Shown here: positions 1 through 35,849 of the stretch, one piece after another
Position numbering within the stretch: position 1 is the first letter of the stretch
Layout: each line of letters opens with the position of its first letter
Virus record (IMG/VR): IMGVR_UViG_3300025889_000406
Coordinates: 1 to 35,849 of that record
Reading direction: 5' to 3' (one strand)
Length of the DNA: 35,849 bases
DNA from: a virus
Position numbers and translations under genes: made by a program
The notes under the pieces: model-generated
Seen by the model: the letters and a program-made list of their open reading frames with translations, nothing else
Databases searched by the model: none
Told to the model about the DNA's origin: nothing

Positions 1-1
1 T

Positions 2-202
2 ACCGCTAATTTTATTGTTGGGGCTCACTCAAATACTGCCACTAACTTTCTTGACGGCGCATTTGGTGAAATTGTGTTTATTCAAAGTTCGGTTAGCTTA
101 AGCAATCGCCAAAAACTTGAAGGCTACTTAGCGTGGAAATGGGGCTTACAAGCCAACCTTCCAGTGGGCCACCCTTACAAAGCCGCAGCGCCAACCGTAT
201 GA
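2..202 (+). CDS. Tail fibre C-terminal fragment, LamG-like (partial, open at 5' end)
   Basis: An open frame runs in from the left edge and stops with TGA at 200-202, giving 66 residues. The end contains R-Q-K-L-E-G-Y-L-A-W-K-W-G-L followed by LP.GHPYK, the typical last strand of concanavalin/LamG-like domains at the C-terminus of phage fibres. Such domains usually bind glycans, here probably on the host surface. The start is missing. The fragment is in frame with the fibre left open at the right edge (34993-35849) if the window is circularised. The downstream gene overlaps its stop by ATGA. Confidence 0.75.
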   Translation, partial: TANFIVGAHSNTATNFLDGAFGEIVFIQSSVSLSNRQKLEGYLAWKWGLQANLPVGHPYKAAAPTV

Positions 203-588
203 GCGACTACCTAGTTTTTGATACGCAAGCTGCTGCTAACACGGCTCTTGAGACGATTTACGCAAACATGGTTGCAGCGATCCCATCTCCTGACCTGCTG
301 AATGTGGAGACGCAAGAGGTGGTTGTGAAGGACGACCTGACGGCTAATGAGATGGTGCAAACTGATGCAGACACACGTCACTATCCAATCTTCGGGGTCA
401 GTGCAGCCACTGGCGTCAAGAACGCGGAAACAGGCTACACAACCGCCTGGGCTGTGGCGAAAGAGACAGTTGGCGGTAAGTGGGTGTTTTCTAAGCCGTC
501 TGATGCTTTGATGGTTGGTGTGGTGGGCTTTGTGGTCGAGCCGTTTGATCCTGCATGGTTTCCGCAATCAAAATCATTGGTTAAATAA
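199..588 (+). CDS. Small fibre-associated protein, 129 aa, unknown function
   Basis: I chose the ATG at 199 because it overlaps the upstream stop as ATGA; a longer frame from 133 would run deep into the fibre gene. The protein starts MSDYLVFDT and has mixed alpha/beta composition with no membrane segment or recognisable catalytic motif. Proteins with this kind of start often sit directly downstream of fibre genes in phages, where some act as fibre chaperones or accessory proteins. That role is only inferred here. It is coupled to the next gene by a TAATG overlap. Confidence 0.7.
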   Translation: MSDYLVFDTQAAANTALETIYANMVAAIPSPDLLNVETQEVVVKDDLTANEMVQTDADTRHYPIFGVSAATGVKNAETGYTTAWAVAKETVGGKWVFSKPSDALMVGVVGFVVEPFDPAWFPQSKSLVK

Positions 589-860
589 TGGATAAGCATT
601 TAAAGTTCAGCAGTAAAGCGGAGGCCGAATCAATCTTGTTTGACAAAGTTGAAGGCGGGTTGGTGCCAAAGTTGGATTTTGTTGCCGATGTGGTTGGGGT
701 TGTCTACAAACCAACTGGCAAGATGCTGAAGTCAGTTGAAGGTGACGTTGCAGAAATGAAGCCTAGAGCAGGTTGGCATGTAAACGTGCGTGGCCCGGAT
801 GCTGACAAGTTCCCGGATTACGAAGTGGTCGTTAATACACCATCAAGAACTTGGTTTTAA
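588..860 (+). CDS. Small phage protein, 90 aa, unknown function
   Basis: The ATG at 588 shares its A with the stop of the previous gene (TAATG), so the two are translationally coupled. The product is 90 residues and soluble. It has a W-H-V-N-V-R-G-P-D region and ends in PSRTWF. I do not recognise a characterised family. Similar short proteins commonly follow fibre genes in phages, so an accessory role in fibre assembly is possible but not shown. A strong AAGGA sits before the next gene at 870. Confidence 0.65.
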   Translation: MDKHLKFSSKAEAESILFDKVEGGLVPKLDFVADVVGVVYKPTGKMLKSVEGDVAEMKPRAGWHVNVRGPDADKFPDYEVVVNTPSRTWF

Positions 861-869
861 GGAAAAACA

Positions 870-1925
870 ATGGCAGGCGTCAAGATCTCCAATCTTCCAG
901 CAGCGACTACACCACTGGCGGGCACTGAGCTTGTCCCGGTGGTGCAGGGTGGCGTTACTGTCAAGGTGGCGGCTTCCAATCTTTCCACATTTACCGCAAC
1001 TGGTACAGGTGCTGTTACAAGGCAGATCTCAAGCAAGTTGGGCGATCTTGTTACGCCACAGGATTTTGGCGCGGTTGGGGATGGTGTTGCAGACGATACG
1101 ACGGCTTGGACTAATTGGCAGAATGCGTCAGGCAGCAAGTACATTCCTGCTGGAAGTTATCTTATTTCTGGAAATGTTGAAACTTATATTAACGGCACAT
1201 TTACAGAAAATTACACGAATTATTCAGCAGGGCCTGGGGCTCTTGCAGAAAGTGGCGCGAATATAACGGACACAACTGCAATAGGTTCTAATGCAGGTAG
1301 AAATTCTTACACTGATTACAGTACGTTTGTTGGTTCTGATTCCGGAGTTGACGTTACAGGAGAACTAAATACTGCGATTGGATATCAATCTCTTTATTCA
1401 TGTACAAGTGGACCTTATAATACTGCTGTTGGTGCTTATGCGTTAAGTAATTTAGTTTCTTACTCTAATTGCACAGGTTTGGGTTCAGATTCAGCAGTAA
1501 CCGCAAGCAACCAAGTACAACTTGGAGACTCTGCCACCACCACCTATGCCTACGGAGCCGTCCAGAATCGTTCAGATGCCCGCGACAAAGCGGATGTGCG
1601 GGACACGGTTCTTGGCCTTGATTTTGTCAAAACTTTGCGCCCGGTGGATTTCCGGTGGGACTACCGAGAAGACTACAACTGGGGCGAAAAAGACGGCAGC
1701 AAGAAGCGCTCAAGGTTCCATCACGGTTTGATAGCGCAAGAAGTTGCAGTTGCTTGCAGCTTCATGAATGTCGAGTTTGGGGGTCTTCAAGACCATTCCA
1801 TATCTGGCGGCAAAGATGTGATGTCAATTGGTTATGAAGAGTTGATCGGTCCAATGATTAAGGCTATTCAAGAACTGACTGCTAAAGTTGAATCTTTGGA
1901 AAGCCAATTAAGTAATTTGAAGTAA
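870..1925 (+). CDS. Tail fibre/spike with C-terminal S74 intramolecular chaperone
   Basis: A fibre of 351 aa in three parts. Residues 1-60 are a phage-fibre lead-in (VKISNLP.A...L.GTELVPVVQGG). Residues 64-105 carry DFGAVGDGVADDT, the first strand of the pectate-lyase-like beta-helix of tailspikes. A long Gly/Ser/Ala/Thr-rich stretch then resembles YadA-type head repeats. From about 230 there is a peptidase S74 chaperone domain: SDARDK places Ser235 and Lys240 five apart, as in the catalytic Ser-Lys dyad, followed by G-L-I-A-Q-E-V. S74 domains trimerise fibres and then cut themselves off. The beta-helix is much shorter than in real tailspikes, so this looks like a chimera. The last ~25 residues are a coiled coil. 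Confidence 0.8.
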   Translation: MAGVKISNLPAATTPLAGTELVPVVQGGVTVKVAASNLSTFTATGTGAVTRQISSKLGDLVTPQDFGAVGDGVADDTTAWTNWQNASGSKYIPAGSYLISGNVETYINGTFTENYTNYSAGPGALAESGANITDTTAIGSNAGRNSYTDYSTFVGSDSGVDVTGELNTAIGYQSLYSCTSGPYNTAVGAYALSNLVSYSNCTGLGSDSAVTASNQVQLGDSATTTYAYGAVQNRSDARDKADVRDTVLGLDFVKTLRPVDFRWDYREDYNWGEKDGSKKRSRFHHGLIAQEVAVACSFMNVEFGGLQDHSISGGKDVMSIGYEELIGPMIKAIQELTAKVESLESQLSNLK

Positions 1926-1937
1926 ACTAACCCCGTA

Positions 1938-1954
1938 CTGGTGCGTTTCACCAG
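1938..1954 (+). other. Short hairpin between fibre and scaffold genes
   Basis: CTGGTG (1938-1943) and CACCAG (1949-1954) pair perfectly around a 5-nt loop. No T-run follows, so it is not a classical terminator. It may be an RNA-processing or stability element ahead of the capsid genes. AAGGA for the scaffold lies just downstream. Confidence 0.3.
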
Positions 1955-1975
1955 GGAATCTAAGGATTCACAACC

Positions 1976-2752
1976 ATGACAGAAGAAGTACAAATTCCAG
2001 CGGAAGTGCCCGCGCCAGAACTGGAAGCTACGGCAGCGCCAGAGTCTGAAGTTATTCAGCCGGAAGAAAAGCCAGCGGAAGCAAGCAAGACCTTCACACA
2101 AGAAGAACTTGATGCAGCCATTGGCAAGAGGCTTGCTCGTGAGCAACGCAAGTGGGAACGTGAACAAGCGCAGCGTGTGGCCCAGGCCCAAGCGCCGCGT
2201 GTGCCGGCGGATCTTCCTCCTGCGGATCAGTTTGAATCGGTTGAAGCGTATGCTGAAGCATTGGCAGTGCGCAAAGCTGAAGAGTTGATTCGTGATAAGG
2301 AAGTAAAGCGGCAGCAGCAAGAGGTACTCAGTGCCTATCATGAGCGTGAGGAAGATGCTCGCGGGAAATATGATGACTTTGAACAAGTCGCATACAACCC
2401 AAAGCTCCCAATCACAAACGTGATGGCTGAAGCTATTCAGCATTCAGAGATTGGACCTGATGTAGCTTATTTCTTGGGATCTAACCCCAAGGAAGCTGAA
2501 CGTATTTCTCGTTTGTCGCCCTACGCGCAAGCTAAAGAGATCGGTAGGTTAGAAGCCAAATTAGCTGATAGCCCACCTGTGAAGAAAACTTCAAGCGCAC
2601 CAACGCCGATTACGCCTGTGACTGCTCGGACAACCGGCAGCCCTGCTTACGATACTACCGACCCACGCTCTGTTAAAACAATGACGGCGAGCCAGTGGAT
2701 TGAGGCAGAAGAGCAGCGTATGCGGCGCAAGTTGGAAGCACGTAACCGTTAA
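1976..2752 (+). CDS. Capsid scaffolding protein (P22 gp8 position)
   Basis: 258 residues. The N-terminus is very rich in Glu, Pro and Ala (acidic, low complexity). A highly charged helical middle follows (EELDAAIGKRLAREQRKWERE), and the C-terminus is basic and arginine-rich (EEQRMRRKLEARNR). An acidic helical rod with a basic C-terminal coat-binding tip, directly before the coat gene, is the usual pattern of P22-type scaffolds, which shape the procapsid and then leave. P22 gp8 is 303 aa, so this one is slightly short. SD AAGGA precedes the ATG. There is no protease motif. The assignment rests on composition and position. Confidence 0.75.
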   Translation: MTEEVQIPAEVPAPELEATAAPESEVIQPEEKPAEASKTFTQEELDAAIGKRLAREQRKWEREQAQRVAQAQAPRVPADLPPADQFESVEAYAEALAVRKAEELIRDKEVKRQQQEVLSAYHEREEDARGKYDDFEQVAYNPKLPITNVMAEAIQHSEIGPDVAYFLGSNPKEAERISRLSPYAQAKEIGRLEAKLADSPPVKKTSSAPTPITPVTARTTGSPAYDTTDPRSVKTMTASQWIEAEEQRMRRKLEARNR

Positions 2753-2773
2753 TTACTTCTTAAGGAATGAGTC

Positions 2774-3979
2774 ATGGCAAATAGCCTGTTAACCATTGAT
2801 ATGATCACCCGGAAAGCTCTCCAGATCTTGGAGAACAACCTGGTTATTACCCGTAACGTCAACCGTCAGTACGACGACAGCTTTGCTGTTGAAGGTGCCA
2901 AGATCGGTTCGACCCTGCGCATCCGCTTGCCTGACCGCGCTTTGGTGACGGACGGTGCAGCCCTGCAAGTTCAGGACGACAACGAGCAATTCACAACTCT
3001 GTCTGTTTCCAGTCAGAAGCATATCGGCGTGAATTTCACTTCTGCCGAACTGACCATGCAATTGGACGACTTTGCAGACCGTGTTCTGAAGCCTCGTATC
3101 AGCCAACTGGCAGCCTCGATTGATGCGGACGTTGCCAACGCTTACAAAAGCATTGGTCAAAGCGTTGGCACACCTGGCACCACGCCTGGCACTTCTTTGG
3201 TTCTGTTGCAAGCTCAACAAAAGCTGAACGAAAGCGCTGCTGGCATGAGCCCCCGTTACGCCACGGTTAACCCTGCCGCCAACGCTGGCTTGGTTGAAGG
3301 CATGAAGGGCCTGTTCAATCCTACCGACACCATTTCTAAGCAGTTCAAGAATGGCATGATGGGCACCGGCGTCTTGGGCTATGACGAGATCAACATGTCT
3401 CAGTCCATCAAGGTTTTGACGACCGGCACCCGCACCAACGGTACTGTTACCTCTACCATCAGCGCTCAAGGCACCAGCACTCTCTCCTTGTCTGGTGTTG
3501 GCGCTTCTGCCACCATTAAGCAAGGCGAAGTGTTCACCATTGCTGGCGTGTTTGCTGTTAACCCACAAACCCGCGAGTCCACTGGTTCGCTGCAACAGTT
3601 TGTTGTGACTGCTGATGCTGTTGCATCAGGTGGTGGCGTTGCATCTGTCACCGTGTTCCCAGCCATCTACACGGCTGTACACGCTCTGGCAACTGTGGAT
3701 TCCTTCCCAGTAGCAACCGCAGCTGTGACCTTTGTTGGTTCTGCATCTTCTCAGTACCCGCAAAACTTGGTGTACCACAAAGATGCGATCACCTTTGCCA
3801 CGGCTGACCTGTTGCTGCCTCAAGGTGTTGATATGGCTTCTCGCGCTGTGCATAACGGCATTTCGCTGCGTATCGTGCGCCAGTACGATATCAACAACGA
3901 CCGTATGCCTTGCCGTATTGACGTTCTGTACGGGTACAGCGTGATCCGTCCTCAAATGGCAGCCCGTATCTGGGGCTAA
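2774..3979 (+). CDS. Major capsid (coat) protein, P22 gp5-like
   Basis: 401 residues starting MANSLLTIDMITRKAL, with the P22 coat family pattern: an N-arm, a KIGSTLRIRLPDR strand, the F-TSAELT..LDDF and RVLKPRISQLAASID helices, and a C-terminus ending R-I-D-V-L-Y-G. The Ser/Thr/Gly/Ala-rich stretch at about 218-335 fits the Ig-like insertion domain of P22 coat, which assists folding and stability. P22 coat is 430 aa. It builds the icosahedral shell on the scaffold encoded just upstream. Codons are uniform and G+C-richer than the fibre genes, as expected for a highly expressed gene. AAGGAATG provides the SD. Confidence 0.9.
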   Translation: MANSLLTIDMITRKALQILENNLVITRNVNRQYDDSFAVEGAKIGSTLRIRLPDRALVTDGAALQVQDDNEQFTTLSVSSQKHIGVNFTSAELTMQLDDFADRVLKPRISQLAASIDADVANAYKSIGQSVGTPGTTPGTSLVLLQAQQKLNESAAGMSPRYATVNPAANAGLVEGMKGLFNPTDTISKQFKNGMMGTGVLGYDEINMSQSIKVLTTGTRTNGTVTSTISAQGTSTLSLSGVGASATIKQGEVFTIAGVFAVNPQTRESTGSLQQFVVTADAVASGGGVASVTVFPAIYTAVHALATVDSFPVATAAVTFVGSASSQYPQNLVYHKDAITFATADLLLPQGVDMASRAVHNGISLRIVRQYDINNDRMPCRIDVLYGYSVIRPQMAARIWG

Positions 3980-3987
3980 TACTGAAC

Positions 3988-4007
3988 GGGGCTTTGGCCC
4001 CTTTCTT
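3988..4007 (+). terminator. Weak terminator-like hairpin after coat gene
   Basis: GGGGC (3988-3992) pairs with GCCCC (3997-4001) over a TTTG loop, followed by the pyrimidine-rich TTTCTT. The stem is only 5 bp and the T-run is broken. It may act as a partial terminator or protect the coat mRNA 3' end rather than stopping transcription fully. Confidence 0.45.
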
Positions 4008-4030
4008 GAAACTTTTTAAAGGAAATTATT

Positions 4031-4435
4031 ATGGCATTCCCTGTTGCTGGTGGTGGTTATCAAGTTGGTGATGGCAATGAAAGCAGCCCACTGTTCTATG
4101 TTCAACCCGCACCTGTTTCGTTTACCGTTGATCCTGCTCCTACTGCTGCGCAGTTGGCTGGTACGGCTTTGTTTATTGGCACCCCTGCCGGTGGTATCGC
4201 GTTCACCCTCCCGACTGTTGCATCTCTTGAATCTGCATTCCAGTCGATGGGTGAGAAGGTAAACACCGCGTTTGAGTTTGTCATCATCAACACGGCAGCT
4301 CAGAACATCACCGTGACGACCAACACGGGTTGGACTGTGACTGGCGGCGGCTCAATGGTAGTGAATAACGCATCTGGCCGATTCCAAGCTCGCAAGACGG
4401 GCGCTGGCACTTGGCAAGTCTACCGCCTTGCCTAA
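4031..4435 (+). CDS. Putative capsid-associated beta-rich protein, 134 aa
   Basis: The protein starts MAFPVAGGGYQVGDGN. It is rich in Thr, Ala, Gly and Val with alternating hydrophobics, no Cys, and ends WQVYRLA. The middle has FTLPTVASL and a repeated TVTTNTGWTVTGGGS pattern, consistent with a small beta-sandwich. Its place directly after the coat gene, with its own SD (AAAGGAAA) and flanking hairpins, suggests a virion surface or decoration protein, but I see no family-defining motif. It is flanked by GC hairpins on both sides, as is common for separately expressed structural genes. Confidence 0.6.
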   Translation: MAFPVAGGGYQVGDGNESSPLFYVQPAPVSFTVDPAPTAAQLAGTALFIGTPAGGIAFTLPTVASLESAFQSMGEKVNTAFEFVIINTAAQNITVTTNTGWTVTGGGSMVVNNASGRFQARKTGAGTWQVYRLA

Positions 4436-4443
4436 ACATAACG

Positions 4444-4462
4444 GGGGCTTCGGCCCCTGTTT
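4444..4462 (+). terminator. GGGGC-TTCG-GCCCC hairpin
   Basis: A perfect 5-bp GC stem (4444-4448 with 4453-4457) is closed by a TTCG loop. UUCG closed by C-G is an exceptionally stable RNA tetraloop. TGTTTC follows, so termination is partial at best. It resembles the hairpin after the coat gene and may protect mRNA ends. Confidence 0.45.
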
Positions 4463-4476
4463 CATAAGGAACACAA

Positions 4477-4887
4477 ATGTCTAATAGCAAGCCTATTGGC
4501 GTTGCATATCTTGACCAAGATATCAGCGGCGCAGATGTAATTTACTCAGACCGAGAGCTTGGATATACCGCAGCAGCTCAAGGTACTGTCACTCAAGCAA
4601 CCAGCAAATCCACTGCCGTCACTCTGAACAAAAGTGCAGGCCGTATTACTATGGATGCTGCCTCTTTGGGGGCTGGGACCAATGTTTCGTTTACTTTGAA
4701 CAACTCGTTCATCAGTGCAAACGATACTTTGATTCTGACAATCTCAGGTGGTGCAACTGTAGCAGCCTACAACGTATGGGTTAACAGCCTTAGTGCTGGG
4801 GCTGCTTCCATCACGTTGCGTAACACCACTGCTGGTGCTTTGGCGGAAGCAGTGATCATCAACTTTGCGTTGATCCACTGCCTGTAA
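4477..4887 (+). CDS. Putative head-associated beta-rich protein, 136 aa
   Basis: Contains TVTQATSKSTAVTLNKSAGRITM and SVSFTL-type strands, a recurring phage module found near capsid or tail genes, with alternating hydrophobic strands throughout and almost no charged residues in the second half. The conserved end (GALAEAVIINFALI) is characteristic of this group. I recognise the pattern but know of no proven function. Position after the coat gene favours a decoration or head-stabilising role. An ATAAGGA SD precedes the ATG, downstream of the TTCG hairpin. Confidence 0.65.
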   Translation: MSNSKPIGVAYLDQDISGADVIYSDRELGYTAAAQGTVTQATSKSTAVTLNKSAGRITMDAASLGAGTNVSFTLNNSFISANDTLILTISGGATVAAYNVWVNSLSAGAASITLRNTTAGALAEAVIINFALIHCL

Positions 4888-4936
4888 TTGAGGTATGGGG
4901 CCCTCATCATTGGGGGCTCCAAAATATTGAGACCCT

Positions 4937-5137
4937 ATGGCTGTCATCTATTTGAAGCATCATCAGCACGGCACCAAGATTGCCACAATGGAACTTGAGG
5001 CAGAATTTGATGAATCCAACGGATGGGTGCGTTATACTAACGACACGCCTTCTTTGTCTGAAGATGCGGCTCCCGTGAATGAACTGGAAGTTAAGCGTCG
5101 GGGACGACCCCCAAAGACACAAATGCAAGGAGCGTGA
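4937..5137 (+). CDS. Small protein with AT-hook-like tail, 66 aa
   Basis: The N-terminal half is mixed and neutral (MAVIYLKHHQHGTKIATMELEAE is split here as MAVIYLKHH and KIATMELEAE). An acidic linker follows, then a basic end with KRRGRPPKT at about residues 53-61. R-G-R-P is the core of AT-hook motifs, which bind the minor groove of AT-rich DNA. It lies 3 nt before the gp4-like gene and shares its transcription. It could coat or contact packaged DNA near the portal, but this is inference. It may equally be a conserved morphogenesis accessory. Confidence 0.6.
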   Translation: MAVIYLKHHQHGTKIATMELEAEFDESNGWVRYTNDTPSLSEDAAPVNELEVKRRGRPPKTQMQGA

Positions 5138-5140
5138 GCA

Positions 5141-5851
5141 ATGGCGACAGCCGGTGACATCATCAATTCAGCACTCCGGCTGATTGGGCTACTCGCTGAG
5201 GGCGAGACTCCTTCGCCTGAGACATCTCAGGATGCACTTTCGGCCATGAATCAAATGATTGATTCTTGGAACACCGAACGCCTGATGATCTACAACACCC
5301 AGGATCAAGTGTTCACTTGGCCTGCGGATGAAATCCAGCGGCACCTTGGCCCAACTGGTGATTTTGTGGGCAATCGTCCCGTCCTGTTGGAGGATTCCAC
5401 TTACTTCCGTGATCCATCGACCAACGTGTCGTTTGGCATCAAAATGATCAACCAGCAGCAATACGACGGCATTGCTGTGAAGACGGTGACTTCTACTTAT
5501 CCACAGGTGATGTGGGTAAACATGGAGTTCCCAAACATCCAGATGACGATCTATCCAAAGCCCACTCGGGCCTTGGAATGGCATTTCATCTCCGTGGATG
5601 AGTTGGTTCAGCCTGCGACGTTGGCGACCAACCTTTACTTGCCCCCCGGTTACCTGCGGGCGTTCAAGTACAACTTGGCCTGCGAGATTGCACCAGAATT
5701 TGGCGTGGAGCCTTCGCCTACGGTGTCTCGCATTGCCATGACATCCAAGCGCAACTTAAAGCGGATTAACAATCCTGAAGACATCATGAGCCTGCCTTAC
5801 TCGCTGGTGGCGACAAGGCAGAGATTCAATGTGTACGCTGGTAATTACTAA
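5141..5851 (+). CDS. Tail accessory factor, P22 gp4-like head-completion protein
   Basis: 236 residues starting MATAGDIINSALRLIGLLAEGE, followed by ALSAMNQMIDSWNTERLMIYN. This N-terminal helical signature is typical of the P22 gp4 (packaged DNA stabilisation) family. In P22, gp4 binds under the portal after packaging, forms a ring and starts tail assembly. P22 gp4 is 166 aa; many relatives are longer like this one. The order gp4-like, gp10-like, needle-like fibre matches P22, which supports the call. It has a close-packed SD (AAGGAGCG) overlapping the end of the AT-hook gene. Confidence 0.85.
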   Translation: MATAGDIINSALRLIGLLAEGETPSPETSQDALSAMNQMIDSWNTERLMIYNTQDQVFTWPADEIQRHLGPTGDFVGNRPVLLEDSTYFRDPSTNVSFGIKMINQQQYDGIAVKTVTSTYPQVMWVNMEFPNIQMTIYPKPTRALEWHFISVDELVQPATLATNLYLPPGYLRAFKYNLACEIAPEFGVEPSPTVSRIAMTSKRNLKRINNPEDIMSLPYSLVATRQRFNVYAGNY

Positions 5852-5854
5852 GCA

Positions 5855-7378
5855 ATGAAAACGCCAATCCTCGGCCAAGCGTATGTTGTCAGGTCCGTTA
5901 ACGAGGCGGTAAATCGTCTCGTTAACATGTTTCCTGAGATCGTGCCTGACGGTGGCAAAGAGCCTGCATTCTTCATGCGGGCGCCTGGCTTGCGCAGGCT
6001 GGCGACGATCGGCACCGGCCCTATCCGTGGGCTGTGGACGTATGGCGGGTATGCCTATGTTGTCAGTGGGCAAACTGTGTATAAGTTGTCCACAGATTGG
6101 ACGTTTACTTCTATTGGAACTGTCTCAGGCACTGGGCCGGTTAGCATGGCTGACAATGGCAACCAGTTGTTCATTGCCTGCAACGGGCCAAGCTATATCT
6201 ACAACGCCTCCACCAGCGTATTTGCTCAGATCACAGACGGCGACTTCCCAGGCGCATCGGTGGTTGGCTATCTGGATGGTTACTTTGTCTTCATTGAGCC
6301 CAACAGCCAGCGCGTGTGGGTCACAAGCCTGCTGGACGGCACATCCATAGATCCATTGGATTTTGCCAGCGCTGAAGGCTCTCCTGATGGCTTGGTGTCA
6401 ATGATTATTGACCATCGAGAGGTTTGGCTATTTGGAGCCAACTCGGTCGAAGTCTGGTACGACGCTGGGCTGACTGACTTTCCTCTGCAACGGGTTCAAG
6501 GCGCATTCAATGAGATTGGTTGTGCTGCGGTGTACTCTGTTGCCAAGCTGGACAATGCCATCTTTTGGCTGGGCTCTGATGCCCGTGGTAACGGCATTGT
6601 TTACCGGGCCAACGGCTACACGGGTCAGCGCGTTTCTACTCATGCAATTGAGTATGCGATTGCAAGCTACGGCAACATCTCTGATGCCGTTGCCTACACC
6701 TACCAGCAAGAAGGCCATCCGTTCTATGTTCTGACCTTCCCATCGGCCAATCGGACGTGGGTGTATGACGTATCCACCCAGGCATGGCATGAGCGGGCTG
6801 GGTTCTCCAATGGTGCATTCATTCGTCATCGTTCCAACTGCCAAATGAACTTCAATAGCGAAGTCATTGTTGGCGACTTTGAGGACGGTCGGATTTACGC
6901 TTTTGATCTTGATGTGTATTCAGACGACGGCGCCATCCAAAAGTGGCTCAGGTCCTGGCGAGCATTGGACACAGGCAAAAACAACCTGAAACGTACTGCT
7001 CACCATTCGTTGCAGTTGGATTGTGAGTCGGGTATTGGACTTAACGGTATTGACCCGTTTGAAGAAATTCAGTTATCAACCGAATCCGGTTTTGAGTTGC
7101 TCACAGAAACAAGCGGAGATTTGCTTGCCGATACTCCTACAACAGTGGGTGCAAACCCTACCGTTTCTCTGCGGTGGTCAGATGACGGCGGCCATACTTG
7201 GAGCAACTACCACGCCAAATCAATGGGGCGCATTGGCGAGTTCGGAACTCGTGTTCTTTGGAGACGACTCGGCATGACACAGAAATTGCGTGATCGTGTC
7301 TATGAGATTTCCGGCACAGACCCGGTAAAGATCTCTATCATGGGTGCAGAACTGATAGCGAGCGGCACCAATGCTTGA
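5855..7378 (+). CDS. Packaged DNA stabilisation protein, P22 gp10-like
   Basis: 507 residues (P22 gp10 is 472). The start, MKTPILGQAYVVRSVNEAVNRLVNMFPE, and repeated beta-propeller-like strands with G-Y-A-Y-V-V, W-L-F-G-A and R-I-Y-A-F-D are characteristic of the gp10 hub family. In P22 this protein forms the second ring below gp4, plugs the portal channel and holds the needle. It lies 4 nt after the gp4-like gene, and its end overlaps the next gene by 8 nt. The C-terminal ~100 residues (W-R-R-L-G region) are conserved in these proteins. Confidence 0.85.
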   Translation: MKTPILGQAYVVRSVNEAVNRLVNMFPEIVPDGGKEPAFFMRAPGLRRLATIGTGPIRGLWTYGGYAYVVSGQTVYKLSTDWTFTSIGTVSGTGPVSMADNGNQLFIACNGPSYIYNASTSVFAQITDGDFPGASVVGYLDGYFVFIEPNSQRVWVTSLLDGTSIDPLDFASAEGSPDGLVSMIIDHREVWLFGANSVEVWYDAGLTDFPLQRVQGAFNEIGCAAVYSVAKLDNAIFWLGSDARGNGIVYRANGYTGQRVSTHAIEYAIASYGNISDAVAYTYQQEGHPFYVLTFPSANRTWVYDVSTQAWHERAGFSNGAFIRHRSNCQMNFNSEVIVGDFEDGRIYAFDLDVYSDDGAIQKWLRSWRALDTGKNNLKRTAHHSLQLDCESGIGLNGIDPFEEIQLSTESGFELLTETSGDLLADTPTTVGANPTVSLRWSDDGGHTWSNYHAKSMGRIGEFGTRVLWRRLGMTQKLRDRVYEISGTDPVKISIMGAELIASGTNA

Positions 7379-8342
7379 TATCACCAACATTCCACCCCCT
7401 CGGGTTCCGGTCATTGACGACCGAACGGGGTTAATGTCGCGTGAATGGTATCGATTTTTGCTCAATCTTTTTAGGTTGTCAGGTAGCGGATCAAGCGATG
7501 TGACGCTGACAGATCTGCAACTCGCGCCACAATCCCAAGTTGACTTTGGAGACTTAAACGATTCATACGATCAAGCGCAGTTATCGTATCTATCAGAACA
7601 GTCAAATACATTACAGGGTGAAATTGATTCATTAAAAGTTTGTCCAACTTCCAATGTTGAATCTCTAGCTAATGAATTGCCGCTTCTGTCAATTGTTGCA
7701 AACAACGAGCAAGCAATTGCTGATTTGCAGAACAAAATTGACACTGCGCCTTCAATACCGCAATTTGGCACAATCGCCAATTACAATTTCAACAACCAAG
7801 CGCCATTAAATGGCGTGTTGTATTCATCAACGTCTTCAACAATAAACACAAGTTCAAGTCTGACGTTTGACGGAAATAACATTGGCGTAGGAATCACTCC
7901 AAGCACCTGGGCAACTCTCAAAGCAGTTGAAATAGGAAGAGTTGGTTCAGCAATATCTGCTAATGCTTCTAACGGAAATTTAACAATTTCCGCAAACTCT
8001 TATTTCAACGCAGGTTTTATTTACGCCAACACGGGTTCACTTGCAGCAAGGTACACAATTTCGGCTTCAACAGGAACCCATGCTTGGTTCACTGCGCCAT
8101 CTGGCACTGCTGGTAACGCGGTTACGTTTACCCAAGTAATGACAATTACAAATGCAGGCAACATTCATGCTGTTGCAGGCACCACTGGGATGACCGACGG
8201 CTTTTTCTACATTCCTGCTGCTGCGGGGGCTCCGACAGGCGTACCTACTGCCATATCAGGCAGAGTGCCGATGTATTACGATACAACAAACGAAAAGTTT
8301 TACGTTTATAACGGCGCCTGGAAAAGCGTTCTCTTGACTTAA
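7371..8342 (+). CDS. Tail needle/fibre protein (gp26 position)
   Basis: Starts inside the end of the gp10-like gene. The N-terminus (PPPRVPVIDDRTGLMSREWYRFLLNLF, residues about 8-34, quoted in part as TGLMSREWYRFLLNL) is a recurring virion-attachment segment in phage tail proteins. A helical, coiled-coil-prone part follows (~60-125), then a Ser/Thr/Asn/Gly-rich beta region and an end reading YYDTTNEKFYVYNGAWKS, a common fibre cap. Its place after gp10 matches the P22 tail needle gene, and a coiled-coil rod fits a needle. The AT-rich middle (7570-8200) suggests a horizontally exchanged distal part. Confidence 0.65.
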   Translation: MLDITNIPPPRVPVIDDRTGLMSREWYRFLLNLFRLSGSGSSDVTLTDLQLAPQSQVDFGDLNDSYDQAQLSYLSEQSNTLQGEIDSLKVCPTSNVESLANELPLLSIVANNEQAIADLQNKIDTAPSIPQFGTIANYNFNNQAPLNGVLYSSTSSTINTSSSLTFDGNNIGVGITPSTWATLKAVEIGRVGSAISANASNGNLTISANSYFNAGFIYANTGSLAARYTISASTGTHAWFTAPSGTAGNAVTFTQVMTITNAGNIHAVAGTTGMTDGFFYIPAAAGAPTGVPTAISGRVPMYYDTTNEKFYVYNGAWKSVLLT

Positions 8343-8350
8343 AGGCTGAC

Positions 8351-9745
8351 ATGGCATCACTCACCCCAAGCCCAAAGATGCAGTTTTTTACAGCTAACGG
8401 GCTTCCGTTGGTTGGCGGCAAACTGTACACCTATGCTGCTGGCACGACTACGCCACTTGCCACATATACGGACTCCACTGGCGCATCGTCCAACACCAAC
8501 CCTATTATTCTGGACTCTCGTGGAGAAGCAAACGTATGGCTTGCCAACAGCCTGTACAAGTTTGAGTTGAGAGACAGTGTTGATGCGTTGATTTGGACTT
8601 CGGACAACATTGGCAATGCCAGCTCGTACACTGGTACTGGCGCAATCGTGCTGTCAAACGGCGCAACTCTTACATCTGCAACCCTGAGTTCTCCAACGAT
8701 TACATCTGCCACGCTTACCTCCCCAACTTTGAATTCTGCCACTCTGAATTCTCCGACTTTGGTGACACCAGCGCTTGGCACTCCTTCTGCCGCTGTTCTG
8801 ACCAACGCTACAGGTCTTCCGCTTTCTACTGGTGTTACCGGGTCACTGCCAACCGCACTGTTGGCAAATGCCGGCTCAGAACTGGGTATGCGGAACCGTG
8901 TCATCAACGGGAACATGCAGGTTGCGCAACGTGGTACCAGCTTTAGCGGATCTCCGTTCAATGGCTACACAATAGATCGTTGGAGACTTGACAGAACAGG
9001 TACAGGTTCAACCACCGTTGTCCGTTCTGCAAATTTTAGTTACGGCGGAAATTATGTCGTTACTGTTTCAGGCGCGTATGGAATTGGCGAATATCAAGAC
9101 TTTAAGCATCGAATTGAGTTTCTGAATTCCGCTGATCTCGTTGGTAAAACGGTAACTCTGAGCTTTTGGGCTTCTGGAGGAACTACAGCCGGAAGCGTGG
9201 CGCATTCGGTGTTTTTAAATTATGCTAACTCGTCGGACAATTTTTCGTCCACCACAAATATTGCAACAAACGCGGTCGCTATCACAAACACAGCGACGCT
9301 GTTTAGCTTTACGTTCACAAATCTGCCTGTTGGCGCATCAAACGGATTAGAGATTGTTTTTAGGTCTACCCAAAGCGTTGCCACTGGAACAATTACATTA
9401 AGTTTTGGCTCGGTACAGCTTGAGCGAGGAGCAACGGCCACTCCTATTGAATACATTGATGTTGCAACGCAGCAAGCCAGATGCCAGCGGTATTTTATTT
9501 CGTCATCTTTTTATCTTGCTAGGTACATCAATGGCGCTCAAACTTTCCCAGTTGGCACCCTTTTCAACAAAGTCACAAGCAGGTTAACTTCACCAACCGT
9601 TACACTTTCTAATATTACTTATGGTTTGTGTTCTGGGGCTTTTGTGTCTAACATTACTCAAGATTCTTTTGTGGTAAATGCCACAAGCTCATCTAATGCG
9701 GAAGCAACTTTGAGTGCAACTTATACAGTTGATGCCGAGTTATAA
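8351..9745 (+). CDS. Tail fibre protein with repeat neck and carbohydrate-binding-like C-terminus
   Basis: 464 residues. The N-terminal ~90 (SPKMQFFTANGLPLVGGKLYTY is split here as MQFFTANGLPLVGGKL and YAAGTTTPL) is a very common phage fibre/collar start. Residues 108-137 are three 10-residue repeats of the form xSATLxSPTx. From about 175, GMRNRVINGNMQVAQRGTSF and DRWRLDRTG open a C-terminal carbohydrate-binding-like jelly-roll, ending near IEYIDVATQQARCQRYF. This module binds host surface glycans. The N-terminal part probably attaches to the tail and the C-terminal part recognises the host. No hydrolase motif is visible. Confidence 0.8.
   Translation: MASLTPSPKMQFFTANGLPLVGGKLYTYAAGTTTPLATYTDSTGASSNTNPIILDSRGEANVWLANSLYKFELRDSVDALIWTSDNIGNASSYTGTGAIVLSNGATLTSATLSSPTITSATLTSPTLNSATLNSPTLVTPALGTPSAAVLTNATGLPLSTGVTGSLPTALLANAGSELGMRNRVINGNMQVAQRGTSFSGSPFNGYTIDRWRLDRTGTGSTTVVRSANFSYGGNYVVTVSGAYGIGEYQDFKHRIEFLNSADLVGKTVTLSFWASGGTTAGSVAHSVFLNYANSSDNFSSTTNIATNAVAITNTATLFSFTFTNLPVGASNGLEIVFRSTQSVATGTITLSFGSVQLERGATATPIEYIDVATQQARCQRYFISSSFYLARYINGAQTFPVGTLFNKVTSRLTSPTVTLSNITYGLCSGAFVSNITQDSFVVNATSSSNAEATLSATYTVDAEL
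8672..8761 (+). repeat. Three 30-nt coding repeats in fibre neck
   Basis: Three degenerate 30-nt units (8672-8701, 8702-8731, 8732-8761) encode xSATLxSPT(I/L). The protein repeat is better kept than the DNA. Such a 10-residue period suits a triple beta-helix neck, and repeats of this sort can change length by slippage and so alter fibre length. Confidence 0.7.
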
Positions 9746-9775
9746 ACTTTTCTAATCAGAGCAAAAGGCGACAAA

Positions 9776-9946
9776 ATGCTGAAATCAAAGACAATGTGGT
9801 TCTCCGCAATTCTGGCAATGTTGTCTGTTGCTCAAGGCTTTTTGGTGCAGATTCCTATGTCGCCAGAAGCCCAAGGATTGGTTGGGGCGGTGATTGCTGC
9901 AATTGTGGCGTACCTTCGCACTCAGACTGTTGCCCCATTGCGTTAA
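9776..9946 (+). CDS. Small two-helix membrane protein, 56 aa
   Basis: This short frame fits neatly between two structural genes. The ATG at 9776 follows AAAAGGCGACAA. The product starts MLKSKTMWFSAILAMLSV and has two hydrophobic segments (about 7-24 and 36-48) around SPEAQGLVGAVIAAIV, ending in a basic tail (LRTQTVAPLR). Small proteins of this layout occur in many phages and look holin-like or membrane-accessory, but the real holin candidate is at 14796. It could be an inner-membrane helper for DNA ejection or lysis. Its function is unproven. Confidence 0.65.
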   Translation: MLKSKTMWFSAILAMLSVAQGFLVQIPMSPEAQGLVGAVIAAIVAYLRTQTVAPLR

Positions 9947-9958
9947 GAAAGAAACACC

Positions 9959-10294
9959 ATGACCGTTACCGTAAAAGTCCTGATCCCAGGCAAGATTGCT
10001 GAAGCTACGCAAACCACGCAGTACACCGCCACCAACGTCACGACCATTGTTGATAAGTTCACAGCCACCAACTACAGCGCAGCGGCTGCGACGATCTCGG
10101 TGAACCTGGTCACTGGTGGCGACACTTCTGGCAATCAGAATCTGATTACCAAGACCAAGACGCTGCAACCATCGGAGGTGTACACCTTCCCAGAGCTGGT
10201 GGGCCAAGTGCTGGGTGCAAGTGGATTTATTTCTACCATTGCTGGCACGGCTTCCTCAATCAACATCCGCGCAAGCGGGCGTGAGGTGTCATGA
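9959..10294 (+). CDS. Small beta-rich structural-type protein, 111 aa
   Basis: Rich in Thr, Val, Ala and Ser with alternating hydrophobic residues (TVTVKVLIPGKI, ATISVNLVTGGD). The end reads SSINIRASGREVS. This looks like a single beta-sandwich, as in small phage virion proteins. The stop overlaps the ATG of the cupin gene (ATGA at 10291-10294), so the two are coupled and probably work together. It is separate from the known P22 tail proteins and I cannot name a function. Confidence 0.6.
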   Translation: MTVTVKVLIPGKIAEATQTTQYTATNVTTIVDKFTATNYSAAAATISVNLVTGGDTSGNQNLITKTKTLQPSEVYTFPELVGQVLGASGFISTIAGTASSINIRASGREVS

Positions 10295-10632
10295 TTCAGC
10301 ATCATTTCAGTTCTGGTGTGTATGCCAAGGAGACCCACATTCCTGCGGGCAGTTGGCTGGTGCAACACGCTCACTTGCACGATCACTTGTCTATTCTGGC
10401 AAGTGGTTCTGTTGAACTGATGGTGGATGATAAAACTTCTGTCATTCACGCACCTGCTTGCCTGACAATTGAGGCAGGCAAACACCACGGCGTAAGATCA
10501 ATCACCGATGTCATTTGGTACTGCATTCACGCAACCAACTGCGCCGATGCTGATGAAGTTGATAACGTGATTGTTGCGCCGATGAACAAAGATGCTGTGT
10601 TGGAACTGGCGCAGAAACTAAAAGGGGATTGA
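10291..10632 (+). CDS. Cupin-fold protein, 113 aa
   Basis: A single conserved beta-barrel of cupin type. The first motif is around residues 19-46: PAG...HAHLHDHLSILASGSVELMVDD, with His26, His28, His30 and His32 as candidate metal ligands. A second part has EAGKHHGV (His65, His66) and a late His80. Small cupins of this type are common in phage tail regions, where they may bind metal or a small ligand in a fibre or as a maturation factor. No enzyme can be named. It is coupled to the upstream gene by ATGA and lies 1 nt before the ejection gene. Confidence 0.75.
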   Translation: MIQHHFSSGVYAKETHIPAGSWLVQHAHLHDHLSILASGSVELMVDDKTSVIHAPACLTIEAGKHHGVRSITDVIWYCIHATNCADADEVDNVIVAPMNKDAVLELAQKLKGD

Positions 10633-10633
10633 T

Positions 10634-11638
10634 ATGCCGTGGATTGGTGGAGCAATTGCTGGTGGTGGGGCCTTGCTTGGAGGGTTGTTTGGTTCAGATG
10701 CCGCCAGCGATGCCGCAGCAGCTCAAGCCGCGTCTGCGGATCGTGCCGCACAACTCCAGAAGGAGATGTTTGAGCGCCAGATCCAGCTACAGGAACCTTT
10801 CCGTCAGGCTGGACTGACAGCGCAGCAGCGCTATCTGAATATGCTTGGCCTACAAGGTCAGGCTCCGACCATGCGTTCAGAAGCAGAGCTTCGCAATGCT
10901 TTGGCGGCTCAATACATGCGCCCAGGTACTGAAGGCCGGTATGAAACCAGTTATGTTGGCATGGGTGGAGACGCTGGTGGGCAACAAGTTTTTGTACCCG
11001 GTACGCCTGGCGTTCAAGACGAAGCTGGCCTGAATGCAGCCATCCAAGCTGAAATGGCGCGTGATCGCGCTGCACAGCAGGCGTATGAAGCTGAGAGGCA
11101 GGCACCTGGCTTTGGCAAGTACGCTCGTGATTTCAGCATGGCCGATTTTGAAGCAGATCCTGGCTATGCTTTCCGATTGCAAGAAGGCTTGAAGGCGCTG
11201 GATCGTCAGGCGGCCGCACGAGGCGGTTTGATATCTGGTGCGGCTCTGAAGGGTGCGCAGCGCTACGGCCAAGAGGCTGCTAGCCAAGAGTTCACAAATG
11301 CCTTCAATCGTTACCAGACCAACCGGGCCAATCAGTTGCAGCCTTTGGAATCCTTGATGGGCACGAGTCAGACGGTGGCTAACACACTTGGAAATGCTGC
11401 TCAAAACTACGCACGAGGCGCTGGCGAGGCTTACATGGGCGCAGGGGCAGCTCGGGCCTCTGGGTACATGGGTAGTGCTAATGCTTTGACTGGCGCTCTC
11501 AATCAAGGCTTGAACATGTACCAAGATCAGCGACTCGTAAACAACATGCGATATCGCCCTGGTCAGGTTGGAAGTTCTGTTTCTTACCTGCCAGACAACA
11601 TTGATGTCGGCGGCGGCTTCAACCCTGTTTTGGGATAA
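10634..11638 (+). CDS. DNA ejection (internal virion) protein, gp7-like position
   Basis: 334 residues starting with a glycine-rich hydrophobic segment (GGAIAGGGALLGGLFG, about 5-20), followed by an alanine-rich coiled coil (AAAAQAASADRAAQLQKEMFERQ), a helical middle and a Gly/Ala-rich end. Internal virion proteins that leave the capsid and enter the membrane to guide DNA typically have such glycine/alanine membrane-seeking ends. The order fits P22 gp7/gp20/gp16. The family can only be assigned by layout and composition. It is 1 nt from the cupin gene, with an AAAGGGGATTGAT SD. Confidence 0.7.
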   Translation: MPWIGGAIAGGGALLGGLFGSDAASDAAAAQAASADRAAQLQKEMFERQIQLQEPFRQAGLTAQQRYLNMLGLQGQAPTMRSEAELRNALAAQYMRPGTEGRYETSYVGMGGDAGGQQVFVPGTPGVQDEAGLNAAIQAEMARDRAAQQAYEAERQAPGFGKYARDFSMADFEADPGYAFRLQEGLKALDRQAAARGGLISGAALKGAQRYGQEAASQEFTNAFNRYQTNRANQLQPLESLMGTSQTVANTLGNAAQNYARGAGEAYMGAGAARASGYMGSANALTGALNQGLNMYQDQRLVNNMRYRPGQVGSSVSYLPDNIDVGGGFNPVLG

Positions 11639-11647
11639 AAGTAGATC

Positions 11648-12904
11648 ATGCCAATTGATCCAAGAATCGCAATGGGCTTTCAGCCCACAACACAACTTGA
11701 GTCCCCCCTGAACCGGCTTGCCAAGTTTCAGCAGATTCAGAGTGCGCAGCAACAAAATGAGCTTGCTCGGATGCAGGCTCAGGAATATGAGCGCGGCTTG
11801 AAGGAACAGGAAGACTTCAGAAACATGCTGGCTGGTGCTGATGTCAGCACACCAGCAGGCCGATCAAAACTGTTGTCTGCCGGCAAGCCTGGAGTTGAGT
11901 ACGTTAAAGGTCTTGAAGCAGTTGAACAAGGTCGGACAACGCAAGCAAAGAATCAACAGGATCTAATAAAAGCTGCATTTCAGAATTCAGCTTCTGCATT
12001 AGCGCAGGTGAACAGTTTTTCGGATGCAGAAAAATACATCAACAGCATTTACGCCGATCCTGTGATCGGCGATTTCCTGCGCAGCAAAGGTGCAAGCCCT
12101 GAGAGCGCACTGAAAAAGTTGATGAAGATTGCAACGGGGCCAGATCCTGAAGCTCAGTTCAACCAATGGAAATTTGAGAACGCAGCAGGGATTGAAGCTG
12201 CACAAAAGCAATTTGGAACGCAAGTACTTAACACGGCTGGAGGGGTTCTTCAGTACGACCCAAGAACCGGGGCTACAAAAATGATCCCAGGCACAAGCCC
12301 TGCTGATCGTCCAATGACCCAAGCTGAGATTGAAAGAAATGCCATTGCTCGCCAAGGTTTAGCCCTTAAAGCTGCTGCTTCGGAAAACAAGCCTATTGTT
12401 AAACCATTGACAGAAGCGCAGCAAAATAAAGTAAGGGAAAGCGTCGCAAAAGATAGGCAAGTTGTCTCTTCAATAGATGCAAGCGAAAAGACAATGACCT
12501 CCGAAATTGAAAGGTTGCTAAAGCATCCAGGCCTTAAAGGAATTACAGGTTACACAGGTATGTTTCCAACTTTGCCAGCTAGTGAAGCTGGAGCCGCTAA
12601 GAATATTTTGGAAGGAATTCAAGGGAAAATTAAAACCCTTGGTCGCGAGCTTGCCTCACAATCTGGCAAACTTGGCAACATGGCGGTGCAAGAATGGAAG
12701 TTTGTATCTGATGCCGTTGCTGCTCTTGACCCAAGAAGTAAAGATTTCACGAATCAGCTAAATTTGGTTCGAGAAGCAATGAAAGGTTTAAAAGATAGAA
12801 GTCGCGCGAAGTTTGAAGAGACTTACCCTGATCTTGCTGTTGACAATGCTCCTGCAAAGCAGGGAGCACCGAACATTGATGATTTACTGAACAAGTACAA
12901 ATAA
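11648..12904 (+). CDS. Internal virion/ejection protein, helical, 418 aa
   Basis: A long, mostly helical and Gln/Ala/Lys/Glu-rich protein. The N-terminal 55 residues have QQIQSAQQQNELARMQAQEYERG, a coiled coil that probably mediates assembly. There are no catalytic motifs or membrane segments. The centre holds repeated amphipathic helices (ESVAKDRQVVSSIDASEKTM). It sits between the gp7-like and gp16-like proteins, and all three are likely ejected with the DNA as in P22. I judged this by position and composition only; it could also be an inner core protein. The gene starts shortly after a TAA and ends 2 nt before the next ATG. Confidence 0.65.
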   Translation: MPIDPRIAMGFQPTTQLESPLNRLAKFQQIQSAQQQNELARMQAQEYERGLKEQEDFRNMLAGADVSTPAGRSKLLSAGKPGVEYVKGLEAVEQGRTTQAKNQQDLIKAAFQNSASALAQVNSFSDAEKYINSIYADPVIGDFLRSKGASPESALKKLMKIATGPDPEAQFNQWKFENAAGIEAAQKQFGTQVLNTAGGVLQYDPRTGATKMIPGTSPADRPMTQAEIERNAIARQGLALKAAASENKPIVKPLTEAQQNKVRESVAKDRQVVSSIDASEKTMTSEIERLLKHPGLKGITGYTGMFPTLPASEAGAAKNILEGIQGKIKTLGRELASQSGKLGNMAVQEWKFVSDAVAALDPRSKDFTNQLNLVREAMKGLKDRSRAKFEETYPDLAVDNAPAKQGAPNIDDLLNKYK

Positions 12905-12906
12905 TC

Positions 12907-14559
12907 ATGGCAACACTTGAGCAACTTAGCGCGGCATTGATTAAAGCTGATGCTGCTGGCAATGCAGATGACGCAAAAGTATTTGCCGATGAAATAAGAC
13001 GGTTAAGAGCATCGCAATCACAACCTAAAGCTGAGCCAGTTTCTGAAGGAATGCCGGCAACAAGGCGGTTTGATTTTGCTACGGCAACTCCGGAAGAAAA
13101 GAAACAAATTGTCCGGCAATCTCTTGCTGGTGGCAATCCAGTTGTAAACGTCGGCGCCGGGGCTCTTCGTGGCGCAGGATCGATTGGAGCAACATTGCTG
13201 AGACCATTTGAGTCTGCTGAAGAGAACAAGCAAAGACGCCTTGCCATGACCTCTGCCCTTGAAGATCTTGGGGCAAAGCCTGAATCATTTGGATTTCAAG
13301 TTGGAAAACTTGGCGGAGAAATTGCAGGCACTGCGGGACTTGGAGGCGCAGCGGCAAATGCATTGCGAGCAGTGCCTGGCGTTACAACTGTGGCCCCTAA
13401 TTTTATTAACGCGCTCAGAACTGGCGGTTTTGGAGCAGGAAAGATTGCTCCATCTGTTTCGGCAGGCGCGGTTGTTGGCGGCGGAACAAGTGGGTTAATT
13501 AACCCAGAGGAAGCCGGACTTGGAGCCGCCATTGGCGGCGGATTGCCGCTAGTTGGCAAAGGAGTGCCCGCCCTTGCAGGAGCAGTTACTCCAAATGTTG
13601 TCAAAGAAGCATTTGCGGCAGGCAAACAAAACGCAACTGCTTTTATTGACAACCTGCGCAAGAATGTACCGACGGATGATGTTCTTGAAACATTGAAAAA
13701 TGGCATTTCTCAAATGCGGGACGATGCATCTGTTGCATATGTCACATCAAAAACTGGATGGGCAGCCGATACCACTCCATTGAATTATGCGAAAGTTGAT
13801 GCAGCAATCAATAAAATTGATAGCTCAATAACCCATGCGGGCAAATCAATGATTGGTGCAGACGAGCAAAAGATTGTCTCAGAAGCAAAGAATGTTATCC
13901 AGCAATGGAAAACGGATCATCCTGTGCCAACAGCGATTGATCTAGATGCATTGAAAAGGCGATTGGATAGCATCTACCCAGAAAGCTCAAAGCAAACGCA
14001 AGCAAAAAGAGCGCTTTCAGAGTTTGGATCTTCTGTAAAGCAAACCATTACCGACAGCGTACCTGGGTACAAAGATGCTATGAAGGCATATGAAACTCAG
14101 ACGAAATTGGTCAGAGAAATAGCCGATGCTCTTGGCGGCGGGGACAAAATCAAGAAGGAAACCGCACTTAATAAGATCATGCAAGCACTGAAAGAGACAC
14201 CATCTGGTGACTATAAGCAAGCATTGATCGGACAACTTGAGGCTCAGACCGGACAGCAACTTAGGCCTGCAATTGCTGGGCAATTGATGTCTGATGTTAT
14301 TCCTCGGTCTCTTTCTGGTCGAGGCGCACTTGGTCTTGGCGGCGCAGCCTCGCTGGTAAATCCTGCAGTATTAGCCGCCCTTCCGTTAACATCACCTAGG
14401 TTGGTTGGTGAAGCTGCTTATGGGGCAGGTAGAGCAGCAAGTGTTTTGCCAAGCATTTCACAACGCTTTCCAGTTGGAACCAATGCTCTTGCAGGATTGT
14501 TCAGAACATCTACGCCTACTCAACAATTGATCGTTAACTCCCTCAGTCAAAATCAATAA
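12907..14559 (+). CDS. DNA ejection protein with Gly/Ala-rich membrane segments (gp16-like position)
   Basis: 550 residues. The N-terminal ~40 are helical. Repeated Gly/Ala/Val-rich stretches follow (GAGALRGAGSIGATLLRPF, then GEIAGTAGLGGAAANALRAVPG and GAVVGGGTSGL), able to enter a membrane. The C-terminus ends in alternating Gly/Ala and polar helices (LGLGGAASLVNPAVLAALP). This composition matches the last and largest of P22-type ejection proteins (gp16 is 609 aa), which form a periplasm-spanning channel. No peptidoglycan hydrolase motif is visible. Codon use matches the flanking genes. Confidence 0.7.
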   Translation: MATLEQLSAALIKADAAGNADDAKVFADEIRRLRASQSQPKAEPVSEGMPATRRFDFATATPEEKKQIVRQSLAGGNPVVNVGAGALRGAGSIGATLLRPFESAEENKQRRLAMTSALEDLGAKPESFGFQVGKLGGEIAGTAGLGGAAANALRAVPGVTTVAPNFINALRTGGFGAGKIAPSVSAGAVVGGGTSGLINPEEAGLGAAIGGGLPLVGKGVPALAGAVTPNVVKEAFAAGKQNATAFIDNLRKNVPTDDVLETLKNGISQMRDDASVAYVTSKTGWAADTTPLNYAKVDAAINKIDSSITHAGKSMIGADEQKIVSEAKNVIQQWKTDHPVPTAIDLDALKRRLDSIYPESSKQTQAKRALSEFGSSVKQTITDSVPGYKDAMKAYETQTKLVREIADALGGGDKIKKETALNKIMQALKETPSGDYKQALIGQLEAQTGQQLRPAIAGQLMSDVIPRSLSGRGALGLGGAASLVNPAVLAALPLTSPRLVGEAAYGAGRAASVLPSISQRFPVGTNALAGLFRTSTPTQQLIVNSLSQNQ

Positions 14560-14571
14560 GCGACTCTACCA

Positions 14572-14796
14572 ATGGAAACCCAATTCATCTTCAACATTGC
14601 AGTCAGCGTAGCAGGCTTCTTCGGGGGCTGGATCTTGAGTCACATCTACCGGGCTATTGAGAGATTAGATATGGACATTCGATCAATGCCCTCCCGGTAC
14701 GTTCGGCGCGATGACTACAGAGATGATATGGGCGAGATCAAGGTTTTGTTGGGCAAGATTAGCGACAAGTTGGATCACAAGGTAGATAAACCATAA
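14572..14796 (+). CDS. Small single-span membrane protein, 74 aa, lysis region
   Basis: Residues 5-25 (FIFNIAVSVAGFFGGWILSHI) are one hydrophobic helix, followed by a charged helical tail (RAIERLDMDIRSMP, YVRRDDYRDDMGEIKVLLGKISDKLDHKV). Small proteins of this shape lie before the holin in many proteobacterial phages and are holin-like or holin-antagonist candidates. The tail could form a coiled coil with the 3-TM holin encoded next. The stop and next ATG overlap as TAATG. The function within lysis is inferred from position. Confidence 0.7.
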   Translation: METQFIFNIAVSVAGFFGGWILSHIYRAIERLDMDIRSMPSRYVRRDDYRDDMGEIKVLLGKISDKLDHKVDKP

Positions 14797-15311
14797 TGCT
14801 CACACTCATCAGCACCATCTGTTCCTTCTTGGCTGGCGGCTTGCCTAAGTTCTTGGAGTTCCTCCAAGATCGAGGTGACAAGCGGCATGAACTTGAGCTG
14901 GCAAGGATGCAGGTGGAGCGTGAGTTGCAGTTGCGCAAGCTCGGGTTTGATGCTGAGGCAAAGCTGGAAGAGATCCGTAACGTCCAGCTTGAGATGGAGG
15001 CGGTCAATCAGCAGATCCAGTCTCGGATTGGCGCCCAGGTTGAGGAAACTAAATCCATTTACGTCCACGATGCAGCCATCCAAGACGGCACCAGCACATG
15101 GGTCAGGAACCTGCGGGCCAGTGTCCGGCCAGTCATTACTTACGGCTTCTTCCTGCTGCTTGTCCTGATTGACATTGGGCTATTCGTGCATGGAGTCAGG
15201 ATGGGCGCATCGTTTGATGCTTTGGCCGTTCAGTTATGGGATGAAGGCACCCAGGCGCTGTTTGCTTCCATCATAGCGTTTCATTTTGGTGGTAGAGCCT
15301 TCGGGAAATGA
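14796..15311 (+). CDS. Holin, 3-TM type (GTA_holin_3TM-like)
   Basis: 171 aa: an N-terminal hydrophobic segment (about 3-20), a long charged coiled coil (25-85), then NLRASVRPVITYGFFLLLVLIDIG (about 105-128) and a third segment at 150-165 with FGGRAFGK at the end. The R-P-V-I-T-Y membrane segment and terminal Gly-rich block are typical of the three-TM holins found in phages and gene transfer agents. It would form holes in the inner membrane to release the endolysin encoded next; the two genes overlap by ATGA (15308-15311). The central coiled coil is longer than in classic holins. Confidence 0.75.
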   Translation: MLTLISTICSFLAGGLPKFLEFLQDRGDKRHELELARMQVERELQLRKLGFDAEAKLEEIRNVQLEMEAVNQQIQSRIGAQVEETKSIYVHDAAIQDGTSTWVRNLRASVRPVITYGFFLLLVLIDIGLFVHGVRMGASFDALAVQLWDEGTQALFASIIAFHFGGRAFGK

Positions 15312-15811
15312 AGACCTCCAAGGCAGGGATTGACCTCATTAAGCACTTTGAAGGTGTCCGGCTCAAACCTTACAAGTGCCCTGCCCTGCTCTGGACTATC
15401 GGCGTGGGCCATGTGCTGTACCCAGATCAGCACTATCTCTCAATGGATGGCCGACGGAACTTTCCGCTGAAGCCAGAACATAAACGAAGTTTCACCGAGA
15501 CTGAAGTCAATGAACTTTTACGAAACGACCTTTATCGTTTTGAATCGGGCGTGGCAAGACTGTGTGGAGCAAGCCTGCCGCAACATCAATTTGATGCTCT
15601 GGTTAGCTTCGCCTTCAACCTCGGCATCGGAACCTTACAAAGATCAACACTCAAAATGAAACTGACCCGAGGCGACATTCAAGGCGCAGCGGATCAGTTC
15701 TTAAGGTTCAGTATGGCAGGCGGAAAGATCCTACCAGGCCTGCAACGTCGCAGGGTTGCAGAAAGATCGTTGTTCTTAGGTCTGCAAGTAAACGCCAAAA
15801 AAGATTACTAA
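15308..15811 (+). CDS. Endolysin, GH24 phage lysozyme
   Basis: 167 aa. H-F-E-G (Glu15), Y-K-C-P (Cys24) and L-W-T-I-G-V-G-H (Thr30) reproduce the T4-lysozyme catalytic spacing E-x8-D-x5-T, with Asp replaced by Cys, a substitution seen in other phage lysozymes of this type. The helical second lobe (QHQFDALVSFAFNLGIGTL, then RR..E) is typical. It has no signal peptide, so export needs the holin. It cleaves the glycan strand of peptidoglycan. It is coupled to the holin by ATGA. Its last 36 nt are overlapped by an antisense gene at 15776-15916. No Rz/spanin gene was found. Confidence 0.9.
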   Translation: MKTSKAGIDLIKHFEGVRLKPYKCPALLWTIGVGHVLYPDQHYLSMDGRRNFPLKPEHKRSFTETEVNELLRNDLYRFESGVARLCGASLPQHQFDALVSFAFNLGIGTLQRSTLKMKLTRGDIQGAADQFLRFSMAGGKILPGLQRRRVAERSLFLGLQVNAKKDY

Positions 15812-15916
15812 GACAAAACCAACAACGACCAATCTGGCAATGGTAGACAGCATTCTCGCTTCGTAACAACTACAGTTACAGTCACGCCCTTGACGACAGT
15901 TTCCATTGCAGTTCAT
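15776..15916 (-). CDS. Small Cys-rich membrane protein, 46 aa
   Basis: The ATG (14-16 of 159xx, complement) overlaps the previous stop as ATGA. The product starts MNCNGNCRQGRDCNCSCYE, with six Cys in the first 17 residues, followed by one transmembrane helix (about 27-42, VVVGFVLVIFFGVYL). Such Cys-rich plus single-TM proteins recur at the end of early operons in phages of Burkholderiales. Its function is unknown; metal binding or a membrane reporter is possible. It is the last gene of the minus-strand operon and its 3' end runs 36 nt into the endolysin on the opposite strand. Confidence 0.75.
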   Translation of the reverse strand: MNCNGNCRQGRDCNCSCYEARMLSTIARLVVVGFVLVIFFGVYLQT

Positions 15917-16188
15917 ATTTCTTCACCTTGTAAGCGTTTTGCAACCAATGTTGCGTACCCAGCAACATCAACCCAGTTATCGTCGTAGTTCTCGTCGCCG
16001 TTAACGATCCTGGCGATCTTGTGGCAAATAAGTTCTAAGGCTTCTTGCTGGTCTGGTCGCAACAGCTTGCCACGTTGTTTGAGGTGCAAAGCAATTGTAA
16101 ATTTAAGGTCTTGAGAGACCTCTGCTTGTTTTGCAAAAACCCCGTATCGGCTGCCACGTTCCTGCAACGTCTTGTCAATATCTGTCAT
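15913..16188 (-). CDS. DUF6378-like phage protein, 91 aa
   Basis: Starts MTDIDKTLQERGSRYGVF and contains DLKFTIALHLKQRGKL, EALELICHKIARI.NGD and DNWVDVAGYATL, a conserved helical phage domain that I recognise as DUF6378-like. Its function is unknown, though these are often found with nucleotide or DNA metabolism genes. SD AGGA lies 9-10 nt upstream. Its start lies 14 nt inside the upstream HTH-type gene, and its stop overlaps the Cys-rich membrane gene, so it is fully coupled within the operon. Confidence 0.75.
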   Translation of the reverse strand: MTDIDKTLQERGSRYGVFAKQAEVSQDLKFTIALHLKQRGKLLRPDQQEALELICHKIARIVNGDENYDDNWVDVAGYATLVAKRLQGEEI

Positions 16189-16522
16189 GTTTTTTCATCC
16201 TGTATTTAATGGGTGTTCCGAGCTGGAATACGCTGTTTACTTGCTTTGCTTTTTTCTGTCTGTAACGTCTTTGATTTTCTGCATTTGACACTGGAGGCAT
16301 GGGCTTGTCTTTTTTATCGCCTAAAGCATAGATAGCTCTTGGATACCGTCTTGCACCTTCAGCGTCATTGGTCCAAGCCGCTATATACACCCTCTTTGGC
16401 TTTGTAACACTTGCCCTCATAAGGCGACAAAGAATTCCGCCGCTCTTGCGTGTTGTTGTTCCAATAGCAGCGCATATTTCTACACTTGTCATTGGCCCAA
16501 ACTCCTCTAGGGCCTTTAACAT
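16175..16522 (-). CDS. Winged-helix-like DNA-binding protein, 115 aa
   Basis: A longer reading from 16552 is possible, but the second ATG is preceded by GAGGTGA at ideal spacing, an almost perfect anti-SD match, so I start at 16522. The start MLKALEEFGPMTSVEICAAI, followed by TTRKSGGILCRLM, looks like a small winged-helix domain (recognition helix around residues 22-35). A positively charged C-terminus (ENQRRYRQKKAKQ) follows. It could be a transcription regulator of phage genes. No cofactor site is visible. It overlaps the downstream gene by 14 nt. Confidence 0.65.
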   Translation of the reverse strand: MLKALEEFGPMTSVEICAAIGTTTRKSGGILCRLMRASVTKPKRVYIAAWTNDAEGARRYPRAIYALGDKKDKPMPPVSNAENQRRYRQKKAKQVNSVFQLGTPIKYRMKKHDRY

Positions 16523-16596
16523 TTCCTCACCTCTCCCCTGCTTTTTTATCATTTCCAGACCCCCCGATGGATCGTAGTTATTGAAATGGCGGGGGC

Positions 16597-16612
16597 GCCG
16601 GGCGAACCCGGC
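16597..16612 (-). other. GCCGGG-loop-CCCGGC hairpin between early genes
   Basis: A perfect 6-bp stem with a 4-nt loop. Transcribed on the minus strand the loop reads TTCG. No T-run follows, so it may be an RNase or stability signal within the early operon rather than a terminator. It lies in the 116-nt gap between the 81-aa gene and the winged-helix gene, the longest gap in this part of the operon. Confidence 0.4.
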
Positions 16613-16638
16613 TTACCTCTACGAGACCCCCAAAAAAC

Positions 16639-16884
16639 TTACAGCAGCTTCTCAATTTTCTTTTCCAGCGTCGCGTTGCGCTGTTCAATCATGTACTTGC
16701 CGACTTGCTCGGCAGTCATTAAGCCCTTGTCAAACTGCTCGCAGGCCCAGAGCACTTCCCAGCCGTCAATTTCGTCGCCGTCCATATCAGCTAATTCCCT
16801 GGCTCTGGCGGCTTCGTAGCTGGCTTCCGTTGCCTCTTGGCGCTTGAAGTAGTTGTTCAGATCGGTGTCATTGGAGCAAAACAT
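16639..16884 (-). CDS. Small acidic phage protein, 81 aa, unknown
   Basis: I chose the ATG at 16884 because GAAGGA lies just upstream, rather than 16932, whose reading would add 16 residues without an SD. The product, MFCSNDTDLNNYFKRQEAT, is helical and acidic (DMDGDEIDGWEVLWACEQF) with a basic C-terminal helix (TLEKKIEKLL). No catalytic motif or family is recognised. It is the first gene downstream of the 167-aa unknown gene and belongs to the early, minus-strand operon. A structural or regulatory helper role is possible but not shown. Confidence 0.6.
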   Translation of the reverse strand: MFCSNDTDLNNYFKRQEATEASYEAARARELADMDGDEIDGWEVLWACEQFDKGLMTAEQVGKYMIEQRNATLEKKIEKLL

Positions 16885-16932
16885 TTGGAGTCCTTCCGGT
16901 CGTTTGGTTGCGATGTGTGAATTGTGCGCCAA

Positions 16933-17436
16933 CTACACCGCATTGTCAATTACTTTATTAAACGGTCTCACAACAATGTCGCTTTCTCTGCCTTTGCCTG
17001 CTAGAAGATCCCGCATCCTAGCTTCTGTTTTGATGTGGCATTGCAACATAGTGCGGGCTGGGATGGTGCGGATAGCCTCTGCGTAGTCCTCAATCACAGC
17101 TCTGATTGCAGCAATTCCTTCGCCATTCAGCCTCAGAACTTTGTGCGTTTTGTATCTTTCTCCCGCCTCTGCCAATGCCTTTACAGCGTCATCTAACAGC
17201 CCGCTTGCATCATTGCAAACGCCCATCTCAACCAGCATTTCCATCATGTTGACTGCATCTGAGCAGACGATCCAGTCGTGAAAAGTTGGTGCCTCTGACT
17301 GTTCAAGCGACCTCAGCCCCTCATACATCCTTAGCAGTTGCCACTGTTGCTTTGCCTTTGGAATCGGCTCCGTTGCACTAGCCATCAGCACGTCCCAGTG
17401 CGTGTAGGTTGAACGATTTTTATTCTTGTTCTTCAT
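16933..17436 (-). CDS. Helical phage protein, 167 aa, unknown
   Basis: I start at MKNKNKNRSTYTHWDVLMAS because it overlaps the VRR-NUC gene by 17 nt, rather than at the upstream ATG at 17502 that would run deep into it. The conserved segment W-D-V-L...EPIPKAKQQWQLLRMYEGL and DWIVCSDAVNMMEMLVEMG is helical. It recurs in small phage proteins close to recombination genes, but I cannot assign a function. It has no transmembrane or nuclease motif. It is soluble, with no Cys cluster, and its C-terminal portion (RPFNKVIDNAV) is basic to neutral. Confidence 0.65.
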   Translation of the reverse strand: MKNKNKNRSTYTHWDVLMASATEPIPKAKQQWQLLRMYEGLRSLEQSEAPTFHDWIVCSDAVNMMEMLVEMGVCNDASGLLDDAVKALAEAGERYKTHKVLRLNGEGIAAIRAVIEDYAEAIRTIPARTMLQCHIKTEARMRDLLAGKGRESDIVVRPFNKVIDNAV

Positions 17437-17773
17437 TGCAGAATTCCAAGATATGTTGTTTTGCAACTTCTGCGCCTTTGCACACCAGCACCAAATACCC
17501 AATGCTGCGCAAGTAAGCTATCCAGTCCGTCTGCTCTGGGCTAACCACTCCACCCTTCTTGCGCTTCATCTCAATCCAGACATTCCATTCGGGAATGAAC
17601 AGATCCGGGACGCCTGCTGACACTCCCTCGGCTTTGAGCCTGGCTGCGGTTGAAATGCTTCTAGCTCCACCGTTTGGGATTGCAATGATTCGCACCCCTT
17701 TGCAATGCTGGCGGAACCACTTCACGAATGCGCGTTGCTCTTCGTGCTCTGTTGGAATCTCATTCTTCACCAT
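17420..17773 (-). CDS. VRR-NUC nuclease (PD-(D/E)XK superfamily)
   Basis: 117 aa, the size of a stand-alone VRR-NUC domain. The conserved core is present: helix-forming EHEEQRAFVKWF, PNGGARS, GVPDLF (Asp57), WIEMKRKKGG (Glu68, Lys70) and the later S-P-E-Q (Gln81) helix. The family acts as a structure-specific nuclease (Holliday-junction or flap type) in phage replication and repair, and in phages it commonly sits beside an SF2 helicase, as here at 18118. Its start overlaps a 55-aa coiled-coil gene by 14 nt, so the two are coupled. Confidence 0.9.
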   Translation of the reverse strand: MVKNEIPTEHEEQRAFVKWFRQHCKGVRIIAIPNGGARSISTAARLKAEGVSAGVPDLFIPEWNVWIEMKRKKGGVVSPEQTDWIAYLRSIGYLVLVCKGAEVAKQHILEFCNEEQE

Positions 17774-17927
17774 TGATTGCTTTCTGTATGCGTTCCATCT
17801 TCATCTGAAGATCAACAAGTTGGTACAGCGCAGACCGATAGCCTTCCCAGGCTTGCTCGGCACGTCGACGTTCTGCCTCTAGCAGCCGAGACATCCGCTC
17901 AAATTGGAGTTTTTCTTTTTTGTTCAT
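17760..17927 (-). CDS. Small coiled-coil protein, 55 aa
   Basis: This short frame is bordered by the stop of the 64-aa gene (TGATG overlap at 17925-17929) and the start of VRR-NUC (overlap 17760-17773). The product, MNKKEKLQFERMSRLLEAE, then RRRAEQAWEGYRSALYQLV, is one long charged helix likely to form a coiled coil. It has no membrane or catalytic segment. Tight coupling with the nuclease suggests a partner or a regulator of the nuclease; that is inference. Confidence 0.7.
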   Translation of the reverse strand: MNKKEKLQFERMSRLLEAERRRAEQAWEGYRSALYQLVDLQMKMERIQKAINGEE

Positions 17928-18121
17928 CAAAATGGAATTTCCTCAATCCATTCTGGGCATTTGTTGAATTCGTGCGTAAACTCGTCTGGCGGCTTCACGT
18001 CAAAAAGGCTGCACCAGCCTGCTTCGTTGTAGTTGTCGCATGTGTGGCAACACCTCGGCACTGGTTCTTTCTTTCTTGCTCGGTATAACACAACAGCTTC
18101 TGGTTCTTGCGGCTTTGTCAT
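17927..18121 (-). CDS. Small Cys-rich (zinc-binding-like) protein, 64 aa
   Basis: The ATG at 18121 overlaps the helicase stop as ATGA and lies 7 nt from AAGGGA, whereas the ATG at 18127 would leave no spacing for the SD. The start is MTKPQEPEAVVLYRARKKE, followed by RCCHTCDNYNEAGWCSLF and a later FNKCPEW: five Cys and one His, arranged like a small zinc-ribbon. Comparable short proteins often stand between helicase and VRR-NUC genes in phages. DNA or protein contact is likely. The function is not established. Confidence 0.65.
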   Translation of the reverse strand: MTKPQEPEAVVLYRARKKEPVPRCCHTCDNYNEAGWCSLFDVKPPDEFTHEFNKCPEWIEEIPF

Positions 18122-19701
18122 TTCCATTCCCTTCGGATGACTCGGTAGAACTTCCCATCCTTTTTGTACTCAATCAATGATGGGGGACGTGAACCCTTCA
18201 TTGAAGCTACTGCCTCATCTAAGCCCTGTGCGTTCTTCTCTACTCCTGCAAGCCTGGCGATCGTTACAAAGTTCTGGGCGGCCTTTTGACCTGCATAGCC
18301 ATCATGCAACACCGGCAGGTATTCAGTCACTGGCGCGTCGCTCAGGCCTCCGTAATAAGTCACAGCAAGCATCTCTTTGCCACTGGTGCGGCTCATGTGC
18401 TTACGCCATGCCCAGCTCGTTACCTCCAGCTCCAGCCCCTGGATGCCCATAATGTCATCCATGTGCAGCACAAGTTCCTTCTTTGCTGGCGGCGGGAACT
18501 CATGCCCACAGGCCGGGCACTTCAATGCAGAGATCGCACACAGCTCGTCGCAGTTGTCGCACACCTTAACCGGCGCTTCACCGTTGCCAGACCCGGCTTT
18601 TTTCGGAGGCTGTACGTTGGTGATGGGGCCATGCGTACTCACCACCCCGGCAAAGTCCAGCACCAGGCAATGATCGGTATGGCTCTTTGGGCGGAGACCA
18701 CGACCTGCCATCTGAACGTAAAGACTTGCCGACATGGTGGGACGTAGCATGGCGATCAGGTCAATGTCTGGATAGTCAAAGCCTGTCGTCAAAACGTTGG
18801 CATTCGTTAAAGCTCTAATCTTTCCAGCTTTGTAGAGCGTCAAAATGCGTTCACGCTCCGCTTTCGGCGTTTCCCCTGTCACGCACTCCGCAACGATTCC
18901 ATAAGCGTTTAGCGTATCGGCAACGGCCTGAGCATGCTTTACCCCTGCACAAAAAAACAGCCATGCTTTGCGGTCTCCAGCCAAACTCAAGACTTCTTTA
19001 ACAGCTGATTTGTTATTAAAGTCTGTGTTAACAGCGGCTTGAAGCTCTGACTCTATGTATTCGCCTCCCCTCTTGTGTACGCCATCAACATTTAATTTTG
19101 ACGTGGTAATTTTGGAACGTAATTTAGACAGGTGACCCTTATGGATCAACTCCTCAATGCTGACCGGCTCAATCAAATCGTCAAACAGCGCGGGTTTGTC
19201 AGTAATGAGGCCATGCCCTAGCCGGTAAGGTGTGGCTGTAAGCCCGACAACCCGCATGGCTGGATTGATGGCCTTCAGTTCTGCCAACAAACTCCGATAA
19301 CCGCCTTCTTCCTTGTGGTTCACGAGATGGCATTCGTCAATCAACACCAAGTCGATATGGCCCAGCTCTTTAGACTTGTTGCGTACTGACTGGATCCCGG
19401 CGAACGTAATAGGCTCGCCAAGTTGCTTCTTACCGATACTTGCGCTATAAATACCCATTGGCGCTCCAGGCCAGTGGAGTCGCATTTTCTCCGCGTTTTG
19501 CTCAATCAGCTCTTTGACGTGAGTGAGCATCAAAACTCGGGTCTCAGGCCACTGCTGCAATGCGTCTTTGCACAGAGCAGCCACAATGTGGCTTTTACCT
19601 GAGCCTGTTGGGAGCACTAAGCAAGGGTTCCCTTCGTGTCCAGCGGCAAACCATTGATACAACTGATCAATAGTGCGTTGTTGGTAGTCGCGTAGCTTCA
19701 T
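18118..19701 (-). CDS. SF2 DNA helicase (DEAD/DECH type) with zinc ribbon
   Basis: 527 aa from the ATG at 19701, which overlaps the methylase stop as ATGA (a 19767 start would intrude into that gene). Motifs are complete: Q-type start MKLRDYQQRTIDQ; Walker A LPTGSGKS (30-37); DECH (122-125); motif III TATP (155-158); motif VI Q-M-A-G-R-G-L-R-P (330-338). A four-Cys zinc ribbon (Cys381, 384, 395, 398) follows. It unwinds DNA using ATP and probably drives branch migration or fork processing together with VRR-NUC. The C-terminal ~120 residues are a family-specific extension. Confidence 0.92.
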   Translation of the reverse strand: MKLRDYQQRTIDQLYQWFAAGHEGNPCLVLPTGSGKSHIVAALCKDALQQWPETRVLMLTHVKELIEQNAEKMRLHWPGAPMGIYSASIGKKQLGEPITFAGIQSVRNKSKELGHIDLVLIDECHLVNHKEEGGYRSLLAELKAINPAMRVVGLTATPYRLGHGLITDKPALFDDLIEPVSIEELIHKGHLSKLRSKITTSKLNVDGVHKRGGEYIESELQAAVNTDFNNKSAVKEVLSLAGDRKAWLFFCAGVKHAQAVADTLNAYGIVAECVTGETPKAERERILTLYKAGKIRALTNANVLTTGFDYPDIDLIAMLRPTMSASLYVQMAGRGLRPKSHTDHCLVLDFAGVVSTHGPITNVQPPKKAGSGNGEAPVKVCDNCDELCAISALKCPACGHEFPPPAKKELVLHMDDIMGIQGLELEVTSWAWRKHMSRTSGKEMLAVTYYGGLSDAPVTEYLPVLHDGYAGQKAAQNFVTIARLAGVEKNAQGLDEAVASMKGSRPPSLIEYKKDGKFYRVIRREWK

Positions 19702-20255
19702 ATGCTCCCCCACTGAGCGGCCATAGCGTCTGCAATCCCTTGATACGTTTTGGAACGTAATTTCCATCTATCAGTCGATGGGGGCATCCGATGAATCCGG
19801 GCCTCTCTGCCTTCAACGATGTCGGTCGGCGTAAGTAGCGGTAGACCTTTCAGCCAAAGGCAAGTTGCTTTTGTTTCTCCGTGTCCGAACTGCCAAGGAT
19901 GGATAATCTGGTCGGGCTTGCGCCAAACAGTTGACATGATGCAGATCGGGTTCTCGATGGCCATACGAGGGATGTCCGCGTTGGCCAACGCCATAAAGAA
20001 ATCAACCGCTGCTTGCTGGCGTCCATCCTTGCGCTTCGCTTCGAAGTGCCGTGCCCCACTCACTGACAGGTGTGTGCATGGCGGGTGAGCGATCATCAGA
20101 TCCCACCCGTTGTTGATGATGTCGAACACGTTTCCTTGGTAGTGCGGCCCGGGCGTGTCAGTTGGTAAAAGGTCGCAACTCATGGCGTCATGCCCTCGTG
20201 CAATGAATGCGTCTCGCACAGCGCCGGAGTATTCACAAGCAATTAGTACTTTCAT
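19698..20255 (-). CDS. Small cytosine-C5 methyltransferase-like protein
   Basis: 185 aa from the ATG at 20255 (ATGA overlap with the upstream stop). MKVLIACEYSGAVRDAF resembles the SAM-binding loop. HPPCTHLS (Pro-Cys at 59-60) matches motif IV with its catalytic Cys, and AIENP (101-103) resembles motif VI ENV. The C-terminal QGIADAMAAQW could be motif X. Real 5mC enzymes are 300 or more aa with a target-recognition domain, and this one lacks it. It may be a DNA modification enzyme of a compact phage type or a degenerate variant. It is coupled with the Cas4-like nuclease and the helicase. Confidence 0.7.
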   Translation of the reverse strand: MKVLIACEYSGAVRDAFIARGHDAMSCDLLPTDTPGPHYQGNVFDIINNGWDLMIAHPPCTHLSVSGARHFEAKRKDGRQQAAVDFFMALANADIPRMAIENPICIMSTVWRKPDQIIHPWQFGHGETKATCLWLKGLPLLTPTDIVEGREARIHRMPPSTDRWKLRSKTYQGIADAMAAQWGSI

Positions 20256-21271
20256 CCAGTCACCCTCGACCCAGGCCATTCGCCTCTTAGCTTCTGGATT
20301 GCCTCATCGGCGCAAGCATCAGCATTGGCCAGCAGCTCTTTGCTTGAATAAACGCCATTTCCCGGTTCCCCATTTGCCAATGCTTTGCCGTTCACTATGT
20401 AGATGGCTTGCCACTCGCTTGCGCTCTCTTTGCGCTCCCACGGCACCAGATCCGGGTGCAGTACATGGCTTTCGCATCCAATGCGTTGTGCATCCAGTGG
20501 AATAGCGTCATCCCACTTTGCGCAGTGCCATGTATCGTCACTGAATGCCGAGGAATGTGCGCAAGTGCGGCAATTAACTTGCTTCGTCGTCTTGCTGCCA
20601 AAGCATTGATCGTGGCCTGCGCAGTACCTGCACTCATACCACGTTGGATCCGCGCTCAAAGGCTCCGGCATGCGGTCTGACAAAGTGATGCGGCGGCCTC
20701 GATCTACCAGCTTCTGAGCTGCTTCCTTGTTTAATTCAATGCGCTCTGTATGCATCCGATCGTCGTCTTTGCAGACTGCCACATACAACGCACGGGTTAA
20801 CCCTGTGCCCAGCATGTAGACCTGCATTTGAGCCCAGTGCATCGGCTTTGCGACCTGTACGCCTTTGGCTTTTAACTCATTGAAGGACTTCAGCGAGTGC
20901 GTCTTGAACTCAGCAACGTGAGGAGTTTTCGTAGCGCCTGGAACGCCCTTCTCAATCCGAGCATCAAGAGAACCGCTAACGTGGCAGCCAAACTCAACCC
21001 GGCTCTGACCTTCGCTGGGAGTCCGAACATCAAGCCCAATAGCACGAAGATCGCTGATAATTTGTTGTTCTTCATTGTGACCTCTACGAAATAGCCGCAG
21101 CATGCGGCCTGAAAATTTCTCAACAACTGCCCAGCGGAAACTTAGCCACAGCCAGCGGTCACACTTGTGACCCAGCATTGAAGCGCCCAAATGCGGCCGG
21201 GGTTGCTCCTGGCGCTCTTCGTGTACTGCGTCAATGAGAGTTGGTATAGAATCAAGGTCTGGTATTTGCAT
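20252..21271 (-). CDS. Cas4/RecB-like PD-(D/E)XK nuclease with four-Cys cluster
   Basis: 339 aa. It contains the signature of iron-sulfur RecB-like nucleases: Cys37 in GHKCDRW, G-S-L-D-A-R-I (Asp103), V-A-E-F-K-T (Glu121-x-Lys123), QMQVYM (148-153) and a later C-x2-C-x5-C (Cys214, 217, 223) in ECRYCAGHDQCF. The Cys37/C-x2-C-x5-C layout is that of Cas4/AddB Fe-S clusters. It probably resects DNA ends for the annealing machinery (DUF669 and Sak4-like) encoded upstream. AGGAGGA precedes the ATG. A second Cys/His-rich region (~234-264, C-R-T-C-A-H...C-A-K-W...C-E-S-H) is an unusual extra element. Confidence 0.85.
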   Translation of the reverse strand: MQIPDLDSIPTLIDAVHEERQEQPRPHLGASMLGHKCDRWLWLSFRWAVVEKFSGRMLRLFRRGHNEEQQIISDLRAIGLDVRTPSEGQSRVEFGCHVSGSLDARIEKGVPGATKTPHVAEFKTHSLKSFNELKAKGVQVAKPMHWAQMQVYMLGTGLTRALYVAVCKDDDRMHTERIELNKEAAQKLVDRGRRITLSDRMPEPLSADPTWYECRYCAGHDQCFGSKTTKQVNCRTCAHSSAFSDDTWHCAKWDDAIPLDAQRIGCESHVLHPDLVPWERKESASEWQAIYIVNGKALANGEPGNGVYSSKELLANADACADEAIQKLRGEWPGSRVTG

Positions 21272-21312
21272 GTTGTCCTCCTGTTTCTGCCCCCCGAAAG
21301 GCAGTTGCCATT

Positions 21313-21337
21313 GCCCCTCTTGCGAGGGGCTTTTTTT
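21313..21337 (+). terminator. Rho-independent terminator facing the plus direction
   Basis: GCCCCTC (21313-21319), loop TTGC and GAGGGGC (21324-21330) form a perfect 7-bp stem followed by seven T (21331-21337). This is a textbook intrinsic terminator, but only for rightward transcription, which is antisense to the operon here. On the operon's mRNA the same hairpin has A-tract before it and no U-run, and could shield the Cas4-like gene's leader. Confidence 0.75.
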
Positions 21338-21339
21338 GC

Positions 21340-21813
21340 TTACTTTTTAGCCCAAGGTGGCGCAGCTTTGGCTGGCGCAGCAGGTGCTGCGGTAGGCAGT
21401 CCAGAAATGGCGCCAATAACAGCCTTAAAGCCCTTCACCTCGTTGCGCTCGCCATAAGTCTCATCGGTCTTCACATCAAGCTTGATGACAAGGTTGCCGC
21501 CAATCAGTTGGTCGGTATCTGTGACACGGGCCAAACCAATCGCCCGCATAAGGTCGCCCAGTTGCTGACGACCGATCTCCTCGGCTTTTGGGTTGGGGTT
21601 CTTGATGTTCAGGTTGCCGAAGATCACACGACCTTGGTGCGTGGGGCCGGTGATGCTGTACTTAACGGCGATGTATTCGCCCGTGCCCGCCTTCGTCTCT
21701 TTGACCTCGGCGCCACTGATCGTTGCGGAATACCACCCAGCAGGCAAGGGGCTGTAGTCTTTTGAAGGCTGGGGCAGGTCGGAAACGTCAAAAGATTGTG
21801 AGAGAAATGCCAT
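21340..21813 (-). CDS. DUF669-like single-strand DNA-binding-type protein
   Basis: 157 aa. The characteristic parts are present: SDLPQPSKDYSPLPAGWYSATI, E-V-K-E-T-K.GTGEYI.V-K-Y-S-I-T-G, N-L-N-I-K-N-P-N-P.A-E-E-I-G-R-Q-Q-L and I-K-L-D-V-K-T-D, ending in a Pro/Ala tail with PPWAKK. I recognise this as DUF669, an OB-like ssDNA-binding phage protein that works with Sak4-type annealing ATPases. SD AAGGAAATAATC precedes the ATG. The neighbours (Cas4-like nuclease downstream, Sak4-like further upstream) fit a recombination module. Confidence 0.85.
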   Translation of the reverse strand: MAFLSQSFDVSDLPQPSKDYSPLPAGWYSATISGAEVKETKAGTGEYIAVKYSITGPTHQGRVIFGNLNIKNPNPKAEEIGRQQLGDLMRAIGLARVTDTDQLIGGNLVIKLDVKTDETYGERNEVKGFKAVIGAISGLPTAAPAAPAKAAPPWAKK

Positions 21814-21815
21814 GA

Positions 21816-22214
21816 TTATTTCCTTGTGATTGCAAAAGATGGCCGTGAGGCCGTAGTTGTGATTGCGTCAAGCAGAGGGGCCGTAATCGATTCGTGCGCA
21901 GACTTCCATGCGCTCATGTTGATCTCTGGCTTCCATCTAAACAAACTTGAGAGGTGTTCGGTGAGCCCGGCTTCCTCTGCTATGGCTTGCAGTTTATCAG
22001 CATTGACTTTTCGGTCAAGGCGACCAGAGACTTTTATTTCATAGAAGCCTGCTTGCTGGGTGGTGGTGCCTTCAAGCTGCTCAGGCAATGCCAGCGCCTC
22101 TACCATCTGATCTTCGATCATTCTGCGCCTGGCAGTGGCTTCTTTTTCCTCTACCTTTGCCGCTTCCCACTGTGCGGCCAAGAATAGAAGGTCTGTTTTT
22201 ATGAAGATTGTCAT
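21816..22214 (-). CDS. Phage helical protein, 132 aa, unknown, in recombination operon
   Basis: I start at MTIFIKTDLLFLAAQ because GGGGAAC precedes it, and the longer frame from 22391 would overlap the 79-aa gene fully. The first half is an amphipathic charged helix (WEAAKVEEKEATARRRMIEDQMVEA); the second has KVSGRLDRKVNADKLQAIAEEAGL, which resembles a phage family usually next to exonuclease and annealing genes (DUF7173-like, from memory). No catalytic motif is visible. It could be a nuclease-partner or inhibitor. Only 2 nt separate it from the DUF669 gene. Confidence 0.65.
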   Translation of the reverse strand: MTIFIKTDLLFLAAQWEAAKVEEKEATARRRMIEDQMVEALALPEQLEGTTTQQAGFYEIKVSGRLDRKVNADKLQAIAEEAGLTEHLSSLFRWKPEINMSAWKSAHESITAPLLDAITTTASRPSFAITRK

Positions 22215-22225
22215 GTGTTCCCCAT

Positions 22226-22465
22226 TTATCTCTGTGCAAAACCCAGGCGGCGCATGCCGAGTTCGATCAGCATCGCGGCATCTTCGAGTGCGTTCTCGCT
22301 GCGACTCATTGACGTTTGCCACTCTCCACCTGTACGTTTTCCAACGATTCCGACGCTGACAATCTGCCCGTCTTTTGCGTCTTGCAGCCACTGTTCAAGC
22401 AACAAAATAACGTCTTCATTGTTTGGGCCCACGGCTTTGATAAACGGTTTTATCTTGTCAGTCAT
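22226..22465 (-). CDS. Small phage protein, 79 aa, unknown
   Basis: The ATG at 22465 overlaps the stop of the upstream gene as ATGA, so translation is coupled. The product has V-I-L-L-L-E-Q-W-L-Q-D-A-K-D and I-V-S-V-G-I-V-G-K-R-T-G-G-E-W-Q, ending in an Ala/Leu-rich helix (LIELGMRRLGFAQR). It is soluble with no Cys or known motif. Comparable short proteins appear in early operons of proteobacterial phages. I cannot assign a function. Confidence 0.65.
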   Translation of the reverse strand: MTDKIKPFIKAVGPNNEDVILLLEQWLQDAKDGQIVSVGIVGKRTGGEWQTSMSRSENALEDAAMLIELGMRRLGFAQR

Positions 22466-22809
22466 GCGTTCTTCTCCTTGAGCTTGGCTTCGATTTCTCT
22501 GGCAAACCGGCGTATCCCATCCTCAGATAGACCCATTCGGCTGCCGTCAGACCAGATTTCTTCATCTGTCAGCCCTTGCCATTCGCGCTGAGGGGGAGCG
22601 GTGTAGAGTAAAGTATGCGGCGGTGCCCAGTTTTTGATTTCGGGCATACGATAAATGTCGCCTTCTCGATCCATCCACGCCACCGGCTCCTGCTCTGGCT
22701 GCTCCAGCGCGGCGCGGAGGGCATCAAGCTCGGCGTAAGTGTCGTAGTAACTGCTGGCGCGGAAAAGGACATCCAGCGCCTGCTGTGCGGCTTCACGTAG
22801 TTTGGTCAT
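22462..22809 (-). CDS. Ead/Ea22-like phage protein, 115 aa
   Basis: I start at the ATG at 22809 (MTKLREAAQQALDVL), which overlaps the upstream stop as ATGA, rather than 22851. The segment EPVAWMDREGDIYR and the later LLYTAPPQREWQGLTDEEIW are the well-known composite end of phage early accessory proteins. The first helix (QQALDVLFRASSYYDTYAELDALRAAL) is similar in composition to other such proteins. They are non-essential in lambdoid phages and their function is unknown. The C-terminal half is a stand-alone module shuffled between phages. Confidence 0.75.
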   Translation of the reverse strand: MTKLREAAQQALDVLFRASSYYDTYAELDALRAALEQPEQEPVAWMDREGDIYRMPEIKNWAPPHTLLYTAPPQREWQGLTDEEIWSDGSRMGLSEDGIRRFAREIEAKLKEKNA

Positions 22810-23036
22810 TTGTCCCCCCTTGCTCGGATAGCTGCTTCTATGCTCCGGCACTTATACCAATCTTGGTCTCCGTCGTAGCAATGCTCTTTGTGCTCGTTTG
22901 CTATTGCTGCGCAAGCTTCGCGTTCTTGTCTCTCTACGATGCGCATGATTTGTTCAATCCGATCAACCACATCTCGCATTTCTCTTTCGACTGAGGCAGT
23001 CCACCCCATGCGCTCAATGATTTCTTCTCGTGTCAT
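22806..23036 (-). CDS. Small helical phage protein, 76 aa, unknown
   Basis: The ATG at 23036 overlaps the upstream stop as ATGA. The product is strongly helical (EEIIERMGWTASVEREM, VVDRIEQIMRIVERQEREAC) and ends in a basic, Cys-containing tail (HCYDGDQDWYKCRSIEAAIRA). The E-R-E-A-C-A-A-I segment recurs in many small phage accessory proteins. Two Cys with a His nearby might bind a metal, but the case is weak. The function is unknown. Confidence 0.65.
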   Translation of the reverse strand: MTREEIIERMGWTASVEREMRDVVDRIEQIMRIVERQEREACAAIANEHKEHCYDGDQDWYKCRSIEAAIRARGDK

Positions 23037-23338
23037 GGCTTCTCTCCCAGTGCTTTGGCAATCGCGATGCGTGCGGCTTTGTGCTCAGGTAGGTCGGGGT
23101 GGAGCAGTGCCGCCGTTTTAATGAGTGCCTCCAGCAGATCAGGCGCAGCGGCAATCAGGCGGGCGTTTGACTCTAGTTCATTTGTTGGTAGCTCGTCTGT
23201 CATAAAACAAATTGGCCAATAGCCATCTTTGGAATTGTGTCTTTGGCTTTTGTAGACGATTTCGGTCGTGTAACGTGGCGCGGAATTGCCAACCTTATCG
23301 CCCATGCGAAACCATGGACCCGGCGTATGTTTGTTCAT
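23033..23338 (-). CDS. Small phage protein with ARLIAAAPDLLEAL signature, 101 aa
   Basis: The ATG at 23338 is chosen because it overlaps the preceding stop as ATGA within a repeat (see 23335-23355). It starts MNKHTPGPWFRMGDKVGN and contains ESNARLIAAAPDLLEALIK, one of the most widespread signatures of short early phage proteins. The HTPGPW start and AAAPDLLEAL helix define the family. Its function is unknown. It is the first gene downstream of the 115-aa cassette. Confidence 0.8.
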   Translation of the reverse strand: MNKHTPGPWFRMGDKVGNSAPRYTTEIVYKSQRHNSKDGYWPICFMTDELPTNELESNARLIAAAPDLLEALIKTAALLHPDLPEHKAARIAIAKALGEKP

Positions 23339-23355
23339 ACATTCCCCCCAATCTT
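23335..23355 (-). repeat. 21-nt direct repeat at gene junction (copy 1)
   Basis: Identical to 23679-23699. It encodes the last residues K-I-G-G-N-V, the stop, and the ATGA start of the next gene. The two copies flank a 344-nt cassette exactly. Recombination between them would remove one whole gene and keep both junctions intact. Confidence 0.9.
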
Positions 23356-23682
23356 CTTTTTTATTTTTACAACCATTGCAGCGGCTTTTACTATTGCCCT
23401 CCGGGTTGCGGCGTGTGCGTTGTCTACCTCTGCCCCCGTAAGGTTGCCCCACAACACACTCGTCTTTCTAGTCTCGTTTGCTGGCTCACAATCCCATACA
23501 ACAACCATTTGTTCGCCGTGAATTACTTCAATAAGGAAACCCAGCTTCACTGCTAGCCGCAGCGCGTCGCCGTCGTCTAAAAGAGGGTTCCATGCTTTTG
23601 GGTAATACTCGTCTTCATCTAGTCGATGAACGCCCAACCCAACCGCCTTAGCGGCTAATTCCAAAAGTTTACGGTCAGTCAT
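23335..23682 (-). CDS. Small phage protein, 115 aa, cassette gene
   Basis: Starts MTDRKLLELAAKAVGL and contains W-N-P-L-L-D-D-G-D-A-L-R-L-A-V-K-L, a pattern known from short phage accessory proteins. The middle is beta-rich (FLIEVIHGEQMVVVWDC), and a basic helix leads to K-I-G-G-N-V. Its final six residues and stop/start are the same as those of the upstream Sak4-like gene because of a 21-nt repeat. No active site is visible. It looks like a moron-like cassette whose loss or gain would leave the operon undisturbed. Confidence 0.75.
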   Translation of the reverse strand: MTDRKLLELAAKAVGLGVHRLDEDEYYPKAWNPLLDDGDALRLAVKLGFLIEVIHGEQMVVVWDCEPANETRKTSVLWGNLTGAEVDNAHAATRRAIVKAAAMVVKIKKKIGGNV

Positions 23683-23699
23683 ACATTCCCCCCAATCTT
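23679..23699 (-). repeat. 21-nt direct repeat at gene junction (copy 2)
   Basis: Second copy of the repeat at 23335-23355, covering the end of the Sak4-like gene and the start of the cassette gene. Identity is complete over 21 nt. The equal reading frame at both copies means a crossover would be seamless. Confidence 0.9.
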
Positions 23700-24356
23700 T
23701 GCAATCACAGCCCCCAGATCAGGGCTTTCCCACATATCAAGGCGGCCCGACCGATCCTTAGCTAACCAGACCCCATCCCCGTCGCACATCAAAGCTCGCT
23801 GAGTGTTACCGTCGGCGTCTTTTTCGACACGCAGGGCCAAAACTTCATCAAAAAAGTAAGGCAAAGCCTGGCCGGTTTTGTTACCCGGCATTGAAGGGCT
23901 GTACATCATCTTTGCAAGCTCGTCCTGGCTTTTCTCCAGCTTCGCGCTCATGTAAACGTGTCGCCCAGGCAGATCACGAAAAGCTCGAATGACATCGGCC
24001 ATTTGCTCCTGCATAGACCCGTAAGCTGCGCGGGGGTCTTTGTTGTGTTTCTTCTCGTAATTAAGAACCACCTCGGCGATTTCGCTGATTGAGTCAATGG
24101 CTACGGACTGAAAGCCTTTGGCCTCATCAGATTTTGTAAGCCATTCGTAAGCCTCACGCAGAGCATCCATTGAGCTTATTTCGATGAAGGGCACGTCGGC
24201 CCCGGCGATAGAAAGAAGGCCACCCTCGGCCGATAGGACTACGGGATTGGGCAGGGTAGGAATGAGGGAAGTTTTTCCTGCTCCCGCAGCGCCGTAGACA
24301 AGGAGCTTGACCCCGGAGGCGGCCAGTTGGCCGGTGGTTTTAAGATTGATTGCCAT
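23679..24356 (-). CDS. Sak4-like RecA-fold ATPase (single-strand annealing)
   Basis: 225 aa. Walker A GAAGAGKTS (22-30, Lys28) and Walker B-like Q-S-V-A-I-D-S-I (Asp88) are plain; EQMADVIRAFRDL and MSAKLEKSQDEL follow, as in phage nucleotide-binding (AAA_24) and Sak4 proteins. These are short RecA-like cores that anneal or pair DNA together with a single-strand binder such as DUF669. It lies in a cluster with DUF669, a Cas4-like nuclease, helicase and VRR-NUC, which backs a recombination role. The start has no strong SD and follows the Pro-rich peptide gene directly. Confidence 0.88.
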   Translation of the reverse strand: MAINLKTTGQLAASGVKLLVYGAAGAGKTSLIPTLPNPVVLSAEGGLLSIAGADVPFIEISSMDALREAYEWLTKSDEAKGFQSVAIDSISEIAEVVLNYEKKHNKDPRAAYGSMQEQMADVIRAFRDLPGRHVYMSAKLEKSQDELAKMMYSPSMPGNKTGQALPYFFDEVLALRVEKDADGNTQRALMCDGDGVWLAKDRSGRLDMWESPDLGAVIAKIGGNV

Positions 24357-24364
24357 ATTTGCTT

Positions 24365-24472
24365 TCAGAATGGCGCCGGTGGCGCAGGTGGTAGGGGTTC
24401 CTGGCGGAACGGGGTAGCGGGGGGCCTTGGCAAGGCCTCCCCTTTGTAAGTGGGGAAGGGCCAGTTCTTCAT
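24365..24472 (-). CDS. Proline-rich peptide, 35 aa
   Basis: The ATG at 24472 overlaps the upstream gene's stop as ATGA and the frame closes at 24365. The 35-residue peptide begins MKNWPFPTYKGEALPRPP and carries runs such as PLPPAPPAPF; 12 of 35 residues are Pro. Proline-rich peptides can act as ligands for protein-interaction domains or as translation leader peptides. Its place 8 nt before the Sak4-like gene suggests coupling or attenuation. The function is unknown. It exceeds what is expected by chance because the frame is tightly joined at its start. Confidence 0.6.
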   Translation of the reverse strand: MKNWPFPTYKGEALPRPPATPFRQEPLPPAPPAPF

Positions 24473-24747
24473 TTAGAGGTGGTCTTTACAGAGTAAACCG
24501 CCGTCACACTTGTGTGTGATGCAATGACATCTGCACCAATGTTCTGAGCCTTGCAAAGAGCTTTCCAATCGGTGTTAGAACGGTTGGATTCAACGACAGT
24601 AGAACGGAACAACACACCCTCGTGAACTCCGCCAGCCTCGCGCATGGCTTTCTTAATTGCGTCGGCTTGCTTTTCAAGCACATCAATTTCAGCCAGCAAT
24701 TGACCCAGTTGATCGGCTTGGGTCAGGTTCAGGTCGTTGTTTTTCAT
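24469..24747 (-). CDS. First gene of the main leftward operon, 92 aa, coiled coil
   Basis: Starts MKNNDLNLTQADQLGQLLAEID, a helical coiled-coil region that continues to about residue 38 (EKQADAIKKAMREAG). A second part with GVLFRSTVVESNRSNTDWKALCK and SHTSVTAVYSVKT has beta character. SD CCAAGGAACTC is present, and a strong promoter (24804-24832) lies upstream, so it is the first gene of the operon. The family is common in early regions of phages but without known function; a host takeover or nuclease-inhibiting role is possible. Confidence 0.75.
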   Translation of the reverse strand: MKNNDLNLTQADQLGQLLAEIDVLEKQADAIKKAMREAGGVHEGVLFRSTVVESNRSNTDWKALCKAQNIGADVIASHTSVTAVYSVKTTSK

Positions 24748-24803
24748 GATGAGTTCCTTGGTTAGATCGAACCGTCGGCCTATTCCGTTCGTTCGATGTG
24801 TGT

Positions 24804-24834
24804 ACTGTAGGGGGTGTTTGTTAACTTGTCAACA
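24804..24834 (-). promoter_or_regulatory. Leftward early promoter with operator-like dyad
   Basis: On the minus strand TTGACA (complement of 24827-24832) is followed by a 17-nt spacer and TACAGT (complement of 24804-24809): a perfect -35, ideal spacing and a fair -10. The first gene is at 24747. The octamer TGTTGACA (complement of 24827-24834) spans the -35. With the left half it forms TGTTAAC-TT-GTCAACA (24819-24834), a 16-bp near-palindrome. A larger 8-bp dyad (24811-24818 with 24831-24838) covers the spacer. Confidence 0.8.
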
Positions 24835-24845
24835 CCCCGATGCAA

Positions 24846-25031
24846 TTAAAATGCTACATCGTTAACAATGCAATCGATGTAGATTTCGGCCAGCTCCAAG
24901 GCCTCGTCCATGTTCTCGCAGGTGCCGAGTAGACTGTACTTGCTGGGGTAGTCTGAGGACCACACGGTAAAGTAGTCGCCAGTTTCAGAAGCGTACACTT
25001 TGTAGAAGCCTTTGTTGCGAATCAGTTTCAT
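24846..25031 (-). CDS. Small phage protein next to switch, 61 aa
   Basis: A plain 61-residue frame with SD CGGAGATAAAC. MKLIRNKGFYKVYASETGD, then YFTVWSSDYPSKYSLLG and an acidic C-terminal helix (MDEALELAEIYIDCIV) suggest a small beta-alpha fold. It is transcribed from the promoter superimposed on that of the HTH gene. Position beside a control switch suggests an early regulator or anti-repressor-type helper, but no motif is known. It is probably the first protein made from the leftward switch promoter. Confidence 0.7.
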   Translation of the reverse strand: MKLIRNKGFYKVYASETGDYFTVWSSDYPSKYSLLGTCENMDEALELAEIYIDCIVNDVAF

Positions 25032-25076
25032 GTTTATCTCCGGTTAGCTGCTTCGTCGGGGAATCCGTTCAAGCAG

Positions 25077-25115
25077 TGTTGACACTATAACTTTGTGCGG
25101 CGTATGATGTCAACA
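25077..25115. promoter_or_regulatory. Two superimposed divergent promoters with inverted TGTTGACA operators
   Basis: Plus: TTGACA at 25079-25084, 18-nt spacer, TATGAT at 25103-25108. Minus: TTGACA (complement of 25108-25113), 18-nt spacer, TATAGT (complement of 25084-25089). Each -10 touches the other's -35, so RNA polymerase can use only one at a time. TGTTGACA (25077-25084) and its inverse TGTCAACA (25108-25115) form a perfect dyad. Starts would be near 25115 (rightward, HTH gene) and 25077 (leftward, 61-aa gene). Confidence 0.8.
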
Positions 25116-25139
25116 TCCCAACACAACATTTTTAACAAC

Positions 25140-25328
25140 ATGCTCACACTTGAATTGATCCGGGCGCAGCTCCAAGATCGACGGCTTACAGTCATCGCGG
25201 AGCGGACGGGCCTGCATCCCAACACGTTGAGAGACATTCGGAACAATGCCGACTGCAATCCATCACATAGAGTGCTGGCGGCGTTGAGTGACTATTTGGA
25301 AAATAGCGCAAAATTAGTGTTGTCCTGA
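25140..25328 (+). CDS. Small helix-turn-helix regulator, 62 aa
   Basis: I start at the ATG at 25140, since earlier in-frame starts at 25095 (GTG) and 25104 (ATG) fall inside the promoter's -10 region. The helix-turn-helix is VIAERTGLHPNTLRDIRNN (about residues 19-37), with a recognition helix at HPNTLRDI, and RVLAALSDYLE closes the fold. It is like the short repressor/excisionase-sized HTH proteins of phages. It has no dimerisation or protease domain like CI. It could bind TGTTGACA at the overlapping promoters and control its own level; that is inference from location. No SD is visible. Confidence 0.8.
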   Translation: MLTLELIRAQLQDRRLTVIAERTGLHPNTLRDIRNNADCNPSHRVLAALSDYLENSAKLVLS

Positions 25329-25382
25329 TTGCAATTTCAGCTCGGCGCTGTTAAGGTTTGGATGCCAACCCATTAACGTGTG

Positions 25383-25468
25383 CCCCTAGGTGGGGGCTGG
25401 GACCCGTACACGCGGGGAGGTTGGCGCTTCGCCCAGCCTCCACCTAGGTGCTTCAGAAAGCGCCAACC
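25383..25468. repeat. Interlocking inverted repeats upstream of primase gene
   Basis: First pair: 25383-25402 and 25431-25450, complementary at 17 of 20 positions, including CCTAGGTGG and GGCTGGG. Second pair: GGTTGGCGCTT (25419-25429) and AAGCGCCAACC (25458-25468), perfect over 11 bp. The pairs interleave, so only one arm set can form at a time, or the RNA makes a pseudoknot. They sit in the 211-nt gene-free stretch before the primase gene and could be a regulatory leader or replication signal. Confidence 0.7.
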
Positions 25469-25539
25469 ATGTCCAAAACATTCACCTTTGCTGCGCCACG
25501 CAGCAAGCCATTTTGCCCCGATGCCATTGGGGGCGCAAA

Positions 25540-27432
25540 ATGACGAACCGATCAAAACTTGAAGCGGCTCTTACATATGCGTCTTGGGGCTGGAAAGTTC
25601 TTCCGGTTGTCCCAAACAGCAAAGTTCCCGCAACAGCGCACGGCGTACACGATGCAACGGACGACCCAGATCAGATCCGCGCGTGGTTCACATCAAACCC
25701 AGATCTGAACATCGGGGTAGCGGCAGGCCAAGCTTCCGGTCTTGTTGTATACGACATTGACCCACGCAACGGCGGACAGGACAGTTGGGACGAGTGGACG
25801 GCAAAGCACGGACAGTTGCCCGACGGAATCACAGCTTTAACTGCTGGCGGGGGCTACCACTATCTTGCAGCGTACCAAGATGGGATTAAGTCTTGCAAGC
25901 TTTTGGATGGCGTTGATCTTCTTTCAAATGGGCGCTACTTTGTAGCGTATCCGTCTGAGATTGAGGGCAAAACATATCAATGGGAAGCCTCAAGCGATCC
26001 ATTCGACGGTGTTGGTCCGGTCAGTATTCCTCAGAGTTGGCTTGCATCAATGCTTCCGGCAAAGAAAGAGCGAACAGCTTCAAATGATTCTTCAATCATT
26101 AAAGGCAACCGCAACTCGGGCCTAACCAGTCTTGCTGGGGCTATGCGCTCGTATGGCATGAGCGAATCGGAAATTCTGGCGGCTCTTAGCGTAGCGAATG
26201 AGACCAGGTGCGAAATTCCTTTGCCCAGTTCAGAAATTCGTCAGATTGCCCGGTCAGTCTCTCGATATGAGCCTAACAGCGACGTTGCAAGCTCGGTGGC
26301 GCTCGGTGCGGAAGCGGCCGAATCTTTGCTTGAGAATTTAGCGGCCCCTGCTGGTGACTATTTTCTAACCCGTGGCAGCTCGTTCATTGAGGAACCTTCC
26401 CCCACCAAGTGGATCATCAAAGAATGGTTAGCTGCTCATTGCGTCGCAATGATCTTTGGCCCGTCAGGGGCAGGCAAAAGCTTTATTGCACTAGACATGG
26501 CCTGTTCAATTGCGGCTGGCATTCCTTGGCAAGGCATAAAGACAAAGCCGGGCGTTGTGGTCTATCTCGCTGGCGAAGGCAACTACGGCATTCGCAAGCG
26601 GATTGCCTCGTGGGCAATTGAGCATCAAACCACCCAGCTCGACAACCTTCTCATCAGCAACAGACCCATTGATCTTGACAGCCCAAGAGCGGCGGCAGAT
26701 GTCATCAAGCTTGTCCGTTCAATAACTCAAGAACAGATCAGCCTGTTGATTGTGGACACGGTGAATAACCACATGAGCGGAGACGAAAATGCGGCAAGGG
26801 ATGTCCGGGCCATGGTCAATTCGTGCAGCACAGCAGCCTCAGCTTTGGGCGCCACAACAGTGTTTGTTCACCACACGGGGGTGAGCGAGACGGCACAGGG
26901 AAGAGAACGAGGCTCCAGCGCATGGCGAGGCGGCCTTGACTTCTCAATATATGTTTCTCGCACAACGGACAAAACAATCAAGATTGAGGCAAAGAAAGTA
27001 AAGGACGACAAAGAGCCAGAGCCAATATACGGATTGCTTAAACCCGTGGCGCTGGGCTGGAAAGATGAGGACGGAGAAGATATTACCGGTGCGGTTTTTG
27101 CAGTTACGAAAGACTATGAAGTTAAAGAGAAAAGCAAAGAATCAGATTATTCAAGGGATATCAAAAAGTTCATATCGTCTTGGAACGCGGCGGGACACGA
27201 GACAAGGAACGGACAACCGTATTTGTCCCGCAGCGCCCTCGTAGACCACCTAGTAAAGGACGGCTTAAGCCAGGCCACTGCCAACACTTATGCACAACCA
27301 GGGAAGAAGGGGAGGCTGATCAATAACCTCCTTTTGGCCGAAGTTATCGCACCATTTGAGCAAGGCTGGGTCGTCATTGAGCCCGTTACCGCCAGTTCAA
27401 TGATGCTTTTAGGCGGGACGGGCCAGCGTTAG
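25540..27432 (+). CDS. Primase-polymerase/RepA-type helicase fusion
   Basis: 630 aa from the ATG at 25540; the longer 680-aa reading would cross the interlocked inverted repeats. The N-terminal prim-pol (PF09250-like) domain has Y-D-I-D-P-R-N-G-G (Asp72, Asp74) and T-A-G-G-G-Y-H-Y (His107). A primase C-terminal helical module (about 190-242) contains GLTSLAGAMRSYGMSESEIL. The ATPase is RecA/DnaB-like with Walker A GPSGAGKS (307-314) and L-L-I-V-D-T (402-407), then V-F-V-H-H-T-G. Fusions of this type start phage and plasmid replication at an iteron origin. No polymerase gene is visible, so host polymerase is likely used. Confidence 0.9.
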   Translation: MTNRSKLEAALTYASWGWKVLPVVPNSKVPATAHGVHDATDDPDQIRAWFTSNPDLNIGVAAGQASGLVVYDIDPRNGGQDSWDEWTAKHGQLPDGITALTAGGGYHYLAAYQDGIKSCKLLDGVDLLSNGRYFVAYPSEIEGKTYQWEASSDPFDGVGPVSIPQSWLASMLPAKKERTASNDSSIIKGNRNSGLTSLAGAMRSYGMSESEILAALSVANETRCEIPLPSSEIRQIARSVSRYEPNSDVASSVALGAEAAESLLENLAAPAGDYFLTRGSSFIEEPSPTKWIIKEWLAAHCVAMIFGPSGAGKSFIALDMACSIAAGIPWQGIKTKPGVVVYLAGEGNYGIRKRIASWAIEHQTTQLDNLLISNRPIDLDSPRAAADVIKLVRSITQEQISLLIVDTVNNHMSGDENAARDVRAMVNSCSTAASALGATTVFVHHTGVSETAQGRERGSSAWRGGLDFSIYVSRTTDKTIKIEAKKVKDDKEPEPIYGLLKPVALGWKDEDGEDITGAVFAVTKDYEVKEKSKESDYSRDIKKFISSWNAAGHETRNGQPYLSRSALVDHLVKDGLSQATANTYAQPGKKGRLINNLLLAEVIAPFEQGWVVIEPVTASSMMLLGGTGQR

Positions 27433-27624
27433 GACAACGGGACAACGGGACAAATGTCCTGTCCCGATAGGATTTCGGCGGGACAAAGTGGGCACAGTTG
27501 GTTGTTAAAAAGTTAACCGGGACAACGGGACAGGACAGGGACAAATGGGACAAATGTCCTTTTGGCAAGGCAGAACGGGCGGGACAGGACAGGACAATAT
27601 ATTTATATATTGTCCGTTTGTCCC
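27432..27624. repeat. GGACA/TGTCC iteron-like array, candidate replication origin
   Basis: In 193 nt I count 12 GGACA and five TGTCC, most in GGGACAA. Forward copies start at 27432, 27440, 27448, 27481, 27520, 27528, 27533, 27539, 27548, 27582, 27587 and 27592; inverse at 27455, 27460, 27555, 27611 and 27619. GGACAAATGTCC recurs exactly (27448-27459 and 27548-27559). An AT-rich 24-nt palindrome closes the array (27592-27615). It lies directly after the primase-helicase gene, as iteron origins usually do. It contains no gene. Confidence 0.75.
27592..27615. other. AT-rich palindrome GGACAATATA-TTTA-TATATTGTCC
   Basis: A perfect 10-bp inverted repeat with a 4-nt loop, flanked by GGACA/TGTCC and with a core of 14 A/T bases. 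It is the lowest-GC stretch of the region and is suited to DNA unwinding (DUE-like) or cruciform formation. Confidence 0.7.
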
Positions 27625-27657
27625 GTCCTGATGCGGAAATAGACATAGGAGAGAGAG

Positions 27658-27825
27658 ATGAGTGAAGAGGAAGAGGTTGGGTTGGAAATGGAAAGCCGAA
27701 TGACTGAAGAAATGAAGCTTTGGTTCAGAAGACTCATCGAAGCAACCCACGCCGGGGATGAGCTCGGAGTCGCAAGGGCTGTTAAGCATTACAACGAGTT
27801 GCAACTTAAAGTTAGGAGACGCTAA
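27658..27825 (+). CDS. Small helical protein before terS, 55 aa
   Basis: ATAGGAGAGAG is a strong SD for the ATG at 27658, and the frame closes 1 nt before the terS start. The product begins MSEEEEVGLEMESRMTEEMK (very acidic) and ends in a basic tail (LKVRRR); the middle (LWFRRLIEATHAGDELGVARAVKHYNELQL) is helical. It is probably a small partner of the packaging or replication genes, but no motif is known. It is the first gene after the iteron array and is transcribed with terS. Confidence 0.7.
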   Translation: MSEEEEVGLEMESRMTEEMKLWFRRLIEATHAGDELGVARAVKHYNELQLKVRRR

Positions 27826-27826
27826 C

Positions 27827-28306
27827 ATGGATGATGGGATTGAAACTCCAAGACAAGAAATCTCGAAGAGGGGTGGGGCCAGGCCAGGGGCGGGTCAGCC
27901 TCCGCTTGTGCCAACAGACGAAGAGCGCGAGATGGTCGAGAAGCTTTCGGGCTTTGGCCTGCAGCAAGAGAGTATCGCGGCCATGGTGCGGGATGGTATT
28001 CACGTAGATACCTTGCGCACCCACTTCAAAAGAGAATTGGAATTAGGCCGTGCCAAGGCCAATGGGAAAATAGGTAAGACTCTATTTGATAAAGCAATGG
28101 CCGGAGATACTGGCTCATTAATATGGTGGACTAAGACACAAATGAGATGGGCAGAAACTCAAAAGCATGAAATAGTCCATACTGGTATCAGTATTACCGG
28201 GGCACTGGAGGCGGCGAAGGCCAGGCTGATCGCTGAGGACGTCATCGATGCGAAGCTGGTGGAGCCCCGGCAGATCGAAGATGGGTCTGGGCAAGGGGAG
28301 ACGTAA
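27827..28306 (+). CDS. terS: Terminase small subunit (TerS-like)
   Basis: 159 aa from the ATG at 27827 (a frame from 27758 would overlap the previous gene; AGGAG precedes 27827). RGGARPGAGQPPLVPTDEE is the lead-in typical of phage small-terminase proteins, and a helix-turn-helix follows at about 36-65 (VEKLSGFGLQQESIAAMV, HVDTLRTHFKREL). The C-terminal helix probably oligomerises. P22 gp3 is 162 aa. It would recognise the pac site, which in pac-type phages often lies in or near this gene. The large subunit is 2.2 kb downstream, separated by opposite-strand genes. Confidence 0.8.
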   Translation: MDDGIETPRQEISKRGGARPGAGQPPLVPTDEEREMVEKLSGFGLQQESIAAMVRDGIHVDTLRTHFKRELELGRAKANGKIGKTLFDKAMAGDTGSLIWWTKTQMRWAETQKHEIVHTGISITGALEAAKARLIAEDVIDAKLVEPRQIEDGSGQGET

Positions 28307-28308
28307 AA

Positions 28309-28328
28309 AAAGGCCCTTAGGGGCCTTT
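28309..28328. terminator. Bidirectional intrinsic terminator between convergent genes
   Basis: AAAGGCCC (28309-28316), loop TTAG and GGGCCTTT (28321-28328) form an 8-bp stem. On the minus strand the hairpin is followed by seven T; on the plus strand by only TTT. It divides terS from the converging minus-strand island and overlaps the stop codons of both sides closely. Confidence 0.85.
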
Positions 28329-28515
28329 AAACGTGTTTTGAGTTGATTGAATAGCGGTCGAGGATGACCCAAGCTTTGAAGACTTGGTGCTGGTCTACGT
28401 GGGGCATCGAGCCTATTTCCCGTGCCAGTGCGAGCAGGGCGCCCATGGCCTGGGTGTAGGTGGGCAGATTGGCGTCGGCCAGCAGCTTGTCGGCTTGGAG
28501 GATGGGTTGATTCAT
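28327..28515 (-). CDS. Small protein, 62 aa, last gene of the island
   Basis: I start at MNQPILQADKLLADANLP (28515), which overlaps the upstream stop as ATGA, in preference to the ATG at 28572. The product is helical (TYTQAMGALLALAREIG) with an HQVFKAWVILDRYS end. No motif is known. It overlaps the terminator arm at its 3' end. It may be a regulator or a helper of the methyltransferase that starts the island, but nothing in the sequence shows this. Confidence 0.65.
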   Translation of the reverse strand: MNQPILQADKLLADANLPTYTQAMGALLALAREIGSMPHVDQHQVFKAWVILDRYSINSKHV

Positions 28516-28661
28516 TTTGCGCACCTGTAAGAGTCTCCCAGGATCGTCCAACGATAGCCGCAGGACGTGCACCCCAGCCTGCGCCGTTTGACGCCGTGGC
28601 GGGGGCTGTGGCGCGTCTCAAGGACACGGGCGGGACCTTGGCACTTTGGGCAGTATTTCAT
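28512..28661 (-). CDS. Zinc-ribbon protein, 49 aa
   Basis: The ATG at 28661 overlaps the upstream stop as ATGA, and GGGAG lies ahead at good spacing. The 49 aa begin MKYCPKCQGPARVLETR and include G-V-K-R-R-R-L-G-C-T-S-C-G-Y-R-W-T, giving C-x2-C...C-x2-C with basic residues between, like the zinc ribbon of NrdR-type or phage transcription regulators. A fifth Cys (Y-R-C-A-K) ends it. It probably binds DNA or RNA polymerase. An upstream extension would give an unlikely Pro-rich N-terminus. Confidence 0.75.
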   Translation of the reverse strand: MKYCPKCQGPARVLETRHSPRHGVKRRRLGCTSCGYRWTILGDSYRCAK

Positions 28662-28789
28662 CGATAGAACTCCCGTTCGAGCTGGTGGGCGGGGATGTTG
28701 AACTGGATCGAGGTCAAGATCAGGGCGATCTTGAACGGGTGGCCGTGAGCCAGCAGGCTCAATAGGTGGGCTTGGCGGGTCTGGCTCAT
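28658..28789 (-). CDS. Short basic peptide, 43 aa
   Basis: ATG at 28789 overlaps the 23-aa gene's stop by one base (TGATG), and its own stop overlaps the next start by ATGA. The peptide, MSQTRQAHLLSLLAHGHPF followed by KIALILTSIQFNIPAHQL, is partly hydrophobic with several His. It may be a single helix, but it is not a clear membrane span. The function is unknown. The chain of overlaps is the main evidence that it is expressed. Confidence 0.6.
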   Translation of the reverse strand: MSQTRQAHLLSLLAHGHPFKIALILTSIQFNIPAHQLEREFYR

Positions 28790-28860
28790 CAGAAGTACAT
28801 CCCAAGGACTAGGCCGCCGATGATGCCCAGGGCGATTGCGAAGAGGGCTTGTTTGAGCAT
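28789..28860 (-). CDS. Membrane micropeptide, 23 aa
   Basis: MLKQALFAIALGIIGGLVLG plus MYF is essentially one short transmembrane helix with a Gly zipper (GIIGG). It is too short for gene finders. Its stop overlaps the following ATG by one base, and it lies between the 73-aa gene and the 43-aa gene. Phages do encode such membrane micropeptides as inhibitors or lysis regulators. Only position and composition support it. Confidence 0.5.
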   Translation of the reverse strand: MLKQALFAIALGIIGGLVLGMYF

Positions 28861-28897
28861 GGTGTGCTTTCGTTGATGGGGCAGAAGCCCCTGGGTG

Positions 28898-29119
28898 TCA
28901 GATGCTGCCGATTGTTTCAACAAGTTCACGTTCAATGCCGAAGTACCCAGCTTTCTTTGGATCGTCCCGGTAAATTTCGGCCATCCGCCACCCTTCGGCG
29001 ATTGCCAGAGCTGCTGCTTTTTTTGCGGCGCCCAATGTTTTATAGGAGTCGTAAAACTTTGTGAATGGGTAACCGGGAAAGCCGTAGAGCTTCATTGCGT
29101 AATAGCGGGTTGCCTGCAT
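28898..29119 (-). CDS. Small phage protein, 73 aa, unknown
   Basis: I start at MQATRYYAMKLYGFPGYPF (29119) because AGGAG is 7 nt upstream; a frame to 29161 is SD-less. The conserved-looking YYAMKLYGFPGYPFTKF, a Lys/Ala-rich helix (TLGAAKKAAALAIAEG) and YFGIERELVE suggest a compact alpha/beta fold, possibly nucleic acid binding. It is recurrent in short phage gene sets but unnamed. A palindromic site and direct repeats lie in the 291-nt stretch upstream and may control it. Confidence 0.65.
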   Translation of the reverse strand: MQATRYYAMKLYGFPGYPFTKFYDSYKTLGAAKKAAALAIAEGWRMAEIYRDDPKKAGYFGIERELVETIGSI

Positions 29120-29191
29120 GTTTCTATCTCCTGTTAGGTTGCTGCGCTGTCTGTCAGTCATGTCGCGCAGTGATGTAAATGTACACCAGAT

Positions 29192-29209
29192 CTAGTGTCT
29201 GGACACTAG
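29192..29209. promoter_or_regulatory. 18-bp operator-like palindrome CTAGTGTC-TG-GACACTAG
   Basis: Perfect 8-bp arms around TG, typical of a dimeric repressor site. It overlaps a second inverted repeat (CCAGA...TCTGG) and is flanked by two direct GATGTAAAT copies 50 nt apart (29172-29180 and 29222-29230). It is 73 nt upstream of the ATG at 29119 and could be its operator. It differs from the TGTTGACA sites near 25100. Confidence 0.65.
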
Positions 29210-29260
29210 GGAAAACACTGGGATGTAAATTTATTGATAGCGTAGCGCGCCCACCACGCC

Positions 29261-29344
29261 AGCCCCATTTAGGCCCCACCTAGGCCCCACCTAGGCCCCC
29301 CCATGCTTGCCTAAATTAACATGAGGGGGGGGGTAGGGCCCTAC
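29261..29344. repeat. CCCCACCTAGG tandem repeats in a dyad, with G9 and palindrome
   Basis: Two exact CCCCACCTAGG units (29275-29296 region) follow a CCCCATTTAGG variant. ATTTAGGC (29267-29274) and GCCTAAAT (29309-29316) enclose the repeats as an inverted pair. A run of nine G (29325-29333) and a perfect 12-bp palindrome GTAGGGCCCTAC (29333-29344) lie next to it. CCACCTAGG also appears in the stem at 25383-25450. No gene is present. Confidence 0.7.
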
Positions 29345-29410
29345 GCGGCCGGTCAAGCTGGGGGAAGGACCCACGCAAAATTTTTATTTTTATCCTGCGT
29401 TTTATCTTTT

Positions 29411-30421
29411 TTATCCTGCTTTTGCGGCCTCAATCCTGGCCTTAGCGATCTCAAGGTAATCAGCTTCTCGCTCGATGCCTATAAAGGCAAAGCCTTCAAG
29501 CTTAGCTGCTTTGCCGGTGCTGCCGGAGCCCATGAATGGGTCTAGGACGGTGCCGTTGGGTGGGGTGACTAGGCGGCAGAGGTATCGCATGAGGTCGGTG
29601 GGTTTGACGGTGGGGTGGGTGTTGGCCTCATCCCGATCCTTCTTGCTGGCTTTAGCGCAGTAGAAGAATCGGGCGGCGCTGCCGGTTTCGCCGGCGTAAG
29701 CATTACTCCTTGTGTTTGCGCCGATAACGCTGCCAAATATCCGCTTCTCTCCCTCCGGCCTTTCTAGACTCTTGGTGTACCGCCCGGCGGATGGCGTCTC
29801 CGGAAACAGCCCCACGACCTCATCGCTGCCGTCGTGGATCAGGTTGGCGGGCCAGCGGCCGACATCGGATGTGCCTGCTTGTCGAACTTGTTGTCGGTGG
29901 TCTGTTACGCCGAACTTCTGCCCCCCTGATGTTGTGAAGAAAGGAACCCGCTCTCCGTTTGTCGCCACCCTGCACCCATCAATATTCATCGCCCCAGTCC
30001 CATGCGCCAGCACATTCTCGGCCACCGTCCCAATCAACGGCTTGCGGGCCACTGTAATCGGCTCCAAAGCCGGCTTTAGGGCTGTGCCCCAGCCTTGCCA
30101 ATCATCCTTTAGGTTATGACTTTTCGGAAACCCACTCCCATACACCCACGCGATCATGTCGCGAATCTCAAACCCGGCGTCTTCAATGCGCACGGCCATT
30201 CGGTGTTGGGTGCGGGTTCCGGCAAAGGCTAGAAGGTGCCCGCCGGGTTTCAAAACTCGCAGGCACTCGGCCCAGACCTCTGAGCATGGCACGTCGTAGT
30301 CCCATTTCTTGCCCATGAAACTCAGGCCATATGGTGGGTCGGTAACTACCGAATCCACGCTGTTATCTGGCAAAGTGCGGAGGACTTCAAGGCAATCGCC
30401 GTGCAGCAAGATTGATTCCAT
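29411..30421 (-). CDS. DNA methyltransferase, DPPY type (N6-adenine/N4-cytosine)
   Basis: 336 aa with SD CAAGGAAAG. Motif IV T-D-P-P-Y-G (28-32) near the N-terminus and motif I D-P-F-M-G-S-G-S-T-G (294-303) near the C-terminus give the beta-class order. The central part (about 100-260), rich in Gly, Asp and Asn, holds the target-recognition region. HPTVKPTDLMRYL precedes motif I, as usual. It methylates adenine, or less likely cytosine N4, in specific short sites, probably protecting phage DNA from host restriction. No restriction partner is present. It is the first gene of the minus-strand island. Confidence 0.93.
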   Translation of the reverse strand: MESILLHGDCLEVLRTLPDNSVDSVVTDPPYGLSFMGKKWDYDVPCSEVWAECLRVLKPGGHLLAFAGTRTQHRMAVRIEDAGFEIRDMIAWVYGSGFPKSHNLKDDWQGWGTALKPALEPITVARKPLIGTVAENVLAHGTGAMNIDGCRVATNGERVPFFTTSGGQKFGVTDHRQQVRQAGTSDVGRWPANLIHDGSDEVVGLFPETPSAGRYTKSLERPEGEKRIFGSVIGANTRSNAYAGETGSAARFFYCAKASKKDRDEANTHPTVKPTDLMRYLCRLVTPPNGTVLDPFMGSGSTGKAAKLEGFAFIGIEREADYLEIAKARIEAAKAG

Positions 30422-30468
30422 GTGCTTTCCTTGGTTAGACTGTTGATAATTTACATTATGGAGTAACT
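30422..30468. promoter_or_regulatory. Divergent intergenic region between methyltransferase and terL
   Basis: Only 47 nt separate the two starts. AAGGAAAG serves the methyltransferase and TGGAGTAACT serves terL. An AT-rich core (TTGATAATTTACATTAT, 30443-30459) could hold weak -10 elements for either side, but no -35 at good spacing is visible. The GC skew of the coding strands reverses exactly here. Confidence 0.4.
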
Positions 30469-32034
30469 ATGCAAACCCCCATCTACAAGCCCCAAGAGGA
30501 GCAAGAACTTATGTCATTGATCTGGAGTGACCGGATCAAGGATGACCCGTTGGCGTTTGTGATGTATGTGTTTTCGTGGGGAGAGAAGGGGACGCCGTTG
30601 GAGCGGTTTCGTGGGCCGAGGAAGTGGCAGAGGGAGGTGTTGAATGATTTGAGGGATCACATTCGGGAGAACAGGGCTTTGCAAGAGGCGAAGTTGCCGC
30701 ACCAGAGTGAGGACGAGATTGGGTATAAGGTTTTGCGTGAGGCGGTGCGTTCTGGGCGGGGGATTGGCAAGTCGGCGTTGGTGTCGTGGGTGGTGATATG
30801 GATGTTGTCAACGCGGATTGGGTCTACGACGATCATTTCGGCAAACAGTGAGCCGCAGTTGAGGTCGGTGACGTGGGCGGAGATCACGAAGTGGTTAGCG
30901 ATGGGGATCAATAGTCACTGGTTTGAGATCAGTGCGACGAGGGTGTTGCCTGCGAAGTGGTTAACGGAGTTGGTTGAGAAGGATTTGAAGAAGGGTACGA
31001 GGTATTGGGGGATTGAGGGGCGGTTGTGGAGTGCTGAGAACCCGGATGCGTATGCGGGGGTGCACAATTTTGACGGTGTGATGGTGATTTTTGATGAGGC
31101 GTCGGGTATTGACGATGCTATTTGGTCGGTGGCGACTGGTTTTTTCACGGAGAACACGCCGAATCGGTTTTGGTTTGCGTTTTCGAATCCTCGGCGCAAT
31201 GTGGGGTACTTTTTCGAGTGTTTTGGCTCAAAGAGGGACTTTTGGAAGACAAAGGCGATTGATGCGCGGTCGGTGGAGGGTACTGATAAGGCTGTGTATG
31301 ACCAGATCATTGAGGAGTACGGTGAGGATTCGATCCAAGCGCGGGTGGAGGTGTATGGGGAGTTTCCGGCTGCGGGTGAGGATCAGTTTATTTCGCCGGT
31401 GGTTATTGATGAGGCGATGGCTCGGGTGAAGTACAAGGATCAGACTGCGCCAATTGTGATTGGGGTTGATCCGGCGCGTGGGGGGATGGATTCGACGGTG
31501 ATTGTGGTGAGGCAGGGGCGGGACATTGTGGCGATTCGGAGGTATAAGGGGGACGACACGATGACGACGGTGGGAAATGTGATTGAGGCGATAGAGGAGT
31601 ACAAGCCTGCGCTGACGGTAATTGATGAGGGCGGGTTGGGGTATGGGATTCTTGACAGGTTGACGGAACAGAGGTACAAGGTACGAGGGGTTAATTTTGG
31701 CTGGAAGGCCAAGAATCCGATCATGTGGGGTAATAAGCGTGCCGAGATGTGGGGTGCGATGAGGGAGTGGTTGAGGACTGCTTCGATACCACAGGATCGG
31801 GCGTTGAAGTCTGATTTATTGGGGCCGATGAAGAAGCCGGACTCGTCTGGGACGATTTTCCTTGAGGGCAAGAAGGAGATGAAGGCGAGGGGTTTGGCTA
31901 GTCCTGATGCGGCGGATGCGTTGGCGGTTACTTTTGCTTATCCGGTTGCGCATCGGGAGTACAATCCTAAAAACGAGCGTCGTGTGGTGATGCAGGGCGG
32001 TGCTGGCGCTTCTAATTCTTGGATGGGGAGCTGA
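30469..32034 (+). CDS. terL: Terminase large subunit
   Basis: 521 aa (P22 gp2 is 499). Walker [10 protein letters not shown] (95-103, Lys101) and Walker [10 protein letters not shown] (Asp209-Glu210) drive DNA translocation. The nuclease half has [13 protein letters not shown] (Asp334), V-I-D-E-G-G (386-387) and S-P-D-A-A-D-A (Asp480, Asp483), the RNase-H-type acid residues. It cuts and packages concatemers through the portal encoded downstream. SD TGGAG. On the coding strand G exceeds C about threefold and T-rich wobble is avoided, unlike the following portal gene. Confidence 0.95.
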
Positions 32035-32035
32035 T

Positions 32036-32182
32036 ATGCCGTTGATAAAATCTAAATCTCCAGAGGCTTTTCGCAAGAATGTGAAGGCTGAGGTGGCGGC
32101 TGGTAAGCCTGTTAAGCAGGCGGTGGCGATTGCGTATTCTGTGAAACGGCAAGCTGCGGATGCCAAAAAGGGCAAAAAATGA
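32036..32182 (+). CDS. Small basic phage protein, 48 aa
   Basis: ATG at 32036 follows GGGGAG. The protein begins [19 protein letters not shown] and contains [17 protein letters not shown], a signature found in many phages just after terL or in head genes. 14 of 48 residues are Lys or Arg. It may bind DNA or the packaging complex. Its stop overlaps the portal start (ATGA at 32179-32182). An earlier start at 32000 would lie inside terL. Confidence 0.85.
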
Positions 32183-34308
32183 GTAAAAAGGATCAGGACA
32201 TCCTTTCGACGGCGCGGTCTCGCTTGAACATGGCTATTTCCGCGTATTCGGAGAGCCGTGAGGATGAGATAGACGATCTAAAGTTTTTTGCTGGGTCTCC
32301 TGACAATCATTGGCAATGGCCTGCTGACGTTTTGGCGACTCGTGGGGCTGTGCAGGGGCAAACGATCAATGCTCGGCCTTGTTTGACGATTAACAAGTTA
32401 CCGCAGCACGTTCGGCAAGTCACGAACGATCAGCGCCAGAATCGTCCGGCCATCAAGATTATTCCGGTGGACGACAAGGCGGATACCGAGGTGGCGGACA
32501 TTTTTGACGGCTTGATGCGTCATATCGAGTACATTTCGGACGCGGATGTGGCGTATGACACGGCCTGTGAGAACCAGGTGGCGTATGGTGAGGGCTACAT
32601 CCGGATTTTGACGGAATATTGCGATTCGGACTCGTTTGACCAGGACATCAAGATTGGCCGGGTGAGGAATTCGTTCTCGGTGTACATGGACCCGACGATT
32701 CAGGATCCTTGTGGTTCAGATGCCAGTTGGTGTTTTATCACCGAGGACATTCTGAAGGAAGATTACGAGCGGATGTTCCCGGACGCAAGCCCGATCTCTA
32801 CGTTGCAGACGTTGGGGGTGGGGGATCAGTCGTTGTCTCAGTGGATCAACGAAGACACGGTTCGGATTGCTGAATATTTCTACGTTGAGCACGAGAAGAA
32901 GACCCTGAACCTGTACCCTGGCAATGTTTCCTTGTTTGAAGGTACGCCTGAAGACAAGCAGATGAAGCTGATGGGCATGAAGCCTGTTCGCACCAGGCAG
33001 GCGGACGTTAAGAAGGTCAAATGGTGCAAAATCAATGGCTATGAAATTCTTGAAGAGCAGGAATGGGCTGGCAAGTTTATTCCTGTTGTTCGGGTGGTTG
33101 GCAATGAGTTTGAGGTTGATGGTCGGATCTATGTGTCTGGCCTTGTGCGTAATGCCAAGGATGCTCAGCGCATGTACAACTATTGGGTTAGCCAAGAGGC
33201 TGAGATGCTTGCATTGGCTCCCAAGGCTCCGTTCATTGGATACGGCGGCCAGTTTGAGGGTTACGAGCAGCAGTGGAAGACTGCCAACACGCAGAACTGG
33301 CCTTACCTTGAGGTCAACCCTGACGTTACGGACGGTCAAGGTGCAGTCTTGCCCTTACCTCAACGTGCCCTGCCTCCAATGGCCCAGACAGGGCTTATTC
33401 AGGCCAAAATGGGCGCTTCGGACGACATCAAGAGCACGACGGGGCAGTACGACTCGAGCCTTGGTGCGACCAGCAATGAGCGTTCGGGTCGGGCGATTCT
33501 TGCGCGTGAGAAGCAAGGCGATACGGGCACGTATCATTACGTAGACAATCTTGCCCGTGCGGTACGCCACATTGGGCGGCAGATTGTTGATATGGCTCCC
33601 AAGATCTATGATACGCAGCGCATTGCGCGGATCATTGGCATGGATGGCGAGACCAAGATGGCAAAGATTGATCCTACGCAGCCGGTTCCTGTGCGTAAGA
33701 TTGAAGATCAAAACGGCATTGTTATTGACAAGATCTACAATTTGGGCGTTGGTAAGTATGACGTGTGCGTCACAACTGGCCCGAGTTACATGACCAAACG
33801 CCAAGAGTCTTTGGATGCGATGAGTCAATTGTTGCAGGGCAACCCTCAGTTGTGGGCGGTGGCTGGGGACTTGTTTGTTAAGAACATGGATTGGCCTGGT
33901 GCTGAGGAGATGGCAAAGCGGTTCTCCAAGACTATTGATCCTAAGTTGCTGTCTGACGATGACAAGTCACCTGAGTTGCAGGCTGCTGAACAGCAGATTC
34001 AGGCGATGGGGCAGGAAATGGAGCAGATGCACCAGATGCTTCAGAACGTGTCTAAGTCTATGGAAGCTCAAGAGCAGCGCAGGCAGGATTTTGAGTCTCA
34101 GATCAAGGCATTTGATGCCGAGACCAAGCGTATCAGTGCGGTTCAGGCTGGTATGACGCCTGAGCAGATACAAGATATTGTGATGGGTACGATTTCGGCT
34201 GCATTGGACACGGGTGACTTGATTGGGCAGATGCCTAGCCGTGATTCAATGAGTGCTGAAATGCCTCAAGAAGAAATGCAAATGCCTCAACAAGGGATGC
34301 CACAATGA
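32179..34308 (+). CDS. Portal protein, P22 gp1-like
   Basis: 709 aa (P22 gp1 is 725). The N-terminus ([21 protein letters not shown], quoted in part) has the P22 portal signature [12 protein letters not shown], then [30 protein letters not shown] and G-Q-Y-D follow, and the C-terminal ~110 residues are a Gln/Met-rich coiled coil that would form the barrel typical of P22-type portals. The dodecamer is the DNA entry gate and the docking ring for terminase and gp4. It overlaps both neighbours by ATGA. Confidence 0.93.
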
Positions 34309-34667
34309 AGGCTGCTGATTTTGTAGGGATGCTGTTTTTGGCGCGTGACGTTGCGCATTCTGTGCATCTGAACACTCGTAGTTTTGCCAAGCACATGGCT
34401 TTGCAAGGCTTTTACGAGGAGATTGTTGGGCTGGCGGATAGCTTTGCTGAAGCCTACCAAGGCAAGCATGGCTTGATGGGGCCTATCTCTTTGATGTCAG
34501 CTAAGAAGACCGGCAACATTGTTGAGTTTTTGCAAGATCAGATGGACGAAATTGAAGCGGAACGCTTCAAAATTGTGGATAAAGACTGTACGCCGTTGCA
34601 CAATATCATTGATGAGATTGTTGGGCTGTATCTCTCGACTCTTTACAAACTACGCTTCTTGGCGTGA
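34305..34667 (+). CDS. DUF5856-like protein, ferritin-like helices, 120 aa
   Basis: Starts [21 protein letters not shown] and contains H-L-N-T-R-S-F-A-K-H-M-A-L-Q-G-F-Y-E-E-I-V-G-L-A-D-S-F-A-E and E-I-E-A-E-R-F. I recognise it as DUF5856-like, a phage protein with a Dps/ferritin-type helical bundle. His and Glu residues (H20, H22, H30, E38, E39) could form a metal site. The function is unproven. It is coupled to the portal gene by ATGA and may be packaged or act during assembly. Confidence 0.75.
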   Translation: MKAADFVGMLFLARDVAHSVHLNTRSFAKHMALQGFYEEIVGLADSFAEAYQGKHGLMGPISLMSAKKTGNIVEFLQDQMDEIEAERFKIVDKDCTPLHNIIDEIVGLYLSTLYKLRFLA

Positions 34668-34675
34668 GGTAAAAA

Positions 34676-34996
34676 ATGGAACTTCTTCGACCTTGCATGG
34701 ATGCGTCGTATGGCGCCAAGAGCGTAGCGTATACGGGAACTGCTGGCACGACTCTGACTTGGCCTCCTGGCCCACAGGGGGTTCTGGTCTGGTGTACGAC
34801 TGATGCTTATGTGCGCGTTGGTGAGGGTGTGACTGCTACGACGGCTGATACGCCAATTCCTGCTGGCACCCCGATTCCGTTCAACGTGCCTAATCCTGCA
34901 TCTGGCGTAAACGGCACTGGTGGCCCTTGGGTTGTGAGCGCTGTTCAGGTTTCCTCCGGCGGCACTTTGTACGCCAAACCGATCAACATCCGATGA
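34676..34996 (+). CDS. Small beta-rich virion-type protein, 106 aa
   Basis: The SD GAGGT lies just before the ATG. The product has no charged clusters, and alternating Gly/Thr/Val/Pro strands (GTTLTWPPGPQGVLVWC, VRVGEGVTATTADTPIPAGTPI) ending YAKPINIR. This is a small beta-domain of the sort found in phage capsid or fibre-associated proteins. Two Cys (7 and 40) might pair. The function is not known. Its stop overlaps the fibre start as ATGA (34993-34996). Confidence 0.7.
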   Translation: MELLRPCMDASYGAKSVAYTGTAGTTLTWPPGPQGVLVWCTTDAYVRVGEGVTATTADTPIPAGTPIPFNVPNPASGVNGTGGPWVVSAVQVSSGGTLYAKPINIR

Positions 34997-35849
34997 GCTG
35001 GGGCGTAGCACTCCGGAACGCCGTTGGTTTGGGGCTGGGCGGGATACCGTCTTTGCGGAATGCTCCGTCTCTTCGTGCGGCGCTGGATTTCAACTTTCTG
35101 AGCGGTGAACTTGATCCGAGAATCACGTTCACTCGGGCTAGCACCGGCACCTACGTTAACAGCTCCGGTGTGCTTACAAGCGCTGCAATCAATACGCCCC
35201 GCTTCGACTACGACCCTGTGACTCTGGCAGCCAAGGGGCTGCTGATTGAGGAGCAGAGGACGAATAGCATTCGTAACAACACGGCGCAGGGTGCTGTTGC
35301 AGGTACGCCGGGGACGTTGCCGACGAATTGGTTTATTGGGAACCTAGCAGGATTGTCTACGCAAGTTGTTGCTATTGGTACAGAATCTGGCGTTTCATAC
35401 ATAGATTTGCGAATTTTTGGCACGTCTACTACAACAAATTTTATACTTAATTTTGAGCCAACTACTCAAATACCAGCTTTGCAAAACCAAAGTTGGACAG
35501 GTTCGTTTTTTGTAACTTACGTTGCAGGAACCTTAACTAATGTACAAAACTTTTCAACAACAATTACTGAAAGAGATAGTGCAGGCGCCCTGCTTTCAAC
35601 AAGCACTGCACTTAGAAACCTTAAAAACACACCTTTAATTCAAAACAGATACGTTAATTCTTACACTTTGCCAACCGCAACGGCGGCTTATGTCACACTT
35701 AGGCTTGATGTCGGTGTGGCAGCCACGTCTGCTATTGACATTACCCTCCGCATCGGCCTACCCCAGCTCGAACTAGGCGCATTTGCCACCAGCGTGATCC
35801 CCACGACCACAGCCGCAGCCACTCGCGCAGCAGATGTTGCGTCTATGAC
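34993..35849 (+). CDS. Tail/head-spike fibre N-terminal part (partial, open at 3' end)
   Basis: 285 codons plus two bases, open to the right edge. MSWGVALRNAVGLGLGGIP leads to L-D-F-N-F-L-S...D-P-R-I-T-F-T-R-A-S-T-G-T-Y-V-N-S-S-G, the typical start of phage head-spike/fibre proteins, then a jelly-roll carbohydrate-binding-like domain ending GLPQLELGAFATSVIPTTTA. Normally another domain follows A-D-V-A-S. The window ends within it. The frame continues directly into the fibre fragment at position 2 if the window is circularised. It sits between portal and scaffold, where P22 has no fibre. Confidence 0.85.
   Translation, partial: MSWGVALRNAVGLGLGGIPSLRNAPSLRAALDFNFLSGELDPRITFTRASTGTYVNSSGVLTSAAINTPRFDYDPVTLAAKGLLIEEQRTNSIRNNTAQGAVAGTPGTLPTNWFIGNLAGLSTQVVAIGTESGVSYIDLRIFGTSTTTNFILNFEPTTQIPALQNQSWTGSFFVTYVAGTLTNVQNFSTTITERDSAGALLSTSTALRNLKNTPLIQNRYVNSYTLPTATAAYVTLRLDVGVAATSAIDITLRIGLPQLELGAFATSVIPTTTAAATRAADVASM

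Follow-up and report, generated by a model that had tools for sequence, protein, structure and literature searches.

In the early region of the virus record analysed here (35,849 bp, hereafter the window), two near-consensus promoters on opposite strands are superimposed on one another, and each of the three leftward early promoters recognised in the window leads into a hairpin of 29-32 nt. Here it is proposed, with a probability of about 0.5, that a shared early promoter site, repression by a small HTH protein and protection of the early mRNAs by a 5' hairpin act together as one explanation of this arrangement. Promoter overlap of nearly this kind has already been described (Pr/Pc of pLS20, PMC4207663), and the RNA element, which the initial annotation of this DNA missed, is the part worth following. 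It matters more than the promoter pair, as a well-supported structured RNA that is absent from Rfam and tied to the predicted first transcribed base.

Overlapping early promoters

The record encodes P22-type portal, coat and head-closure genes. To the left of the promoter pair lie, in order, the genes for a 61-aa protein, a 92-aa protein, Sak4, an SSB-like protein, a Cas4-type exonuclease, a methyltransferase and a helicase, and to the right lie the 62-aa HTH gene and a primase-helicase. The features of this region are as follows:

23679..24356, minus strand: Sak4-like ssDNA annealing protein of the leftward early operon (profile scan)
24469..24747, minus strand: 92-aa protein, 3' of hairpin 2 (ORF list, PHROG scan)
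24804..24832, minus strand: second leftward promoter PL2, TTGACA-17-TACAGT, with no rightward promoter over it
24846..25031, minus strand: 61-aa protein, first gene of the PL1 transcript, without Pfam or PHROG match
25077-25084 (+) and 25108-25115 (-): inverted pair of TGTTGACA octamers, exact matches, 31 bp apart (about three helical turns)
25079..25108, plus strand: rightward promoter PR, TTGACA (25079-25084)-18-TATGAT (25103-25108), 11/12, predicted start 25115
25084..25113, minus strand: leftward promoter PL1, TTGACA (25113-25108)-18-TATAGT (25089-25084), 11/12, predicted start 25077
25140..25328, plus strand: 62-aa Cro/CI-type HTH regulator, first gene of the PR transcript (PHROG 18104, E 2e-9)
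25540..27432, plus strand: primase-polymerase/helicase, 630 aa (profile scan)

Promoters were scored as matches out of 12 to the sigma-70 hexamers, and starts were predicted by the usual 7-nt rule. The initial annotation had described TTGACA -35 boxes with near-consensus -10 boxes at 18-nt spacing on both strands, each -10 touching the opposing -35, and an inverted pair of octamers; all of this was recovered, with both promoters at 11/12, one base in common between each -10 and the opposing -35 (25084 and 25108) and exact octamers. PR and PL1 together span 35 bp (25079-25113), and their predicted starts are 38 bp apart. Among 300 first-order Markov sequences of the window's length and composition, promoters of at least 11/12 occurred at a mean of 0.25 per sequence. 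None of the sequences contained two overlapping promoters on opposite strands, even when the threshold was lowered to at least 10/12.

Relatives of the HTH protein are encoded at 42 IMG/VR loci, and about 40 metagenomic relatives retain both promoters. Among 26 distinct close relatives, the mean column identity of the four hexamers is 0.90-1.00, compared with 0.70 for the 13-bp spacer. Distant relatives, at 47-54% protein identity, retain the layout too, with some of their hexamers weaker. Among 117 distinct regions that carry the hairpin, the rightward -10 lies in fixed register over the leftward -35 at most PL1-type loci, but not at PL2. The rightward promoter of many distant relatives scores only 7-9/12, which is the chance range for a free search, while the register is still fixed. 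By eye, the same overlapping layout is present in the Sak4/HTH intergenic region of the cultured Alteromonas phage PB15 and Idiomarinaceae phage 1N2-2, and is less clear in Salicola phage CGphi29. The conservation of the hexamers above the spacer, together with the layout and register retained in relatives, indicates by sequence comparison that the promoter pair is real and under selection.

A close precedent is the Bacillus plasmid pLS20, in which Pr has been proposed to have its -10 and -35 boxes at the same positions as the -35 and -10 boxes of Pc, and in which these overlapping divergent promoters act in a switch (PMC4207663). The phage pair resembles Pr/Pc in having boxes placed on opposing boxes and a regulator encoded in one arm; however, its boxes adjoin with a one-base overlap, whereas those of pLS20 are proposed to be exactly coincident. 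Furthermore, Pr is a weak promoter that depends on RcoLS20, together with a second operator and DNA looping, whereas both phage promoters are near consensus. No second operator was identified for the phage pair, in which only the inverted TGTTGACA pair is visible.

The HTH regulator and a proposed sharing of initiation

The 62-aa HTH protein matches HTH_3/HTH_26 of Pfam weakly, under the cut-off, and its AF2 model is an all-helical domain (pLDDT 91) with weak Foldseek matches to SinR, AcrIIA15 and P22 c2, all of the XRE/Cro type. It is the only local regulator found, in agreement with the initial annotation, which had noted no CI-like repressor; neither an integrase nor a CI-like repressor was present among the approximately 40 ORFs scanned against PHROG and Pfam, a set that leaves out small or spurious ORFs. 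The leader of the HTH gene (25116-25139) is A/T-rich and conserved (CAACACAACATTTTTAACAACATG), and because it has no clear Shine-Dalgarno sequence, translation of the regulator may be weak or follow an unusual route.

Two more exact copies of TGTTGACA are found, at 24827-24834(-) in PL2 and at 12838(+). The inverted pair, placed in the -35 regions of PR and PL1, is a candidate operator of the HTH protein, in a role that is inseparable from that of an extended -35. In PL2, an inverted repeat, GGGGTGTT...AACACCCC (24808-24835), covers the -35 and the spacer and is kept in close relatives; separate from the PL1/PR pair, it is another candidate operator.

A small HTH gene divergent from other early genes is also the plan of lambda-type CI/Cro regions. 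The phage region differs from CI/Cro in its fully overlapping promoters and in the lack of a CI-like repressor or integrase among the scanned ORFs. The layout is not unique, given Pr/Pc of pLS20 (PMC4207663). The CTGC-type hairpin pattern described below had no matches in a collection of bacterial and archaeal genomes, and the primase profile detected in the same collection one close relative only, on a contig of 3.1 kb that had been binned into a Thermomonas MAG. The absence of an integrase or CI-like gene among the scanned ORFs, and of close relatives from bacterial chromosomes, fits a virulent lifestyle for this freshwater, P22-structured phage.

In the bidirectional promoters of E. coli, which have a common -10 and starts separated mostly by 10, 18 or 23 bp, two polymerases are sterically barred from simultaneous binding; exclusion there is negligible at weak basal promoters and matters only with frequent initiation, and strengthening one direction represses the opposite one (PMC12825309). 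The phage pair falls outside this definition, with each -10 over the opposing -35 and predicted starts at a distance of 38 bp. Because of the repression seen when one direction is strengthened, the near-consensus phage promoters should compete, and real competition at strong promoters is what the E. coli study predicts (PMC12825309). Occupancy by one polymerase at a time, as claimed in the initial annotation, follows from the geometry and has this steric precedent (PMC12825309), and steric exclusion of polymerase at the pair in vivo is plausible. The pair is a clean natural case of reciprocal overlap under selection, suited to exclusion tests at strong promoters.

Under the explanation proposed here, a host RNA polymerase of the sigma-70 type would use the one 35-bp site in two orientations, with PL1 leading to recombination and small early genes and PR to the HTH regulator and the primase-helicase. 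Since each -10 lies on the opposing -35, one polymerase would exclude the other, so that initiation would be shared between the two early arms. The HTH protein would probably bind the TGTTGACA pair and repress itself and PL1 while accumulating. The initial annotation had instead read the site as a switch, and a compact switch of this sort, with its two states governed by the HTH protein, would make use of the overlap geometry, the inverted TGTTGACA pair and the one HTH gene, and has a parallel in the overlapping divergent promoters of pLS20 (PMC4207663). It is nevertheless improbable, as early lytic functions are on both arms, no integrase or CI-like gene was found in the scan and close relatives are absent from bacterial chromosomes; a choice between alternative fates has no support, given two early lytic arms that would be needed in the same infection.

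The leftward start-site hairpin

The three hairpins, and the ORF that follows the third, are as follows:

24766..24797, minus strand: hairpin 2, at +1 of the PL2 transcript, AUCGAAC GAA CGG AAUAGG CCG ACG GUUCGAU
25048..25076, minus strand: hairpin 1, 29 nt, at +2 of the PL1 transcript, CUGCUU GAA CGG AUUCC CCG ACG AAGCAG
28898..29119, minus strand: 73-aa ORF, 3' of hairpin 3, with ATG at 29119 and a GGAG ribosome site
29142..29170, minus strand: hairpin 3, variant loop, CUGCGC GACA UG ACUGA CA GACA GCGCAG

Hairpin 1 folds at -11.5 kcal/mol (z -3.5), and the leader is unstructured after this single hairpin. Hairpin 3 follows the conserved TACATTTACATCA, which comprises the -10 and start of the third leftward promoter, and belongs to a type for which ten distinct sequences have the same plan, several of them with the inner UG/CA changed to CG/CG. 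All matches to the hairpin model in the window are on the minus strand, at 25078-25046 (47.1 bits), 24798-24765 (38.4 bits) and 29172-29140 (19.9 bits, E 0.008). The mean folding energy of the leftward leaders is -11.2 kcal/mol, compared with -0.3 kcal/mol for the rightward leaders, which are unstructured.

The stems differ among relatives (CUGCAC/GUGCAG, UCGCAC/GUGCGA, AUCGAAC/GUUCGAU, CACCAC/GUGGUG, UACCGC/GCGGUA and UCACU/AGUGA). In 46 distinct hairpin sequences, a set that like the 117 regions demanded at least five pairs and hence favours paired examples, 99.0% of cells are paired, compared with 77.5% in shuffles, and 90 cells have changed on both sides, compared with 22 ± 6 in shuffles. 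The covariation is 0.644, against 0.207 in shuffled sequences and at most 0.096 for slid structures; the six outer pairs all covary, whereas one of the inner three covaries and two are invariant, and the internal loop has six invariant positions and is A-rich. In a recount free of this bias, in which sites were anchored on the promoter, a four-base core and the ribosome site, with no stem requirement, at least 8 of 9 Watson-Crick pairs were present in 109 of the 138 sites and 2-6 in the rest, a clean bimodal split. Read on the transcript strand, G-T pairs (21) exceed A-C pairs (8). Across these alignments the base pairing of the hairpin is conserved, and the stem sequence is not.

The placement of the hairpin is equally regular. 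It starts 7-8 nt past the -10 in 108 of the 117 regions, that is, with the stem at the predicted +1/+2, and a leftward promoter of at least 9/12 precedes it in 94 of them, compared with 3.8% of shuffles. The base preceding CUGC-type stems is A in more than 90% of cases, as expected for +1. A ribosome site and start codon are found downstream in 132 of 135 hairpins, mostly 15-19 nt past the stem, and the proteins encoded 3' of the hairpins form about 29 clusters that lack BLAST similarity to one another, an upper estimate because some single-member clusters are cut off at contig ends or possibly spurious. The largest are Sak4 (38), the 61-aa family (24) and the 92-aa family (19). The hairpin model had no match in the portal-sharing Rhodoferax phage P26218, DSL-LC05, EBPR podovirus 1 and MW202483, and so the hairpin follows the early module and not the capsid. 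The model also had no match in PB15, 1N2-2 and CGphi29, where similar hairpins are seen near +1 by eye. In the Thermomonas MAG phage contig, positions 1180-1320 hold, beside a relative of the primase, a promoter region with GTGTTGACA, and near its leftward start is a simple hairpin (TCGCC GGGGTTC GGCGA) without a match to the model. Two further model matches in relatives (L118:9811 and L192:8675) were set aside as unclear or due to chance.

Neither the promoter region nor the whole window had a match in Rfam, and a literature search, with limited coverage of subscription journals, gave no description of the element. When the promoter-hairpin region was compared with known phages by BLAST, the only matches were short and at chance level, besides the self-match to MW202867.

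Possible functions of the hairpin

Structure at the 5' end stabilises mRNA, because the action of both RppH and RNase E depends on a single-stranded 5' end (PMC3997798), and that paper cites stabilising 5'-terminal stem-loops of E. coli mRNAs, papA among them. The placement of the phage hairpin fits protection, given this need for single-stranded 5' ends: as in stem-loops of the papA type, a stem at the 5' end, with transcripts beginning at the predicted starts, would leave few unpaired nucleotides. Most likely, this portable 5'-terminal hairpin, leaving almost no unpaired 5' nucleotides, would protect the early transcripts from decay by RppH and RNase E. However, unlike the papA type, it belongs to a conserved family in which the internal-loop bases are fixed and which recurs ahead of unrelated phage genes. 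Since protection alone leaves the conserved internal-loop bases unexplained, recognition by a protein or by the polymerase is suggested, and the A-rich internal loop is a possible protein-recognition feature. It is put forward tentatively that the hairpin represents a new class of phage RNA: about 30 nt long, it would tag leftward early transcripts at their start site, be read by the polymerase or a phage protein and be inherited as a promoter-hairpin-ribosome-site cassette before unrelated genes in a large group of virulent aquatic phages. If the hairpin protects or marks early mRNA, it would be a simple part spread by phages among their early genes, and would ease the finding of early genes of unknown function in metagenomes.

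The put RNA of phage HK022 is about 70 nt long with two stem-loops, and putL lies just downstream of PL (PMC9378689). The phage hairpin is likewise a structured RNA directly 3' of a leftward early promoter, at the very start of early transcripts as putL is just past PL (PMC9378689), and its conserved internal loop and its occurrence before unrelated genes would also suit an antitermination or polymerase-modifying RNA, of the HK022 put or nut/boxB kind, that lets the leftward polymerase read through terminators. Such a role is possible, and less likely than 5'-end protection: a single hairpin of 29 nt compares poorly with about 70 nt and two stem-loops, two of the copies are merely 280 nt apart, each before one small gene, and the third transcript heads to a strong terminator-like site (28328-28309). 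There is no hairpin on the rightward transcript, whereas HK022 has a second copy, putR, there. By comparison with lambda nut (boxA and boxB), no boxA-like sequence was seen by eye in the PL1 leader.

The hairpin may otherwise be a site for a phage or host RNA-binding protein controlling early-gene translation, with a logic like that of coat proteins or RegA. The conserved internal loop and the ribosome site that soon follows the stem in nearly all cases agree with this, but it is unlikely, as the position is tied to the transcription start and not to the ribosome site only, and no candidate protein was identified. CsrA/RsmA binding was dropped, as GGA is changed to AGA in about half of the hairpin sequences, and so was a loop-to-ribosome-site pseudoknot, judged by eye, as the loop sequences vary (ATTGG, ATAGC and others). 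That the hairpin acts at the DNA level, for instance in single-strand initiation by the adjacent primase, is very improbable. The primase gene is nearby and the pairing could form in single-stranded DNA, but the copies keep a fixed position relative to a promoter and have a ribosome site and start codon after them, the excess of G-T over A-C pairs is on the transcript strand, and the third copy is 4 kb off, in another transcript.

Some further elements were observed in the window. The third leftward promoter has a weak -35 here, which is TTGACA in two relatives (L133 and L192), and directly upstream of it is a palindrome, CTAGTGTCCAGACACTAG (29190-29215), possibly an activator or repressor site. 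The strong minus-strand terminator-like hairpin downstream of this promoter, AAAGGCCCCTAAGGGCCTTTTTTT, would end the third leftward transcript. A strong plus-strand terminator-like hairpin, GCCCCTCTTGCGAGGGGC followed by TTTTTTT (21313-21330), lies within the leftward operon, in the opposite direction.

Follow-up and report, generated by a model that had tools for sequence, protein, structure and literature searches.

We propose that positions 27432-27636 of the window, a linear 35,849-bp IMG/VR virus record analysed over its whole length, constitute a replication origin, and that the protein encoded immediately upstream is a self-loading initiator acting on it. We put the probability of this reading, including the mechanism proposed below, at roughly 0.88. 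An origin beside its initiator had already been suggested by the first-pass annotation, and sequence comparison now lends this suggestion strong support: the array of iterons is present family-wide, many relatives carry DnaA boxes in the element, and the iteron word tracks the C-terminal winged helix of the protein.

The array and the gene beside it

The 17 copies of GGACA or TGTCC reported earlier, 12 on the plus and 5 on the minus strand, were recovered in our count at 27432-27623. The array itself stands, but its description as consisting mostly of GGGACAA is slightly overstated, as the full heptamer is present in 7 of the 17 copies, with GGGACA in 10 and GGACAA in 10. The palindrome GGACAAATGTCC does occur twice, at 27448-27459 and 27548-27559. 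A chance origin had been judged very unlikely, and we agree: the highest count in 300 first-order Markov shuffles of the contig was 5 (Poisson P ~2e-25). The densest 193-nt stretch holds all 17 copies, against a maximum of 3 elsewhere in the contig. Contig-wide, GGACA is not over-represented (65 observed versus 70 expected), and the array is therefore a local feature. The element extends slightly past the previously annotated end at 27624, to about 27636 (Table 1). The change in GC skew near 24-27 kb follows gene orientation and thus adds little on the question of an origin.

Table 1. Features of the candidate origin and of its putative initiator gene in the window.
Feature	Position	Strand	Evidence
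Initiator gene (630-aa protein)	25540..27432	+	Pfam, alignment of relatives, RSF1010 RepA profile match, AlphaFold2 and Foldseek
Predicted C-terminal winged helix, codons for ~aa 535-617 of 630	27142..27390	+	AlphaFold2, structural matches, word prediction
Putative specificity segment, helix-turn-helix, aa 576-599	27265..27336	+	Column analysis, L262/L271 pair
Iteron block A: GGACA three times in direct orientation at 8-bp spacing, followed by two inverted copies	27432..27466	+	
Single iteron and AT-rich GTTGGTTGTTAAAAAGTTAAC, in the clade of the window only; possible unwinding region	27479..27519	+	
Iteron block B: direct copies with GGACAAATGTCC at the end	27518..27560	+	
Conserved spacer GGCAAGGCAGAAC (family form GGCAAGGCGAG / GGGCAAAACG)	27564..27576	+	
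Iteron block C: GGGACAGGACAGGACA, 5-bp spacing, compare CCGTAACGTAACGTAAC in relatives	27578..27596	+	
Perfect dyad GGACAATATATTTATATATTGTCC with arms of 11 bp; relatives keep a dyad and an AT centre but have different arms	27592..27615	.	
Iteron block D: inverted copies	27611..27625	-	
Conserved right border GATGCGG	27630..27636	+	

The inverted iterons bear on another possible function, that of an RNA element or terminator. The strand does fold better than its shuffles (z -6.6), but the inverted iterons account for the folding, and the word repeats in both orientations and not as a stem alone. As there is also no match in Rfam and no terminator-like site in the array, we attach next to no credence to a function at the RNA level.

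The array lies, as stated previously, directly 3' of the gene for a prim-pol/RepA-type helicase, its first copy overlapping the last base of the TAG stop codon. The order with respect to terS (27827-28306) was likewise given correctly, with the addition that a 55-codon ORF (27658-27825) intervenes. The gene probably starts at the ATG at 25540 rather than at the GTG at 25390, since all relatives align from the methionine at 25540. Three domains were identified with Pfam: Prim-Pol (25567-25995), PriCT_1 (26101-26277) and a RepA-like RecA-fold helicase, AAA_25 (26383-26883). When solved structures were searched with a profile of the C-terminal 358 residues, RSF1010 RepA was the single family found (1g8y, hmmsearch E 3e-9). 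Foldseek matched the AlphaFold2 model (pLDDT 88) to RepA with a TMt of ~0.7. By sequence and predicted fold, the helicase is a member of the RSF1010 RepA family, with a putative hexamer as its active form.

No Pfam family covers the C-terminal ~100 residues, a domain of their own for which a winged helix fold is predicted with high confidence; this domain is our candidate for the iteron-binding domain. VIA-align placed it at Z ~6-6.7 to winged helices of the ArsR, MarR and H1 types, which is enough for the fold class only, and Foldseek with the isolated winged helix returned nothing at E<0.001. The P4 alpha protein was absent from the structural match lists of the winged helix, which says nothing against a relationship.

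Several features of the gene neighborhood were also observed. Where the leftward gene block gives way to the rightward one, two near-consensus promoters, one on each strand, overlap at 25079-25113 (11/12 matches each). The leftward block (18118-24356, minus strand) encodes a DNA helicase, a Cas4-type exonuclease and a Sak4-like annealing protein, and phages of Idiomarinaceae and Salicola have a Sak4-type gene in the same place. A gene for a DNA methyltransferase (N6_N4_Mtase; 29411-30421, minus strand) is located between terS and the gene for the terminase large subunit.

Conservation of the element among relatives

Our sample consisted of 80 Prim-Pol relatives (55-100% identity), 80 relatives of sister proteins with a TOPRIM primase, and annotated phages. 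The GGACA array was found at or just past the stop codon in about 45 Prim-Pol relatives, and the same element with another word (GGGAAC, CGTACT, CGATAC, CGTAGC, CGTAAC or CGTCAC) in the other ones. The TOPRIM phages, which share the predicted system of winged helix and array, added GGTAAC, GGGTCA, GGGGGC, GGGAAC, CGTATC, CGTACC, CGGACC, GGTAC and GGTTCA. After curation, this amounts to 17 words so far over 157 labelled elements; loci L131, L157, L271 and L284 were labelled by hand from the sequence because automatic word detection was wrong, and L246 was left out.

The scan of related phages proposed in the first-pass annotation gave a clear result. Of 151 evaluable relatives, 143 have a single 6-mer repeated five or more times in the 220 bp near the end of the gene; among 2518 background windows from these loci, the fraction is 3.3%. 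As for the eight relatives that fall short, the array lies further downstream in L181, L189, L231 and L238 and is weaker in L127 and L294, while L174 is truncated by the contig end and the eighth is L268. No recognisable array of the common type was found in L268 and a few other members. In L268, which is of the TOPRIM type, the usual element is missing and TTGTATAG-like and GTTAAC repeats are present instead (3572-3990). In one more distant helicase relative, L202 (MW202475), the C-terminal segment is altered and shortened, and a search of the 7-kb locus yielded no array. A gene that by eye resembles a PAPS reductase is inserted between initiator and array in L181 (4878-5730) and L189 (4863-5640), and the array is retained ~850 bp from the initiator. 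Additionally, four or five iterons form a second cluster 0.6-2.7 kb downstream in 12 loci of the CGTAAC class (L171, L173, L181-L183, L185-L187, L189 and L193-L195), for example at 7510-7544 in L181; in L181 and L189 this cluster falls inside the apparent 3' end of terS.

An exact 15-mer scan of IMG/VR mixed chance matches with arrays, a real array being present in 49 of 119 stretches. Two good relatives came from a scan of genome contigs, a truncated Thermomonas MAG contig and the gammaproteobacterial MAG contig L204, which carries a GGTAAC element. A single-sequence search from L155 gave nothing new. In IMG/VR viral contigs L018, L043, L052, L055, L082, L088 and L109, arrays of GGGACA/TTGTCCC were observed next to unrelated helicase genes or in their vicinity, in many cases immediately 3' of them; these helicases are VapE-like (PF05272) or combine DUF927 with the Cch HTH (PF18662), superfamilies other than that of the window protein. 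This suggests that the same word or rule is used in other initiator superfamilies, and origins with iterons downstream of the helicase gene may be far more widespread among phages. An array of a different kind was seen in the very GC-rich contig L032, with 21 GGACA in 250 bp (569-809) and no helicase relative in the available stretch of the contig.

Across the different words, the layout of the element is kept. Direct iterons and an inverted pair are followed by a spacer close to GGCAAGGCGAG or GGGCAAAACG, further direct iterons, which often have a 5-bp spacing (GGACAGGACAGGACA or CGTAACGTAACGTAAC), the dyad, a further set of inverted iterons and, as the right border, a sequence close to GATGCGG. 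In relatives, the center of the dyad is CTTTAG or CTATAG. Dyad arms of at least 9 bp were found in 53 of 114 elements versus 8 of 323 control windows, and the arms vary between elements yet stay complementary. This pattern fits selection acting on the dyad, and is compatible both with a cruciform and with a protein site.

The DnaA boxes in relatives offer independent evidence for an origin, as read from the sequences. A perfect box, TTATCCACA, is present in 49 of 122 non-redundant elements, and the total of 101 boxes is an approximately 30-fold enrichment over the ~3.4 expected (0.028 per element, estimated from the same loci). In the TOPRIM phages there are often two boxes before the array and one after it, at fixed positions. 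No perfect DnaA box was found in the element of the clade to which the window belongs, and the nearest match in the window, TTATGCACA at 27288, is at the level expected by chance.

We also considered the possibility that the array is an operator through which the initiator, or a regulator, controls the downstream genes or its own gene, with no origin being involved. Iteron initiators often autoregulate, and there is a weak promoter-like match on the minus strand at 27624-27596. However, promoter matches are at chance, and the array is located 3' of its gene and before unrelated genes in different phages. Furthermore, 12-19 copies in alternating blocks go far beyond the needs of an operator, and the DnaA boxes in many relatives also speak against this explanation, which we regard as improbable.

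Covariation of the iteron word with the winged helix

The C-terminal domain probably specifies the iteron word, putatively by binding to it. Within the Prim-Pol loci, identity in the winged helix predicted a shared word with an AUC of 0.981, against 0.701 for the helicase, 0.674 for Prim-Pol and 0.620 for PriCT, and within the TOPRIM loci the values were 0.947 for the winged helix and 0.760 for the helicase; these AUCs ignore the kinship of the sequences, which is addressed by a count on trees and by pairs of loci in which the word was swapped. By parsimony, the words require 28 changes on the helicase tree and 19 on the tree of the winged helix, the minimum being 16.

The swap pairs are nearly identical outside the C-terminal domain. 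Between loci L161 (CGTAGC) and L176 (CGTCAC), identity is 100% over Prim-Pol and 99% over the helicase, versus 49-52% over the winged helix. Likewise, L258/L279 (GGTAAC/GGGGGC) and L247/L270 (GGGAAC/GGGGGC) are ~98-99% identical in the helicase and ~50% in the winged helix. DNA identity within the pairs is ~90-100% until ~300 bp before the gene end, falls over the codons for the winged helix and the array, and is largely back ~250 bp beyond (~380 bp for L161/L176).

Homologs with the same primase and no GGACA repeat had been named by the first-pass annotation as an observation that would refute its reading of the array as a candidate origin. Such homologs exist, L129 and L130 (Prim-Pol 97% identical), and the proposed pairing nevertheless holds up, as they have a GGGAAC array in the same layout. 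This array is accompanied by a replaced helicase and winged helix, which supports the pairing. The Prim-Pol domains of L129 and the window are 97% identical and their terS genes are closely similar, but the helicase, winged helix and array of L129 are of the type found in TOPRIM phages. Taken together with the swap pairs, this indicates that the primase, the helicase and a cassette of winged helix and array recombine at different junctions, the latter two moving together. The comparison of ~160 relatives thereby shows, at the level of sequence, that the last ~85 amino acids and the DNA word have been exchanged together many times.

The same comparisons bear on whether the array is instead a packaging site (pac or cos) recognized by the small terminase. 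The pac sites of phages are often located in or near terS, and terS lies 200 bp downstream of the array in the window. The second, four-iteron cluster in the 12 CGTAAC-class loci, near the apparent 3' end of terS in L181 and L189, could be seen in the same light. However, the first ORFs past the element fall into 54 clusters over 136 loci and are mostly not terS, so that the adjacency to terS is incidental. Moreover, the word follows the winged helix of the helicase protein and not the neighboring gene, and the window and L129 have different words despite their closely similar terS. We therefore consider a role in packaging very improbable.

The residues that could set the word were narrowed down by column analysis, in which covariation with the word was seen at aa 582-584 and 589-592. 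The winged helices of L262 (GGGAAC) and L271 (GGTAAC) are identical except for three substitutions (V to Q, A to S and T to P), at the equivalents of aa 583, 589 and 590 of the window protein. Glutamine occupies position 583 in every protein that goes with GGTAAC, CGTAAC, CGTAGC or CGTATC, and in no protein that goes with GGGACA, GGGAAC, CGGACC, CGGAAC, GGGTCA or GGGGGC. We see in this pattern a lead, and not proof, toward a recognition code. The register is ambiguous in some words, and for this reason a strict base-by-base code is not claimed.

Origin function and known systems

The steps from DNA binding and melting through helicase loading and priming to the firing of the origin are ones that we infer, and one possible order of events is as follows. 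The C-terminal winged helix would bind the GGGACA words, and the bound copies would assemble two RepA-type helicase hexamers on the direct and inverted blocks. Melting could then take place at the AT-rich dyad or in the AT-rich middle, helped in many relatives by host DnaA at the adjacent DnaA boxes. The exposed strands would be primed by the fused primase, which is a Prim-Pol here and a TOPRIM primase in the sister phages. The C-terminal domain and the array would together make up a specificity cassette, exchanged by recombination as one piece, which would explain why relatives keep the layout of the origin and change the word.

A locus for helicase loading or copy control (incompatibility), with the true start elsewhere, would look identical. 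P4 alpha, which has an SF3 helicase, uses such a second site, crr, and P4 needs two iteron sites. The second small cluster 0.6-2.7 kb downstream in the CGTAAC-class phages is possibly a crr-like site of this kind. In the window, however, there is no second cluster, other 193-nt stretches having at most 3 copies, and the array is thus the only candidate site for its initiator. While a crr-like locus is a somewhat better alternative than an operator, we still think it unlikely, and favor the hypothesis that the array is the origin.

A more far-reaching hypothesis, for which we would put the odds slightly short of even, joins these observations. The winged helix and the array (~0.5 kb) may represent a plug-in cassette that is swapped on a constant backbone of primase and helicase, with words that are mostly xGNNNC. 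The window residues 582-584 and 589-592 may set the word, in which case specificity would be predictable from the protein, and the diversity may have arisen from competition between co-infecting phages or from defenses that target origins. The specificity of initiators for their origins is usually studied pair by pair. The 17 words, several clean natural swaps and a three-residue change provide a data set for deriving and testing a recognition code, the natural exchange amounting to a specificity-swap experiment that has already been run. They also suggest a function for intergenic DNA that has been annotated but left unexplained, in Alteromonas, Idiomarinaceae and Salicola phages and in many uncultured ones, and orthogonal small replicons could be of use as tools.

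Initiators that act on iterons downstream of their own gene are already known as a kind. The RepA-type family, its diversity of words and the swaps appear to be undescribed, and no description of the origin or words of this family was found in the largely open-access literature searched. SaPI Rep and SCC Cch2 are helicases that bind short downstream iterons via a C-terminal domain (PMC7581432). As in SaPI and SCC Cch/Cch2, the phage initiator is a helicase with a C-terminal DNA-binding domain (predicted here) and short iterons directly downstream; the primase is fused or adjacent, a double hexamer has been proposed (PMC7581432), and the iterons of Cch2 are 5 nt long. Unlike these systems, which have DUF927 or D5/SF3 helicases, the phage family has a RecA-fold helicase of the RSF1010 RepA type, keeps the dyad, spacer and border, and displays 17 words and cassette exchange.

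RSF1010, with RepA, RepB' and RepC, also combines a primase, a helicase and iterons, and RepA has the most similar helicase fold and is the one sequence relative with a solved structure. In RSF1010 the primase and the helicase are separate and the iterons are read by a separate protein, RepC (PMC4234260), whereas in the phage family the primase, the helicase and the putative reader are one chain. Because the word tracks the fused winged helix, a separate reader of the RepC type would be unnecessary. P4 alpha unites in one chain a primase, a helicase and a winged helix by which the origin repeats are bound (PMC4234260), and the window protein resembles this description. It differs in that it has no SF3 domain (in Pfam AAA_25 only, with a RecA fold). 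In pRN1 ORF904 and the Bordetella phage BIP-1, a Prim-Pol, a helicase and a C-terminal winged helix are likewise followed by an origin just downstream, which is conserved in shape and not in sequence; this origin is a large stem-loop without iterons, the helicase is of the SF3 type and no sequence-specific binding was found (PMC4234260). The element in the window, in contrast, consists of iterons and a short dyad only.

Finally, in the RepA/origin modules of Vibrio PLE the initiator domain and the origin swap together, with a specificity that was shown experimentally (PMC8263062), and in geminiviruses iterons of 5-6 nt are read by the cognate Rep (PMC12548392). These proteins are unrelated to the phage family and have N-terminal binding domains (RepA_N or HUH Rep), but here as there, the DNA-binding domain and the origin change together.
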